NCBI RefSeq assembly: GCF_000214825.1
Contig: NC_015581.1
Span: 1,860,001-1,924,000, forward strand
DNA from: Thiomicrospira cyclica ALM1
GTDB lineage: Bacteria; Pseudomonadota; Gammaproteobacteria; Thiomicrospirales; Thiomicrospiraceae
Length of the DNA stretch: 64,000 bases
Direction of reading: 5' to 3'
Below are positions 1-64,000 of this stretch, in pieces. A program made the translations under genes and the position numbers. The notes under the pieces are model-generated. The model saw only the letters and a program-made list of their open reading frames with translations, did not search any database and was not told the DNA's origin. Positions within the stretch are counted from its first letter, which is position 1. Each line of letters opens with the position of its first letter.

Positions 1-222
1 TTGTTCACCCAACTGACGGGCTAGATACTGGGCAATCGAACGCACCGCTAACCGACGCGGTTCGAGCATAATGATTTTTTTACCCGCCAACCAGTCGGCC
101 TTTAGCAAAGCCAGCGGCACGGCGGTCGATTTGCCAGCACCTGGTTCGGCCTGCAGCACCAGGCCTGGTGACTGTGCCAGCGTTGCAATAATGTCAGGTA
201 ATAGCGGGGTTATCGGTAACAG
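1..222 (-). CDS. hrpB: ATP-dependent helicase HrpB, N-terminal part (runs off the window)
   Basis: The first 74 codons are visible. The reading begins LPITPLLPDII, then gives the Walker A motif EPGAGKST near residues 25-32 and the segment IIMLEPRRLAVRSIAQ. This is the characteristic start of DEAH-box helicases of the HrpB family (family knowledge). No ATG, GTG or TTG lies between the in-frame TAG at 232-234 and the conserved LPI segment. The best start is CTG at 220-222, preceded by AGGGGA six bases upstream and one base after the stop of the DUF945 gene. The next ordinary start, GTG at codon 22, would delete the conserved LPI..LLP block. The family call is secure. The start is an inference, and the C-terminal part lies outside the window. 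Confidence 0.85.
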   Translation of the reverse strand, partial: MLPITPLLPDIIATLAQSPGLVLQAEPGAGKSTAVPLALLKADWLAGKKIIMLEPRRLAVRSIAQYLARQLGEQ

Positions 223-223
223 C

Positions 224-2155
224 TTATTCCCCTACGCCTATCTCAGAAAAACGCAGTTCTACATCAGCGGTCGAATCGGAATGCAAGCCCACCCAAATGG
301 CATAATTTCCCGTTAACGGCTGATTAAACACCACCGCCGGATCCAATGCCAATCCAGGGTAATCATCATTACAATGCCATTGCCCGTTCGGATCACGAAT
401 AATCAGGGTGGTATCGGTTAACCCACCTTGCACATAAATTGATAAATCAAATTGACCGGCACGATAATTTAGCGTGACATCTGGAAGACTGGCATTTACA
501 TAGCCCAAACATTGCCACTGGGTTAGTAGACTCACATCTTGGTCACCACCCGCTTGAAGCGGCACAATGATGGGATCGGGAGTAAAGTCGGCGGACAATT
601 CCAAATACTCGTAAAGTGGTGACGCGGCATAGTTCAGCAGGCCTGCTAACCCGGTAGCATCCGGTGTTGCTTGGTTCGTCGCCTGTTCCTCTTCCGCTAT
701 GGCCCAACCTAACAAATTAGCGGCTAAATCGACTAAAGCAAGCGCATCCGCGACCGGTAAAAAATCGGCATCATTGAGTTTGACCTGACCGGCTTCTATA
801 CCCATAGCCAAGCTTAAATCAGCGCCCTGTTGAAGCAAATAATTTTGCGCCACCATTTCGGCAATGCTGATGTCCAGTTGCGCTTTAAGGTCGGCTTCAT
901 CTAAATCAAACGGCCAAAACTCGAGTACGATACGATCCACTAGTGGCCGAGTAATGCCTGCTTGCAATGAGAACAGCGTATTTTGCTCTAACGCCTCACT
1001 CAAATTACTAAATCCGTTCCAATCCAACGCGACCCTGGGCTGATAACCCAACACCATGCTAGCCGTTATATGCTCGGTATCTGTTACTCGGACACGTATG
1101 TCATCTAGATGCAAACTAGGACCACCGGCCAGCAAGCGCTGAAAGGCATCCAACACCACCTGCTCATCCATTTTGTCCAAATCTTGCACGGTCAAAACCA
1201 AATCTTGATAGGCCTGCCAGTCTAAATTACGTAGCGCCATATCAACAGTCGCACCGGCGAATGCAAACTCGACATCATCAAAAACAACATCGGTTTGGCC
1301 TATTTCATAACGCACCTGGGTATCTAATTTATCACTAACAACTTGCGAGTCACCCGCCACAACGAGATTCTGAATAGTGACTTGTTCATCAGCTTCCATA
1401 AAGCGCACTTCGCCGACTTTTGCGGCAATATCGCCCAACCACAAATAGGGAGCCGCACGGCTTAAGTCATGTTCATAACTTAAGTTGTCCAAACGGAAAC
1501 TCAACCCATCCTGTACAAGGTTAATATCAAACGAGGCTAAACTAGCCTCGGCACTCATTTGGGCTAAATCGTCCCGAAAGCGGAGATGTAGTTGACCGCC
1601 TTCCCATGCCAAATTGGCAGACTCTTGCGTATCTGGATCAATGAGTCGCCCGCGGTAATCCACTAAATTCGCCCGAACCGCTAAGTCACCATTTAACGCG
1701 GCGTAGGCTTGGATAGCAATCAATGGCCGCTGACCTGGGTATTGAGGTAAATAGGCACGTGCCGTCGCCGGCAAACCAATGGCATAATCGGCACTGGCCA
1801 AACCGAAACCGGTGGGTGTCACCGACAGACCCAACCAAGGCCCCTGCTTAACCGGCAACTCGCCCTGCAAAACAACGCCCTGACCATCAGGGCGTAGCTC
1901 GGTAAAGAAACTATAAGCGGGCGAATCCAGCGTTGGCTGCCACACCAAATCATAGTGTAACTGGCCACTTATCAGGCCTCGTTGATACTCGAAACGATTA
2001 ACGCGCACATCATCACGGGCAATCAACTGCGCCTCGTAAGCCAGTACCTGTTGTTGCACACCCTGCCCAATCCACCAGCTAGCGGCAAAAAAACTGGCAG
2101 TAGTTGCGACCACCAAACCTAGCCCAACTAACACCGGTACTTTTAATTGCGACAT
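224..2155 (-). CDS. DUF945 (YdgA-like) envelope protein with an extra C-terminal beta domain
   Basis: This 643-residue protein starts with a membrane anchor or uncleaved signal (about residues 6-28). It continues with the VLAYEAQL, RGLISGQLHYDL and repeated beta-strand pattern typical of DUF945/YdgA proteins, which are periplasmic and of poorly defined function. DUF945 proteins are usually near 480-500 residues. Here about 110 residues follow (from roughly residue 530), containing DLSIYVQGGLTDTTL, DPNGQWHCNDDYPG and GNYAIWVG, which resemble a bacterial pre-peptidase C-terminal-like beta sandwich. Two cysteines (in WQCLG and WHCND) could pair. The gene ends one base before hrpB, so the two are probably cotranscribed. 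Function is unknown. Confidence 0.75.
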   Translation of the reverse strand: MSQLKVPVLVGLGLVVATTASFFAASWWIGQGVQQQVLAYEAQLIARDDVRVNRFEYQRGLISGQLHYDLVWQPTLDSPAYSFFTELRPDGQGVVLQGELPVKQGPWLGLSVTPTGFGLASADYAIGLPATARAYLPQYPGQRPLIAIQAYAALNGDLAVRANLVDYRGRLIDPDTQESANLAWEGGQLHLRFRDDLAQMSAEASLASFDINLVQDGLSFRLDNLSYEHDLSRAAPYLWLGDIAAKVGEVRFMEADEQVTIQNLVVAGDSQVVSDKLDTQVRYEIGQTDVVFDDVEFAFAGATVDMALRNLDWQAYQDLVLTVQDLDKMDEQVVLDAFQRLLAGGPSLHLDDIRVRVTDTEHITASMVLGYQPRVALDWNGFSNLSEALEQNTLFSLQAGITRPLVDRIVLEFWPFDLDEADLKAQLDISIAEMVAQNYLLQQGADLSLAMGIEAGQVKLNDADFLPVADALALVDLAANLLGWAIAEEEQATNQATPDATGLAGLLNYAASPLYEYLELSADFTPDPIIVPLQAGGDQDVSLLTQWQCLGYVNASLPDVTLNYRAGQFDLSIYVQGGLTDTTLIIRDPNGQWHCNDDYPGLALDPAVVFNQPLTGNYAIWVGLHSDSTADVELRFSEIGVGE

Positions 2156-2272
2156 AATCCATCCTTATTTTTTATATATTCTATTATTATTAGAATTTGC
2201 TGCGCAAAAAGATAGCCATAAAAGACGGCCAAATGCTATTTAAATTGAACCCCTACCCATAGGAATACCCTT

Positions 2273-2878
2273 ATGTTTTACACCACCACCCAACTTGAAG
2301 CCGGCCAGATTTATCAACATCTCGTTGGCGCCATTGTGCCCCGCCCGATTGCGTGGATTAGTACAATCAATGCACAGGGGGTTGCCAACCTGGCGCCCTA
2401 TTCATTTTTTACCGTCGCCAGTGTGAATCCACCGATTTTAGCGGTCAGCCACATTGCGCCACGCCAAAACCATGCTAAAGACACCTTGGCGAATCTGCAC
2501 GAACAGCCAGAATGCGTGGTGAATATTGTCAGCGCCGAACTGGCGGAACAAATGAACGCCAGCTGTGCGGCGGTAGCGAATGACATTGATGAGTTTGAGT
2601 TAGCCCAGATTGCGCGCACCCCCAGCAACCTCGTTAAACCACCCTCCGTGGCCGCCGCTAAAGTCCGTTATGAATGCCGGCTGCGTGAGATTCAACAACT
2701 CTCAGCCGCACCCGCAGGTGGAAGCTTAATTTTGTTGGATGTCGTCGGTATTTATTTAGGTGACGATGTGATTAACCGAGATGGCAAGATTGATGGCACC
2801 CGAATCGATGCCATCGGTAAATTAGGCGGTGATGATTACAGCTATACGCGAGATATCTTTGCGATGGCGCGACCTTAA
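2273..2878 (+). CDS. Flavin reductase-like (FMN-binding split barrel) protein
   Basis: The 201-residue product begins MFYTTTQLEAGQIYQHLVGA and carries IVPRPIAWIST and NLAPYSFFTVASVNPPIL. These are hallmark stretches of the flavin reductase-like / flavoredoxin family, which binds FMN and transfers electrons from NAD(P)H or a partner protein. It has no signal peptide and should be cytoplasmic. An AGGA ribosome site lies ahead of the ATG. It is transcribed convergently with queF, with only about 26 bases between the stops and no clear hairpin. The natural substrate cannot be read from the sequence. Confidence 0.8.
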   Translation: MFYTTTQLEAGQIYQHLVGAIVPRPIAWISTINAQGVANLAPYSFFTVASVNPPILAVSHIAPRQNHAKDTLANLHEQPECVVNIVSAELAEQMNASCAAVANDIDEFELAQIARTPSNLVKPPSVAAAKVRYECRLREIQQLSAAPAGGSLILLDVVGIYLGDDVINRDGKIDGTRIDAIGKLGGDDYSYTRDIFAMARP

Positions 2879-2904
2879 GGTAACTCCCCGCACACTCTGT
2901 ACGA

Positions 2905-3747
2905 CTATTGCCGCACCAAACGCGGCATCACCGCTTCACTTTGGAAGTTACTGCGGAACGGATTAATATCTAGCCCACCGCGACGCACATAACGGGCATA
3001 CACCGTCAAGGCATCAGGCTGGCATTGACGTTGAATGTCACAAAACATCCGTTCAACACACTGTTCATGAAATTCATTATGATCGCGAAACGAAATAATA
3101 TAGCGTAACAAACCCGCCCGATCGATTTTAGGCCCGCGGTAACGAATCACCACCGTACCCCAGTCCGGTTGTCCGGTGACCAAGCAGTTAGATTTAAGCA
3201 AATGACTGTAAAACGCCTCTTCGGCATATTGATTCCCAGCACGTAAAAAGTCCGGATTGACCTGGTAAGTGTCAATCTCTAAATCCTGGAAATCGAGACA
3301 CTCCGCACGGTCAATATCCGACACCAAACAAGGCTCTTGATTCAAACTCGATAGCTGTACTTTAACCTTGCCGCCTGCCACCGCAGACAAATCTCGCTCC
3401 ATAGTGTGTGCTACCGCCGCTTGGCTTTCAAAACGACTGGCGTTGAACGAGTTGAGATACAATTTAAACGATTTGGATTCAATAATATTTGGTGTATCGG
3501 CACGCAGAGTGAACTGTCCCATCGCGACCATTGGCTTGCCTTTCAGGTTCAACCAAGAAATTTCATAGGCATTCCAGACATCCACCCCGGTAAAAGGGAG
3601 TTTTTGTGCATCAATAGCTAATTCATCGCGCTTGGTTTGGCGCGGAATAGGGAATAATAAACCGGCATCGTATTGCTGTGGGTAAACCGTAGTCTTGCCC
3701 AATTGACTAGCAGCCACATCGCCTACTAATACCTTTGCATCACTCAT
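2905..3747 (-). CDS. queF: NADPH-dependent 7-cyano-7-deazaguanine reductase
   Basis: QueF reduces preQ0 to preQ1 in queuosine biosynthesis. At 280 residues this is the long, bimodular type found in gammaproteobacteria. The NADPH/QueF motif ESKSFKLYLNSF is at residues 90-101. The active-site cysteine is Cys188 in SNCLVTGQPDWG with the partner Asp195, matching Cys190/Asp197 of the E. coli enzyme (family knowledge). Start ATG 3747 has GGAG eight bases upstream. It is divergent from a small broken membrane ORF and convergent with the flavin reductase, so it is probably monocistronic. Confidence 0.95.
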   Translation of the reverse strand: MSDAKVLVGDVAASQLGKTTVYPQQYDAGLLFPIPRQTKRDELAIDAQKLPFTGVDVWNAYEISWLNLKGKPMVAMGQFTLRADTPNIIESKSFKLYLNSFNASRFESQAAVAHTMERDLSAVAGGKVKVQLSSLNQEPCLVSDIDRAECLDFQDLEIDTYQVNPDFLRAGNQYAEEAFYSHLLKSNCLVTGQPDWGTVVIRYRGPKIDRAGLLRYIISFRDHNEFHEQCVERMFCDIQRQCQPDALTVYARYVRRGGLDINPFRSNFQSEAVMPRLVRQ

Positions 3748-3831
3748 AGCTTGCGCTCCATAATAAAACTGTCATTATTTTAACATTGCAGATTGCGTAT
3801 CATAATGCGCTTTAAGTACAAAGGCATGTAA

Positions 3832-4029
3832 ATGTTAACCACATTATTTTTAGGGATTTTAGTTACTTTTGGCATCCTAGCGGCACTTTGGCTTTGATTT
3901 ATGCTGGCGCGTAAATACCCTCGCTTTGACAAACTTAACAGCCGCAAAGCCAATCAACGCATGGTGCAATTAACCATGTTGTTTTATGCCTTGGGTTTAG
4001 TATTTACGATTTGGTTAATGTTGCGTTAA
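3832..4029 (+). pseudogene. Small two-helix membrane ORF interrupted by an in-frame TGA
   Basis: ATG 3832 has AAAGG seven bases upstream and opens 21 codons of a hydrophobic helix (MLTTLFLGILVTFGILAALWL). These are followed by TGA at 3895-3897 and then, in the same frame, FMLARKYPRFDKLNSRKANQ and a second hydrophobic helix ending IWLMLR-TAA. Read through, it is a 65-codon helix-loop-helix membrane protein with a basic loop. The second half has its own ATG (3901) but no ribosome site. I do not recognise a family. A single substitution (for example in a TGG, CGA or TAT codon) would explain it. Translational recoding or a sequencing error cannot be excluded. Confidence 0.5.
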
Positions 4030-4037
4030 GCCAACAT

Positions 4038-4062
4038 AAAAAAACCGAGCACTTGGCTCGGT
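4038..4062 (-). terminator. Rho-independent terminator of the TonB-receptor operon
   Basis: Read on the minus strand, CCGAGC-CAAGT-GCTCGG is followed by seven T residues. This is a 6-bp G+C-rich stem with a U tract about 65 bases past the stop of the TonB receptor gene. On the plus strand the hairpin lacks a U tract, so it serves the minus-strand operon. Confidence 0.8.
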
Positions 4063-4127
4063 CAAAGATCTTTAGCGGTCATAACTAAAGAGGGAGGATA
4101 ACAACAATGAAAAAAACTAACTTAACT

Positions 4128-6200
4128 TTAGAACTTATAGCGCGCGCCTAGCTCAAACGATCGTGATGGACCGGCATAAATCCCCTGGCGTAAGCCAGCA
4201 ATATAACGCTCGTCGGTTAGGTTTTTAACCGCACCGAACACATTCAACTGTTTGTTTACATTGAAGTTAGCGGTTAAGTCAGCCGTTGTATGCGCAGCCA
4301 CTTTACCGCCCCAATTACCTGTTTCAGTAACCGTTAACTCTTTATCATTTGCTGCATTACTAAAAAATTCACCGGTGTAGTTAATAAGCAAAGCGGATTG
4401 TACCGTGTCATTTCCATAGCCAAATGCTAGGTTAGCTGTAATTTCTGGCGAGTTTTCAAAACGATTGCCTTTTTCAGCGCCGCCAGAACCACGATCTTCG
4501 CGATATTTAGCTGTTGGAACCCAGGTTACGTTGGTATCAATAGTAAATCCGTTTCTGAAGTCATATCCAAGTGCCGCTTCAATGCCTTGAACTAGAGCAC
4601 TGCCCTCATTCGGTGCTTTAATACCTGAAATACCGGGATCTACTTGGTTTGAAAAATCCATTTGGAAGGCGGTCACTTCATAAGTAAAGCTATTGGCACT
4701 ACCACGAGCGCCAAGCTCAATATTGACCGATTTTTCAGCTTCTGTTGGCGTATCACCAGAACCGATTACACTGCCAACAAGGGGTGGAGAAAATGCCCGA
4801 TATACACTGCCATACAACTGCACTTCAGGAATTAATTGATAGGTTGCACCCAGCCCAGGCATAAACTCGGTATTAGAAAACTTATCTGCTGGGCCTGCAT
4901 TGCGTAAATCGTTACGACGCTGCTCATAGGTTTCCATCCTTAAACCAGCTGTGATCGCTAAACGGTCCGTTACTTCAAATCGATTTTGACCATAGATAGC
5001 AAGACTATCGGCTGAATCAACTCGGTTTCTTGAGGGCGCCCCCGAATTACGTGGTGTCGCTCTAGTTGCTTGAACCGTGACATCCTTCATTTCTTCATTC
5101 ATTAAGGTCAAACCCAACTCAGCCTGATTTTTAATCCCTAAACTATCGTGATTAAACGACAATCTAGTATCAAAACCTTTGCGTTCAAACGAGCGATTGT
5201 TGCCTTGAACAGTATCGTTGTAATTCCAAATCCTTTGACCAGCGCTATTTGTTGTTGTTGCTTGCTGACCGAATCCGTCTTGGTTTCCTAATCTAAAACG
5301 CCAATAATCACGGTTCATTTCACTCCAATAAACCAAAGTTTGAAGCTTCATGTCATTGCTAATATCCCATTCATGGTTAATATCAAAAGCGGTGCGTTCT
5401 GTTAAAAAATAATCATCCGGTGCCGGATTAAATGTCGCTCGTGCTTTATAGGCATTTGGAAACAGCCCACGGTAAGAAATCTTGGCATCATTACTATATT
5501 GACTAAACTTGACACTGATCAATTGATCATCACCAATCGCGGTACCCGACTTGATCATCAAGTCTTCCATGGCATATCCTTTACTTTGGAAACCATCGCT
5601 ATCTGCTTTGGTATAGATCAATCCAAAGAATGAATCACCAGAATAATTGCTACCACCAATTTCTAATGTACCTTCTCGTGTATTCCAGCTACCAACCTTG
5701 CCGGAAATAGCGAAACCATCCTCAGGCGTTTTAGTAATGTAATTTATAACACCACCAATCGTGTTGGGGCCATAGCGGTGGGTGGCACCTTTATGTACCT
5801 CAACTCGCTCCACACGCTGAATACGCGGGTTGTAATAGCGACTGTTCCCCACAAAAATACCTGGTTGAATGGGCACACCATCCTCTAAAACCAAAGTTTT
5901 ATAATCCGATGCGGGTAAACCACGAATACCGACGTTAACAACGACGGCGGTTTCTTCTTCACCTTTCACATGTACGCCAGGCACACGACGAAGGACATCT
6001 TCAGTTGAACGTGGTTGTGCACGCTGAATGTTTTCCTCTGTGACAATCGATACTGCGCCCGGTTGTTTTGTAACCGCATCGTCCCCCTGCCCAATAACAT
6101 CAATACGTGGGAGCTGTTTGGTGTCCGCTAACACGGAAGTAGCCATAGCCACGGCTATACTAATTACCAGGGTTTTAAGCGCCATTTTCTGAGCTGACAT
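4128..6200 (-). CDS. TonB-dependent outer-membrane receptor, FecA-like
   Basis: The 690-residue outer-membrane beta-barrel receptor probably takes up a ferric chelate. A signal peptide of about 25 residues ends ATSVLA-DTK. A TonB-box-like segment follows (RIDVIGQGD), then the plug domain with EENIQRAQPRSTEDVLRRVPGV, NVGIRGLP and VEVHKGATHRYGPNTIGGVINYI, then the barrel ending in LGARYKF with a terminal aromatic residue. The plug resembles FecA (ferric dicitrate) receptors more than heme receptors, but the ligand is not determined by sequence alone. It is the last gene of hemP - Cys-rich protein - receptor, all in one direction, with AAGGAAA ahead of its ATG and a terminator behind it. No fecR/fecI pair adjoins. 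Confidence 0.9.
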   Translation of the reverse strand: MSAQKMALKTLVISIAVAMATSVLADTKQLPRIDVIGQGDDAVTKQPGAVSIVTEENIQRAQPRSTEDVLRRVPGVHVKGEEETAVVVNVGIRGLPASDYKTLVLEDGVPIQPGIFVGNSRYYNPRIQRVERVEVHKGATHRYGPNTIGGVINYITKTPEDGFAISGKVGSWNTREGTLEIGGSNYSGDSFFGLIYTKADSDGFQSKGYAMEDLMIKSGTAIGDDQLISVKFSQYSNDAKISYRGLFPNAYKARATFNPAPDDYFLTERTAFDINHEWDISNDMKLQTLVYWSEMNRDYWRFRLGNQDGFGQQATTTNSAGQRIWNYNDTVQGNNRSFERKGFDTRLSFNHDSLGIKNQAELGLTLMNEEMKDVTVQATRATPRNSGAPSRNRVDSADSLAIYGQNRFEVTDRLAITAGLRMETYEQRRNDLRNAGPADKFSNTEFMPGLGATYQLIPEVQLYGSVYRAFSPPLVGSVIGSGDTPTEAEKSVNIELGARGSANSFTYEVTAFQMDFSNQVDPGISGIKAPNEGSALVQGIEAALGYDFRNGFTIDTNVTWVPTAKYREDRGSGGAEKGNRFENSPEITANLAFGYGNDTVQSALLINYTGEFFSNAANDKELTVTETGNWGGKVAAHTTADLTANFNVNKQLNVFGAVKNLTDERYIAGLRQGIYAGPSRSFELGARYKF

Positions 6201-6276
6201 ATACTTTCCTTGTTTTATATGTACTTGGCTGGCGATAACCTAAGGTTTAGCTGGCTTAGTAGTGGTTAGTTAGTCG

Positions 6277-6552
6277 TTAATTAATTAAGGATTTGATGGT
6301 GGGCAGGTTAGGCCAATGAACAACATGCTTTGACGATGAACTCTGACCTTTTGAGCAGGTCGAACGGGACGGGCATACCGCACAAAGTTGTTGAGCACAG
6401 GTTTGCAGGCATAGCCTTTGCACCTGATCGCGACTGGTGACATCTAGGCAATCGACATCAGCGGCACACAACACCCCAAGCCGAAATAATTCGGCCAATT
6501 TTGCTTCGGAGAGGGCAAGGTGAATCAGGGGGTTATGGATTGGCTGTTTCAT
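6277..6552 (-). CDS. Small cysteine-rich protein between hemP and the TonB receptor
   Basis: The 91-residue product is of a family I do not recognise. Its central part has seven cysteines, spaced as C29, C35, then C48, C52, C57, C60 and C66 (LCLQTCAQQLCAVCPSRSTC). This suggests metal or Fe-S/Zn binding or disulfide switching. No signal peptide is visible, so it is predicted to be cytoplasmic. The ATG has AGGGA six bases upstream, and the gene starts nine bases after hemP, so it is translationally adjacent in the same iron-linked operon. A role in iron or heme handling is inferred only from position. Confidence 0.6.
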   Translation of the reverse strand: MKQPIHNPLIHLALSEAKLAELFRLGVLCAADVDCLDVTSRDQVQRLCLQTCAQQLCAVCPSRSTCSKGQSSSSKHVVHWPNLPTIKSLIN

Positions 6553-6561
6553 GGCTAGTCC

Positions 6562-6708
6562 CTATTTAGTTAAGATCAGTTTGTTTTCTTTGGTTAAACG
6601 CAACACATATTGCTGCGCACCATGCTGAATAGTAATCAGCTTTTGACCCGCTAATAACGCTTGGCTATCAATACTGCGCAAAGGTTTTTCGGTGCTGTGG
6701 TTCTGCAT
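6562..6708 (-). CDS. hemP: Hemin uptake protein HemP
   Basis: The 48-residue protein has the HemP fold signature: RSIDSQALLAGQKLITIQHG followed by QQYVLRLTKENKLILTK. The final R-L-T-K-x-x-K-L-I-L-T-K block is nearly invariant in the family. HemP proteins are small, usually Fur-controlled and encoded next to TonB-dependent heme or iron receptors, and in some proteobacteria they influence receptor expression. It is the first gene of the operon leading to the FecA-like receptor. An in-frame GTG three codons upstream is an alternative start. Confidence 0.85.
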   Translation of the reverse strand: MQNHSTEKPLRSIDSQALLAGQKLITIQHGAQQYVLRLTKENKLILTK

Positions 6709-6748
6709 AGTGCTCACGGATAAATCCAAGTTAATCAATTAATAAAAT

Positions 6749-6767
6749 GCGAATAGTAATAAATCTC
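6749..6767 (-). promoter_or_regulatory. Candidate Fur box upstream of hemP
   Basis: GCGAATAGTAATAAATCTC matches about 12 of 19 positions of the Fur consensus GATAATGATAATCATTATC. It lies about 40 bases ahead of the hemP start, in an A+T-rich gap. Fur control of hemP and TonB receptors is usual. The match here is moderate and counted by eye. Confidence 0.4.
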
Positions 6768-6883
6768 AATATTGTTTTGCTATGTTAATGAATGACTTTC
6801 AAGATGTCAAATAAAAATTAATGCTATTTAGCATAAAAAATCATTACCGCAGTATTTATGGGGTTTTATGCTGCATTAAATAC

Positions 6884-6906
6884 AAAAAAAACCCGCATAG
6901 CGGGTT
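6884..6906 (-). terminator. Rho-independent terminator of the hemCDXY operon
   Basis: On the minus strand, ACCCGC-TAT-GCGGGT is followed by eight T residues, about 30 bases past the hemY stop. The 6-bp G+C stem and long U tract make it convincing. Confidence 0.8.
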
Positions 6907-6935
6907 TCGTTAGAACGCGAGAAAATAAACTCGGC

Positions 6936-8117
6936 TTAATGATTGGTGGCGTAAGGCAGTTGTGCCAAAGCTTTCTTATAGGTGAGTGCGGCTTGGGTGT
7001 CCTCGCCTTCTGCTTCATAACAGTGCGCCAGCGCATGATAAGTTTCTAATTCCGGCTGTAACGCCAAACTTTGGTTGAAATAATGGTGCGCTTGCCCCCA
7101 AAGCTGGCTTTGGCAAGCCAAACGTCCCAATGTTAGTAATAACACCGCACTATCAGGGTGATCGCCTAACCAGCCCTGCGCACGCTTAAAACGATCAAAA
7201 GCGGGGCCAAACTCAATGCGTCCATACCAATAAACCAGAGACTCATCCCATTGTTTTTTTAGCGCTTTTTCAATCAATCCCGCTAAGTTATTCGCGTCAT
7301 CAAAGCGTAACGCCTGTTTAACATATTCGGTAAGAATACTTGGTTGTATCTGTGTGCGCCCAGCCAAACCGGTCCATAAGTGATTCAGTTGTTCTAGTGT
7401 GTTCGCCTGCTGCAATTGCATGATCAATAAGGCTTGTTCATGACGGGCCAACTGCTCACGCGATAAACCACTGTATTTTTTTAAACCGGGCCAGAGCTTA
7501 ATCAATAAACCCAAGCGCTGTTGCTGGGTCAATAATCGCCAATAATCCTGTAACACCACCGGGTGTTTTGGATGAATACGCTGGAGTTCAGCCAAAATCA
7601 CTAGGGCGGTATCCGGTTGCTGCGCGGTTAATAATCGCGCTTCAACTAAGCCGATGGTGATGTCTTCTTCTGGATAACGCTGGCGCGCCTGTTGCAAATA
7701 TTGATCACGACGTGCTGTTGCTTGTTGGGCATCAGCCATTTTCGCCGCTGCCAAGTAATGCATCACACCATTTTCTGATAGTTTGGCTGTGGCAATTAGT
7801 TGCTTTTCAGCCTTTGCCCAATCGGCCAACTCTTGCGCAATAAGTCCTTTTGATAAACTCGCTTGTGCCTGCTGATATCGCTTTAATTGACGGCGCTTTT
7901 GCCAGGCGCGAGGTAAGTTCCACACAGCCACCCAAAACCTGATTAGCAAGTAAAACACAATCATGCCAACAATTAACAGGGCTAAAAGCAAGCCTAAGCT
8001 CGTGATGAGCTCCCATTGCTCCCAACGTAATACCACTTCACCTAAATTGAGTACCGCCAGGCTTGCTAAGGCAACACCCAAAATCAGAAACAAACCCCAT
8101 GCTATTAATAGCTTCAT
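6936..8117 (-). CDS. hemY: HemY, membrane-anchored TPR protein of heme biosynthesis
   Basis: The 393-residue protein has two N-terminal membrane helices (about residues 3-24 and 40-62). The typical HemY segment FYLLIRFWVAVWNLPRAWQKRR and a long cytoplasmic helical repeat (TPR-like) region follow, to LPYATNH. HemY of gammaproteobacteria is a scaffold acting late in protoheme synthesis and is unrelated to Gram-positive HemY oxidase. Its ATG overlaps the hemX stop as ATGA, so translation is coupled. It closes the hemC-hemD-hemX-hemY operon and is followed by a strong terminator. Confidence 0.9.
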   Translation of the reverse strand: MKLLIAWGLFLILGVALASLAVLNLGEVVLRWEQWELITSLGLLLALLIVGMIVFYLLIRFWVAVWNLPRAWQKRRQLKRYQQAQASLSKGLIAQELADWAKAEKQLIATAKLSENGVMHYLAAAKMADAQQATARRDQYLQQARQRYPEEDITIGLVEARLLTAQQPDTALVILAELQRIHPKHPVVLQDYWRLLTQQQRLGLLIKLWPGLKKYSGLSREQLARHEQALLIMQLQQANTLEQLNHLWTGLAGRTQIQPSILTEYVKQALRFDDANNLAGLIEKALKKQWDESLVYWYGRIEFGPAFDRFKRAQGWLGDHPDSAVLLLTLGRLACQSQLWGQAHHYFNQSLALQPELETYHALAHCYEAEGEDTQAALTYKKALAQLPYATNH

Positions 8118-9088
8118 GGTGTGGCTCCCTGCTCTTCTGCCCTACTAGGTGCATCTTCTTCAATTTTTTTCAATGTGAATAAGTTATTGAACCGACTTAA
8201 TAACCCCTCAAAAGTAGGTGTCACTTCCGTCATAATGGCCTCAACTTCTGGTGCCATTTTCGAGAGCCAATCGGCTTGTAACGCCGCCTGATCATTAGCA
8301 AGCTCTGTTAAACGCTGTTGAAATGTTACCAATTGCTCGGCCAGTTCAGTCTGTCCTAATTGCCACTCCGGGTCTTCAGTTAAAGTTTGCAGACCTGCTA
8401 ACGCCTGGTCGGCTTGTTGTTGCAACCGAGCGATTTCAGCACGCATTTGAGTTAAGCCTTGCTCTAACTGCCCCTGCGCTTGCTGTAACTCTTGGCTTAA
8501 GTGGCTCAGTGCGGCTTGCATTTCAGATGTAACTGCCTGTTGATTCATTTCATCAGCAGAATTTGGGGCTAATGAAGGTTCCGGCGTAGGTGCCGAGCGT
8601 TGCTGGTTACTAACAGTAGCCAGCTGTTGCGCGTGCTGTGCCAACATGGCTTGCATTTCAACAAGCTGTGCTTCTAGCGTTTCATAGTCACGCAAAAACG
8701 AACGGGCGCCGCCTTGAAAGGACTGTTGCCAATTTTCCAGCGCGGTGATTTTTTGTTGTTGATAAGCAATTTTTTGTAATAACGGCGCAATTTTTTGTTC
8801 TAACTGCTGCTCAACCAGCGCATCGGATGCCAGACCTGCGTGCGCCATTTCATAGAGTGTTGCGGTGCGCTGTTCTAGGGCAATCCAACTGGTCGCACCC
8901 AACAAAATCCCCGTCATAGCTAACATCGCCAACCAGGGTTGTTTGGCGTTACGTAATAAAGACTTAGGCTGGCCAGCTTTGGTTTTGTCGGCCTGCTTTG
9001 TACTCGAAGTCTGTGTCTTGGCCTCGGCTTCAACAAATTCCCCTTCGACAACATGATGTTCTGCTTTTGGGGTTATGGGTTCACTCAT
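8114..9088 (-). CDS. hemX: HemX, membrane protein of the hemCDXY operon
   Basis: The 324-residue product has a hydrophilic, acidic N-terminus, one membrane helix at about residues 51-71 (PWLAMLAMTGILLGATSW), and a long glutamine-rich coiled coil from about 85 to 290. This is the HemX architecture. The family is often annotated as a putative uroporphyrinogen-III C-methyltransferase, but no SAM-methyltransferase motifs are visible, so a structural or regulatory role in heme synthesis is more likely. Start ATG 9088 overlaps the hemD stop as ATGA, and its own stop overlaps the hemY start in the same way. Confidence 0.85.
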   Translation of the reverse strand: MSEPITPKAEHHVVEGEFVEAEAKTQTSSTKQADKTKAGQPKSLLRNAKQPWLAMLAMTGILLGATSWIALEQRTATLYEMAHAGLASDALVEQQLEQKIAPLLQKIAYQQQKITALENWQQSFQGGARSFLRDYETLEAQLVEMQAMLAQHAQQLATVSNQQRSAPTPEPSLAPNSADEMNQQAVTSEMQAALSHLSQELQQAQGQLEQGLTQMRAEIARLQQQADQALAGLQTLTEDPEWQLGQTELAEQLVTFQQRLTELANDQAALQADWLSKMAPEVEAIMTEVTPTFEGLLSRFNNLFTLKKIEEDAPSRAEEQGATP

Positions 9089-9909
9089 GATTTTCTCTCC
9101 TCAACAAGGGAATCGCCCAATATTTGGGATAATTGTTTGAGCATACTCGATTGCGACGCATTTTCACAGACTCGCTGTTGACCCTTAAAACCGCAGTCGC
9201 TTAAACATTGAGCAACATTAGCCGTCAGTGACAGCACACCTAGCTCCCTAGTTTGTGGATGCGACTGGCACCAGGCCTGGTAGTGCTGCCACCAAATCAG
9301 CGCATTTTCCTGACTGGTCAATAGCACCCAGTAACAGCAAGAATTGCAAGATACGCAGGCCTGGTTAGACGCAATCGGTGCTAACCAGGTCTGCCAGGCA
9401 GAAACATCTAGCGGCAAAGCCTCGCGCCGATAAACCGGATAAAAACTAACTCTGGCACCACGCAGGTTCAACTGTTCTGCTAACCAATCGCGCCCTACCT
9501 CACCTCTAACTATACCAATCGCTTTATTCGCCACCTGATTAAAGACGGGTAAGGCCAACATCCCTTCGCTATCAAAGCTGGCTGGCAAGGGTTGCAAGCC
9601 CGACCAATTCAAATCGGCCAAAGCCTGCCAGGTTGCTTGACCTACTGCGACCAAGGCTACCGAGGGCGGAGGACCGGACAAGTCTTGCGCTTGTAACGCG
9701 TGATGAAAAAACGCCACCGCATTCGCACTGACAAATACCCAAATATCGGCCGTTTGCCAACTAAATTGTTGGTGCGGCTCGGGCAGTAATGGCAAGGACA
9801 CCAGTTTTTGCAACGGCGCCTCAATGACCCGAACTTGCGCTGGCCAGGCCTGCTCAATCGCCTGAGTTAACGCCTGCGGCTGAGGGCGGGTATTAAGCAG
9901 TGAAATCAA
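9085..9909 (-). CDS. hemD: Uroporphyrinogen-III synthase
   Basis: HemD closes and inverts ring D of hydroxymethylbilane to give uroporphyrinogen III. The product has 274 residues, slightly longer than the usual 245-265. Family landmarks are ISLLNTRPQPQ at the start, IWVFVSANAVAFF near residue 60, VALVAVGQATWQAL near 90, IGIVRGEVGRDWLAEQL near 135 and YPVYRRE near 160. Translation starts at TTG 9909 with AGGGG six bases upstream, 13 bases after hemC. A cysteine group CVSCNSCC at residues 185-192 sits before VLLTSQENA, where the family is normally poor in cysteine. Three copies of the CAGGCCTG palindrome fall in this gene. Confidence 0.9.
   Translation of the reverse strand: MISLLNTRPQPQALTQAIEQAWPAQVRVIEAPLQKLVSLPLLPEPHQQFSWQTADIWVFVSANAVAFFHHALQAQDLSGPPPSVALVAVGQATWQALADLNWSGLQPLPASFDSEGMLALPVFNQVANKAIGIVRGEVGRDWLAEQLNLRGARVSFYPVYRREALPLDVSAWQTWLAPIASNQACVSCNSCCYWVLLTSQENALIWWQHYQAWCQSHPQTRELGVLSLTANVAQCLSDCGFKGQQRVCENASQSSMLKQLSQILGDSLVEERKS
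9270..9854. repeat. Cluster of three CAGGCCTG palindromes in hemD
   Basis: Copies at 9272, 9356 and 9845 encode YQAWC, NQACV and EQAWP in hemD. The density is one per about 200 bases against about one per 2 kb over the window. Confidence 0.85.
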
Positions 9910-9922
9910 CTGAAGCCCCTGC

Positions 9923-10858
9923 TTAGGCTGATTCGGGTTGATACAACTTGGCTAGAATCTCTTTAGCACCGGCATCTAATAAAGCTTGGCCAATTAATCG
10001 ACCTAAACCTTCCGCTTGCGAAGCGGGCGCACGTCCTTCCATCTTAATCATTTTGGAGCCATCCGGTTCGGCCACCAAACCGCGCAACCAGACCTGGTCA
10101 TTTTCTAACAGCGCAAATCCCCCTATCGGCACTTGACAGCCACCATCTAAGCAACGGTTCATCGCACGTTCGGCTTTGACCACCGTTGCGGTTAAAGGGT
10201 CATTAAGCACAGCAATTAATGCTTGGGTTTCTGTGTCATTAGCTAGGGTTTCAATGCCCAATGCCCCTTGCGCCACCGCCGGCAAGATTTGTTCAGGTTG
10301 CATTTTACAGCGAATCCGCTCATCTAATCCCAAGCGCTCTAAGCCGGACGTTGCTAACACAATCGCGTCATACTCACCCGCATCCAATTTGCCTAAGCGG
10401 GTACCGACGTTACCGCGCAAAAAACGAATCTCAAGATCTGGGCGCAAGGCTTGGAACTGTGCCTGACGGCGTAAACTAGAAGTCCCTAAAATCGCACCCT
10501 GCGGCAACTCGTCTAGGTTCGCGTAGTTATTAGATACAAACGCATCGGATGGATCATGGCGTGCCATAATCGCACTCAGTGCAAAACCTTCCGGTAATAC
10601 CATCGGCACGTCTTTCATTGAATGCACCGCTAAATCGGCCTGACCAGCGAGCATTTGTTCTTCTAATTCCTTGGTAAATAAACCCTTACCACCCACTTTG
10701 GCCAACGGCACATCCAAAATCTTATCACCGCGCGTACTCATTGGCACTAACGTCACTTTTAAACCGGCATGGGCTTTTTCTAGCTCGGCTTTAACAAACT
10801 CAGCTTGCCAGAGAGCAAGGGGACTCTTTCGGGTCGCAATACGCAAATGATTTTTCAT
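9923..10858 (-). CDS. hemC: Porphobilinogen deaminase (hydroxymethylbilane synthase)
   Basis: HemC polymerises four porphobilinogen units into hydroxymethylbilane. The 311-residue product shows [17 protein letters not shown] at the N-terminus, [26 protein letters not shown] and AVHSMKDVP. It also has the cofactor-attachment motif [12 protein letters not shown], whose second cysteine carries the dipyrromethane cofactor. It is the first gene of hemC-hemD-hemX-hemY. The start has AAGGAT upstream. The gene is divergent from a thioredoxin-like lipoprotein gene, leaving about 96 bases for promoters. Confidence 0.97.
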
Positions 10859-10954
10859 GGGTTATCCTTTTGTTTAATCGCGCCTTACATTTTACTCAAA
10901 TAGTGTCCGCAAATTTCGTTAAAATAAAAATCACAATAAGAGGAGGACAAGAAC

Positions 10955-11482
10955 ATGTTTAAAAAATGGATCGCAATGCTGCTTGCAGTGGGCTTTTTAG
11001 CTGGCTGTGATCAAAAGGCTCAAGCCAGCTTATTACCTGAAATGGATAACTTTCATTTTGTGGCACAGCAAGCACGGGAAAAAAATATCCCTATTATGAT
11101 TATGTTTACCGCGTATCACTGTGAGTTTTGCAGTCAGGTTGATGCCGCTGTACTCACCCCGATGATGCGTGGCGGCCTTTATGATGGTTACGCCATGTAT
11201 ATGCGTAAAGTAAGTACCGACAACAGTCGTCAACTGGTGTTTTCACCCAGCGAAACCTTATCAAAATTCGATTTTGCTCGTATGTATCGCGCCGACATTA
11301 CCCCTACGGTGATTTTTGTCGATTGGCGCGGACTTCCGGTTGCTGAACCTTTGGTGGGCAGTATGGATGTGCAACTCTATGCGGCCATGATTCATCAACG
11401 CCTTAATGTGGCCTACGAACGCATTGGCAATCCAATGCGTCTACCCGTAAACCCGGATCAAATGCGTCGCCCTTTACCTTAA
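10955..11482 (+). CDS. Thioredoxin-fold lipoprotein with CEFC active site
   Basis: The 175-residue envelope protein has a signal peptide ending in lipobox LAGC, so Cys18 is the likely lipid attachment site. A thioredoxin-like domain follows, with redox motif C56-E-F-C59 in FTAYHCEFCS and the cis-proline loop ITPTVIFVDWRG. It is likely a periplasmic thiol-disulfide reductase or oxidase tethered to a membrane. The specific partner is unknown. An AGGAGGAC ribosome site precedes the ATG. It is directly followed by argH (18-base gap), which is probably cotranscription rather than a functional link. Confidence 0.8.
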   Translation: MFKKWIAMLLAVGFLAGCDQKAQASLLPEMDNFHFVAQQAREKNIPIMIMFTAYHCEFCSQVDAAVLTPMMRGGLYDGYAMYMRKVSTDNSRQLVFSPSETLSKFDFARMYRADITPTVIFVDWRGLPVAEPLVGSMDVQLYAAMIHQRLNVAYERIGNPMRLPVNPDQMRRPLP

Positions 11483-11500
11483 ATCTATAAACGAGATGTC

Positions 11501-12895
11501 ATGAGTCAAAACATAAACCAAGAAAAACTATCGAGCGGTCGTTTCACGGAAGCGACCGATGCGTTTGTCGAAGAATTTACCGCCTCGATCCAATTTGACC
11601 AACGGATGTACAAACAAGATATCCAAGGTTCGATTGCTCATGCGCGAATGCTTTACAAGATTGGTGTACTCAATGCCAAAGAAGAAGATGCCATTATTAA
11701 AGGTCTTGAGCATATTCTTAGTGAAATTGAAAACGAGCAAATGCATTGGTCGATTAAGCAAGAAGATATTCACATGAATATCGAATCGCGCTTAACTCAA
11801 ATGATTGGCGTGACGGGCAAAAAACTACACACTGGCCGTTCACGTAATGACCAAGTTGCGACCGATATTCGGTTATATGTCCGTGATCAAATTGACCTTA
11901 TTCAGCAAGACTTGCACCGACTGCAACAAGGACTGGTCGAACTGGCCGAGCGCGAAGCGGATACCATTATGCCGGGCTTTACCCATTTACAAACAGCACA
12001 ACCGGTGACTTTTGGTCATCATATGTTAGCTTGGTATGAAATGCTGGTACGGGATGAAGAGCGCTTGCTAGATTGTCGTAAACGGGTCAATAGTTTGCCA
12101 TTAGGCTCGGCAGCGCTTGCGGGTACCACCTATCCGATTGACCGAGAATATACCGCGCAATTGCTTGGTTTTGAGCGAATTTGTCAAAATTCCCTCGATG
12201 GCGTTTCTGATCGCGATTTTGCGATTGAGTTCACCAGTTGGGCGGCCATTTTTATGATGCACTTAACCCGTTTTTCTGAGGAGCTGATTTTATGGTCCTC
12301 GGCGCAATTTCAGTTTATTGATTTGCCGGATCGTTTTTGTACCGGCTCATCCATTATGCCGCAAAAGAAAAACCCCGATGTGCCCGAGCTGGTACGCGGT
12401 AAATCAGGGCGAGTTTATGGTCACCTGGTGAGTCTGTTGACGCTAATGAAATCTCAACCGCTGGCTTACAATAAAGACAACCAAGAAGATAAGGAACCAC
12501 TTTTCGACACGATTGATACCGTTCGCGGCTGTTTACGCGCATTTGGTGACATGATGCCGGCATTAGAGGTGAAGCGTGATAATACCTATCGTGCGGCGCG
12601 CAATGGCTTTGCCACGGCCACTGACCTAGCGGATTATTTGGTGCGTAAAGGCTTAGCCTTCCGTGACGCCCATGAAGCGGTGGGTTTAGCGGTCGCTCAC
12701 GGGGTAAAAACGCAACAGGACTTAGCCGATATGTCTTTGGCGACCTTACAAGGCTTTTGTGATGTCATTGATCAAGATGTCTTTGAGGTATTAACTCTGG
12801 AAGGTTCTGTCAATGCCCGCAACCATCTCGGTGGCACAGCACCTGCGCAAGTTCGTCATCAAGTGGCACAAGCCAAAACTCGTTTAAACTTCTAA
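11501..12895 (+). CDS. argH: Argininosuccinate lyase
   Basis: ArgH cleaves argininosuccinate to arginine and fumarate. At 464 residues it is of standard length. It shows [48 protein letters not shown] and the fumarase-lyase signature [12 protein letters not shown] with the catalytic serine. It follows the thioredoxin-like gene and converges with the Na/Pi symporter gene, with a gap of about 10 bases. Confidence 0.97.
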
Positions 12896-12905
12896 CTCGT
12901 CGCGG

Positions 12906-14738
12906 TTAAAAGGTCGGGGCGATCGCATCCAGTTCGCCCGAACCAGTCTGTTTATCCGGCAGATTTTGAGCCTGATTGAACAGCTGCATCGCCAATAACA
13001 AATGGTTAGCAAGACTGCGCCAATAAACTTCATCATTCATAATCGATGTCGCAATATGGGCACTCATCGCACGCTGACGAATATCCTGATCTAAACTGGC
13101 TTGGAGTTGGCGACTCGTTTCGTCAATTTGTTGTTGCCAATGACTAAAAAACGCGTCCATCTGTTCACTCGGTAAGGGTTTTTCAGCTTGCATCTGTCGA
13201 CGCAAAGCACGTAGCAATTTAGCTAAACTGATCCGCATCATGTCATATTTTTGCCGCACGGCGGCTTGCTCACTCACACCATAGCGCGCTAAATTTTTAT
13301 GCATATGCTTGATCGCTTTCACAGCTTGCACCGCATTTAAACTGGCGCGGCGTAATTGATACATCGGCTCGATAACCGCTTGCGGCAAGTCCCGTTGCTG
13401 AGCTTGACCAATAAACTCCACAATCGCATTATGCAGGTTCTTCACCTTTTGCTCATAATCACCTTCTAAATCCAGCGGCATAAACCGGCGGGTATTTTGC
13501 ACCGCATGGGCTAGGGATTCCTCAGACTCAATGACCGAGCGACGCAAACCAATCCCCTGTGCGATTAAGCCATAGCTGTTATCAAACAAATGGCCTACTT
13601 CAAGCGTCACCGCTTGCCGCACCGTATCGCCACTGCTTAAAGCCGCCGGTATAACATATAAGGGTTGTTCGCGGGTTACTGGCTTATCGGCCACCCTAGT
13701 TGTGAGTAGGTCGGCCATTTTAGTGACAAAGGGCCAAAGCAGCAAAACGCCAGTAAGGTTAAAAAGGGTATGAAATAAAGCCAACTTTAATAAATAATTA
13801 TCAGCCGCTATACCTAGCAGGCCTGCTAAGCCATCAACCAGCCATACGAACCCATCAATCATCACAATCGCAATCAGCGCGGTGCCAACATTAAAAATAA
13901 CGTGCGACCACGCCAGCCGTTTACCCCACGCATTAGCCGCCATCGCACCAATCACAATGGTAATGGTGCTACCTAGATTGGCGCCAATCGCCAGAGCTAA
14001 GGCGTTTTCATAGCTGACTTGGCCGGTTGCCAGTGCAGAAATAATAATTAATAAACTGGCATGGCTGGACTGCATAATCGTGGTGATAACCATGCCAATC
14101 AAGGTAAAAACCAACACGCCCAATAAGCCGGTCATCGCATAGGCGGTTAAATCAAAGGTGCCTTGCAGACTTTCAAATCCGAGCTTCATGTAATGAATGC
14201 CCAAAAATAAAAATGCGATACCGAGCAAGATCGCTCCGAGGCCACGAATCTTTTGACCCTTTTGCAGTTGTAACAAGACGCCCAGCACCAGCAATGGCAA
14301 GGCATAGGCCGCAATATCAACCTTTAAGCCAAAACCGGCCATTAACCAAGCCCCGGTAGTGGTACCTAGGTTGGCGCCAATAATGATGCCAATCCCAGCC
14401 GCTAGAGTAATCATTTGCGCGCCCACAAATGACACCGTAATTAAAGAGACTAGGCTACTGGATTGCATTAATGCGGTGCTGGCCAAACCGAAAGCCACAC
14501 TGTGACTTTGACGAGCCGTAGATGCTCTTAAGATTCGCTCTAAGATGCCGCCACTGAGCGCTTTAAAACCGGTTTCTAATAGCGTCATCCCAAATAAAAA
14601 CAGCGCCACACCAGCAGCAACTTGGGTGAAATCCTGGCTAAATAGCATCATCGCAAATAACAAGAACATGACCGTTACCAGTAATAGCTGACGCCAGCCC
14701 CAGTCGGCAAACAAGGCTATTAGCGCACTAAGCTTCAT
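12906..14738 (-). CDS. Na+/phosphate symporter family protein with PhoU-like tail
   Basis: The inner-membrane transporter has two inverted Na/Pi-cotransporter repeats, each with the QSS motif (TALMQSSSLVSLITVSF and TTIMQSSHASLLIII), and about eight to nine helices. A cytoplasmic PhoU-like helical domain follows from roughly residue 380 to the end. I place the start at ATG 14738, because it overlaps the stop of aas as ATGA. An upstream in-frame ATG at 14753 would add five residues. It is the last gene of the lplT-aas run. Whether it serves phosphate uptake or another anion is not shown by the sequence. Confidence 0.85.
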   Translation of the reverse strand: MKLSALIALFADWGWRQLLLVTVMFLLFAMMLFSQDFTQVAAGVALFLFGMTLLETGFKALSGGILERILRASTARQSHSVAFGLASTALMQSSSLVSLITVSFVGAQMITLAAGIGIIIGANLGTTTGAWLMAGFGLKVDIAAYALPLLVLGVLLQLQKGQKIRGLGAILLGIAFLFLGIHYMKLGFESLQGTFDLTAYAMTGLLGVLVFTLIGMVITTIMQSSHASLLIIISALATGQVSYENALALAIGANLGSTITIVIGAMAANAWGKRLAWSHVIFNVGTALIAIVMIDGFVWLVDGLAGLLGIAADNYLLKLALFHTLFNLTGVLLLWPFVTKMADLLTTRVADKPVTREQPLYVIPAALSSGDTVRQAVTLEVGHLFDNSYGLIAQGIGLRRSVIESEESLAHAVQNTRRFMPLDLEGDYEQKVKNLHNAIVEFIGQAQQRDLPQAVIEPMYQLRRASLNAVQAVKAIKHMHKNLARYGVSEQAAVRQKYDMMRISLAKLLRALRRQMQAEKPLPSEQMDAFFSHWQQQIDETSRQLQASLDQDIRQRAMSAHIATSIMNDEVYWRSLANHLLLAMQLFNQAQNLPDKQTGSGELDAIAPTF

Positions 14739-16918
14739 TGCTCTGCTACCCATTGATCAAGTTGTTGATAAGCAATTTTGCCTGAGCCTAATAGCGGAAT
14801 CTGTTCGCGCCAATAAATAAGTTTTGGCCAAGCCAATTCGTTCATTCCGGCTTGCGCTAAAACCTGTTGCACCTGGCCTAAACTTAAGTGCGCATCATTC
14901 GATACCAGCACAATTTTTTCGCCTTTTTTACTATCACTGACTCGCACCGCGACCCCCAGTTTGTCGGGCGCTAAAATAGGCGCTATGGCTTGCTCAATCG
15001 CCACCAGCGACACCATTTCACCGGCAATCTTGGCAAAACGCTTGGCTCGACCTAATAACCAAATAAACCCTTGCGCATCAATCCTCGCCAAATCGCCGGT
15101 ATCATACCAACCATCCGGTGGTGCCACTAACTCACCCGCTGCGGTCTCAAACCAATAGCCGAGCATCACGTTCGGCCCTTTAATCCATAAACGTCCACCC
15201 TCGCTCAAACCTTCCACCGGCTCAAGACGATAAACCAGACCTGGTAATAAACGCCCCACGCTGCCATCCTGTCGCGCTTGCGGCGTATTAACCGCCACCA
15301 CGGGAGAGGCCTCTGTCACCCCATAGCCTTCCAAAATCGTTTTGCCAAACTTTTGCGCATAGAGTTCACGGGTTTGTGCACTTAGGGGTTCCGCACCCGC
15401 CACCAGAACTTCAACTTGATTAAAATCATAAGGATCGGCTCTGCGTGCATAGCCTTTATAAAAAGTATCTGTAGCAAAAAACACCCGCGCATTGGACTGA
15501 TATACCGCTTCGGGGATTTGATGATAGTGCAACGGACTAGGATAGAGCGTCAGTTTTGCTCCTGCCAACACGGGCCACAGCAGGCCTGCTGTTAAGCCAA
15601 AACTATGGAAGGTCGGCAAAGCATTAAATACGCCATCGCCAGGCAATAAGGCAAATTGGCTGCCGACTTGGGCAATATTCGCCAACAGATTTTGGTGCGA
15701 CAACAGCACGGCTTTTGGCGCAGCCTCGGATCCAGAAGTAAACAAAATAACCGCCGGGTGATCAGCGGCTTGTTGATAACCTGGCAAGCTCCGACTGGGT
15801 CGCGCCAGTGCTGATAACTTATCGACTAGGCTAATCGTTTCACGCACGTCTTCTAAATAAATCCATTCAATATGTGCAGCAAGTGCCTGTTCAATGGCTT
15901 GCAGGCCTGCTAATTTAATAAAACGCCGAGAGGTCAGAACCCGTTGCAACTGGGCGGTTTTACAGGCCGAGATCAACGCAGCCTCCCCCGCGGTAAAGTT
16001 CAACATCGCTGGTAACTTGGCCTGACTTTGCAACGCCCAAAAAGTCACCAGAACGCCTGCGGAGTTGGGCAACATCACGCCAATATTCGATTCCGGACAG
16101 AGTTGGGCTAGCTTGCTACCTAGCACGCGAGCGCCTAAACGGGCTTTTTTATAACTAAGTTTGGTGCCTAACGCATCATCAACTCCTTGCCAGCGCCCGG
16201 TTGACCATTGGTTGGTCACCGCTTGGTCAAAGGCTTGCCACAAACTACCTGGCTGCCAGCTCGCTTGAAAATGACTCGCTTGCAATCTTTGCAACATCGC
16301 TTTTTGATAGGCTTGGTGACGGGCTCGTCCTCGCAGCTGCGGGTCAATCGCTAAAGGCTCGGCGGGGCTTAAAGTCAAGGTTATCTTAGGACGGCGCGAA
16401 CGGCGTAACCAACGCACCCGTCCGTCTAAATAGGATGCGTGGCTCCATTGCGCGCCCTCAATATGCACGGCAAGCACCGCCGCGCCGGTTTTATCGGCCA
16501 CCAGGCCTGCGCCCGAATAGATCTTCATTAATCCGCCTTGGGTACTAATTCGACCTTCGGGGAAAATCATCACCTGCTCACCCGCCTCCAGTGCTTTGAT
16601 TAAATGTTTCGCGGCCATCGGACTATGTAAATCGGTGGTAATGTACCGACCTAGTCGCAATAAAATTGAGCGGAACCAGCCCTGGGTATGAGCCGCATCA
16701 ATCATAAAGGTGGTGGATCCCGGAATAAAACCATCAATCAAGGGGCCATCCAATAAGGAGACATGGTTGGCAACAATTAATAACGGACGGTCTTGAGGTC
16801 GCTGGTGGTAATGCTCCAAGCCTCGAACCTCAATACGATACCAACGTTTTGCCCAAAATTTAATCAGACCACGCACAAAAGTGACCCACCAGGCCTGCTG
16901 TTGCTTCTGCTGACTCAT
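14735..16918 (-). CDS. aas: Bifunctional 2-acylglycerophosphoethanolamine acyltransferase / acyl-ACP synthetase
   Basis: This 727-residue fusion (from the ATGA-coupled start) has an N-terminal PlsC-type acyltransferase with NHVSLLDGPLID near residue 51 and FPEGRIST near 120. An AMP-forming acyl-activating domain follows, with ILFTSGSEAAPKAVLLSH, GYGVTEASPVV and YDTGDLARID. Aas re-acylates lysophosphatidylethanolamine at the inner face of the inner membrane. I reject the upstream in-frame start at 16954, because ATG 16918 overlaps the lplT stop as ATGA. Four CAGGCCTG palindromes lie in the gene. The pairing with LplT is a classic phospholipid-repair unit. Confidence 0.93.
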   Translation of the reverse strand: MSQQKQQQAWWVTFVRGLIKFWAKRWYRIEVRGLEHYHQRPQDRPLLIVANHVSLLDGPLIDGFIPGSTTFMIDAAHTQGWFRSILLRLGRYITTDLHSPMAAKHLIKALEAGEQVMIFPEGRISTQGGLMKIYSGAGLVADKTGAAVLAVHIEGAQWSHASYLDGRVRWLRRSRRPKITLTLSPAEPLAIDPQLRGRARHQAYQKAMLQRLQASHFQASWQPGSLWQAFDQAVTNQWSTGRWQGVDDALGTKLSYKKARLGARVLGSKLAQLCPESNIGVMLPNSAGVLVTFWALQSQAKLPAMLNFTAGEAALISACKTAQLQRVLTSRRFIKLAGLQAIEQALAAHIEWIYLEDVRETISLVDKLSALARPSRSLPGYQQAADHPAVILFTSGSEAAPKAVLLSHQNLLANIAQVGSQFALLPGDGVFNALPTFHSFGLTAGLLWPVLAGAKLTLYPSPLHYHQIPEAVYQSNARVFFATDTFYKGYARRADPYDFNQVEVLVAGAEPLSAQTRELYAQKFGKTILEGYGVTEASPVVAVNTPQARQDGSVGRLLPGLVYRLEPVEGLSEGGRLWIKGPNVMLGYWFETAAGELVAPPDGWYDTGDLARIDAQGFIWLLGRAKRFAKIAGEMVSLVAIEQAIAPILAPDKLGVAVRVSDSKKGEKIVLVSNDAHLSLGQVQQVLAQAGMNELAWPKLIYWREQIPLLGSGKIAYQQLDQWVAEQ

Positions 16919-17354
16919 GCCTTCTCCTTTGCCGCCTGTGCCGCAACTAACCAAGTAGTTTGTTTAAAGCGCCAAGCCACCCAAACCGCCATCATCCCTA
17001 TCCCCATCACCAGCAGGCCTGCTAATTGCGGCCAGCTTAACCCCAAACTGTAACCCGCCATCAAAGCCAGTGCCGATAACACCATCCAAAGTGCATTCAT
17101 GACATTATTAAGAGCAAACGCCCGTGCTCTGGCTGAGGCCGCAACTTGCCGTTGTAATTGGGTATAGAGTGGCACCGTATAGAGCCCACCCAAGATCGCA
17201 ATCAGTGCTAAATCCAAGCTAATCCGCACAGCCGTTGGATCACTAAAAAACAGGCCTGGCGCAACCAGCACTGACGCCTCAGCCCAGACTTGCTGGCTCA
17301 GCCAAGCCGCATCACCTAATACAAGCGCCATTAAACCCAGCCACCAGGCCTGGT
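15579..17354. repeat. Cluster of seven CAGGCCTG palindromes in aas-lplT
   Basis: Copies at 15581, 15902, 16502, 16890, 17014, 17251 and 17345 lie in 1.8 kb across the aas-lplT junction. This is the densest stretch of the repeat in the window. Confidence 0.85.
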
Positions 17355-18198
17355 GATGCCAGTTGAGCCAAGTGTTTAGCAGCGTTCGCAAGGCCGCACC
17401 CAAACCAAAACTGACCGCAAAACCAGCCAGCCAGACAATAGCCACCTGCTCATTGCCACCCAAGCTTTGTACCCAGTGCGGCAACTGACTTAATAAGGTC
17501 GCGCCAATAAACCAAAATAGTGAAATAGCGATAACCAAACGACCACGTCCATCATGCCAGTTTTGCCATACCGCCATAAAACTCGCGCCATAAGCTAATG
17601 AACCCTTGCCTAATTTTGGCTTCGGTACACAAACGGGGGTCACTTGAAAACTCGCCCAGGCACCTAAGAGCGCAACGAGGAATACGCCGGTTGCTAAAAC
17701 CCATAAATGACTTTCAGAGATAGCGCCCCAGCCACCCAACAAGGTGCCTAACAATATCGCAATAAAGGTTGAGCCACTAAACCAGGCATTGGCCGACATC
17801 CACTCAGTAGAAGCGACCCGCTCTGGAATAATGGCATATTTGATCGGTCCAAAAAACGCCGATTGAATCCCCAGCGCAGTTATGGCAACTAACAACCAAA
17901 ACAGACTTTGGCTGATCAACGCCCAAGCCGCCAATATCGCCAAAAACACTTCTGCCAGTTTGATAAGTTGAATCAACCGCAGCTTATCAAACTGATCGGC
18001 AAGGCGGCCAGCCCAAGGTGAAATCAACATAAACGGCAAAATAAATAAGCCCGCGGCGACACTGAGCCAAAACCCGGCCTCCGCATCGCTAACCAAACGA
18101 TAACCAATCAAAATGGCAACGGCATTTTTAACTAAATTATCATTAAAAGCGCCCAAAAACTGCACAGCAAATAAGGCTCGAAAGTCACGATTAAGCAT
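16915..18198 (-). CDS. lplT: Lysophospholipid transporter LplT (MFS)
   Basis: The 427-residue, 12-helix major facilitator begins NRDFRALFAVQFLGAFNDNLVKNAV, the diagnostic LplT opening, and has GRLADQFDKLRLIQLIK as the MFS loop 2-3 motif. It flips lysophosphatidylethanolamine inward for re-acylation by Aas. The stop overlaps the aas start by four bases. It begins 33 bases after the hybrid kinase gene on the same strand, so read-through from that operon is possible. Three CAGGCCTG palindromes fall inside. Confidence 0.93.
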   Translation of the reverse strand: MLNRDFRALFAVQFLGAFNDNLVKNAVAILIGYRLVSDAEAGFWLSVAAGLFILPFMLISPWAGRLADQFDKLRLIQLIKLAEVFLAILAAWALISQSLFWLLVAITALGIQSAFFGPIKYAIIPERVASTEWMSANAWFSGSTFIAILLGTLLGGWGAISESHLWVLATGVFLVALLGAWASFQVTPVCVPKPKLGKGSLAYGASFMAVWQNWHDGRGRLVIAISLFWFIGATLLSQLPHWVQSLGGNEQVAIVWLAGFAVSFGLGAALRTLLNTWLNWHHQAWWLGLMALVLGDAAWLSQQVWAEASVLVAPGLFFSDPTAVRISLDLALIAILGGLYTVPLYTQLQRQVAASARARAFALNNVMNALWMVLSALALMAGYSLGLSWPQLAGLLVMGIGMMAVWVAWRFKQTTWLVAAQAAKEKA

Positions 18199-18230
18199 TG
18201 CTTGTCGCTCTAGTTTAATAAATCTATCGA

Positions 18231-19886
18231 TTATTTAAACACATGATGCAACTGTTCATAAAGTTGATTGAGTTGAAGGGGTTTGGCTAGAATCGCATCA
18301 GCGCCCTGATCTAAATACTTGACCTTATCACCTTGCAGTACGTTAGCTGTTAAGGCGATGATAGGCGTTCTGGATAAGGATTTTTCTGCTTCCCAGTCAC
18401 GGATTTCCTGCATGGCCTCAAGCCCATCCATGACCGGCATATTAATATCCATTAAGATAAGATCAAAGGTTTGATAGCGAAACATTTCAAGCGCTTCTAA
18501 GCCGTTTTCAGCCAAGATAGCATCTATCGATATTTTCTTTAAGATGGTTTCCATAAGTAACTGGTTGACCGGATTATCTTCTACGACTAGTACCGATCTT
18601 CCAATCCACTGAGACGTATCAAAAACGAAATCTGATACAGGTTCTTGCGCCTTCTCAACTTTATCTAAGATTAAATCGAACTCAAATACACTACCTTTTT
18701 GCAAAACAGACTCCACTCGAAGACAGCTATCAAAAAACGCTAAGAGCCGAGAACAAATAACTAAACCCAAACCTGTACCACCATACAATCGTGTCGTGGA
18801 TTCATCGCCCTGTAAAAATGGTTCTCCAATACGCGCGATATGCTTGGCATTCATACCGATACCCGTATCACTTACACGAAACTTTAACCGAACTTTATCG
18901 TCTTTTTCTGCAACTGTTTTAACAAGCAATCGAACCTGGCCCTGATGAGTAAACTTGATAGCATTGCTAATTAAGTTAGTCAAAATTTGCTTGATACGTA
19001 ATGGGTCTGATAAATAGGTCACAGCGGCATCAAAGTCATAACATACCTCAAACCGAATAGACTTAGCTTTAGCACGAAGCTGGAACATTTCAATAATCGG
19101 TTCAAGTGCCTGTTGCAAATTAAATGGGTGACGCTCTAAGACCAATTTACCCGCATCAATTTTTGAAAAGTCTAGAATATCATTGATAATGCCCAGCAAC
19201 ATATCGGAGCTTTGTCGGGTCATTTCGACAAAATGTTGCTGTTGGGGGTTAAGAGGCGTAGCAGCGAGTTGCTCAATAAATCCCGTAATGCCATGGAGTG
19301 GCGTACGTATTTCATGAGACATATTGGCTAAAAATGCATCGCGTGATGCTTGAGCTTGCCGAAGCTCAAATAACATCGTCTGCAAGGCTTGCTCCTGACT
19401 CACCAACTGTTGATTCGATCGGCAAGATTTTATGGCATTACTAAGTTTGTCACAGACCGGTGATAATGCTGGCAACATAGCCGAATCTATCGGTTGAACC
19501 GTTGTAATCGTGACGATACCGACGCCTGCAAGGTTAATGCCGTAAATATGCTTGTGATCACCAGTTTGGCTGCTCGATATAACCCCACTCAGTCCGTTAC
19601 TCTCTAGAGACTTCTGCTGGCTCCACCATTGCTGACAGAGGAATAGGTGCTCATCGGATAAAGATTGCCTCGGCAGGCAATAACTAGGCTGTTGTACTTC
19701 ATCAATTGCATCTAGGTTGTTAATAAAAAAAGCTATTTGAATGCCATTTAGTTTTCTTAACATGACCTTCGCAACAGACGTTATTAGTTGCTGCTCATCC
19801 AGCGTATTACCTATCGCCATCGCCATCTCATACAAAATAGCGAGGCGATTGTTTTGCAGGTCTTGGCTTGGCAACGAACTAGTCAT
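18231..19886 (-). CDS. Hybrid sensor histidine kinase / receiver, cytoplasmic
   Basis: The product has 551 residues from the ATG that overlaps the FIST-gene stop by eight bases. A longer in-frame start at 19949 would add a hydrophobic stretch that is probably not translated. A GAF-like N-terminal region (about 10-160) is followed by a short coiled coil and HisKA with phospho-acceptor His191 in SHEIRTPLHG. HATPase_c follows, with ISNAIKF, DTGIGM and GGTGLGL, then a receiver with phospho-acceptor Asp480 in LILMDINMPVMDG and the conserved AKPL lysine. No membrane helix, HPt or output domain is seen. It probably processes the signal sensed by the FIST protein. Confidence 0.85.
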   Translation of the reverse strand: MTSSLPSQDLQNNRLAILYEMAMAIGNTLDEQQLITSVAKVMLRKLNGIQIAFFINNLDAIDEVQQPSYCLPRQSLSDEHLFLCQQWWSQQKSLESNGLSGVISSSQTGDHKHIYGINLAGVGIVTITTVQPIDSAMLPALSPVCDKLSNAIKSCRSNQQLVSQEQALQTMLFELRQAQASRDAFLANMSHEIRTPLHGITGFIEQLAATPLNPQQQHFVEMTRQSSDMLLGIINDILDFSKIDAGKLVLERHPFNLQQALEPIIEMFQLRAKAKSIRFEVCYDFDAAVTYLSDPLRIKQILTNLISNAIKFTHQGQVRLLVKTVAEKDDKVRLKFRVSDTGIGMNAKHIARIGEPFLQGDESTTRLYGGTGLGLVICSRLLAFFDSCLRVESVLQKGSVFEFDLILDKVEKAQEPVSDFVFDTSQWIGRSVLVVEDNPVNQLLMETILKKISIDAILAENGLEALEMFRYQTFDLILMDINMPVMDGLEAMQEIRDWEAEKSLSRTPIIALTANVLQGDKVKYLDQGADAILAKPLQLNQLYEQLHHVFK

Positions 19887-21003
19887 CGAAGCAAGCCACA
19901 ACAGTAGTTTTATTGTAAAACTCAAGGTAACCATTGCCAGAATTGGCAATTTCTCCTAAAACCAACGCCCCGACAAGCGGATCTGGGCTTGTCAGTTCAC
20001 TTTTAATCGCCGCTAATTCGTCAGAAAACTGCTCTTTAAGGTACAAAGCCCTAGAAATACAATCAAATAAGATGGGGTGTTGCAAGCTAGCTTGCTGACT
20101 CGAACTGGCACAAGCCGATGTAACCGCTGCGGCATTAATTAATTGTGCCGGCTCCGCTGTCAACAAGTCCACAAAGTCACCTTGTGACAGCTCACCAACA
20201 CAAATCAATCCCCCCTCTGGGGTTACTGCAATCGGGTCACGAACAATTTTTTCATCATTGAGTCGGTGAATACCAAATGGATAGGCTTGGGCAACGGAAA
20301 AAAAGTTTTCCGCAGTAATACCAATATTATGGTGAGGGGCCACTAATCGCTGATAAACTTCAAAGGCATTTTGATTATCTATTTCGTAGATAATATTTTT
20401 TTTTACTTGGGTTACTTGCAGGCCACTATGCATGGTATGCCATCCATGACCAACACCAACATTAAAGCTTTTATCAAGTACACCGATAAGAGCAGCATCT
20501 TTAAAAACACCATCATTACAAAACAAACAGGGCCGTTGCTCAAAGCTCAAAGAACCAGCTCCACCGCCCACAAACTTAACATCCGAGCCTAAGACTTCAA
20601 ATAACCCGTCAACCCAGCTTGAAATACACGTTGCCAAACCATCCACCAAACTAATACAGGACTTAGGAGGGGGCTGATCGCAAAAGGCGCGGTCAATATC
20701 GGCCACAAAATCCTGCTCAAGGTTGCTAAGTCCTTCAAACCGCTTAATATCAATCGGTGTCTTTAACGCTATCAAAACAAACCCCTGCTCTATTGCATTT
20801 GAGTCATAGACGATTTGAGGAAAAATGCCGCCCATGATAGGTTTTTGCAGTCTCGATAATGATTGACTGAGTTCTTTAACGTCATAGCGGTTCGCTTCTG
20901 CGGTTAAGGCTAATATGCCTTGCACGTCCTCATGACGCATTACGTCTTCACAGACCGCTACAAAATCAACACATTTGCCTGAAGAACTATAGTGATAGAT
21001 CAT
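19879..21003 (-). CDS. FIST-domain sensory protein
   Basis: The 374-residue soluble protein has FIST_N (about 25-200, with KPIMGGIFPQIVY and FVGGGAGSLSF) and FIST_C (about 210-350, with NAFEVYQRL, HRLNDEKIVRDPIAV and LVLGEIAN). FIST proteins are thought to bind small ligands such as amino acids. They are commonly coupled to histidine kinases or cyclases (family knowledge). The gene overlaps the downstream hybrid kinase by eight bases, which makes a stoichiometric sensor-kinase pair likely. There is no clear ribosome site beyond weak purines. The ligand is unknown. Confidence 0.88.
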   Translation of the reverse strand: MIYHYSSSGKCVDFVAVCEDVMRHEDVQGILALTAEANRYDVKELSQSLSRLQKPIMGGIFPQIVYDSNAIEQGFVLIALKTPIDIKRFEGLSNLEQDFVADIDRAFCDQPPPKSCISLVDGLATCISSWVDGLFEVLGSDVKFVGGGAGSLSFEQRPCLFCNDGVFKDAALIGVLDKSFNVGVGHGWHTMHSGLQVTQVKKNIIYEIDNQNAFEVYQRLVAPHHNIGITAENFFSVAQAYPFGIHRLNDEKIVRDPIAVTPEGGLICVGELSQGDFVDLLTAEPAQLINAAAVTSACASSSQQASLQHPILFDCISRALYLKEQFSDELAAIKSELTSPDPLVGALVLGEIANSGNGYLEFYNKTTVVACFDD

Positions 21004-21183
21004 GCTACACCTTTATAAAAACCTTATACTATATTTTAAGATTGAACAAGCTGGTCAAACTGGTTTTTTAGGACCCTTTTTGAATGCTAATAACGACTCA
21101 TATAGCTGGTTAATTAATACCATTAAACTATAATACTCACTATTATGTATCAAGAACTTTATATAAACTGTTAACAAACATTA

Positions 21184-21672
21184 ATGCCAACACTTTTAAT
21201 TACCCGCGCTGGCTATACAAAGCTGCAGCATGAATTTAATGAGCTTTGGAGCAATGAACGTCCCAAAGTCACAAAAATTGTTGCCTGGGCGGCGAGCTTA
21301 GGTGATCGTTCGGAAAACGCCGATTATCAGTATAACAAGAAGAGATTACGCGAAATTGACCGGCGCTTACGCTACTTAAGAAGCCAATTAGAACAACTTA
21401 GAATTGTCGATTATCATCCTTCTCAAGAAGGAAAAATTTATTTTGGCGCCCGAGTCTACTTAAAGAACTTTAACGGGCAAAGCTTAGCATTTCGAATTGT
21501 GGGACCTGATGAGATTTTTCATAACTCCGATTACATTTCGATAGACGCGCCCATGGCGCGCGCATGCTTACAAAAATCCGTAGGCGAGAGCGTACAGGTT
21601 ATTGTAAGCGGAGAACTGCCCTTAGACTGGGAAATAACCGCCATAACTTATTATCCTAGCAATAACAGCTAA
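21184..21672 (+). CDS. greB: Transcription elongation factor GreB
   Basis: The 162-residue GreA/GreB family cleavage factor rescues backtracked RNA polymerase. The N-terminal coiled coil contains VTKIVAWAASLGDRSENADYQYNKKRLREIDRRLRYLRSQL with the acidic tip (D and E of GDRSENADY). The C-terminal FKBP-like domain has FRIVGPDEI and YISIDAPMARACL. The sequence pattern favours GreB over GreA. It has a long A+T-rich leader of about 180 bases shared with the divergent FIST gene, and it converges with prlC. Confidence 0.95.
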   Translation: MPTLLITRAGYTKLQHEFNELWSNERPKVTKIVAWAASLGDRSENADYQYNKKRLREIDRRLRYLRSQLEQLRIVDYHPSQEGKIYFGARVYLKNFNGQSLAFRIVGPDEIFHNSDYISIDAPMARACLQKSVGESVQVIVSGELPLDWEITAITYYPSNNS

Positions 21673-21698
21673 AAATGTGGCGAATCAAATAAATAAAC

Positions 21699-23738
21699 CT
21701 AAGCAGCCGAAGAATTTATACCAGAATGACGTAATAATGCATCAATGGTCGGTAAACGCCCTCGGAATGCTTTAAATAGTGACATTGGATCTATTGAACC
21801 GCCCGCCGCTAATATCGTGTTTTTAAACTTTAAACCAGTTTCTGTATTTAAAATCCCGGATTCTTCAAATAGGCTAAATGCATCTGCCGATAACACTTCT
21901 GCCCACTTATAACTAAAATAACCTGCCGCGTAGCCACCCGCAAAAATATGACTAAAGCTTTGAGGAAAGCGATGATAACTCGGTGGATGAATAACGGCGA
22001 CTTCATCCCGAATACGCTGGATTAATTCAATGACGTTATTTGGCTTAGATGGGTCATAATCTAGGTGCAAAATAAAATCAAACAACGAAAATTCTAGCTG
22101 TCTGAGTAGCATCATCGCCGATTGAAAATGCCGCGACTTTTTCAATGCGGTTAGCAACTCATCTGGAAGCGGTTGATTCGTGTCAATATGCCTTGATATC
22201 AGATCTAAACTTTCGCGCTCCCAGCAGAAGTTTTCCATAAACTGAGAAGGTAGCTCAACGGCATCCCAAGGAACGCCGCTAATACCGGAAATATTGATAT
22301 GTTCCATTTCAGTTAACATATGATGAAGACCGTGACCGAACTCATGAAATAACGTGGTCACTTCATTATGAGTTAAGCAGGCCTGCTGGCCGGCTACCGG
22401 CGGCGTAAAATTGCAAACTAAGTAAGCGATAGGCGCAATGGTATCACCAGACGATTGACGCCAGCGACTATGCACCACGTCCATCCAAGCGCCACCGCGT
22501 TTATTTTCACGTGCATACAAATCTAAATAAAAGCCGGCAATAACTTGGCCAGCTGAATTTTTGATGACATAAAAACGAACATCAGAATGCCACACATCTA
22601 CATCCTGCTGTTGTTCTATATGAACATTAAACAAACGCGTGACCAAGCTAAACATACCTAACAGAGTGTGCTCTACAGGAAAATAAGGTTTTAGGATTTC
22701 TTGCGATAGCGCAAAACGCTGTTCTTTGAACTTTTCGCTAACATAGCCAATATCCCACGGATTCAATTCGCCCATACCTAGGTATTGCGTTGCGAATGTT
22801 TGTAGCTCTGCTAACTCCTGGCGAGCTTGTGGCTTGGCACGCTGGGCAAGATCTCGTAAAAACTGCAACACTTGCTCTGTTGAATTAACCATTTTGGTTG
22901 CGATTGAGTAGTCTGCATAACTGCTAAACCCTAATATCTTGGCCTTTTCATAGCGTAACTCGCCAATTTCTTGAATCAGGTCCGTATTATCAAAAGCTGG
23001 ATAGTCACTTTGATCGGACGCACGTGTAGCGTATGCCTTGTAAACTTTTTCACGTAAGGAAGCGTCATCAGCATAGGTCATAACAGCATGATAACTGGGA
23101 AAATCAAGGGTAATTCGCCAGCCTGTTGCCTCTTTTAGCTGGGCATACTGTGCTAGCAGGTTTTTAGCGGATTCGGGCAAACCAACAAGTTGACTTTCAT
23201 CAGTGATATGCAAGGACCAGGCCTGGGTCGCCTTTAAAACATGGCTACTAAATTGACTTGATAACTGTGATAAGCGTTGTAATATCGATTTAAAACGATT
23301 TTGATCCTGCTCGTTCAAGTCTACACCCGCTAATCTGAAATCACGTAGTGAGTTATCGATAACTTTTTTTTGCGCAAGCGTAAGATGATGATATTCATCG
23401 CTTGCTGCCAAAGCTTCAAACCGAGTAAACAAGGCTTTATTTTGGCCTAGTTCTGAATAATATTGCGTAATCTTCGCCAAGACAGTCTCATAGGCTTGGT
23501 GCCATTCATCTGAATAACACACGGCATCCAAATGCCCTACTGGGCCCCAAGTAGCTTCAAAATCATGATCAATCTGCTCTAAAGGTGCAACAAAGTTTTC
23601 CCAGGTAGGGGCTTCACTGGCATTGCTCAACTCGGCCAGCGTTTTTCTGCTACTAATTAATAACTGATCGATATCGGATTCAATCTTATCAAAGGACATC
23701 TCGCTAAAATTGGGCTGCTTTAAAACTAAATGCGGCAT
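21699..23738 (-). CDS. prlC: Oligopeptidase A (M3 family metallopeptidase)
   Basis: The 679-residue soluble zinc endopeptidase degrades signal peptides and short oligopeptides. The zinc-binding motif HEFGHGLHH is in TTLFHEFGHGLHHML. Other M3 marks are FYLDLYARENKRGGAW and FSYKWAEVLSADAFSLFEE. Length matches E. coli OpdA (680). It is convergent with greB and divergent from apt. Confidence 0.96.
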   Translation of the reverse strand: MPHLVLKQPNFSEMSFDKIESDIDQLLISSRKTLAELSNASEAPTWENFVAPLEQIDHDFEATWGPVGHLDAVCYSDEWHQAYETVLAKITQYYSELGQNKALFTRFEALAASDEYHHLTLAQKKVIDNSLRDFRLAGVDLNEQDQNRFKSILQRLSQLSSQFSSHVLKATQAWSLHITDESQLVGLPESAKNLLAQYAQLKEATGWRITLDFPSYHAVMTYADDASLREKVYKAYATRASDQSDYPAFDNTDLIQEIGELRYEKAKILGFSSYADYSIATKMVNSTEQVLQFLRDLAQRAKPQARQELAELQTFATQYLGMGELNPWDIGYVSEKFKEQRFALSQEILKPYFPVEHTLLGMFSLVTRLFNVHIEQQQDVDVWHSDVRFYVIKNSAGQVIAGFYLDLYARENKRGGAWMDVVHSRWRQSSGDTIAPIAYLVCNFTPPVAGQQACLTHNEVTTLFHEFGHGLHHMLTEMEHINISGISGVPWDAVELPSQFMENFCWERESLDLISRHIDTNQPLPDELLTALKKSRHFQSAMMLLRQLEFSLFDFILHLDYDPSKPNNVIELIQRIRDEVAVIHPPSYHRFPQSFSHIFAGGYAAGYFSYKWAEVLSADAFSLFEESGILNTETGLKFKNTILAAGGSIDPMSLFKAFRGRLPTIDALLRHSGINSSAA

Positions 23739-23891
23739 CCGACCATCCTCTTGAAAATAAAATTATAGTTTATGTTAAATTATTAGATTAAATTATGCTA
23801 AATAAACTTGAGAGTGGTTTGCTGCAAGATTAAATCTACACAGAAGACCACAATGTCACGTACTCACAATTCGCAATAATAAGGAACTCGC

Positions 23892-24419
23892 ATGGCTTCG
23901 AATAGCTCTTCTCAACTGGCTCAATTTATTGACGAGGTGCCCAACTTCCCGAAACCCGGTATTTTATTTCGCGACATTTCTCCCTTATTGCGCAATCACT
24001 TTAATGCCACAATTGATGCGCTTAGTGCTCTTTACACGGATGAAGATTGGAAAAATATTGATACCTTGGCGGGTATTGAATCACGCGGTTTTATCTTTGC
24101 CGCAGCACTCGCTTACAAGCATCAAAAGGGCTTTGTAAAAGTTCGCAAACCCGGTAAATTACCGAATGTACATGCATCCATTGAATACGGACTAGAGTAT
24201 GGCAAAGATTCGCTCCACATGCAAAAGGGAGATGGCTCTAGGATATTAATATTAGATGATCTTATTGCAACGGGTGGTTCATTACAAGCAACCTGCAAGC
24301 TATGCGAAGAGGTGGGCTATAACATTGCAGGGCTTGCCTGCGTGATTGATCTGACTCATTTAAATAATTTTAATTACAATGGACATGGTGTTCGCTCCAT
24401 CATCCAATACAGCGATTGA
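23892..24419 (+). CDS. apt: Adenine phosphoribosyltransferase
   Basis: Apt converts adenine and PRPP to AMP (purine salvage). The 175-residue enzyme has the start FIDEVPNFPKPGILFRDISPLL and AGIESRGFIFAAALAYK. The PRPP-binding loop is ILILDDLIATGGSL. AAGGA lies ahead of the ATG. It is a single gene convergent with the TSUP gene. The 45-base gap between stops has only a weak stem. Confidence 0.96.
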   Translation: MASNSSSQLAQFIDEVPNFPKPGILFRDISPLLRNHFNATIDALSALYTDEDWKNIDTLAGIESRGFIFAAALAYKHQKGFVKVRKPGKLPNVHASIEYGLEYGKDSLHMQKGDGSRILILDDLIATGGSLQATCKLCEEVGYNIAGLACVIDLTHLNNFNYNGHGVRSIIQYSD

Positions 24420-24465
24420 TCCCTGTTTTATCGCGGGCATGGCTTGATTAATTAACTCTGCGCTG

Positions 24466-25254
24466 CTAAAAAAACAGCATTTTAATCCCTAACAACAACA
24501 ACATAATAGCAAACGCCTGTTTCAAAAACTTAATCGGCATATTGTGGGTCAGCTTGGCACCAAAAAATGCCATCACTGTACTGGCTGAAACGATGGCCAA
24601 TAATGCCGGCCAATAAATAAAGCCCAGCGTATAGTCTGGTAAGTCGGGCACCCACCAGCCAGAGATCATATAAGCTATCGTACCCATCAAGGCAATTGGC
24701 CAAGCTAATGCTGACGAGGTTGCAATTGCTTGGCGCATCGTCATATTGTGAAACACAAAATAAGGCGTGAGCATGGAACCACCACCCACTCCAAGCAGTG
24801 AGGATAAGCAACCTATGCCTCCCCCCCAACCATTCAAACCTAACTTGCCAGGTAGATTGCGTTGTGGCGGCGGTTGCTTGCCCATTAACAACTGCAAGGC
24901 CACTAAAATCTCTAGCAGCCCAAACATAATTGCCAAAACGGCCGTCGCAAAAAATTGGCCAATCCAGCCGCCCAAAAAGCCACCAACGCTAACGCCTAGC
25001 AACATAACGCTTATTAAGCGCCAATTCACAGCGTCATGGCGGTGATGACTCCAAACAGAGCCTATTGAGGTTACCAAGATAGTCGCAAGCGAGGTGGCTA
25101 TCGCAATATGCACAATATAAGGTGTATCAAGATAAATTAAAAATACCGAACTTAAAATCGGCACCAACACCAGTCCGCCACCGATACCTAGCAGGCCTGC
25201 TAATAAACCTGCTAACGCCCCTGCCGCCAAGTAGATTGCTAATTCTATTATCAA
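24466..25254 (-). CDS. TSUP (TauE/SafE-like) membrane exporter
   Basis: The 262-residue protein of about eight helices has the repeated glycine motif GLLAGLLGIGGGLVLVPIL at the N-terminus and GCLSSLLGVGGGSMLTPYFV in the second half. This is the inverted-repeat layout of the TSUP family. Members export sulfite, sulfoacetate or other anions. In a sulfur oxidiser sulfite is an attractive substrate, but that is inference. It follows yidC on the same strand beyond a terminator, so it is probably separately transcribed. Confidence 0.85.
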   Translation of the reverse strand: MIIELAIYLAAGALAGLLAGLLGIGGGLVLVPILSSVFLIYLDTPYIVHIAIATSLATILVTSIGSVWSHHRHDAVNWRLISVMLLGVSVGGFLGGWIGQFFATAVLAIMFGLLEILVALQLLMGKQPPPQRNLPGKLGLNGWGGGIGCLSSLLGVGGGSMLTPYFVFHNMTMRQAIATSSALAWPIALMGTIAYMISGWWVPDLPDYTLGFIYWPALLAIVSASTVMAFFGAKLTHNMPIKFLKQAFAIMLLLLGIKMLFF

Positions 25255-25271
25255 GGTTTAGTCCTTTAAAC

Positions 25272-25297
25272 AAAAAGACCATGGGATTGCCATGGTC
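25272..25297 (-). terminator. Rho-independent terminator after yidC
   Basis: On the minus strand, GACCATGG-CAATC-CCATGGTC is followed by five T residues, about 28 bases past the yidC stop. The 8-bp stem separates the rpmH-rnpA-yidC operon from the TSUP gene. Confidence 0.75.
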
Positions 25298-25324
25298 CTT
25301 ACAAAGCCTTTCAAACGTTAATAG

Positions 25325-27001
25325 CTACCGTTTTTTTGCGTTGGCTTCTGCCGCCTCACCGCGTTCAATTTTGCGGGTAATATACCACTGCTGCGAAACC
25401 GATAGGATGTTATTCATCAACCAGTACAGTACCAGGCCTGCTGGGAACCACATAAAGAAGATGGTAAAGATAAATGGTAAAAACTTCATCACCTTTTGCT
25501 GCATCTCATCCATCATTGCGGTTGGATTAAGCTTTTGTTGAACCCACATGGTCAAGCCCATCAAGACCGGCAAGACAAAATAAGGGTCTTTTACCGACAA
25601 GTCATTAATCCACAAAATCCATTCCGCCTGACGCATTTCCACCGAGTAGATGAGCACCCAATAAAGCGCAATAAATACCGGCATTTGCACCAGTATCGGT
25701 AAACAGCCGCCTAAGGGGTTAATCTTCTCTTCTTTGTACAGCTTCATCATTTTTTGCTGGAAGATTACCTTGTCATCGCCATAGTTTTCTTTCAACTGCT
25801 TAAGCTTGGGCTGGAACTTACGTAACCGCGCCATTGAATAGTAGCTCTTAGCCGATAACCAATAGAAAGCCAACTTAATCAAAATCGTCAATACGATAAT
25901 CGACCAACCCCAGTTTCCAACGATATTGTTGATATGGTTCAGCAACCAAAACAAAGGTTCAGCTAAAATCGTAAACATACCATAGTCAATGGTGCGCTCC
26001 AGGCCTGGTGCGATTTGACGCAAGACATTTTGTTCTGTAGGACCAATGTAAATTTGTGATTGAATGGTCGCTGTTGCGCCAGGCGCAATTTGCACCTCGG
26101 GCTCAACGACACCAATTCGGTAGCGTCCTGGTTCAACTTGGTTAGCATAAAACACATTGGTTACATTTTGATCGGGCACCACGGCGGTCACAAAATAATG
26201 CTGAATCATCGCGGCCCAGCCACCTTGAATAAGCTTGTTTTCTAGTGGCTGGGTGTTTAAATCGCTAAATGAAATTTTGTTGTATTTTTTATCATCACTA
26301 AAATGATCATAAAACACCGGACCGGTATAAGTATACATCAATGCCTGTGAATAGGGATCAAACGCGGTACGAACAAATTGCGAATATAAGCTACCCGACC
26401 AAGACTGCTCTGTTAAGTTGGTGACTTCGAACTCCAAACCAATTAAATATGAACCCCGGGTAAACACATAATACTTGGTTACCTCAACACCCCCTTCACG
26501 CCAGGTAAATGGCACCCGTAAGGTATCTTCAGTCATAATATATTCAGTTTTTGGTGTTTCAAAAATGGCTCGATGCGTCGGTGCTGGCAACCCGGTTTCA
26601 GCATTCGCCACTAAACCATTTTGCGCAAAGTACATTAATGGCCCTTGATCGCTCATCAAGTGGAACGGCGTATTTGGATCGCGAGGCATACCATGCGGAA
26701 TAATCCGCGCATCGCGAATATCTGCACCCAAGGTATCAACTTCTAGTTGCAGTACATCCGTCTCTATGCGAATCCGTTGTTGTTGAGGGATGATATTGGA
26801 ACCAGCAGCACGTGGAACATCAGCCTGCTGCTCAGCGGTACGATTAATATTTGGCGCAGGTACATCAAAGTCCCGAGCAGTCTGTTGTTCGATGGCGGTG
26901 GCGGTCGTCGTTGAGGGCTGTGCATTGAACTTCATCCATTCAAACCAAATCCACATAGCGGTGAAAGCTAACGCAATCCACCAAAACGCTTTCATATTCA
27001 T
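25325..27001 (-). CDS. yidC: Membrane protein insertase YidC
   Basis: The 558-residue insertase integrates proteins into the inner membrane alone or with SecYEG. It has an N-terminal helix (about 5-22), a large periplasmic beta domain (about 60-340) and the conserved five-helix core. The core shows GNWGWSIIVLTILIKLAFYW, MKLYKEEKINPLGGCLPILVQMPVFIALYWVL and the PAGLVLYWLMNNILSVSQQW signature. A basic tail ends in NAKKR. Its start overlaps the rnpA stop by four bases. The usual yidD between rnpA and yidC is absent. Confidence 0.97.
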   Translation of the reverse strand: MNMKAFWWIALAFTAMWIWFEWMKFNAQPSTTTATAIEQQTARDFDVPAPNINRTAEQQADVPRAAGSNIIPQQQRIRIETDVLQLEVDTLGADIRDARIIPHGMPRDPNTPFHLMSDQGPLMYFAQNGLVANAETGLPAPTHRAIFETPKTEYIMTEDTLRVPFTWREGGVEVTKYYVFTRGSYLIGLEFEVTNLTEQSWSGSLYSQFVRTAFDPYSQALMYTYTGPVFYDHFSDDKKYNKISFSDLNTQPLENKLIQGGWAAMIQHYFVTAVVPDQNVTNVFYANQVEPGRYRIGVVEPEVQIAPGATATIQSQIYIGPTEQNVLRQIAPGLERTIDYGMFTILAEPLFWLLNHINNIVGNWGWSIIVLTILIKLAFYWLSAKSYYSMARLRKFQPKLKQLKENYGDDKVIFQQKMMKLYKEEKINPLGGCLPILVQMPVFIALYWVLIYSVEMRQAEWILWINDLSVKDPYFVLPVLMGLTMWVQQKLNPTAMMDEMQQKVMKFLPFIFTIFFMWFPAGLVLYWLMNNILSVSQQWYITRKIERGEAAEANAKKR

Positions 27002-27435
27002 GCTTGTTCCTTAACGCTTAGCTTATTTAACTCACTGAGTTTAATTTTTTTAATAAGATGCTCAAAACTGGCGTGCAATTGCGCTGAAGTCACACACTCG
27101 GTTCCTTTGCGCCCTAAAACCACAATATCATAACCGCATAAGTCTATTTTATGTTGACGAAATGCCTCACGAGCAATACGTTTTATACGATTACGCCACA
27201 CAGCCCGGGATAATTGTTTTTTTGATACAGCGAGGCCTAACCGAGGTAAAGGTTGTTGATTGGCTTTAACGATCAGCGTCCAATGGCGATTAGCAAACTT
27301 TTCAGCTTGTTGGAAAGCAGCTTGGTAATCTTTAGGGGTGAGCAAACGAACAGTTTTGGGAAGTGTTTGGCGGGCTAGCGCATCGAAGCGCGCTGCCGCC
27401 ACAGCGACTGGTTGACTATCGCTAAGGACGGTCAT
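26998..27435 (-). CDS. rnpA: Ribonuclease P protein component
   Basis: The 145-residue protein subunit of RNase P helps mature tRNA 5' ends. It shows LLTPKDYQAAFQ, PRLGLAVSKKQLSRAVWRNRIKRIAREAF (the RNR motif that contacts P RNA) and YDIVVLGRKG. The first 28 residues are a non-conserved extension compared with the usual 115-120 residues, so an internal start is possible but no better one is evident. It sits eight bases after rpmH and overlaps yidC by four bases. Confidence 0.95.
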   Translation of the reverse strand: MTVLSDSQPVAVAAARFDALARQTLPKTVRLLTPKDYQAAFQQAEKFANRHWTLIVKANQQPLPRLGLAVSKKQLSRAVWRNRIKRIAREAFRQHKIDLCGYDIVVLGRKGTECVTSAQLHASFEHLIKKIKLSELNKLSVKEQA

Positions 27436-27443
27436 TGTGCTGT

Positions 27444-27578
27444 TTACACAGTCAAACGCGCGCGGCCTTTGGCACGACGTGCTGCAAGCACTTTACGGCC
27501 ATTTTTAGTTGCCATGCGAGCACGGAAACCGTGGTTGCGCTTGCGCTTGATAACGCTAGGTTGAAAAGTACGTTTCAT
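27444..27578 (-). CDS. rpmH: Ribosomal protein L34
   Basis: The 44-residue basic protein starts [20 protein letters not shown] and ends [13 protein letters not shown], the L34 signature throughout. It heads the rpmH-rnpA-yidC operon. In most gammaproteobacteria the divergent neighbour is dnaA with oriC between them. Here the divergent neighbour, 125 bases away, is recF. Confidence 0.97.
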
Positions 27579-27702
27579 GTCTAAATCCTATTGCAATAAT
27601 TTGATCAAAAAATTTGAACAGTGAATTCTAGTTAAGCCGCTCAGGAAATGCAAGCAAAATCAACTAAACAATTGAAATTTCGCTTTAAATAGGCATGCTA
27701 AA

Positions 27703-28836
27703 ATGCGTTATCTTTATTTCCTAAACAAAATTAGTTTCCCTATGGCTCAAATTGATTGCCTTAAGCTACAGCATTTTCGCAACCTCTCACAGATTGAGTG
27801 GACTCTTGGTAGTGGACAAAATATTATTGTCGGTGATAATGCAGCAGGTAAAACTGCCATAATTGAAGCTTTATGGTTTTTAGCGAGCGGTCGCTCATTT
27901 CGAGCCAATCAGCCCAAACAACTCATTCAACAGGACCACAACCAATTTACATTATATTGTGAGGTTGCCCATCAACATAGAACTCACAGACTCGGCTTAT
28001 GTCGAGATGCCATTCAAACCATTATCCATTTAGATGGTCAAAAAAATGCCACCCAATCTGACCTCAGTCAATGCTTACCTTTACAGCTATTAACTCCAGA
28101 GAGTCACCAGCTGTTAACCGAGGGCCCAAAAGCTCGGCGCCGGTTTTTAGACTGGGGTTGTTTTTTTCACTATGCTGAGTTTATAGGTCACTGGCGCCAA
28201 TTTCAGCGCGCTCTAAAACAACGTAATATGGCACTCAAGCAACAACGCCCTTTAGATGAGATCGCATTATGGGATAAAAACCTTATTGGGGCTGGCTTAG
28301 CGGTTAATGCCATCCGTAGCGACTACCTTCAAAAACTCGAACCTATCCTGCTTGATTTTGCCGAATACCTGATGCCGCGCTTTAACGAACAACATAACCT
28401 TACCCTTAGTTTTTATCCTGGCTGGAGTAGTCATTATCAAAATTTCGGGGACAGCTTGCAGCAGTACCTTTCAAAAGATCGCCAATTGGGATTTACTCAA
28501 TATGGGCCTCATCGCATGGATATTCGCATTAAAGTCGACCAACAGGATGCTCTAATGCGCCTATCTCGTGGTCAGCAAAAGTTGTTAGTTTGTTCTTTAC
28601 TACTTGCTCAGGCGCAATATTTAGCCGAACAATCCGGAGAATCCGTTATCATGCTAATTGATGACTTGCCTGCCGAACTGGATGAGACACATCGCTTTAA
28701 ACTGCTGAACTTACTGCAAGAAATGCATATTCAACACCTTGTGACTACAACGTCCCTCGAACTCATCCCCGCTACTCATAAGGATTCTCGGCATGTTTTC
28801 TATTTACACAACAGCCAACTTCGACCATCCACCTAG
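27703..28836 (+). CDS. recF: DNA replication and repair protein RecF
   Basis: RecF loads RecA at gaps together with RecO and RecR. It shows LKLQHFRNLSQIEW, the Walker A motif GDNAAGKT, QLLTPESHQLLTEGPKARRRFLDWG, the signature LSRGQQKLLVCSLLLAQ and the Walker B segment VIMLIDDLPAELD. At 377 residues it is slightly long. A second start at ATG 27742 (MAQIDCLKLQHF) matches where the family normally begins and may be the true one, though neither start has a strong ribosome site. It is followed by gyrB with a 71-base gap and is directly divergent from rpmH. Confidence 0.95.
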   Translation: MRYLYFLNKISFPMAQIDCLKLQHFRNLSQIEWTLGSGQNIIVGDNAAGKTAIIEALWFLASGRSFRANQPKQLIQQDHNQFTLYCEVAHQHRTHRLGLCRDAIQTIIHLDGQKNATQSDLSQCLPLQLLTPESHQLLTEGPKARRRFLDWGCFFHYAEFIGHWRQFQRALKQRNMALKQQRPLDEIALWDKNLIGAGLAVNAIRSDYLQKLEPILLDFAEYLMPRFNEQHNLTLSFYPGWSSHYQNFGDSLQQYLSKDRQLGFTQYGPHRMDIRIKVDQQDALMRLSRGQQKLLVCSLLLAQAQYLAEQSGESVIMLIDDLPAELDETHRFKLLNLLQEMHIQHLVTTTSLELIPATHKDSRHVFYLHNSQLRPST

Positions 28837-28892
28837 TCATCACAATTTATTCTAAATTTGTGGTAGAATCAAAAGATTATTTAGCCTGTTAA

Positions 28893-31343
<2,451 letters not shown>

Positions 31344-31408
31344 TTTTTTTGATTAACAGACCATCTTGGTCGCAATGACTCTGTTCATTGTTTAGAAGGA
31401 GGCTTTTT

Positions 31409-32341
31409 ATGTCTGCAATTCACCCTATCGTAACGGTTACTGGTTCCTCTGGAGCCGGGACCTCATTTGTGAAACGCGCTGTTGAGCAAATTTTTGCACG
31501 TGAAAACCTGAATGCCGCGATTATCGAAGGCGACAGTTTTCATAAATATGACCGTATGAGCATGCGTGCTAAAGTTGCTGATAGTAAAGAAAATGGTGGC
31601 CGTCCATTAACCCATTTCTCTGAGCATGCCAACGAATTTGAAAAGCTGGAAGAATTGTTTGCCCAATACCGCGAAACGGGCACTGGTAAGCGCCGTTACT
31701 ATATTCATAGCGACGAAGAAGCGGCCGAACACAATGCTCGTTTAGGTACTAATTTAAAACCGGGTGAATTCACACCTTGGGAAGATATTCCAGAAGGCAC
31801 TGATGTGCTGTTCTATGAAGGTTTACATGGCATGGTTAAACGTAAAGACCATGGTCCAGCAGAAGGCATGCATGATGTTTCACAGTATGTCGATTTAGGG
31901 ATCGGTGTTTGTCCTGTCGTAAACATCGAATGGATGCAAAAAATCTACCGTGATACCTCCGAGCGTCCTTATTCAGTTGGTCAGGTTCGTGATGTGATTT
32001 TAGAACGTATGGAAGATTATATAGAATATATCGTGCCACAATTCCATCGTACACATATTAACTTCCACCGCGTGCCGTTAGTCGACACCTCAGATCCGTT
32101 TTCAACTCTAAAAGATGAAGCGGCGCTAGTCCCTGAGCCTAAAAACTCATTAATGGTAACGCACGTTCGACATCAAGATATTGATTTACAAGCTATCGCG
32201 GACAAAATCCCAGGCGCTTGGTTACAAACAACTGAAACCTTGGTTTATAACTCCGAACATATGGTGCTAGCAATGGATTTACTCATGTCACCCATCATCC
32301 ATAACTTGGTTGAACGTAAACGTGCAGCTTTGGCAAAATAG
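31409..32341 (+). CDS. prk: Phosphoribulokinase
   Basis: Prk phosphorylates ribulose 5-phosphate to ribulose 1,5-bisphosphate, the committed step of the Calvin-Benson cycle. It shows the P-loop GSSGAGTS at residues 12-19, IEGDSFHKYDR, RRYYIHSDEEA, FYEGLHGM and the class I proteobacterial length (310 residues). The start is ATG 31409, because an ideal AAGGAGG lies six bases upstream. An in-frame TTG 21 bases earlier is rejected. No other cbb genes are in the window. It follows gyrB by 65 bases, and a strong terminator follows it. Confidence 0.96.
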   Translation: MSAIHPIVTVTGSSGAGTSFVKRAVEQIFARENLNAAIIEGDSFHKYDRMSMRAKVADSKENGGRPLTHFSEHANEFEKLEELFAQYRETGTGKRRYYIHSDEEAAEHNARLGTNLKPGEFTPWEDIPEGTDVLFYEGLHGMVKRKDHGPAEGMHDVSQYVDLGIGVCPVVNIEWMQKIYRDTSERPYSVGQVRDVILERMEDYIEYIVPQFHRTHINFHRVPLVDTSDPFSTLKDEAALVPEPKNSLMVTHVRHQDIDLQAIADKIPGAWLQTTETLVYNSEHMVLAMDLLMSPIIHNLVERKRAALAK

Positions 32342-32373
32342 CATAAACCGAGCTTGGTTAAAAGGCCATTACT

Positions 32374-32401
32374 AAAACCCGCTTTATGAGCGGGTTTTTT
32401 T
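32374..32401 (+). terminator. Rho-independent terminator after prk
   Basis: AAACCCGCT-TTATG-AGCGGGTTT runs into seven T residues, about 33 bases past the prk stop. The stem is 9 bp with a G+C-rich core. Confidence 0.85.
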
Positions 32402-32485
32402 ATCCCACATCAGCCATGCGATGTTTTGCTGATTATATTGTTACAATGATTAATTATTTAAGAAAAGTTAGAACTCGAGACCTTC

Positions 32486-33058
32486 GTGTGGATTGTAAAT
32501 AAGGCATGTTGTCACAATTGGTTACAATTAATAGTGCTCACACTGCTCTTGAGTATCTGTTCGCCCGTGTTGGCACTAGATGCACGCGATTCAAGACTTT
32601 TATTGGTTGGTGGTGAGTTTTTCCCTCGCATTGTTCAAGCGATTGCACCGAATGAGAAAGCAACCTATCAATTGATTGTGCTTTATTCTACCCAAAACAA
32701 TAAACAACTAGCCAAACCCATTGCTAAAAACCTAAGTGCCCAATTAAATTTACCTTACACCCTCGTGTCAGGCCTTGAACCTTATCAACTTATATTTGAT
32801 GCAAGTCAACTACATTTAATTTTTATTACCGATCCAGCGCTAATAAACTCGGCGCTAATTGAAATAATTAACCAACCTAGCACCTTAAGCTTTTCACCTT
32901 TTATTGGTAGCGTACCCTTAGGTTTAGATGTTGGTTTAGTGGTTAAAGCCACTATTAGACCTCAACTCAATCGCAATCAAATAACCAATAAAAACTGGGC
33001 ATTTAGGCCCTTTTTTAATACGATTGCCGACCAATACCCACCACAGGAACAGCCATGA
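32486..33058 (+). CDS. Secreted small protein, possibly YfiR-like, paired with a histidine kinase
   Basis: The 190-residue product starts at GTG 32486. A signal peptide is evident (hydrophobic residues 13-30, cleavage near VLALDA), and the mature part is predicted to be periplasmic. The body RLLLVGGEFFPRIVQAIAP ... LHLIFITDPALINSALI ... and the end IRPQLNRNQITNKNWAFRPF weakly recall YfiR (DUF4154) proteins, which repress a partner membrane signalling protein from the periplasm. A substrate-binding-like role is the alternative. Its TGA overlaps the ATG of the downstream kinase (ATGA), so the two are translationally coupled. Confidence 0.55.
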   Translation: MWIVNKACCHNWLQLIVLTLLLSICSPVLALDARDSRLLLVGGEFFPRIVQAIAPNEKATYQLIVLYSTQNNKQLAKPIAKNLSAQLNLPYTLVSGLEPYQLIFDASQLHLIFITDPALINSALIEIINQPSTLSFSPFIGSVPLGLDVGLVVKATIRPQLNRNQITNKNWAFRPFFNTIADQYPPQEQP

Positions 33059-34728
33059 AAACCTGGCTAAAAAATACCAAATCACTGACACAGGCAAAAC
33101 TGGGACTAGGGTTTGGCGCCATCATCCTATTAATTGTCACTGCGTCCTTCATTTACTTCTTTCATATGTTGCAGCCACGCCTTGAACAAGAAGCACAAGA
33201 TCAAGCAACGTTATTAGTTAACACGCTTTCGCAACCGCTAGCACATTATAGGGTATTAGCTGATGAACATCAGACTAAATTGGCAACGAGCCTATTACTG
33301 CTTTATAACGATGACAATCAACAACCATTTATTAATGCTATTTCGCTAAGATTTAATCCCGCGGTAATTAAACGTCCACCGCTGCTTGAAGGCCAAATAT
33401 GTGATGACTGTTTTCGCGTTTCACTAGCTATTTTTGACTCCAAAAGCGCTGAACTTTTGGCTGATGGGGAGTTTTGGGTTAACCCCTATAATCATCAACG
33501 ACTCATTAATGACTTGAAGGAAAAACTGTTCATAACCTTAGCTTTAATGCTAGTGCTACTCAGTGGTTTTTGGATCCTTTTAAAACGCTTATTGCAGCAA
33601 CTTATAAATACCCAGCAACATAATCAAGCCATCCTAAACAGCCTAGAAGATAGCTTATTAATGGTCAACGCGGCTGGTCAAATTGTGAAGCAGAGCTCGA
33701 TTATTAATGCATCAGATAATACAAGAAATAACTTTCTATGTGACTTTATTGAAACCCTTCACAATGAGTCTATCGAACATATTCTTGCAGGTAAGCTTAA
33801 TCATCCGATTGAGGTGCGTTTCAAACAGGGTGCTCAACGCGATGAAATCGGCTTAATGACTATCAGCAAAATGCAACAAGTTAGCTTAGATAAACACGAT
33901 CAATTCATAGTATTAATAAAAAATATTCAGGCATTGCGTTCAGCTCAAGCGGAGTTAAAACACCAAACGGAGCTGGCTCATTTAAGTCGTTTACGTACCC
34001 TTGGTGAAATGGCTTCGGGTATCGCCCATGAAGTTAAACAACCCCTAGCAGTCATTCGATTGGCTGCGGAAAGCTTAAATCATTTTCATCAGCGTGACAG
34101 CTCATATGACAATCATCAATTTGTAGAGGAGCTAGACCAAACGATTATTGAACAAGTTGATCGAGCTGATCGCATCATTCGTAATATTCGATCATTTGCT
34201 CGTTTAGAGCAAGCACCAGCACAATGGGTAAAAGTGCCAGATGTTATTGGTTCTGCGGTCAGGTTTGTTAAACAAGCGTATCGATTAGACAATATTAAGC
34301 TCATTGAAAATCTCGATTACGCCGCACCGTTACTTTTTATCGAGTACCACAAATTAGAACAAATCATAGTTAACTTAATTGCAAACGCAAAAGATACTAT
34401 TGAAGAAAAAATCACCACCATCCCAGTGACTGATTACCAGCCCTGGATCAAAATCCACTCGTATATGGAATCAAATCAAATGGTTTTGACCGTGGCTGAT
34501 AATGGTATGGGCATGACAAAGGAACAGCAGTCGCAATGCCTAACGCCTTTTTATACGACCAAATCCGAAGCCGAAGGTGTTGGCATTGGGTTGGCGATTG
34601 TCAAAAATATTGTTGATTTATATGACGCTGAGCTGGCGATAATTTCAGAGCTTGGCAAAGGGTCTTGTTTTATTTTGCGCTTTAATTGTCCAACCAATCG
34701 GATAACTGACGACGCTCACGCTTCGTAG
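33055..34728 (+). CDS. Membrane sensor histidine kinase with periplasmic CxxC
   Basis: The 557-residue inner-membrane kinase has helices at about 20-38 and 158-177. They enclose a periplasmic sensor region of about 120 residues carrying C116-D-D-C119. A PAS-like segment (about 190-295) leads to HisKA with His325 in SGIAHEVKQPLAVIR, then HATPase_c with NLIANAKDTI, VADNGMGM and GVGIGLAIVK. The HEVKQPL form resembles DctB/FixL-type kinases. No response regulator is adjacent. The 3' end overlaps the convergent hslR gene by 47 bases. A redox or metal stimulus is suggested only by the CxxC and the secreted partner. Confidence 0.85.
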   Translation: MKTWLKNTKSLTQAKLGLGFGAIILLIVTASFIYFFHMLQPRLEQEAQDQATLLVNTLSQPLAHYRVLADEHQTKLATSLLLLYNDDNQQPFINAISLRFNPAVIKRPPLLEGQICDDCFRVSLAIFDSKSAELLADGEFWVNPYNHQRLINDLKEKLFITLALMLVLLSGFWILLKRLLQQLINTQQHNQAILNSLEDSLLMVNAAGQIVKQSSIINASDNTRNNFLCDFIETLHNESIEHILAGKLNHPIEVRFKQGAQRDEIGLMTISKMQQVSLDKHDQFIVLIKNIQALRSAQAELKHQTELAHLSRLRTLGEMASGIAHEVKQPLAVIRLAAESLNHFHQRDSSYDNHQFVEELDQTIIEQVDRADRIIRNIRSFARLEQAPAQWVKVPDVIGSAVRFVKQAYRLDNIKLIENLDYAAPLLFIEYHKLEQIIVNLIANAKDTIEEKITTIPVTDYQPWIKIHSYMESNQMVLTVADNGMGMTKEQQSQCLTPFYTTKSEAEGVGIGLAIVKNIVDLYDAELAIISELGKGSCFILRFNCPTNRITDDAHAS

Positions 34729-35071
34729 GACGACCCGCTCCCTTCTCTCTATAGCCAGCTAAAGCTTGGTCTTGTGGATTTTTATTTTGAATCAAGGTTT
34801 CTGACTCTAAGTGATAGAGGGCTTGTGCTTGCTCAGCATTGCCCCGTTTATCACTCAAAGCAATAACTGTTATAAGAACTTTGCGATGCGCCTGAGTAAT
34901 CGCCAATCTATCACCCAGATTCACCGTTTTACTTGACTTAGGCTTAGTGTCATTTAAAGTCACTTTACCGCCTTTTAGCGCTTCAGATGCCAGCCCACGG
35001 GTTTTAAAAAAACGCGCAGACCAAAGCCACTTATCTAGTCTAATCTTATCGACCTTGTCGAGTTCAGTCAT
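34682..35071 (-). CDS. hslR: Heat shock protein 15, S4-domain RNA-binding
   Basis: The 129-residue protein has an N-terminal S4 RNA-binding domain (KIRLDKWLWSARFFKTRGLASEALKGGKVTLNDTKPKSS) and a basic C-terminal tail (AGRPTKRERRQLSDWL). Hsp15 binds stalled 50S subunits that carry nascent peptidyl-tRNA. I choose ATG 35071, five bases after hemF, over the upstream in-frame start at 35089 inside hemF. The end overlaps the convergent kinase gene. Confidence 0.9.
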   Translation of the reverse strand: MTELDKVDKIRLDKWLWSARFFKTRGLASEALKGGKVTLNDTKPKSSKTVNLGDRLAITQAHRKVLITVIALSDKRGNAEQAQALYHLESETLIQNKNPQDQALAGYREKGAGRPTKRERRQLSDWLDN

Positions 35072-35075
35072 AGTT

Positions 35076-36035
<960 letters not shown>

Positions 36036-36159
36036 TTAACTATCATAAGATTTAATATTGGGTTTACTTTTACTCGTCATTATAACCAGTGATGGAGTTG
36101 TTTAAAATTAAACAAAAACGTTTAAACTTACTGCATACTTTTATTAAACGAGACCTGGC

Positions 36160-36993
36160 ATGAAAATTCGATTCCAAACTTCGACACTTACACCACTGCT
36201 CATTGGCTTATTGTTAATGGGTTGTACTACAACCTCAACGTCACCAGGCCTGGTTGATATCAATCGTTCCCAGTTCTTTTTAATTTCACAAGCCGAATTA
36301 GTCAAAGCCGGCAGAGAAGCCTATCAAACAGTAAAAAATGAAGCACGTGAGGCCGGTACGCTAAATCAAGACCCCGTGATGCTAGCGCGATTAACCCGTA
36401 TTCTTGATGAAATGATTCCCTACACGGCTCACTTTCGTCCTGATGCGGTTAACTGGAATTGGGAAGTTAACCTCATTCAAGATGACACTATCAACGCTTG
36501 GGTGATGCCAGGCGGCAAAATTATGTTTTATAGCGGCTTGATTGAGCAACTATCGCTTAATGATGATGAAATCGCAGCGATTATGGGCCATGAAATGGCG
36601 CATGAATTACGTGAACATGCTCGTGAACGTATTTCACAAGCGCAAGTTGGCTCAGTGGGCTTAAGTGTAGTGGGTCAACTCACCGGTGTTCAAGGTGGGG
36701 TACTGGATTTAGCCGACGCCGTCATGAATGTTGGGATTTTGTTACCCTTTAGTCGGGTTCATGAAGTAGAAGCGGATCGCATTGGGATCGAATTGGCCGC
36801 CCGCAGTGGTTACGATCCTGCGGCGGCTATTGGGATTTGGGAAAGGATGGCAAAATTGTCACAAGGTGGTGCGCCACCAGAGTTTTTAAGTACCCATCCT
36901 TCGTATGATTCACGTATATCGGACTTAACCCGCTATTCGGCTCGTTTACAACCGATTTATCAGCAAGCGTTGGCTGAACGTAAGGCAAATTAA
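36160..36993 (+). CDS. M48-family metalloprotease lipoprotein
   Basis: The 277-residue protein has a signal peptide with lipobox LMGC (Cys22), the zinc motif HEMAHELREH in IMGHEMAHELREHAR, and the third zinc ligand glutamate in EVEADRIGIELAARSGYD. It belongs to the periplasmic Oma1/LoiP group (M48C), which degrades misfolded envelope proteins. No TPR (BepA-type) extension follows. A CAGGCCTG palindrome encodes SPGL just after the lipobox. It converges with engB with almost no gap. Confidence 0.88.
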   Translation: MKIRFQTSTLTPLLIGLLLMGCTTTSTSPGLVDINRSQFFLISQAELVKAGREAYQTVKNEAREAGTLNQDPVMLARLTRILDEMIPYTAHFRPDAVNWNWEVNLIQDDTINAWVMPGGKIMFYSGLIEQLSLNDDEIAAIMGHEMAHELREHARERISQAQVGSVGLSVVGQLTGVQGGVLDLADAVMNVGILLPFSRVHEVEADRIGIELAARSGYDPAAAIGIWERMAKLSQGGAPPEFLSTHPSYDSRISDLTRYSARLQPIYQQALAERKAN

Positions 36994-36996
36994 ATA

Positions 36997-37617
36997 TCAA
37001 GGCCTATCTTCCAGAGAGTAGTCAAACCAACTATCGAGCTGTTGCCAGGCCTGCTCCAATCCTTGCTTATTAAGCGACGAAAAAAGTTGGACACTGGCTA
37101 AGGGGTACTTATCTTGTAAATGTTTATTAAGTTGTAACCAGGCCTGGTTAGCCTGATTGCGACTTAACTTGTCTGCTTTGGTTAGCAAAATATGAATAGG
37201 CAGTTTTAACTCAGCACACCAATCGAGCATCAACACATCTAATGGTTGTAGTGGATGGCGCACATCCATCATCAAAATCAATCCCTTCAACGCCTGACGT
37301 TGCTCAATATAATCACTAAGGCCCGCCTCCCAAACACGCTTCACTTTGACATTAACCTTCGCAAAACCATAACCCGGTAAGTCAATCAGAGAACGTTGTT
37401 CGTCTAACTGAAAATAGTTAATCATTTGGGTGCGACCGGGCGTTTTGCTGGTGCGCGCCAAACTTTTTTGACTGCAAATAACATTTAAAGCGCTTGATTT
37501 TCCAGCATTAGAGCGACCGGCAAAAGCTACTTCATAACCCTGATCTTCAGGACAATGTGATAAGTTCGGAGCACTTTTTAAGTATTGTGCTTTTTGATAG
37601 AGCGGGTGTTGATTCAT
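36997..37617 (-). CDS. engB: Ribosome-biogenesis GTPase EngB (YihA/YsxC)
   Basis: The 206-residue TrmE-Era-EngA-EngB class GTPase is needed for 50S assembly. It shows G1 GRSNAGKSS, G3 DLPGYGFA and G4 TKADKL, with the EngB-typical start AQYLKSAPNLSHCPEDQGYEVAFAG. Two CAGGCCTG palindromes 93 bases apart encode EQAWQQL and NQAWLQL. It is divergent from resB. Confidence 0.95.
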   Translation of the reverse strand: MNQHPLYQKAQYLKSAPNLSHCPEDQGYEVAFAGRSNAGKSSALNVICSQKSLARTSKTPGRTQMINYFQLDEQRSLIDLPGYGFAKVNVKVKRVWEAGLSDYIEQRQALKGLILMMDVRHPLQPLDVLMLDWCAELKLPIHILLTKADKLSRNQANQAWLQLNKHLQDKYPLASVQLFSSLNKQGLEQAWQQLDSWFDYSLEDRP

Positions 37618-37705
37618 TTGTTAATTTTTTACCTTTTATATTGTTGCGTAGAAGTATATACTCAATCTCCGAAATAAAAACCAACTAATAAGCTAGGGTT
37701 TTGAT

Positions 37706-39718
37706 ATGTCAAATGTAAATGCCACTGCTCAACCGAAGTCCAACCAGAAACTGGTCAAAAAGCCCGGCTTGTGGGTTGAATTTTTAGGTTCAATGAACCT
37801 TGCCATTACACTTTTGGTTATGCTTGCTATTGCATCCGTCATAGGTACAGTGTTACAACAAGATCAAGTCGTTCAAGACTATATTTTGAAATTTGGTCCT
37901 TTTTGGTATGAAGTCTATTTGAGCCTTAACCTATATGAAGTTTATCTAGCTGGATGGTTCATGTTGGTTTTATTATTTTTATTAGTATCTACAAGCGTTT
38001 GTGTTACACGAAACACACCGGTTTTTGTTAAAGAAATGAAGCAATATAGTGAAAAATTATCACTCACCGCTTTGAAACATCAACCTAACAACACAACTTA
38101 TACAGCGGCATATTCTATTGCAGAACAACAATCTTTTGCCGAAGCCATGCTTAAAGCAGAGGGTTATAAAACCCGTATTAATCAACGTAGTGACGGCAGT
38201 GTAACCGTCGCGGGTTTAAAAGGTCACTGGAATAGAGTTGGCTATTTTTTCTCACACGTATCAATCATTATTATTGTCATTGGCGCACTCATGGACAGTA
38301 ACGCCTATTTGCGGTTCAATGAAATATTTGGTGACCTTGAAGCTGAAACGCGAAGTGTGCCCTTAGATGAAGTAAAAACTAATGCCTGGCTCACACCGGT
38401 TAACTTTTCTTATCGTGGTAATGTGAATATTCGTGAAGGGCGGAGTGCTGATGTGTTATTTCTACCCCACCGTCAAGGCTATCTTGTTCAACAGTTGCCC
38501 TTCAGAATTGAAGTAGAAGCCTTTAGGGTTGATTATTACGATAATGGCATGCCAAAATCCTATGAAAGTGACATCGTTCTCTATTCACAGGATCACGAAG
38601 AACCAATTCGTGAAACGATTGCCGTTAATTATCCACTTTATTATAAAAACTTTGCAATTTATCAAGCCTCATATGGTGATGGCGGTTCACTGGTAAACTT
38701 CAACATTCATGCCTTAAATGCGCCGATTCCATCTAAAACAGTACTAGAGTCAGCTATAAACCGTCAGGAATACATTAACACTCCCGAGGGACGCTTCCGA
38801 ATCGAGTTTGATGACTTCCAGCTTTATAACATCGTACCTCGTGATGAAGAAGAAGCTGCTATTACAGGCCGGAAGATGAAAAATAATGGTCCTACTGTTC
38901 TTTACCGAGTTCGAAATGAACAGGGTATTGCGATGGAATACGAGCACTATATGATTCCGAACGAACAAGAAGGTCGCTGGTTCTACATGACAGGTGTTAG
39001 AAGCGACGTGCGTGATGATTTTAGATACCTATTCGTTCCTGCAGATGACAAACGTTCAATGGAACGTTTCTTTAACATGCTTGCGCTCATTAATAACCCA
39101 AACAATGCCGCTGTTATTTGGCGGGAAGCCTTCCCAAAACCTTTGGAAATGGATGAACGTGATTACAGCATGCATATTCAACTTATGCAGCAGTTAACCC
39201 AGCTTTATCGTCGAGGAGGATTTGACGGTATTAGCCGATTTATAGAAGAAAATGTACCATTCGATGATCAAGAAGCGGTAGCCTCTTTTTACTTTGGTCA
39301 ACTGGCTAATGCGTTACAAAGCCTCTACATTCACCTATTAGAACAAGAAGGTGTGACAATGAACGCTAATCAAGATATTAGCGATGCCCATCAAGTTTGG
39401 TTTGAAGATGCACTCACAGCCGTTGGAGCATTACATCGCTTTGGTCCACCAGTATTTTTACAATTAACTGACTTTACTTTAATTCAGTCAAGTGGTTTGC
39501 AAATCACTAAATCACCGGGAAAAAATGTGGTTTATATTGGCAGCTTCTTGCTTATAATTGGAATATTCTTTATGTTTTATGTTCGCCAAAGACGATTTTG
39601 GGTACATATTAGACCTCACGAGGGTCATACTGAAGTAACACTAGCGTCCAAAGATAATCGAAAACTACCCGAAACAGACGCTGAATTTGAAGCAATGGTT
39701 AACAAGTTCAAAGCATAG
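37706..39718 (+). CDS. resB: ResB-like cytochrome c assembly protein (system II)
   Basis: ResB/CcsB, with CcsA, moves heme across the inner membrane and attaches it to apocytochromes c. The 670-residue product has helices near residues 30-50, 75-100, about 185-205 and about 620-640. The N-terminal signature is FLGSMNLAITLLVMLAIASVIGTVLQQ. A large periplasmic domain contains GHWNRVGYFFSHVSIIIIVIG at its start and YKNFAIYQASYGDGGS. It is the first gene of resB-ccsA-dsbA-like, with 12 bases to ccsA. A cytochrome c gene often heads such clusters but is missing here. Confidence 0.92.
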   Translation: MSNVNATAQPKSNQKLVKKPGLWVEFLGSMNLAITLLVMLAIASVIGTVLQQDQVVQDYILKFGPFWYEVYLSLNLYEVYLAGWFMLVLLFLLVSTSVCVTRNTPVFVKEMKQYSEKLSLTALKHQPNNTTYTAAYSIAEQQSFAEAMLKAEGYKTRINQRSDGSVTVAGLKGHWNRVGYFFSHVSIIIIVIGALMDSNAYLRFNEIFGDLEAETRSVPLDEVKTNAWLTPVNFSYRGNVNIREGRSADVLFLPHRQGYLVQQLPFRIEVEAFRVDYYDNGMPKSYESDIVLYSQDHEEPIRETIAVNYPLYYKNFAIYQASYGDGGSLVNFNIHALNAPIPSKTVLESAINRQEYINTPEGRFRIEFDDFQLYNIVPRDEEEAAITGRKMKNNGPTVLYRVRNEQGIAMEYEHYMIPNEQEGRWFYMTGVRSDVRDDFRYLFVPADDKRSMERFFNMLALINNPNNAAVIWREAFPKPLEMDERDYSMHIQLMQQLTQLYRRGGFDGISRFIEENVPFDDQEAVASFYFGQLANALQSLYIHLLEQEGVTMNANQDISDAHQVWFEDALTAVGALHRFGPPVFLQLTDFTLIQSSGLQITKSPGKNVVYIGSFLLIIGIFFMFYVRQRRFWVHIRPHEGHTEVTLASKDNRKLPETDAEFEAMVNKFKA

Positions 39719-39730
39719 GACGGACACCAA

Positions 39731-40924
39731 ATGGAAACTACAATTAATCAAACACCCACTAATAGAATGCCGAAAAAAGAGAGTTTTTGGAATCTATTTT
39801 TACCACGTGACTACCTCTGGGCCGCATTTATAGCTGCAGCATGCATCGTATCATGGCTTGTTTACAGCGATTTTATGGATGTCTATGAGGAAGCCATACT
39901 ATTCGGAACAGCGCTTGCCACGATTTGGATGGGGTGGTATTGGCGTAGCTTCCAAACACATTTCTACACCGTAACTGCTATTACCTTGATGGCTTTGTGG
40001 ATGTACCAACTCAATGGAAACGAATATGCCGCACAAGAGACTAATTTCTTTTTAAAATATTTAATCTCTAGCCAAGCTGCAATTATGTGGATGAGCTTTT
40101 TAGTGCTTGTATCTACAGTTACTTATTTTGTGGCTTTCTTCAGGAATTCTGACTTCATTTATCGTTTGTCAACTTTTCTAGCCTGGACTGCTGCTACTAT
40201 GGGCTTTGTAGGCCTGATGGTTCGCTGGTATGAATCTTACCTAATCAATATCGACTATGGTCATATCCCTGTCAGCTCATTATATGAAGTATTTATTCTA
40301 TTCATCGTCATGACAATCCTAATGTATTTGTACTATGAGCAAAAATTCAAAACTCGTGCTATGGGCGGTTTTGTTATGGTGGTGATGAGCGTATCAGTGC
40401 TATTTGTTCTTTGGTATGTTTTTGATCGTCAAGCGCATGAGATTCAACCGTTGATTCCAGCATTACAGAGCTGGTGGATGAAAATTCACGTACCCACTAA
40501 TTTTGTTGGCTACGGTGGTTTCTCAATTGCTGCCATGGTAGGTGTTGCTGTGCTATTACGTTTATCATTAGAAAAGCGTTCGCCGCAACACCGTTTGTTA
40601 GCTAGCTTACCTGGTCTACAAACCATGGAAAACATTATGTACCGCGCTATTGCTATTGGCTTTGCCTTCTTTACAGTAGCTACGGTATTAGGTGCCATGT
40701 GGGCTGCTGAAGCTTGGGGTGGTTACTGGTCATGGGATCCAAAAGAAACTTGGGCACTTATTGTCTGGTTAAACTATGCCGCTTGGTTGCATTTACGCAT
40801 GACTAAGGGTTGGACCGGTGCGGTCATGTCATGGTGGGCTATTGTTGGCTTGTTTATTACTACGTTTGCGTTCCTTGGTGTGAACATCTTCCTATCAGGA
40901 TTGCATTCTTACGGTGAACTCTAA
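39731..40924 (+). CDS. ccsA: Cytochrome c biogenesis protein CcsA/ResC
   Basis: The 397-residue, multi-helix heme-handling protein is the partner of ResB. The diagnostic tryptophan-rich WWD motif is WGGYWSWDPKETWALIVWL, flanked by heme-ligand histidines in IHVPTNFVGYGGF and AAWLHLRMTKGW. The extra N-terminal helices (about residues 30-160) match the long proteobacterial form. Its TAA overlaps the ATG of the DsbA-like gene (TAATG), so expression is coupled. Confidence 0.93.
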   Translation: METTINQTPTNRMPKKESFWNLFLPRDYLWAAFIAAACIVSWLVYSDFMDVYEEAILFGTALATIWMGWYWRSFQTHFYTVTAITLMALWMYQLNGNEYAAQETNFFLKYLISSQAAIMWMSFLVLVSTVTYFVAFFRNSDFIYRLSTFLAWTAATMGFVGLMVRWYESYLINIDYGHIPVSSLYEVFILFIVMTILMYLYYEQKFKTRAMGGFVMVVMSVSVLFVLWYVFDRQAHEIQPLIPALQSWWMKIHVPTNFVGYGGFSIAAMVGVAVLLRLSLEKRSPQHRLLASLPGLQTMENIMYRAIAIGFAFFTVATVLGAMWAAEAWGGYWSWDPKETWALIVWLNYAAWLHLRMTKGWTGAVMSWWAIVGLFITTFAFLGVNIFLSGLHSYGEL

Positions 40925-41568
40925 TGAAGCAAACTAAGTTAACTCGCAGACAAGCTGTGCGGTTAACAGGAGCAGGCCTGCTTAGCGGGCTTGCTTTTTC
41001 AAAACCCGCATTAGCTCGCCTTAGCCCGGGCATTGATTATCGAGAGGTTAGGGAAATTCAATCCATAACTCCTCATTCAAAACAAGTCACTGAGGTCTTT
41101 TTTTATGGTTGTCCCCATTGTTACAACCTACAAGAGAGTCTTTATAACTGGTTAGAAACAAAACCTAATCATGTAAACTTTGAACGCATGCCTGCCGTAT
41201 TAAATAATCAGAGCTGGATATTTATGGCTCGTGTTTATTATGCAGCCGATGATTTGGATATTTCAGAACAATCTAATCGCACCTTTTTTGATGCACTGCA
41301 TCGCGATCGCTTACCACTGACATCCTTAGGTACTATTGCAGAATTTCATAGCCAGTTTGGAGTTACAAGTGAACAATTTATCCAGAGCTTTAATTCATTC
41401 AAAGTGGATCAAGCTGTTCGACGTGCTCAGCGTCGTACCCAAGCTTATGGCATAGATGGCGTTCCTAGTCTCATTATCAATGGACGTTATTTGACTGACC
41501 TTACATTAAGTGGTGGTCATCAACCGCTATGGCAGAATGTTAATACTTTGCTCAACCTTGAGGCTTAA
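40924..41568 (+). CDS. DsbA-like thiol:disulfide oxidoreductase
   Basis: The 214-residue periplasmic thioredoxin-fold protein has a DsbA helical insert. The active site is C63-P-H-C66 in FFYGCPHCYNLQ, the same dipeptide as E. coli DsbA, and the cis-proline loop is GIDGVPSLIINGRY. The signal region has TRRQAVRLTG followed by a hydrophobic stretch to ALA, a twin-arginine-like layout, so either Tat or Sec export is possible. As the third gene after resB-ccsA it probably manages the CxxCH thiols of apocytochromes c or general disulfide formation. Confidence 0.88.
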   Translation: MKQTKLTRRQAVRLTGAGLLSGLAFSKPALARLSPGIDYREVREIQSITPHSKQVTEVFFYGCPHCYNLQESLYNWLETKPNHVNFERMPAVLNNQSWIFMARVYYAADDLDISEQSNRTFFDALHRDRLPLTSLGTIAEFHSQFGVTSEQFIQSFNSFKVDQAVRRAQRRTQAYGIDGVPSLIINGRYLTDLTLSGGHQPLWQNVNTLLNLEA

Positions 41569-41593
41569 AGTCCCTTCTAATTAAGGTTTAAAC

Positions 41594-43237
41594 ATGAATG
41601 CCGCCCAATTATTTGTCAAATGTTTAGAAAATGAACAAGTTGAATTCATCTTTGGCATACCTGGCGAGGAAAATTTAGACCTTGTTGATGCTCTATTAGA
41701 TTCAGAAATTCGCTTTATTACCACCCGCCACGAACAAGGTGCCGCTTTTATGGCTGATGTTTATGGTCGCTTAACCGGTAAAGCCGGTGTATGTTTATCT
41801 ACACTCGGTCCTGGCGCAACAAATCTTGTTACGGGCGTAGCCGATGCCAATATGGATAACGCGCCTTTGGTTGCTATTGCTGGGCAAGCTGCAACCACCC
41901 GCATGCACAAAGAATCTCATCAAGTTGTAGATTTAGTCAGCATGTTCAAACCCATCACTAAGTACGCTACTCAAATATTGGAACCAGATACGGTTCCCGA
42001 GGTAGTGCGTAAAGCTTTTAAAATCGCTCAGACTGAAAAACCCGGCGCCAGTTTTATTGATTTTCCAGAAAATATTGCGGAAATGGCTACCTTGTCACAG
42101 CCACTGCCTGTTAAGCATTCTCGCCCAACCACAGCTAGTGAAAAACTAATAAAAGAAGCCGTTCTTGCTATTCAATCGGCAGAATCACCTTTAATACTGG
42201 TTGGTAATGGTGCTATTCGTGCTAATGCATCAGCGCAAGTCTATGCACTTGCTAAACAACGAAACATACCGACTGTTAACACGTTTATGGCCAAAGGTGT
42301 TGTGCCTTTTTTTAAAAATGCTACTGCTATGGGTACCGCAGGTTTACAGAAGGGTGATTATGAGAATGGTGGCTTTTCAAAAGCAGACCTGGTTATTTGT
42401 ATTGGTTTTGATATGGTGGAATACCATCCTCATTTATGGAACCCTCGACATCAACACCGCATTATTCATATTGACCCATTACCTGCCGAGGTTGATGCTT
42501 CTTATTTGCCTGAAATTGAATTGATTGGCGATATTGCTAGTAATTTGTTGCAACTGAGTGCTATGCTTAATACACGTGCTAATTTTCCACTAGATCACCC
42601 CTTACGTGACGCTACTATGGCTGAAATGAATCGCTGTAAGGTCAGTCAAGATTTTCCATTATTGCCGCAAAAAATCATTTGGGATTTGCGCACAGCAATG
42701 AAGTCAAACGATATTGCAATTTGCGATGTGGGTGCTCACAAGATGTGGATTGCTCGAATGTTTCGAGCTGAAAAACCTAATACCTGTATCATTTCAAATG
42801 GCTTTGCAGGGATGGGAATTGCTGTTCCAGGAGCAATTGCTGCCAAACTAGCAATGCCTAATCGTGCGGTGGTTGCAGTTACAGGCGATGCTGGATTTAT
42901 GATGAATTCACAAGAAATTGAGACGGCATTACGTTGTGAAACACCGATTGTCATCCTTATTTGGAATGACAGTCAATATGGCTTAATCGAATGGAAACAG
43001 ACCCGAAAGTACGGTCGTGCTGCTTATATTGATTTTAAAAACCCAGATTTTGTTCAATACGCCCAATCCTTCGGAGCTAAGGGTTACCGAATTAATCAGG
43101 CCGATGAATTGCTTCCTACACTTGAACAAGCGTTAAAAGACAATACTGTCAGTGTTATCGATTGCCCAGTAGACTATTCGCAAAATGATCGATTAACCCA
43201 ATTACTAGGGTCTGTTATCACCGAAATGCATGACTAA
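41594..43237 (+). CDS. Thiamine-diphosphate enzyme, acetolactate synthase large-subunit type
   Basis: The 547-residue three-domain ThDP enzyme has the catalytic glutamate in TTRHEQGAAFMADVYGRLTG and the pyruvate/ThDP region GVCLSTLGPGATNL. The ThDP-Mg site spans GDAGFMMNSQEIETA to NDSQYG. The pattern resembles catabolic acetolactate synthases (AlsS-like) and AHAS large subunits. No regulatory subunit (ilvN/ilvH) or ilvC follows, so it is either a stand-alone acetolactate synthase or a paralogue with another 2-oxo-acid substrate. It follows the dsbA-like gene by 25 bases and overlaps the convergent nitroreductase stop. Confidence 0.82.
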   Translation: MNAAQLFVKCLENEQVEFIFGIPGEENLDLVDALLDSEIRFITTRHEQGAAFMADVYGRLTGKAGVCLSTLGPGATNLVTGVADANMDNAPLVAIAGQAATTRMHKESHQVVDLVSMFKPITKYATQILEPDTVPEVVRKAFKIAQTEKPGASFIDFPENIAEMATLSQPLPVKHSRPTTASEKLIKEAVLAIQSAESPLILVGNGAIRANASAQVYALAKQRNIPTVNTFMAKGVVPFFKNATAMGTAGLQKGDYENGGFSKADLVICIGFDMVEYHPHLWNPRHQHRIIHIDPLPAEVDASYLPEIELIGDIASNLLQLSAMLNTRANFPLDHPLRDATMAEMNRCKVSQDFPLLPQKIIWDLRTAMKSNDIAICDVGAHKMWIARMFRAEKPNTCIISNGFAGMGIAVPGAIAAKLAMPNRAVVAVTGDAGFMMNSQEIETALRCETPIVILIWNDSQYGLIEWKQTRKYGRAAYIDFKNPDFVQYAQSFGAKGYRINQADELLPTLEQALKDNTVSVIDCPVDYSQNDRLTQLLGSVITEMHD

Positions 43238-43800
43238 TCGTAGTATTGGGTTAATTCCAAGTAGGGTCGGCGGGAAGTATTGGGAATAGCCTTAGGATAA
43301 CCTATATAGAGTGCCGCTATTAGCTGTATTTTGCTAGGATCAATCTGTAACAAATTGGCCGTCTCTGGGGCATTAATTATAGGACCCGTACTCCACTGAA
43401 CACCTAAATTTAATTCCCATGCCGCCAATTGAAAATTTTGGATGGCACAAGCACAAGCAGCAAAATCTTCAGCTTGAACCACGAGGTCTGAATCAATTGC
43501 TTGACCAACAAATATTAATTTTGGAATAGACATAAATTTTTTAATCGCATGATCATAAACAGATTGATAATTGTTGATATCAGTCTTGTTAGCACGTTTT
43601 GAAGCGCGAAGTTCGGCATAAATAGATGCTAGCCTTATGTGCATTTGAGTCCCAATAACATAAAAACGCCAAGGTTCGGTTAAACCATGGTTAGGTGCCC
43701 AAATTGCAGCTTCTAAACATTGATTGATAGCCGTATTAGGAACCACCTCTGGCTTAAACTGAAAAATGCTTCTACGACTTTTTATTATAGATGTTAGCAT
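43234..43800 (-). CDS. Nitroreductase-family FMN protein
   Basis: The 188-residue FMN oxidoreductase starts IIKSRRSIFQFKPEVVP, has AAIWAPNHGLTEPWRFYVIG (FMN-binding region) and the end LIAALYIGYPKAIPNTSRRPYLE. It is close to YdjA/minimal nitroreductases. The substrate is unknown. It is divergent from the OxyR-like regulator gene across a 258-base A+T-rich gap, so it may be a regulatory target of that protein. Confidence 0.85.
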   Translation of the reverse strand: MLTSIIKSRRSIFQFKPEVVPNTAINQCLEAAIWAPNHGLTEPWRFYVIGTQMHIRLASIYAELRASKRANKTDINNYQSVYDHAIKKFMSIPKLIFVGQAIDSDLVVQAEDFAACACAIQNFQLAAWELNLGVQWSTGPIINAPETANLLQIDPSKIQLIAALYIGYPKAIPNTSRRPYLELTQYYD

Positions 43801-43841
43801 AAATACTCTAATTTATAAATTGATAACAAGCTGTTAGTTAA

Positions 43842-43994
43842 TGTGGATAACCTGAAGACAATTATAACGAATCAAAAAGGATTCACAATCTATACACAGG
43901 CTGTCTTAAGGTTTAAACAGACTTTATTCATACACCTAACCACAAACTAAGTTGTTATAATTTAAAGGATTTTTAAAGTTATACATGATTCATG
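43842..43994. promoter_or_regulatory. A+T-rich divergent regulatory region with inverted repeats and a DnaA-box word
   Basis: The 258-base gap between the nitroreductase and OxyR-like genes holds several elements. TGTGGATAA (43842-43850) is a perfect DnaA-box word. GAATC-AAAAAG-GATTC (43869-43884) is an inverted repeat that could be a LysR-type operator. There is also a TATAAT -10-like hexamer (43956-43961) and the near-palindrome CATGATTCATG (43984-43994). The functions are inferred, and the operator is the likeliest of them. Confidence 0.35.
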
Positions 43995-44058
43995 ATGACA
44001 CAAGAAAAACAAAAACAATAAAATTAAATAAAATATATAAACCTTTAGGGATAACTTC

Positions 44059-44961
44059 ATGACCCTCAATGAACTCAAATACATTCTAGCTGTCGCTAAA
44101 GAACGTCATTTTCGCAAAGCAGCTGAACTATGCTATGTGAGTCAACCTACCCTAAGCATCGCGATAAAAAAAATAGAAGAAGAACTTGGAATCACTATTT
44201 TTGAAAGACAAAAAAGTGATATCTTAATAACACCTATAGGTGAAAAAATCATTGCATTAGCTGAAGAAATCAATCAAAAAACTAACCTTATAAAGGATTT
44301 AGCTAGGCAAACACAAAATAAAGATATTACTGAAATTAAACTCGGAGCTATTTTTACTATAGGTCCATATATCATTCCAAAACTTATTTCAGAATTTCAA
44401 AAAACACATCCAAGTATTCAATTCATTATCCAAGAAAACTACACTGAGGAATTAATCAAAAAACTTCACCTTGGTGAACTCGACTTTGTAATTTTATCAT
44501 TGCCATTTGATGAACCAAATATTGAAACAAGACTTATTTACAAAGAACCATTTGTGATCACGCTATCAAACAAAAACCCATTAGCAAAAAAAGCGAGTCT
44601 AACTATTACAGACCTTGCGGAAGAAAAATTACTACTACTTGGTGAAAAACATTGTTTTAGAAACCAAGTATTAGCAAGTCTGCCACAACAACAAATTGAA
44701 CACCGTTTACAAAAAACTTTAGAAAGTAGCTCTATCGAAACAATTCGATTTATGGTGGCTTCAAATGCTGGCATTAGTATTTTACCTTGTAGCTCAGTTA
44801 ATAATTATGATGATAAATTACTAACCATTCGTGAATTTAGTCAATATCAACCAGAACGTGATGTTGTTTTAGCTTGGCGAAAAAGCTATGGACACCAAGC
44901 TGCTATTGATTGCATGCTTCATACTTTAAAAAATATTAATTTAAACTGTACCTATAAATAA
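44059..44961 (+). CDS. OxyR-like LysR-family regulator with only the first sensor cysteine
   Basis: The 300-residue regulator has an N-terminal winged helix-turn-helix (LNELKYILAVAKERHFRKAAELCYVSQPTLS) and an OxyR-type effector domain. The peroxide-sensing cysteine is conserved as Cys199 in GEKHCFRNQVL, exactly the E. coli OxyR position. The position of Cys208 is Leu in this protein (LASLPQQQ). A cysteine also occurs in ILPCSSV. It may sense peroxide through a one-cysteine mechanism or be an OxyR paralogue with other input. Upstream lies the nitroreductase gene, and mlaA starts on the stop codon. Confidence 0.82.
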   Translation: MTLNELKYILAVAKERHFRKAAELCYVSQPTLSIAIKKIEEELGITIFERQKSDILITPIGEKIIALAEEINQKTNLIKDLARQTQNKDITEIKLGAIFTIGPYIIPKLISEFQKTHPSIQFIIQENYTEELIKKLHLGELDFVILSLPFDEPNIETRLIYKEPFVITLSNKNPLAKKASLTITDLAEEKLLLLGEKHCFRNQVLASLPQQQIEHRLQKTLESSSIETIRFMVASNAGISILPCSSVNNYDDKLLTIREFSQYQPERDVVLAWRKSYGHQAAIDCMLHTLKNINLNCTYK

Positions 44962-45770
44962 TGGTAATTATGAAATTTATAACGTCTCTATGTGTTATTT
45001 TTAGCTTGATGCTACCTACAACAATTAGCTTTGCTAATGAAGGTACTGTTCTCGATTTACTATCTAATATCGAACAAACTAACCAAGATTCTTTAAATAA
45101 TCCCATACCTCATTTAACGACATCCACCGATCCTTATGAAAATTTTAATCGACGGATGTTCAACTTTAATCTTAGTTTTCACCAATACGTTGGAGAACCC
45201 GTTGGACGTGGCTATGAACGCATAACACCACAACCCATAAGAACCGGAGTAAGAAATTTTTTTACCAATCTTCGCATGCCATTAAACATGCTTAATAATG
45301 CCTTACAAGGTAATGCTGAAGGTACTATGAGCGATATCATGCGATTTTCAATCAATACGGTATTTGGTTTCGGTGGATTATTAGATATTGCTACCCCAGC
45401 AGGCCTACCTTATCAGCGTGAGGATTTTGGCCAAACACTTTATGTCTGGGGAATAGGTAAAGAAGCAAATTTTTTAGTTTTGCCTTTTTTAGGCCCTAGC
45501 TCAACCCGTGATCTTGCAGGACTCGGTGTAGACTATACTGTTGACCCTGGTTATCGCTATTTTTTAGACGCCTCAACAGAAGAACATCTTACATTAACCC
45601 TAGTCAATCAATTTGATCGGTACGTTGATATCATTGATTTTATTGACCCTTTGTTAACTATGGATGATCCGTACATTTTCTTTCGTGAAGCCAGTATCCA
45701 ATTACGTCGCAATCAACTTTATAATGGCAGTCCACCTTTAGACGCCTTGGATGACTTTGATTTTGACTAA
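44961..45770 (+). CDS. mlaA: MlaA (VacJ) phospholipid-transport protein
   Basis: MlaA extracts mislocalised phospholipids from the outer membrane for the Mla pathway. It shows [70 protein letters not shown] and YFLDASTEE, all core MlaA signatures. The signal peptide appears to be an ordinary one ending ISFA-NEG. The lipobox cysteine normally present is missing. The start is ATG 44961 or the nearby ATG 44970. Its 3' end overlaps mnmE by 20 bases. No other mla genes are present. Confidence 0.9.
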
Positions 45771-47124
45771 TCAGCTTAAACAAAATTCTGACACAATCGT
45801 AGCGCTGGCCACACCACCTGGTCGAGGTGGTGTTGGTATTGTGCGTGTATCTGGCCCTGCTAGTGAACAGATTGCACAACAAATGCTCGGTTGCCTACCT
45901 GAAATAAAAAAAGCGCACTACGGTGCCTTCTACGCCCAGAATGGCGATATTCTTGATCAAGGAATTGCATTACGTTTTAAAGCACCCCATTCCTTTACTG
46001 GTGAAGATGTTTTAGAACTGCAAGGCCATGGCGGTCCCATTATTATGCAATGGCTCATTGAAAAAATTATCGCATTAGGCGCTCGTCCTGCCAGGCCTGG
46101 TGAATTTTCACAGCAAGCGTTTTTAAATGACAAATTAGACTTAACCCAAGCCGAAGCCATTGCTGACATAATTTCTGCGACATCGGCACAAGCTGCCAAA
46201 AGTGCATTACGTTCTCTTCAAGGTGATTTTTCCAAAGCCATTGAACACATGGTTGAACAACTGATTCGTTTGCGTTTGTATGTAGAAGCGGCGATTGACT
46301 TTCCAGAAGAAGAAATTGATTTTTTATCGGATAGTCATATCCAACAGCAATTAGATTTGGTTAAACAACAATTAACTTTAGTGTTAGAACAAGCGCAACA
46401 AGGCGCTTTACTGCGTGAAGGTATGTCTGTTGTTATTTTAGGTCAACCTAATGCGGGTAAATCTAGTTTATTAAATGCTTTGTCTGGTGAAGAGACGGCT
46501 ATTGTTACTGATATCGCAGGCACAACACGTGATATTGTCAAAGCTGAAATTCATCTTGATGGTATGCCACTACATATCCTTGATACAGCAGGACTTCGGG
46601 ATACTCATGATGCCGTTGAACAAATCGGTATTGCTCGTGCTTGGCAGGCTATTGAACAAGCTAATCATGTGTTAGTTATGGTACAAGCTGGCGATGATAT
46701 TGATCCAAAGGATCAAGCCATTATTGCTCAATTACCGAAAAATTTATCCGTAACCTTGATCAAAAATAAAATTGATTTAATCAAGGCTCAACCTTCGATA
46801 ACAAAAACCGCTATGGGTTATGAAATTGCGCTATCGGCGAAACATAAGCAAGGTTTGTCTTTGTTAATCGAACATCTAAAAAGTATCATGGGTTACAAGC
46901 AAACCAATGAAAGTGTCTTTTTGGCACGTAAACGCCATCTTGTGGCCTTAGACAAAGCTCAGCAACACCTATCTTTAGCACAAACTCAACTAGACTTGGG
47001 AGCCGGCGAACTGCTGGCGGAAGACCTGCGGATTGCACAGGATGCGCTTAGTGAAATCACCGGTCGTTTTACCTCTGATGATTTATTAGGTCGAATTTTT
47101 AGTTCCTTTTGCATTGGAAAATGA
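45751..47124 (+). CDS. mnmE: tRNA modification GTPase MnmE
   Basis: With MnmG, MnmE installs the cmnm5 group on wobble uridine 34 of several tRNAs. The 457-residue protein shows [21 protein letters not shown] and [14 protein letters not shown]. The inserted G domain has [20 protein letters not shown] and NKIDL. The C-terminus FCIGK carries the conserved cysteine. In many relatives it directly follows yidC; here it is about 20 kb away, overlapping mlaA. A CAGGCCTG palindrome encodes ARPGE at 46092. Confidence 0.97.
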
Positions 47125-47139
47125 TTTATAGTTATTGGT

Positions 47140-49101
47140 GTGAGATGGTTAAACGCACTAAAAAACATATCGATTGGATGTAAACCGGTTTTCATCCCCG
47201 CTGTCGGATTATTGCTTCTGCTCTTAATCTTAACCCTGTTAGTGCCAAATGGCATGGGTCAGTTTTTCACAGCCAGTCTAAGTGCGGTCACTTACAACTT
47301 TGGCTGGATGATAATTCTCGCTGTTGCGTTTTTTCTGATTGGGTTAATCATCATTGCTTTTTCTCCATGGGGTCAAATCCCTTTAGGAGCAGATCAAACA
47401 GCGGCAAAATATCCTTTTTGGGTTTGGCTTGCTATGATCTTTTCTGCTGGTTATGGCATCGCCCTACTTTTTTTTGGTGTCGCCGAACCGGTCATGCATT
47501 ATCTAAATCCACCTTATGCCGACACGCATTCATCACAGCTTGCGCAGCAATCCATGCAAATTGCCTATTTTCATTGGGGTTTTCATATTTGGGCTATTTA
47601 TGGGTTGGTCGGGATTAGCTTGGCTTATTTCAGTTATCGTCACAAACTACCTTTAGCATTACGCTCTTGTTTTTATCCGTTAATAGGTCAGCGGATTAAT
47701 GGCCCTATAGGTCATAGTATTGATGTTATTGCAATTTTAGCGACTACGCTTGGACTTGCTACCACCTTAGGCTTATCTGTAAGTCAAATAAACGCGGGTT
47801 TAAACACTATTTGGCCAAATATTCCTCTTGCAACAGGGGTTCAAATTAGCATTATTTTGGTTCTGACCTTGATGGCGATGATTTCAGTAGCAGTCGGCTT
47901 AGATAAAGGGATTAAACGCTTATCTATTATCAATATGACCCTTGCTATTGTGTTGTTAACTGTTGTGGCAATTGCGGGACCAACCTTAATTATTTTAGAA
48001 AGATTCATCGAAAACACCGGACTCTATTTGAGCGGTTTAGTTGCCCGAACGTTTAATTTACAAGCCTATACCAGTTCGGATTGGTTGGGTAACTGGACGC
48101 TGTTTATTTTTGCCTGGACCATTGCTTGGGCGCCCTTTGTTGGTCTGTTTATCGCTAAAATTAGTCAAGGGCGTACGCTGCGTGAATTTATCTTTGGTGT
48201 GTTATTAGTGCCAGTGAGTTTTACTTTTTTGTGGTTTTCAGTATTTGGCGATACGGCTTTATTTCTGATTGAGCAGGAAGGTGTTGAACAGTTAGCACAA
48301 CAAGTCCAACAAGACCATAGTTTAGCCTTGTTTGCGCTGTTTAATGAACTGCAACTTGGATTATGGATTTCTGTTCTAGCGATGTTGTTAATTATGACAT
48401 TTTTTATAACTTCAGCGGATTCCGGAGCCTTGGTTTTGGCCAGTTTATCAAGTGGCGGTGCATTAGAAACAGCACTTTGGCAACGACTGTTTTGGGCAGG
48501 CTTATTGGGCGCTATTGCATCAGGCTTATTATTGGCGGGCGGTTTAGGTGCTTTACAAACAGCATCTATCTTAAGTGCTGTGCCATTTACTTTAGTGATG
48601 TTGGTGATGCTTGTTGCCTTATTTAAGGCATTACAAGCCGAACAACAACGTCGGAGTATGTTGCATGAATCATCACCCTCATCGGACTATTTAAACTGGC
48701 AGACGCGCTTAACAGCTTTAAAAAAACCGACTACAAAACACCAACTCGATAAATTTTTTGAGCAACACCTAGTGCCTATTCTGCGTCAGGTATGTGAAAC
48801 TATGGATCAGCAAGGTTGGGATGTGAGTTTGCAGCAATCAGATTCCCAAGATTCGGTTGAATTAAGAGTTGAATTTACTGATAGCATCCAATCACCGTTT
48901 ATTTACGGTGTGACCAAGCGTTCTGTAGATGAACTTAGCGAAATGGTTTATCTTGCCGAAGTCTATTTAAACTCTGGTCCACAAGCAATTGATTTATATG
49001 CTTGGGATAAAACTGCTATTGCGGATGATGTCATTAAACATTTTGAAGCCTATCTTGCTTTTCAACAACAAACAAATTTAAACTTACCTTGGCATAGTTA
49101 A
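47140..49101 (+). CDS. BCCT-family transporter (betaine/choline/carnitine type)
   Basis: The 653-residue protein of 12 helices starts at GTG 47140. It carries the BCCT tryptophan segment as FGVAEPVMHYLNPP, HWGFHIWAIYGLVG and FAWTIAWAPFVGLFIAKISQGRTLREF, with ITSADSGALVLASLSSGG near the end of the core. A cytoplasmic C-terminal domain of about 130 residues follows, as in BetT. It probably imports a compatible solute in response to osmotic stress. The substrate cannot be fixed from sequence. No betaine-synthesis genes adjoin. Confidence 0.88.
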   Translation: MRWLNALKNISIGCKPVFIPAVGLLLLLLILTLLVPNGMGQFFTASLSAVTYNFGWMIILAVAFFLIGLIIIAFSPWGQIPLGADQTAAKYPFWVWLAMIFSAGYGIALLFFGVAEPVMHYLNPPYADTHSSQLAQQSMQIAYFHWGFHIWAIYGLVGISLAYFSYRHKLPLALRSCFYPLIGQRINGPIGHSIDVIAILATTLGLATTLGLSVSQINAGLNTIWPNIPLATGVQISIILVLTLMAMISVAVGLDKGIKRLSIINMTLAIVLLTVVAIAGPTLIILERFIENTGLYLSGLVARTFNLQAYTSSDWLGNWTLFIFAWTIAWAPFVGLFIAKISQGRTLREFIFGVLLVPVSFTFLWFSVFGDTALFLIEQEGVEQLAQQVQQDHSLALFALFNELQLGLWISVLAMLLIMTFFITSADSGALVLASLSSGGALETALWQRLFWAGLLGAIASGLLLAGGLGALQTASILSAVPFTLVMLVMLVALFKALQAEQQRRSMLHESSPSSDYLNWQTRLTALKKPTTKHQLDKFFEQHLVPILRQVCETMDQQGWDVSLQQSDSQDSVELRVEFTDSIQSPFIYGVTKRSVDELSEMVYLAEVYLNSGPQAIDLYAWDKTAIADDVIKHFEAYLAFQQQTNLNLPWHS

Positions 49102-49139
49102 CCGAATATATTCAACAATTTAAGTTTAAAGGCCTACTT

Positions 49140-49661
49140 TTGTTACCTACTGTATTTGCTTACCCTACTGAAGCCGTTTATGGATTAGGTTGTAATCCAC
49201 TAGACGAGCAAGCCGTGCTAGAAATATTGCGTTTAAAACAGCGTCCAGTTGAAAAGGGATTAATTTTAGTTGCAGCAGATATGACTGCTTTAAAGAAATT
49301 CGCTGATGTTTTTAATCCGCAATGGTCAGACAAGTTGCAGCAGGCCTGGTCAGACACACAACGGGCGGTTACTTGGGTGGTACCTAAAACACTATCCTGT
49401 CCTAACTGGATTAGCGGTCAACATCAAAGTGTTGCGGTGCGTGTTTCTCATCACCCTTTAGTAAAAACCCTGGCACAAGCGATGCCGGATGGTGTGTTAG
49501 TTTCAACATCGGCTAATCCGGCGGCGTTTGTGCCTGCACGAAGTGAAACAGAAGTTATCGCTTATTTTGGTGCTGATTTACCTTGTATATCTGGTGAATT
49601 AGGTGGCTTAACTCAGCCATCAGAAATTTGGGATGCGCAGACATTAGCACGGCTGCGTTAA
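49140..49661 (+). CDS. tsaC: L-threonylcarbamoyladenylate synthase
   Basis: The 173-residue YrdC/TsaC-domain protein makes threonylcarbamoyl-AMP for t6A37 of tRNA. It shows FAYPTEAVYGLGCNP, RLKQRPVEKGLILVAAD, VTWVVPKT and VAVRVSHHP, with STSAN near the end. The start is TTG 49140 with AAAGG seven bases upstream. The single-domain TsaC form lacks the Sua5 extension. It is convergent with the iron permease gene, with only six bases between. Confidence 0.93.
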   Translation: MLPTVFAYPTEAVYGLGCNPLDEQAVLEILRLKQRPVEKGLILVAADMTALKKFADVFNPQWSDKLQQAWSDTQRAVTWVVPKTLSCPNWISGQHQSVAVRVSHHPLVKTLAQAMPDGVLVSTSANPAAFVPARSETEVIAYFGADLPCISGELGGLTQPSEIWDAQTLARLR

Positions 49662-49667
49662 TTTGCT

Positions 49668-51290
49668 TTAAGCAAACGGATCAGTATTTTTTGCGCGGGT
49701 CGGTTGATAATGTTTGTTGATGATCGCCACACCCAGTAAGGCGATTAAGCCAAGTACTAGTAGCATCAGCGCCGGCAAAGCCGCTTGATCATAAAGCCCT
49801 TCACTACTAAGCTCATAGACTCTAATTGCAAGAGTGTCCCAGCCATAGGGTCGCAACAGGTAGGTTGCGGGTAATTCTTTCATCACATCAACAGCAACCA
49901 TAAAGGCGGCGATCACCAGGCCTGGTTTTAGAATCGGTAAGTAAATTCGACTGATCAGTTGCTGTTGATTGGCTCCCAAACTGCGCGCCGCCTCAATCAT
50001 AGATGGCGTAATAGTATCAAAATGACTTTCAATCGGCCCGTAAGCTACCGCTAAAAAGCGTACCGTATAGGCAAGCAGTAAGGCTAAAACGCCACTGCTT
50101 AGCCAAATACCATAACCAGGGGCTATTTTCTCACCCAGTTCGATAATCAATAACATAATACCGACGGCTAATACCGAGCCGGGTAACGCATAACCCAAAT
50201 TGGCAAATCGTAATCCTATTCTACTGGCCAAAGACAGTCGTGTATGGCGGCGTACTGCGTTTAATAGAATGGCGAGCGACACTGTAAAGAATGCTGCAAT
50301 TCCGGCTAGGGTAAAGGTATTTCCCATCCAGCTGAAATAGCGTGCATCCCATTCAACCGCATAGGCTTGCCATCCCCAAATTATTAATTGAATCAGCGGT
50401 AACACAAAGGCTAAAAATACCACTAAGCTGATGATTAGTGTGACCGACCAACCAGCCATTCCAGTGAGTTTATAGGGTCGATAACTAATGCGGTGGCGTG
50501 AATCATAGCGTGCTCGTCCACGACTAAAGCGTTCAATAAAAATTAATAAAATAGCGATGACCAATAATAGTGTTGATAACTGTGCTGCAACCTGTAGGGA
50601 TCGGAAGTTTTCCCAAACACTGAACACAGCACTGGTGAGGGTATGGTAGTTATAAAGAGTTACAGTACCAAAGTCGGCTAGGGTTTCCATTAAGGCTAAC
50701 ATAGCACCGGCGGCAATAGCAGGCCTTGCCATGGGTAAACTAACTTTCCAGAAAACCTGCCAAGCATTCATTCCCATTAGTCGTGCGCTTTCTATTAAGG
50801 CACTGTTTTGTGCATAAAATGCGGTGCGTGCCAACATATAAACATAGGGATAAAGTACCAGTGTCATCACAATGACCAAGGTTAATCCATAGGCGCGAAT
50901 ATCTAAACCAGCCCAGCCAAATTGTTCGCGCAACCAGCTTTGAACAGGTCCAGGAAAATCAAATACCCCAAGATAAATAAATCCGATCACATAGGCCGGT
51001 AGCGCAAAGGGTAAAAACAGCAGCCATTCGAGTATTTTTCGGCCTGGGAATTCGCAGAGTGCTACGACCCAAGCCAATGCCACACCGAGCAGTGTCACGC
51101 CGATTGCAACACCGAATAATAGCAAAAGAGTATTGCTGACGATGTTGCTCAGACGGGTTTGATAGAGATGAAGCCAAATATCTGAACTGGGTTCAAACCA
51201 ACTAGCCAAAATACGCAACAAGGGCAAGCTGATAACCAGTATCAGTGCCCAAAATGCGATTTGCCAAGCTGAAGGTCGAGGAAAAGTCAT
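49668..51290 (-). CDS. fbpB: Ferric iron ABC transporter permease (FbpB type)
   Basis: The 540-residue inner-membrane permease has two fused BPD transport domains of about six helices each. Both carry EAA-loop signatures (LIESARLMGMNAWQVFWKVSLP and MIEAARSLGANQQQLISRIYLPILKPG). This layout is typical of FbpB/SfuB ferric permeases. It lies 30 bases after the substrate-binding protein gene. Its partner ATPase lies upstream beyond a terminator-like hairpin. Confidence 0.9.
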   Translation of the reverse strand: MTFPRPSAWQIAFWALILVISLPLLRILASWFEPSSDIWLHLYQTRLSNIVSNTLLLLFGVAIGVTLLGVALAWVVALCEFPGRKILEWLLFLPFALPAYVIGFIYLGVFDFPGPVQSWLREQFGWAGLDIRAYGLTLVIVMTLVLYPYVYMLARTAFYAQNSALIESARLMGMNAWQVFWKVSLPMARPAIAAGAMLALMETLADFGTVTLYNYHTLTSAVFSVWENFRSLQVAAQLSTLLLVIAILLIFIERFSRGRARYDSRHRISYRPYKLTGMAGWSVTLIISLVVFLAFVLPLIQLIIWGWQAYAVEWDARYFSWMGNTFTLAGIAAFFTVSLAILLNAVRRHTRLSLASRIGLRFANLGYALPGSVLAVGIMLLIIELGEKIAPGYGIWLSSGVLALLLAYTVRFLAVAYGPIESHFDTITPSMIEAARSLGANQQQLISRIYLPILKPGLVIAAFMVAVDVMKELPATYLLRPYGWDTLAIRVYELSSEGLYDQAALPALMLLVLGLIALLGVAIINKHYQPTRAKNTDPFA

Positions 51291-51320
51291 TCCCGCCCAA
51301 ACAATGTCGTTGTGGATTGC

Positions 51321-52355
51321 TTAATCATAACCGATACGGTCTGCCAGTTTTGTGGCGGCTTGTTGTTGTTGTCCTAACACAGCAAGATTAAGTTGGTCTT
51401 GAATAAAACCGCCCCAAGCGGCCACTTGTGGGTCGATTTCGGTATTGGGTTTTGCCGGATATTCGCGGTTTAATGCACCAAAAATTTGTTGTGCTTGCTC
51501 GCTAACTAACCATTCGATGAGTTGTCTTGCGCCGCCTGGATTTTTGGCATGTTTAGTTATTCCAGTACCTGATACATTAATATGGGTACCCGTTGTTTGT
51601 TGATTCGCCCAGGCTAAGGCTAAAGGGGTGTCCAAGTTTTCGGCTTCTAGGCGGCCAAAATAATAGGTATTAACAAGACCAACATCACATTGGCCAGCAA
51701 GGATGGCATCCATCACATTAGCATCGCGCGCATGGGGGCGGGCTGCTAAATTGTTGACCCAGCCTTGAACAATCTCTTGGGTAGCTTGTTCACCATGATG
51801 TGCGATTAGGCTCGCTAGCAACGATTTTGTATAGACAGAACTTGATGAGCGTAAGCATAACCGTCCTTGCCATTTTGGATCAGCTAAATTGGCATAGTCG
51901 GTTAACTCTGCTGGGTCTACACGATCTTTATGGTAAACAAAGGTTCTGGCACGAATGGATAGGCCAGTCCATAAATCATTTGGATCTCTTAGGTGCTCCG
52001 GAATCGTAGTATTAACCAGAGCGCTATTAAGCGGCTGGAATAAATCTTGATCGGCGGCATACCAAAGATTCCCGGCATCAACGGTCATAAGAAGGTCAGC
52101 GGGTGTTTGACGTCCTTCGGCTTTAAGTCGTTCAACCATCGCGTTAGCATTACCGGTTTGGAATTGAACGGGAATACCTGTTTCTTCAGTAAAACGTTCA
52201 AATAAAGGACGAATGAGATGCTCAGCACGGGCACTATAGACGACAACAGGTTCAACAGCCTCAGCACTGGTAGTTTCATCGCGACTACAGCCAGCTAAAG
52301 TTATTAAACTCATTGATATAACAACAGTTTTTACTACTAGCCAAGGTTTTCTCAT
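51321..52355 (-). CDS. fbpA: Ferric iron-binding periplasmic lipoprotein (FbpA type)
   Basis: The product has 344 residues from ATG 52355, chosen because AAAGGA lies six bases upstream. The in-frame TTG at 52370 is rejected. A signal peptide with lipobox LAGC is present. The mature part begins VVVYSARAEHLIRPLFERF, continues with VERLKAEG and PADLLMTVDAGNL, and has the paired tyrosine iron ligands in LVNTYYFGRLEAEN. It captures Fe(III) for the FbpB/FbpC importer. Lipidation rather than a free periplasmic form is a variation seen in several lineages. Confidence 0.9.
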   Translation of the reverse strand: MRKPWLVVKTVVISMSLITLAGCSRDETTSAEAVEPVVVYSARAEHLIRPLFERFTEETGIPVQFQTGNANAMVERLKAEGRQTPADLLMTVDAGNLWYAADQDLFQPLNSALVNTTIPEHLRDPNDLWTGLSIRARTFVYHKDRVDPAELTDYANLADPKWQGRLCLRSSSSVYTKSLLASLIAHHGEQATQEIVQGWVNNLAARPHARDANVMDAILAGQCDVGLVNTYYFGRLEAENLDTPLALAWANQQTTGTHINVSGTGITKHAKNPGGARQLIEWLVSEQAQQIFGALNREYPAKPNTEIDPQVAAWGGFIQDQLNLAVLGQQQQAATKLADRIGYD

Positions 52356-52389
52356 TGTCAGTCCTTTCAAAGTGAGCTTAGATGTAAAT

Positions 52390-52418
52390 TAAAAAAACGC
52401 CGATGACGGCGTTTTTTT
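52390..52418 (-). terminator. Terminator or attenuator between fbpC and fbpA
   Basis: ACGCCG-TCAT-CGGCGT is flanked by T runs on either strand, making a symmetrical hairpin. It lies about 20 bases past the fbpC stop and 35 bases ahead of the fbpA start. It should reduce read-through from fbpC, so fbpA-fbpB may have their own promoter or be expressed at a different level. Confidence 0.75.
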
Positions 52419-52438
52419 GGATGGGATTTTTAGGCTGT

Positions 52439-53101
52439 TTACGCGGCTGTTTCAATCCAATTGTTGGCGTAAACATCTTCAAGCCCGGCATAACGATCAC
52501 ACATAAGTTCGGCTTCGCGCTGAGTATGTGTTACCAAGATGGCGGCTGTTTTTTGTTGTTTTAGAAGCTGTCTAATTTCAACGGCAAGGTGTTCGCTCAA
52601 GGCTTTGTCTAGGCTTGAAAATGGCTCGTCAAATAAAATCAAACTAGGTTTGGGTGCTAAGGCACGCGCCAGAGCAACACGTTGTTGCTGACCGCCTGAT
52701 AATTCATGAGGATAGCGATTACCCATACCTTCTAGACGAATCAGGGTTAAGAGTTCATTGACTCGGTTTTGGCGCTCAGTTTTGTTCAGTTTGGTTAGGC
52801 CAAACGCAATATTGCCAGCCACGGTTAGGTGGGGGAATAATGAATTATCTTGAAACACCATTCCGACACCGCGTTTTTCTGGTGGCATAAAACATTTGCA
52901 ATTACATAAACAAGCGTTATTAAGACAAATTTCACCCTTAGCCAATTCGACGAAGCCAGCAATAGCACGCAATAAAGTACTTTTACCGCAACCGCTTGGG
53001 CCAAGAATGCCAACAATCTCACCCGCTTCAATGTCCAGATTAAATTGATCTAGAATGGGCGTTTGATTGTATACAACTTGAATATCACTTATTTTTAGCA
53101 T
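52439..53101 (-). CDS. fbpC: Ferric iron ABC transporter ATPase (FbpC type), short
   Basis: The 220-residue ABC ATPase has Walker A GPSGCGKST at 34-42, Q-loop MVFQD at 81-85, signature LSGGQQQ at 134-140, Walker B LILFDEP at 154-160 and H-loop TH at 191. The PPEKRGVGMVFQD stretch is typical of FbpC. Usual FbpC proteins have about 350 residues with a C-terminal TOBE regulatory domain, which is missing here. A cysteine group (Cys59, 64, 66, 68, 70) precedes PPEKR. The gene is upstream of fbpA-fbpB on the same strand and separated from them by a hairpin. Confidence 0.85.
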   Translation of the reverse strand: MLKISDIQVVYNQTPILDQFNLDIEAGEIVGILGPSGCGKSTLLRAIAGFVELAKGEICLNNACLCNCKCFMPPEKRGVGMVFQDNSLFPHLTVAGNIAFGLTKLNKTERQNRVNELLTLIRLEGMGNRYPHELSGGQQQRVALARALAPKPSLILFDEPFSSLDKALSEHLAVEIRQLLKQQKTAAILVTHTQREAELMCDRYAGLEDVYANNWIETAA

Positions 53102-53141
53102 AATTTCGCCATTAATAAAAAATGTATGTTGCTAATTTAAG

Positions 53142-53160
53142 CTAAATGATAGTAACTTGC
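53142..53160 (-). promoter_or_regulatory. Candidate Fur box upstream of fbpC
   Basis: CTAAATGATAGTAACTTGC matches about 11 of 19 Fur consensus positions, including the core AATGATA. It lies 40 bases ahead of the fbpC start in a 132-base A+T-rich gap. It fits iron control of the importer, but the match was counted by eye. Confidence 0.4.
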
Positions 53161-53233
53161 AACAGTTAAAAGCATTTATTTATTTTATGATCCAATCATT
53201 TTTCGTTAATAAAAACTATATCCTAATTTGCTG

Positions 53234-54850
53234 CTAATTTGGATAAAGTAATGCCAGCTCTTTCGCGGCTTTATGACCACTTTTTGGATGGTCTTGATAC
53301 CAAGAATCCACCGCGGCATAGAGGGTTTCACTGGCTTGCTCAAGTGCTTGTTCATCTTGTAAATTCACACGATATCTTTGCCCCTCAATATCTTGTAATG
53401 CACGATAGAGAGCCGGTGCTTGATATGGCATGCTTGCTAGAGAGTAGCCTTGTAACTGCCACCATTTTTTTAGCCATTCACTCTGCTGGGCGATATTGAG
53501 CGATTTTAGTGTGGTTAAATCCGCTGAGAATTTGTAAACTAGCTCGGACGCCGATGCTTTAACCGGATTGTGTTGATGTCGTTGTCGATACCAAAGCAAA
53601 AGTGTTGCTAGCCATAAAGTCGCAAAAATGGCTGACAGGATTGGCCAATAGTAATTTGTAGTTGCAGTCGTGCTAGTTGTGTTGGCTTGCCATTCTGGTA
53701 AGGGTTGTTCCTCGGATGAGGATGGCAGTACAGTAACACTGCGAGCATTGAGTCGTGCTATTTCTAAGCTATCTGTTTCGGTATTCCACCAAGGTAGGGT
53801 TATTCCGCCGAAGTTTATATCACCGGCTTCCTGAAAGACTACGGTAAAGTTCTGTTGCTTGCTACTACTCATTCCGTGTTGACCGGAGTGCTGATTCTGG
53901 CCTATTGGATCGGCATAAACGCGAAAACCGGGCCGTTCTTTAAACACGGGATCGGGTAATTGGCTGGCTTGAAGGCCTACCGCCTCTAAAGAGATTCTAC
54001 GACTTAGCGTGTCACCCACATGAAAGGCACCGGTGATTTGCCAATCTTGTTTTAGTTGAATTTGACGTGCCGGTAACCAAGTCGCGTCGCTTGGAAAGCT
54101 ATCAGGTATTGGTTTGACATCAAGGGTTAAAGGGTTGGATTGTGATTGAAATACTTCAACCTGACGTTGGCGTAATAGTGCGCCCTCAAAGTTTTTTGGG
54201 GTAATAGTGAGTTCACCGCTTTTTTGTGGGTATAGTGCATAGACCCACTCAATCACTCGATAAAGTCGATCATCAACAAGGGTTTCAAATTGGTTTTGAT
54301 TAACTAGGCGTTCACTTAAGAAGTTATTAAATGCCGGCATATCAACGGAACCACGACGCAGCGAACCTAAATAATATAGCCGTAAGGTGTAGAGCACCTC
54401 TTGTTGTACATAGGGTGTTTTTGTCGATACTTCGGCGGTCATAAAGGTAACTCGATAGTCGATAGCAGGTGCACGAGTTTCTAAAACTTCGATGCTTAGA
54501 GGCTCGCTGGCAACGTTTTCAACTCGAAATGCCGGTATATCAATAACACCGGTTCGCCTTGGCATCAGCGCAACTTCCCACATTGTGGTGCCGGTTGGTT
54601 GGCCATTAATAACCCGCAATTGACTGGAGGCTTGGCGACTTAGGATTTCAAAATCATCCATTAATACCGAGAAATCGGGTCCTCGCGTGGTGGTCTGAAA
54701 GTTGGCTAGAACTTTTAAATTAACAACTTCCCCTTGATTTACCATTGCGGCTTCTAATTCGGTAGTTAGCGTTCGGTCTGACCAGTTAGCCTTGGCGATC
54801 ATAGGGATTAACAGGCAGCTCAGCAGTAATATGAGTCCTTGTTTTACCAT
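53234..54850 (-). CDS. BatD-like oxygen-tolerance membrane protein
   Basis: The 538-residue protein has a signal peptide (to about residue 21), a periplasmic beta-rich region with GQPTGTTMWEVALMPRRTGVIDIPAF and EVLYTLRLYYLG, one membrane helix near residue 405 (YYWPILSAIFATLWLATLLLWY), and a helical cytoplasmic tail. This is the BatD layout. It is the last gene of the moxR - DUF58 - DUF4381 - batA - batB/C - batD operon. Its ATG overlaps the batB/C stop by seven bases. Bat proteins are linked to oxidative or envelope stress tolerance, and the mechanism is unsettled. Confidence 0.85.
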   Translation of the reverse strand: MVKQGLILLLSCLLIPMIAKANWSDRTLTTELEAAMVNQGEVVNLKVLANFQTTTRGPDFSVLMDDFEILSRQASSQLRVINGQPTGTTMWEVALMPRRTGVIDIPAFRVENVASEPLSIEVLETRAPAIDYRVTFMTAEVSTKTPYVQQEVLYTLRLYYLGSLRRGSVDMPAFNNFLSERLVNQNQFETLVDDRLYRVIEWVYALYPQKSGELTITPKNFEGALLRQRQVEVFQSQSNPLTLDVKPIPDSFPSDATWLPARQIQLKQDWQITGAFHVGDTLSRRISLEAVGLQASQLPDPVFKERPGFRVYADPIGQNQHSGQHGMSSSKQQNFTVVFQEAGDINFGGITLPWWNTETDSLEIARLNARSVTVLPSSSEEQPLPEWQANTTSTTATTNYYWPILSAIFATLWLATLLLWYRQRHQHNPVKASASELVYKFSADLTTLKSLNIAQQSEWLKKWWQLQGYSLASMPYQAPALYRALQDIEGQRYRVNLQDEQALEQASETLYAAVDSWYQDHPKSGHKAAKELALLYPN

Positions 54851-56790
54851 GTTTTACCCCCTTGATCCAGAGATCGTGATCGCGATGTTTGCGATTCTTG
54901 TTGAATTTGATATTGAAATTTGCGTTGTAAAAAGCGTCCTGGGTTATCTTGAATTTGATTCAACCAGGCCTGGTTAGATTGATCACGTTCACGAAGTTCA
55001 CGCAACTGAGGATCAAATGTTTGATTGCCAGGAATGGCGCCTTCTTCGTCAATGACTTCATCGGCAGCTTCTTCGCCTGTGTCATCAGTTGCTTGTTCTT
55101 CGTCGCGAATTAAACCAGGATCAAGCTCCTCGGCAGCTTCAGGTCGACCGGTGCCATCGCCACGGGTGTCTGTTTCATCATTCTGCCCGTTTGCAGATTC
55201 ATTGTTTGAATCGCCTTCTTGGTTAGCGTTTTCATCGGCTTGTGATTCATCTTGGTTATTTTGATTGTCATCTGAGCTGGCTTGACCCCCGCCGCCATCA
55301 TCTTCACCTTCGTTATCATTTTGGCTGGGAATAGGAATATTAGCTTGGTCCTGCGCTTCAGGTTGTTGGTCAAGCAGTTGTTGTACAAGGTTGCGATTTT
55401 CTTGTGCTTGGCTAAAGTCAGGTTTTAGTTTAAGTGCTCGATCATAGGCTGTGATGGCTTCTTCCAGTTGACCGGCTAAAGCTAGGCTATTGCCCAAGTT
55501 ATATTGACCCTGAGCACTGGGATCTTGTGCAAAGAGTTCCGCGGCACGTTGGTAACCCCCAATGCGATATAAGCTAGCGGCATGCCAATTAGGGTCGTTA
55601 AACTCACGTTCGGCAGCAAGGTAGTCTTGTTCTAACCAGGCCTGGTAACCGCGCTGATCGCCGGTCATAAATAGGGGTGCCAAGCGTTGTAACCAGTTTG
55701 GTGAAGGCTGCTCGTTGGTTGGGTTTTCAGCCCAAACGGGCTGCAAGCTATTCACACTGAGCAAGCTGATCATAAGTGCCACGCTGGTAAAATTCATCAA
55801 CCAGCCACGTCGAATGGCAAACATGGCCAATAACAATAACAGGATAATAAAGTAAACGCCAAAATCCACCGGGTGTTGTACCTGTTGAGTTGATTGGGCG
55901 GCTGTTGATCGGCCAGATGGTAGGCTTTGTGGCAATAGACTGCTTAAGTCTTGATCATCAAGACGTAATCGCACATAACGCCCACCGGTTTGTTGAGCGA
56001 CCTGTGCAAGACGGGTTTCGGGTACTGGTGCAATGATCAGTTGATCCTGATTATCTTTTAATAAACCAAGACGAGGATGATGAATTACCCCGCCCTGCTG
56101 GGTACCAACACTCATAATGCTTAACTGAATATTCTGGCGAGTGATGAGTTGCACAATCGGGTTTATTTCATCGCTTTCAATGTCATCAGTTAGCCAAATA
56201 ATATGGCGATGGCTAAGTTGTATTTGGTTAAGCATCTCGCTGGCCAGTTCAAATGCGGCGACAGCATCAGCCCCTGGTCGTGGCATTATGCTGGGTGTTA
56301 GATGCGGTAACAGGTTTAATAAGGTCGTCGCATCTTGTGATAGTGGCGTAATAATATGTGGGGTGCCAGCATAAGCCAACAGCCCAAGTTGTAGTTCTGG
56401 GTTCTGGCGTATGAAGTCGGTTAGTTTAAATTGCGCTCGAGTAATACGATTTGGATTCAAATCATCGGCATACATGGATGCTGATAAATCCAAAACAATA
56501 ATGCTACCCGAAGCATTGGGTTGTGCCGGGGCAGTTTGTGTTTGCCAACTTGGTCCAGCTAGTGCGATTACCCCGGTCAGCCATATAATTAATAAGCCAA
56601 TTAAGCTGATAGGCAAGGTTTTTTTGATTTGTTGTTGCGTACCCAATAGCCAAGGTTGGAATTTTGGCTCAATAATGGTTTGCCAGTCGGAGGTTTGGCG
56701 AATACGTCGATAAAAGAGTAACCATAGAATAAAACTAGGTATTAGCGCTAATAGCCACCAGGGGCGGATAAATATCAATTCACTAAACAT
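54844..56790 (-). CDS. BatB-BatC fusion: VWA membrane protein with TPR and acidic tail
   Basis: The product has 648 residues from ATG 56790, which overlaps the batA stop by eight bases. An upstream in-frame start at 56826 inside batA is rejected. Helices near 8-25 and 45-65 lead to a VWA domain with MIDAS motif DLSASM. A third helix (about 315-330) and a TPR section (YRIGGYQRAAELFA, YNLGNSLALAGQLEEAI, YDRALKLKPDFSQA) follow. A very acidic, Asn/Asp/Glu/Gly-rich region of about 110 residues then precedes a Gln-rich C-terminus. BatB and BatC are separate proteins in some phyla. The fusion is common in gammaproteobacteria. Confidence 0.87.
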   Translation of the reverse strand: MFSELIFIRPWWLLALIPSFILWLLFYRRIRQTSDWQTIIEPKFQPWLLGTQQQIKKTLPISLIGLLIIWLTGVIALAGPSWQTQTAPAQPNASGSIIVLDLSASMYADDLNPNRITRAQFKLTDFIRQNPELQLGLLAYAGTPHIITPLSQDATTLLNLLPHLTPSIMPRPGADAVAAFELASEMLNQIQLSHRHIIWLTDDIESDEINPIVQLITRQNIQLSIMSVGTQQGGVIHHPRLGLLKDNQDQLIIAPVPETRLAQVAQQTGGRYVRLRLDDQDLSSLLPQSLPSGRSTAAQSTQQVQHPVDFGVYFIILLLLLAMFAIRRGWLMNFTSVALMISLLSVNSLQPVWAENPTNEQPSPNWLQRLAPLFMTGDQRGYQAWLEQDYLAAEREFNDPNWHAASLYRIGGYQRAAELFAQDPSAQGQYNLGNSLALAGQLEEAITAYDRALKLKPDFSQAQENRNLVQQLLDQQPEAQDQANIPIPSQNDNEGEDDGGGGQASSDDNQNNQDESQADENANQEGDSNNESANGQNDETDTRGDGTGRPEAAEELDPGLIRDEEQATDDTGEEAADEVIDEEGAIPGNQTFDPQLRELRERDQSNQAWLNQIQDNPGRFLQRKFQYQIQQESQTSRSRSLDQGGKTW

Positions 56791-57817
56791 GACCAACCTC
56801 TGGTCTAACCAGACGATAACCGGCATATAACCAACTTACTAGCAGCGCCAGGGCCAGTGGCCAGATAAACAATTCATGGCGAGCGCGATAATGATTCAGT
56901 TCAAAGGTGTTGGCTTCTATTTGGTTAATGGTGCGATATATGTCCCGTAGGGTTTGTGCATCCCCCGCTGCAAAGCTGCGACCACCGGTGAGACCTGAAA
57001 TGATTTCTAAAGCTTCAAGGTCAATATCAAAGGCGCTACTAATGGGTCGACCTCGAGAGGTATCGATATTACCAAATGCAATGGTGTGAATAATTAATCC
57101 CTTTTCAGCGGCTTTTTCAGCCGCTTCAATGGGATCCAAATAACCGTCATTATTGGCGCCGTCGGTTAAGAGTACTAACACAGCGCGATCATTTTCTTGT
57201 TCGGCTAGGTGTTTAATCGCTAAGCCAATCGAATCGCCAATTGAGGTGGTGTTACCAGCCATGCCGACTTCAGATTCCATCATTAATTGTTTAATGGCTT
57301 GCAGGTCATAGGTGAGTGGGCTCACTAGGTGTGCTTCTGTCGAGAACACAATTAACCCCATTCGATCACCTTGGCGTTGCTCGATAAATTCGTCCATCAC
57401 TCGTTTTAATGCTACTAAACGGTCAACCCGTTGACCTTGCCAAGTCATATCTTCTCGCAGCATGGTTGGCGATATATCGACTGATAGCATCATATCGCGA
57501 CCACTGGCCTCAAATGGTGCGGGAGTGATATACCAGACCGGGCGCATCGCTGCTAATAATACTAGGATCCAAATAACAATAAAAAGAAGGTGAATGGGAA
57601 GTAGATGTGTTGCCGAACGTTGATTTGTATCGACGAGTTGTTGATTGGGTGAGACAAAGTGACGCAGTCGCTGTGCCATTGAAGGAGCAACTAGGGGTTG
57701 TTGTTCTTGTGCCGCTGTCTTAAGAAAACGACGAATAATCCACGGCATAGGTGCTAATAATATCAGCGCTGGCCATAAAAAATGAAATGCTTCAAAAATG
57801 TTTACCAACTCACTCAT
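56783..57817 (-). CDS. BatA-like VWA-domain membrane protein
   Basis: The 344-residue protein has helices near residues 12-30 and 72-92, a VWA domain with metal-site motif SVDISPTM (D-x-S-x-T instead of the usual D-x-S-x-S), ALVLLTDGANN-type segment VLLTDGANNDGYLDP, and a C-terminal helix (about 318-335). It sits between the DUF4381 and batB/C genes with overlaps at both ends. It probably assembles with BatB/C in the inner membrane, its VWA domain facing the periplasm or cytoplasm depending on topology. Confidence 0.87.
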   Translation of the reverse strand: MSELVNIFEAFHFLWPALILLAPMPWIIRRFLKTAAQEQQPLVAPSMAQRLRHFVSPNQQLVDTNQRSATHLLPIHLLFIVIWILVLLAAMRPVWYITPAPFEASGRDMMLSVDISPTMLREDMTWQGQRVDRLVALKRVMDEFIEQRQGDRMGLIVFSTEAHLVSPLTYDLQAIKQLMMESEVGMAGNTTSIGDSIGLAIKHLAEQENDRAVLVLLTDGANNDGYLDPIEAAEKAAEKGLIIHTIAFGNIDTSRGRPISSAFDIDLEALEIISGLTGGRSFAAGDAQTLRDIYRTINQIEANTFELNHYRARHELFIWPLALALLVSWLYAGYRLVRPEVGHV

Positions 57818-58302
57818 AGATGGTGCTCCTTAATCCATTGCTGAGTGTATTGGATTAGACGTTGGCGTTGCATCGGTGTTAATGGTGTTTTTAAGCCATA
57901 GTAAGCCATTAATTGATTAATATTTTCAGGTTGCGGAATAAATTGTGCTTTCTCGTTTAAAAAAGTTAACCAGGCCTGGTCAGTTAATGGGGCTACTTGA
58001 TGGCGTCCATAAGTGGTGATGGCGACCTGCTTTAAGGTTGCATTCAGTTGCTGTAATAACTGTGTGTCGTCCGGCTGATCAGCGAGAGATTTTATGTCCC
58101 TAATGGCTGTTCTTTTATAGCTATGTTGTTGATATCTGTGCCAAAAATAGGCAGAAAGCCCAATTATTAAACCTAGCGCAATAATGATTAATGCCCAAAC
58201 GCTGGCTGCTAACGGCCACCAACCTATTGGATCAGGAAGCAGGATATCGTGAAGTTGTTCAACCAAGGGATTGATTACTTCTTGTGGTTGATTTAGATTC
58301 AT
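57814..58302 (-). CDS. DUF4381 membrane protein of the Bat operon
   Basis: The product has 162 residues from ATG 58302, which overlaps the DUF58 stop as ATGA. A GTG four codons upstream is an alternative. A short N-terminus with LHDILLPDPIGWWPLA leads into one membrane helix (about 35-58). A cytoplasmic helical part has LLQQLNATLKQVAITTYGR and LTDQAWLTFLN. The DPIGWWPLA motif is diagnostic of DUF4381. Its role is unknown, but it invariably accompanies VWA-type Bat proteins. Confidence 0.83.
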   Translation of the reverse strand: MNLNQPQEVINPLVEQLHDILLPDPIGWWPLAASVWALIIIALGLIIGLSAYFWHRYQQHSYKRTAIRDIKSLADQPDDTQLLQQLNATLKQVAITTYGRHQVAPLTDQAWLTFLNEKAQFIPQPENINQLMAYYGLKTPLTPMQRQRLIQYTQQWIKEHHL

Positions 58303-59231
58303 TTTCGCAACCACCCTGCCTTTAGTAATTGATTTAAACTGGCTTCATGGGTCGATAAAGCGGTTAAGCCGGCGTTGATGCCACGAAACTTATTTTTTAG
58401 GCTTTGCCAGTTTTGTTCATAGTAGCGGTGATAGGCGTCACGCGATTGTTTTGTGCGTGCATCAAGTTGAACTTCGCCATTACCATCAAACAAATTGAGC
58501 AGGCCTGCTACAGGTAACTGCTGCTCTAAAGGATCGGTCAGATGAAGTCCGCCAACGGCACAATGGCGGGCAAGCTCACTTAGATGACGCCATGCTTTAT
58601 CATTTAAGCTAAAAAGGTCGCCTATTAGAATAATCCGGCTGGCAGGATGTGCGAGGTTATTAACACGTTCTAATGCCATATCCCAGGCTTCTGGACGAGT
58701 TTGTCCTGGACGGGTTATGTTATGTTGCTGTCGTGTGCCCTCTTGTAATAAACCATTAAAGGGTTTGGTCTGACGTTTGGGTTGAAACCAGATTTGTCGA
58801 TCACCGCCTACAATACAGCCCCCAACACGATCACCCTGGTTAAGTGCGGCCCAGCCCAATTGCGCACAGGCGTTAAGTGCTAGCACAGTCTTGAACTGCC
58901 CCTTGCTGGCAAATAGAAGCCCAGGACTTTGCTCGACGATAAAGATAACCGGACGTTCGTGTTCTTCGCTGTAGAGTTTAGTGTGGGTTTTTTGAGTTCT
59001 GGCGCTAATTTTCCAATCAATATGGCGCAGATCATCACCCATTTGGTAGGGTCTAACTTCGTTAAACTCCATTCCTCGCCCCTTACGGGGTGTCGCGTGT
59101 TGCCCGCCGTTGATAGCAATGACCGTTTGATGATGCCCTAATTTTAAGTGTTTCACGTGAAACCGCCATTTAATCAGGTCGGCAACTTCACTAGACAAAC
59201 TGGGATCATAATTCGCAAGCATTTTAGACAA
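58299..59231 (-). CDS. DUF58 protein of the MoxR/Bat operon
   Basis: The 310-residue protein has the DUF58 core motif GRGMEFNEVRPYQMGDDLRHIDWKISARTQKTHTKLY, which comes ahead of a degenerate VWA-like fold (VIFIVEQSPGLLF). The start overlaps the moxR stop by eight bases (ATGTCTAA). DUF58 proteins are usual MoxR partners. A parS-like site (59149-59164) is embedded in codons for RFHVKH. One CAGGCCTG palindrome encodes VAGLL at 58500. Confidence 0.88.
   Translation of the reverse strand: MSKMLANYDPSLSSEVADLIKWRFHVKHLKLGHHQTVIAINGGQHATPRKGRGMEFNEVRPYQMGDDLRHIDWKISARTQKTHTKLYSEEHERPVIFIVEQSPGLLFASKGQFKTVLALNACAQLGWAALNQGDRVGGCIVGGDRQIWFQPKRQTKPFNGLLQEGTRQQHNITRPGQTRPEAWDMALERVNNLAHPASRIILIGDLFSLNDKAWRHLSELARHCAVGGLHLTDPLEQQLPVAGLLNLFDGNGEVQLDARTKQSRDAYHRYYEQNWQSLKNKFRGINAGLTALSTHEASLNQLLKAGWLRK
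59149..59164. promoter_or_regulatory. parS-like ParB-binding site 1
   Basis: TGTTTCACGTGAAACC matches 15 of 16 positions of the parS consensus TGTTTCACGTGAAACA. It lies inside the DUF58 gene. It is the strongest of three such sites within 3.3 kb. Confidence 0.8.
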
Positions 59232-60192
59232 CCGTGACCCACTCTAAGATCTCATCAATACATTGTTCAACACTAATGCCATCAGCTTCGGCATCATAAC
59301 TGAGTAGTAAACGATGGCGGAACACATCATGGATAACAGCTTGTACATTTTGTGGACTCACAAAGTCTTGTCCATGTAACCAGGCCTGGGCTCGAGCACA
59401 AGCCGACAGCGCGATGGTGGCTCGTGGGCTGACACCATAACTAATTTTTTTGGCCAGTTCCGCTGAATACTTATGTGGCTGGCGAGTTGCCATGACAAGT
59501 TCGACAATATAGTCCTTTACGGATTCAGCCATGTGTAACCCCAGAATAACCTGGCGCGCTTCAAATATGGCCGTTTCACCTAACTCAATTACGTCGGTTG
59601 AATTTCCGCCATGACGGGCTTCATCTTCAACCAGGTCAAGAATCTGTCGTTCGCTTTCGCGTTGCGGATAGTCAATTTTAACCTGCATCAAGAATCGATC
59701 TAATTGTGCCTCCGGTAATGGGTAGGTGCCTTCTTGCTCAATTGGGTTTTGGGTGGCCATAACCATAAATAATTGCTTCATTGCAAAGCTTTGTTGTCCA
59801 ACACTGACCTGTCCCTCACCCATGGCTTCTAGCAATGCGGACTGTACCTTTGCCGGTGCTCGATTGATTTCATCGGCCAAAATAATGTTATGGAATATCG
59901 GACCAGGTTGGAATTCAAATTGATGAGTTTCAGCTCGATAAATATCGGTACCGGTAATGTCTGCCGGCAATAGATCCGGTGTAAATTGAATCCGGTGAAA
60001 CTCCCCTTCTATCATGTCAGCTAGGGTTTTCACGGCTTTGGTTTTTGCTAAACCGGGTGGACCTTCAACCAAAAGATGACCCTTAGCAAGAAGGGTGATG
60101 AGTAACCGCTCAATAAGCTGTGGCTGGCCAATGATTTTAGCGTTTAGTTGTTGCTGAAGCTGTTGGAATTGTTCTAAAAGATTCGTTGACAT
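59224..60192 (-). CDS. MoxR-type AAA+ ATPase
   Basis: The product has 322 residues from ATG 60192, the usual family start. Two upstream in-frame Met codons, up to 60252, give a non-conserved leader. Walker A is GPPGLAKT, Walker B is IILADEINRAPAK, and sensor I is ATQNPIEQEGTYPLPEAQLDRFLM, with sensor II-region SYGVSPRATIAL. MoxR ATPases act as chaperones or metal-insertase-like factors for VWA partners. It heads the six-gene moxR - DUF58 - DUF4381 - batA - batB/C - batD operon. Confidence 0.92.
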   Translation of the reverse strand: MSTNLLEQFQQLQQQLNAKIIGQPQLIERLLITLLAKGHLLVEGPPGLAKTKAVKTLADMIEGEFHRIQFTPDLLPADITGTDIYRAETHQFEFQPGPIFHNIILADEINRAPAKVQSALLEAMGEGQVSVGQQSFAMKQLFMVMATQNPIEQEGTYPLPEAQLDRFLMQVKIDYPQRESERQILDLVEDEARHGGNSTDVIELGETAIFEARQVILGLHMAESVKDYIVELVMATRQPHKYSAELAKKISYGVSPRATIALSACARAQAWLHGQDFVSPQNVQAVIHDVFRHRLLLSYDAEADGISVEQCIDEILEWVTVV

Positions 60193-60277
60193 AAGGTTTC
60201 TCTTATTTTTAACATCCATTATGACGGGCATATTTTTAATTGCAATTAGCAAATATGAAACTATCTTACAGTCTGAT

Positions 60278-61282
60278 CTAATTAGGATTTCTTGCCATAA
60301 TAATCGCTCTTAGTGGTGCCGGATAACCCTCTATTGTTTTATTTGGATCGCTTGGATCAAGGAAGTCTGCTAAGGACTGCCATTGCATCCAATCCGTACT
60401 TCGTTGTTCTTCTGTTGAGGTCTGATTGATATCAACACAGCTGACATCTACAAATCCACAGCGTTTTATCCAATGAATGAGTTCATTAACACTGGGTAAG
60501 AACCAGACATTGCGCATTTGTGCATAGCGGTCTTCAGGCACTAGAACTCGGCCAAAGCCCTCCGGTATGACAAGGGTTTCTAGAATTAATTGACCATTCT
60601 TTTTGATTTGTCTTTTCAGTTCGTAAATATGATCTATGGGAGATCGCCGATGGTACAAGACGCCCATGGAGAAAACCCGATCAAAATCGCCACCAAATTT
60701 TGATACAGGCAGTTTTTCCAGTGGCAGTGGTAAGAAATGAATGGGGGCAATATTGGAATTTGGGTAAAGCTGTTTTATAGCACTGAACTGCGCCATAAAA
60801 AGCAAGCTTGGGTCTATACCGATTACTAGCTTGGATTGTTCCCCTAGCATTCGCCAAAGGTGATAACCACTTCCACAACCGACATCTAGGCATTTTAAAC
60901 CCTCAAGACTGCCTAAATGTGGCTTTAGACGATCCCACTTGAGATCTGATCGCCATTCTGTGTCTATATTTATCGGACCTATGTGGTAAGGTCCTTTGCG
61001 CCATGGCATTAAGCCGCGGAAGGCATGTTCGACTTCAGGCCAATCTAACTCTTGCTCTTGAGCATAATTAAGTTGTATTTTTGTAGTGTTAAGTTTTGCC
61101 TGATCGGCTTTTGGTAGTTTTTCAATGATGGCTAATGCGGTTAGCCAGCGATTTAAATTTCCATTCGCATCGGGTTCTAACGCTTGGTCGATTAGTAATG
61201 GTAATTCTTCTAGCCAGGGTTCTAGGCGGGTATTCTTGAGTAATGGCCACAAACTATTAAGGTGTTGTTTCACGTGGAACAT
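60278..61282 (-). CDS. cmoB: tRNA U34 carboxymethyltransferase CmoB
   Basis: CmoB transfers the carboxymethyl group of carboxy-SAM to 5-hydroxyuridine 34 of tRNA. The 334-residue protein has LMPWRKGPYHIGPINIDTEWRSDLKWDR, the SAM motif CLDVGCGSGYHLWRML, FSMGVLYHRRSP and FLPSVNELIHWIKRCGF, all standard. It is eight bases after cmoA. The first codons (MFHVKQ) coincide with a parS-like site at 61266-61281. Confidence 0.96.
   Translation of the reverse strand: MFHVKQHLNSLWPLLKNTRLEPWLEELPLLIDQALEPDANGNLNRWLTALAIIEKLPKADQAKLNTTKIQLNYAQEQELDWPEVEHAFRGLMPWRKGPYHIGPINIDTEWRSDLKWDRLKPHLGSLEGLKCLDVGCGSGYHLWRMLGEQSKLVIGIDPSLLFMAQFSAIKQLYPNSNIAPIHFLPLPLEKLPVSKFGGDFDRVFSMGVLYHRRSPIDHIYELKRQIKKNGQLILETLVIPEGFGRVLVPEDRYAQMRNVWFLPSVNELIHWIKRCGFVDVSCVDINQTSTEEQRSTDWMQWQSLADFLDPSDPNKTIEGYPAPLRAIIMARNPN
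61266..61281. promoter_or_regulatory. parS-like ParB-binding site 2
   Basis: TGTTTCACGTGGAACA has the full CACGTG core and matches 15 of 16 positions of either common parS consensus form (TGTTTCACGTGAAACA or TGTTCCACGTGGAACA). It overlaps the cmoB start codon. Confidence 0.8.
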
Positions 61283-61290
61283 CCCGTTAG

Positions 61291-62025
61291 TTATTTAATT
61301 GCAATAAAAGAGGCGAATTGAAAGTATTGTAGCCAAGTATCGCATTCCCGAAACCCTATTTTTCTTAGTCTTTCTAAATGGATTTCTCGACTATCGCTGA
61401 TCAGCACATTTTCTAATGAAGCGCGTTTTTGACTAATTTCTAGTTCTGAGTATCCGTTATCACGCTTAAATTGGAGGTGCATTTCATCAATGATGGTTTG
61501 GATCCCTGGTTGTGTGTTTACCAGTTTTTCGGACATTATTAATAGCCCACCAGGGTTAAGTCCATCATAGATTCGAGATAGCATGCTATGGCGTTGGTTT
61601 GGACTTATAAACTGCAAGGTAAAATTTAACACCACCACGCTGGCATTATTAATAGGGGTAGCTAGCATATCCCCTTCTATAAATTTAACCTGGTGATTTG
61701 AGTGATAGTTTGACAGATAATCTTGCGCTTTAGCGAGCATGGCCGGTGAATTGTCCACAGCAATGATTTGACAAGGTTTGTCTTCTACGGCTCGTCGCAT
61801 GGCGAGAGTTGCCGCCCCTAATGAGCACCCAAGATCATAGAGCTGACTATTTGCCTGTGCAAAGTGCTTGGTCAACTCAGTGATTCCTTTTAGAGTTTCC
61901 TGATAACTTGGTACGGAGCGCTCAATCATATCGGGAAAGACGGATGCTACTTGTTCATCAAACCGAAATGCCTTCTGCTCGGTTTGGGGTTGTGAGAATA
62001 GCGTGTCTTTCTGATAGTGAGTCAT
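61291..62025 (-). CDS. cmoA: Carboxy-S-adenosylmethionine synthase CmoA
   Basis: CmoA converts SAM and prephenate to carboxy-SAM for CmoB. The 244-residue methyltransferase-fold protein shows FDEQVASVFPDMIERSVPSYQ, YDLGCSLGAATLAMRR, IAVDNSPAMLAKAQ, VVLNFTLQFI and the C-terminal WLQYFQFASFIAIK, typical of the family. It is directly upstream of cmoB in the same operon. Confidence 0.96.
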   Translation of the reverse strand: MTHYQKDTLFSQPQTEQKAFRFDEQVASVFPDMIERSVPSYQETLKGITELTKHFAQANSQLYDLGCSLGAATLAMRRAVEDKPCQIIAVDNSPAMLAKAQDYLSNYHSNHQVKFIEGDMLATPINNASVVVLNFTLQFISPNQRHSMLSRIYDGLNPGGLLIMSEKLVNTQPGIQTIIDEMHLQFKRDNGYSELEISQKRASLENVLISDSREIHLERLRKIGFRECDTWLQYFQFASFIAIK

Positions 62026-62107
62026 TGGGATTACTTGTTTAAAAATTAGATCTGCTTATTATAGTTAGCGATGTCATTTGGGTCTAGCACTATGCAGGCC
62101 TGCTTAG

Positions 62108-63016
62108 CTAGTCTTTCTGGGATTGAAAATAGTCCATTGTCATTTCAATAAAATGACGGACACTTGTGTTTAGATGTTGTTTGTTGGGATATACCAAAGT
62201 TGCGGATTGTTTTGGCGTTTCATAATTCTTTAGCAGTCGCACGAGATGGCCTTGTGCTATTTCCTCTAAACAGCTAAAACTGGGTAATCTAGCAATACCG
62301 ATATTTGCCATGACCAGTGTTTTTTGCATCGGCATATTATTACACTCGACCCGGTGTTTTGGTTCCACGTGAAACTTTTTACCGGCTTCATTAATATAAT
62401 CCCAGGTTAATGGCACTTGATTGTAAGTGTATTTGATTGACGGGCAGTCTTTTAAATCGTGGGGGTGCTGAGGCGTACCATGTCTGGCTAGAAACTCTGG
62501 AGTCGCTACGGTGTAAAAACCATAATCAAGCAATTTGCGACTAATCATATTTGAATCTTTAAGTTGCCCCATCCTAATCGCCAAGTCATAGCCTTCACCA
62601 ACCAAGTCAACTAAACGACTAGAGAAGTCGATCTGTAACTGGATATCGGGGTAACTAAGAGCAAACTGTGTAATGAGCGGTTGAAGATGGGATTGACCAA
62701 AACTATTGGGTAAACTGATTTTTAATCGACCACTAGGTTTTAAATTATGCTGGGTAAGGCTTAATTCGGCATCTCGTGCCTCGTTAACAATTTGACGCGC
62801 TTTTTCATAATAGGTTTTGCCTGCCTCAGTTAAGCGCAAACTGCGCGTAGTACGTTGAATGAGCCTAACGCCTAACCGCGCTTCAAGGCGAGAAATGCTT
62901 TTGCTAATATGTGAGACTGCGTGACCAAGTTCATTGGCGGCACCACTAAAGCTACCTGATTCAATAACCTGTACAAAAATGCTTAAGCCTTCCAAACTGT
63001 CGTGTCGTTGAGCCAT
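62108..63016 (-). CDS. LysR-family transcriptional regulator divergent from pirin
   Basis: The 302-residue regulator has an N-terminal HTH (LSIFVQVIESGSFSGAANELGHAVSHISKSISRLEARLGVRLIQRTTRSLRLTEAG) and a LysR substrate-binding domain of the CrgA/YhaJ-like group (GRLKISLPNSFGQSHLQPLI). It is divergent from the pirin gene across 100 bases and probably controls pirin and the adjoining FMN reductase. The inducer is unknown. A parS-like site lies inside the gene at codons for KFHVEP. Confidence 0.88.
   Translation of the reverse strand: MAQRHDSLEGLSIFVQVIESGSFSGAANELGHAVSHISKSISRLEARLGVRLIQRTTRSLRLTEAGKTYYEKARQIVNEARDAELSLTQHNLKPSGRLKISLPNSFGQSHLQPLITQFALSYPDIQLQIDFSSRLVDLVGEGYDLAIRMGQLKDSNMISRKLLDYGFYTVATPEFLARHGTPQHPHDLKDCPSIKYTYNQVPLTWDYINEAGKKFHVEPKHRVECNNMPMQKTLVMANIGIARLPSFSCLEEIAQGHLVRLLKNYETPKQSATLVYPNKQHLNTSVRHFIEMTMDYFQSQKD
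62361..62376. promoter_or_regulatory. parS-like ParB-binding site 3
   Basis: GGTTCCACGTGAAACT matches 14 of 16 positions of TGTTCCACGTGAAACA. Only the outermost base on each side differs. It lies within the LysR gene, 1.1 kb from site 2. Confidence 0.65.
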
Positions 63017-63116
63017 TATTATTCTCGTATGGAAAATGTATTTTGCTATTTTAGCTATTTACCGCAAAAAAAGAAAGATATAAACTAATACAAAAGTTAT
63101 ACAGGAGGGTATAATC

Positions 63117-63812
63117 ATGTTACAAATAAGATACTCGAGCGATAGGGGTTATGTTGAACAAGATTGGTTGAAGTCTTATCACACCTTTTCGTTTGGCAGC
63201 TATTTTGATCGCAAGCACATGAATTTTAGAAGCTTGCGCGTCATGAACGAGGACTGGGTTGCGCCTAATTCTGGATTTCCAACCCATCCTCACGACAACA
63301 TGGAAATTATCACTTATGTGATCGAGGGTCGTTTAGCGCACCGGGACAGCATGGGTAACCAAGAACAAATTACTCACGGCGAAATTCAATGTATGAGTGC
63401 CGGAACGGGTATAACTCATAGTGAATTTAATCCAGATGATAAAGACACTACCCATCTGTATCAAATCTGGTTAGTCCCGGCGGAAAAAAACATAAAACCG
63501 AGTTACCAGCAGATTCGTTATGACCAAGCGCTATCCGGTCAGCTAACTTTATTGGCTAGTCAACAGCCGAGAGATGGCGCGGTATTTATTAACCAGGATG
63601 TTGACCTTTACCGAGCTGAGCTAACAAAAGGCGATGCGTTAAATTTTGATATTCGACCCGGTCGTGGCGTTTGGCTACAAACTGTTCGAGGCGCACTCGT
63701 CGTAAACGGTAAAGCTATCCAAACGGGGGATGCCCTAATTGTTGAGGATGAATCGCAGCTTGTGATTACCGCGCAAGATGCCAGTGAATTTTTGTTATTT
63801 GATTTAGTTTAA
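63117..63812 (+). CDS. Pirin-family bicupin (YhhW type)
   Basis: The 231-residue bicupin has the metal-binding set FPTHPHDNMEIITYVIEGRLAHRDSMGN and QCMSAGTGITHSEFNP, with the N-terminal SYHTFSFGSYFD. YhhW-type pirins can oxidise quercetin, but the cellular role is often unknown. An AGGAGG ribosome site precedes the ATG. It is followed 37 bases later by an FMN reductase gene, so a redox or flavonoid/quinone-response pair under the divergent LysR regulator is plausible. Confidence 0.92.
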   Translation: MLQIRYSSDRGYVEQDWLKSYHTFSFGSYFDRKHMNFRSLRVMNEDWVAPNSGFPTHPHDNMEIITYVIEGRLAHRDSMGNQEQITHGEIQCMSAGTGITHSEFNPDDKDTTHLYQIWLVPAEKNIKPSYQQIRYDQALSGQLTLLASQQPRDGAVFINQDVDLYRAELTKGDALNFDIRPGRGVWLQTVRGALVVNGKAIQTGDALIVEDESQLVITAQDASEFLLFDLV

Positions 63813-63849
63813 AACTTTTACTTTAAAACATACTATTTAGGAGCAAGCG

Positions 63850-64000
63850 ATGAAATTTGTAGGCATTAGCGGCAGTCTTCGTGCCGCTTCAACGAACACT
63901 GCGTTATTACGCGCGACCCAAGAGCTCTTGCCAGAAGGTGTTAATATGGATTTGGTGACCCTAAACGCCCTGCCCATGCTTAACCCGGATGACCTGGCTA
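63850..64000 (+). CDS. NADPH-dependent FMN reductase, N-terminal part (runs off the window)
   Basis: The first 50 codons read MKFVGISGSLRAASTNTALL followed by RATQELLPEGVNMDLVTLNALPMLNPDDLA. The GSLRAASTN stretch is the FMN phosphate-binding loop of the flavodoxin-like NADPH-dependent FMN/azo reductases. AGGAGC lies ahead of the ATG. The rest lies beyond the window edge. Confidence 0.85.
   Translation, partial: MKFVGISGSLRAASTNTALLRATQELLPEGVNMDLVTLNALPMLNPDDLA

Follow-up and report, generated by a model that had tools for sequence, protein, structure and literature searches.

An in-frame TGA in a queF-linked gene for a small membrane hairpin protein of Thiomicrospira cyclica is probably a recent nonsense mutation

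In the DNA considered here, a 64,000-nucleotide stretch of Thiomicrospira cyclica ALM1 that we call the window, a short reading frame on the forward strand (3832-4029) has the look of a gene for a small two-helix membrane protein and is crossed by a single in-frame TGA. The question that it raises is whether the gene has been broken, whether the TGA is read as an amino acid, or whether one gene has become two; an initial annotation of the DNA had listed a recent nonsense mutation, recoding, and a split gene with a restart at a downstream ATG. The host is a sulfur-oxidizing soda-lake bacterium with a genome of one contig (1,932,455 bases); it is called Thioalkalimicrobium cyclicum ALM1 in its published genome paper (PMC4891895), and this species is also named Thiomicrospira cyclica (PMC6501319).

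Reading of the frame bears out the description of a 65-codon helix-loop-helix ORF with one in-frame TGA: it consists of MLTTLFLGILVTFGILAALWL (21 residues), the TGA at 3895-3897, which is codon 22, FMLARKYPRFDKLNSRKANQRMVQLTMLFYALGLVFTIWLMLR (43 residues) and a TAA at 4027-4029. The first fragment (3832-3894, 21 codons) is hydrophobic, with a mean Kyte-Doolittle value of 2.33 over 19 residues, and the second, of 42 codons when counted from an ATG at 3901 (3901-4029), holds a basic loop and the second helix. The motif AAAGG at 3820-3824 is the likely Shine-Dalgarno sequence of the gene. A ribosome site is present as annotated, but it is only fair and not good: the stretch upstream of ATG 3832 pairs with the anti-Shine-Dalgarno sequence at -3.2 kcal/mol, a value that 22% of 3000 random positions equal, and 43% of the 42 long ORFs of the window, an uncurated set in which the first ATG was taken as the start, score no better.

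Sequence comparison identifies 3832-4029 as the orthologue of a real family of small hairpin proteins that is found in Thiomicrospira and related genera and is often linked to queF. The first search, in which the window's protein with X at the stop position served as the query, covered 57 genomes (nine of the genus, among them that of the window, a further 27 of the family and a further 21 of the class) and gave matches in 20 of them: the window itself, 18 intact orthologues, and one weak match in G053 (E 0.004, two stops) that was excluded from the codon counts and alignments. All 18 intact orthologues lie within the window's taxonomic family, and they include all eight of the other genomes of the genus. 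A profile (A1) was built without the window's sequence from 17 of these 18 copies, two sister orthologues sharing one protein of which one was used, and the window's copy matches it over positions 1-64 (E 2.1e-28, 99.5 bits). Across 62 genomes of the order, a profile search found 25 copies in 24 genomes (E 2.7e-34 to 2.7e-22); 24 copies are uninterrupted, and the window's alone has an internal stop. Additionally, a scan of named genomes gave 13 loci in Thiomicrospira, Hydrogenovibrio, Thiomicrorhabdus and related metagenome bins, and 11 of these together with the window's copy make up a further set (A2), from which L087 and L092 were left out. The loci of the three surveys share genomes, and their counts are not summed here.

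The usual frame in this family runs uninterrupted for about 64-68 codons; the window's copy is orthologous over all 65 codons and departs from this pattern in the TGA at codon 22. Its two nearest relatives are 89% identical to it in protein sequence, and neither the 57-genome search nor the profile search of the order found a second copy in the window's genome. Homology to the intact orthologues and to the copies across the order thus upholds the earlier view that both halves are coding. One copy, L115 in G060, is diverged (80.3 bits); it has alanine at codon 22, lacks the LW motif that usually precedes this codon, and possibly represents a distinct subfamily.

We found no curated family name for the small hairpin protein in Pfam or NCBIfam. 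When read through the stop, the window's protein has no match over the cut-off in Pfam (best 14.9 bits versus 26.6) or in NCBIfam (best 13.9 versus 135), and 17 orthologues, judged by E-value, gave scattered weak Pfam matches, the best at E 0.0012 to DUF6249, which appeared in 6 of the 17. By sequence, the PDB yielded no convincing relative among four matches up to E 10, the best of which (E 0.04) was the 31-residue PufZ; a Foldseek search of the PDB likewise yielded no convincing relative in fold, with three matches and a best E of 6.6.

AlphaFold2 modeled the window's protein, read through the TGA as Trp, as a helical hairpin with helices at residues 2-28, 30-36 and 38-64; the best model reached a mean pLDDT of 90.8 and a pTM of 0.64, and the other four a mean pLDDT of 72.6-80.1. 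The TGA had been placed after the first helix, but the model puts it inside, at residue 22 of a helix that spans residues 2-28. The intact protein would reside in the inner membrane, and the positive-inside rule would place its basic loop on the cytoplasmic side.

The divergent neighbor of the gene in the window is queF (2905-3747, minus strand, 280 aa), the product of which matches NCBIfam TIGR03138 at 404.9 bits (cut-off 293.45), in agreement with Pfam. This arrangement is often conserved beside the family: at 24 of 32 loci, a set in which some genomes are counted twice, queF lies upstream on the opposite strand, approximately adjacent in 21 and approximately 2 kb away in three (L084, L086 and a fragment in L088), and at the other eight it was not seen within the fetched flanks of 1.5 or 3 kb. 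The window's copy therefore shares with the queF-linked hairpin family of Thiomicrospira, Hydrogenovibrio and Thiomicrorhabdus its divergent queF as well as its sequence. Directly after the small gene, the window carries a gene for a TonB-dependent receptor (4128-6200). In the relative G007, the small gene is separated from a TonB-receptor-like gene by a ferritin gene (Pfam PF00210, 125.8 bits; L078:6560-7102), which is missing at 4030-4128 of the window. A stretch of about 75 bases at 4035-4110, with a minus-strand hairpin that leads into a run of T and a GGAGG-ATG stretch, resembles the G007 sequence by eye despite the different next genes; the hairpin and its T run are likely the terminator of the minus-strand neighbor.

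The residue that relatives carry at the site of the TGA bears directly on what this codon is. At codon 22, the 25 copies of the order have glycine in 22, serine in one, alanine in one and TGA in one, the window's; the 18 intact copies of the 57-genome search have glycine in 17 and serine in one, the 13 named loci glycine in 12 and serine in one, and both nearest relatives use GGC. This alignment, which the initial annotation had named as a check, reveals that all 24 other copies have a sense codon at this site and supports the nonsense mutation that had been proposed. A conserved sense codon has become a stop, and on the sequences compared the change from Gly to TGA looks like a glycine codon hit by a nonsense mutation and is unlike a selenocysteine site or a Trp-coded TGA.

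We believe, with a probability of roughly 0.8, that the small gene is a recent nonsense pseudogene, one still in the making, of a dispensable small gene. In an ancestor of the strain, translation from 3832 would have given the conserved hairpin membrane protein of 65 residues, and a recent change would have introduced TGA at codon 22, which is glycine in nearly all relatives. Translation begun at 3832 would now be terminated at 3895 by release factor 2, yielding a hydrophobic peptide of 21 residues; as this peptide has neither the conserved basic loop nor the second helix, the function of the protein would be lost. The peptide itself is presumably useless, and the gene would be dispensable here, as in relatives that do not carry it. 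What was observed in favor of this interpretation is the intact family, the glycine at the site, the presence of release factor 2 (RF2) and the lack of any sign of machinery for recoding. Ordinary bacterial nonsense pseudogenes similarly have a single stop at a conserved position where relatives have a sense codon, and are similarly not found in many relatives; unlike them, the window's gene has a new ATG three bases past the stop.

The distribution of the gene fits one that can be lost. The profile search gave no match in 38 of the 62 genomes of the order; among the 50 good-quality genomes (completeness of 90% or more, contamination of 5% or less), 28 were without one. queF was present in all 14 genomes in which it was searched for, 12 without the small gene and two with it; beside queF, in 845 to 1,629 bases on one strand, nothing above 3.0 bits was found in any of the 12, and the two positive controls scored 99 and 102 bits. 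An absence this clean is in keeping with a losable gene, although some lineages may never have had it.

Counting against a pseudogene are the strong conservation of the second half, the new ATG immediately past the stop, and the fact that one genome of the species was compared. Relative to G007, the window's copy has 6 silent and 3 replacing differences in codons 1-21 and 18 silent and 4 replacing in codons 23-65; relative to G002, the counts are 8 and 3, and 18 and 6. So few replacements in codons 23-65 have a binomial probability of approximately 1e-9 (G007) or 1e-8 (G002) under no constraint. A crude clock, based on the G007 count and not on the 6 of G002, sets 4 replacements against approximately 61 expected, which would leave the second half unconstrained for approximately 6.5%, and at most approximately 15%, of the branch of this lineage. 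The 14 differences between G002 and G007 are all silent, and the window's lineage thus has the looser record. The excess of silent over replacing changes after the TGA therefore suggests that either the stop is recent or codons 23-65 are still in use, conservation being expected also if the second half is still translated; the counts fit either reading.

Of the alternatives to a recent pseudogene, the one that survives best is a functional split gene, in which ribosomes would stop at the TGA and restart at ATG 3901, and the two single-helix pieces would assemble as a substitute for the hairpin. We consider it unlikely, and we regard it as improbable that two translation-coupled one-helix peptides of 21 and 42 residues still assemble and work; the translation-coupled split gene is a minority reading. 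The restart codon is codon 24, three bases past the TGA, and it is new, because none of the other 24 copies has methionine at this position; the codon is ATT in both sister genomes, and four of the six other copies of the genus have isoleucine. The restart that had been proposed thus gains from an ATG unique to the window's copy, but the anti-Shine-Dalgarno pairing upstream of it (-1.7 kcal/mol) is at chance level, since 48% of random positions are as good, and pairing this weak or weaker is seen in only 21% of the 42 long ORFs. Changed residues cluster near the TGA, with four of seven within five codons (permutation p 0.011, or 0.009 when weighted by family variability), and when only the changes judged to be derived in the window's copy are counted, three of four fall within four codons (p 0.013), all of these tests being post hoc. 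Codon 25, for example, is leucine in the window and glutamine in both sisters and in five of the six other genus copies. This clustering favors a restart but is only suggestive, because codons 24 and 25 belong to the more variable positions of the family (six residues each in 17 sequences), so that changes there are expected; moreover, the change at codon 21 more likely occurred in the sisters, since five of the six other genus copies have leucine, as in the window. Purifying selection on codons 23-65 agrees with a second half that is still made, but it can equally mean a young stop, given the upper bound of the clock. A restart at 3901 keeps its small share of probability because, as a review states, reinitiation is regarded as a frequent event among prokaryotes (PMC5972666).

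It is also conceivable, and in our view very unlikely, that the TGA reflects an error of sequencing or a mutation confined to the culture that was sequenced. The comparison with one genome of the species speaks for such an origin, whereas an error at the TGA is unlikely because the published genome paper gives a coverage of approximately 1,559x and an error rate of less than 1 in 100,000 (PMC4891895). The same paper lists 19 pseudogenes in the ALM1 genome (PMC4891895).

The weakest alternative, that the TGA is read as Trp or selenocysteine to give a full-length protein, is close to excluded, and we rejected it on the residues at codon 22, the searches for SelB, tRNA and RF2, and the RNA fold. 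Bacterial selenoproteins share with the window's gene an in-frame TGA between conserved halves, and the open frame on both sides of the stop agrees with recoding; selenocysteine sites are often Cys in homologues, but neither Cys nor Trp occurs at codon 22 in any of the 24 other copies. Unlike such genes, the window's has no SelB over the cut-off in its genome (best 186.6 bits versus 242.25); the same search also matched in 14 of 14 control genomes, over the cut-off in two, and the sub-threshold matches likely stem from other elongation factors. Nor was a tRNA-Sec confirmed there: one of eight matches exceeded the cut-off (48.1 bits versus 47), and ARAGORN identified it as a tRNA-Ser with the anticodon TGA, in a search that matched in 14 of 14 controls and exceeded the cut-off in five. 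A code in which TGA is Trp would be marked by a tRNA-Trp with a TCA anticodon and by loss of RF2. The genome has 41 tRNA matches in Rfam, and among the 35 distinct tRNA sequences that ARAGORN gave for loci covering all 41, none has a TCA, CTA or TTA anticodon; the single tRNA-Trp has CCA, and RF2 (prfB) is present at 505.3 bits (cut-off 370). TGA also terminates 6 of the 42 uncurated long ORFs of the window, shuffled sequences fold as well as the RNA around the TGA (z -0.33), and no Rfam family matched at its gathering score in 2800-6300.

If the small gene is a broken gene, as we believe, it is an ordinary case, another instance of a sulfur oxidizer losing a small gene. It nevertheless points to a conserved family of small membrane proteins, often encoded beside queF, for which we saw no curated family match over a cut-off. 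If it were true that both halves are made, the locus would show, in compact and natural form, how a stop and a restart can divide a membrane hairpin.
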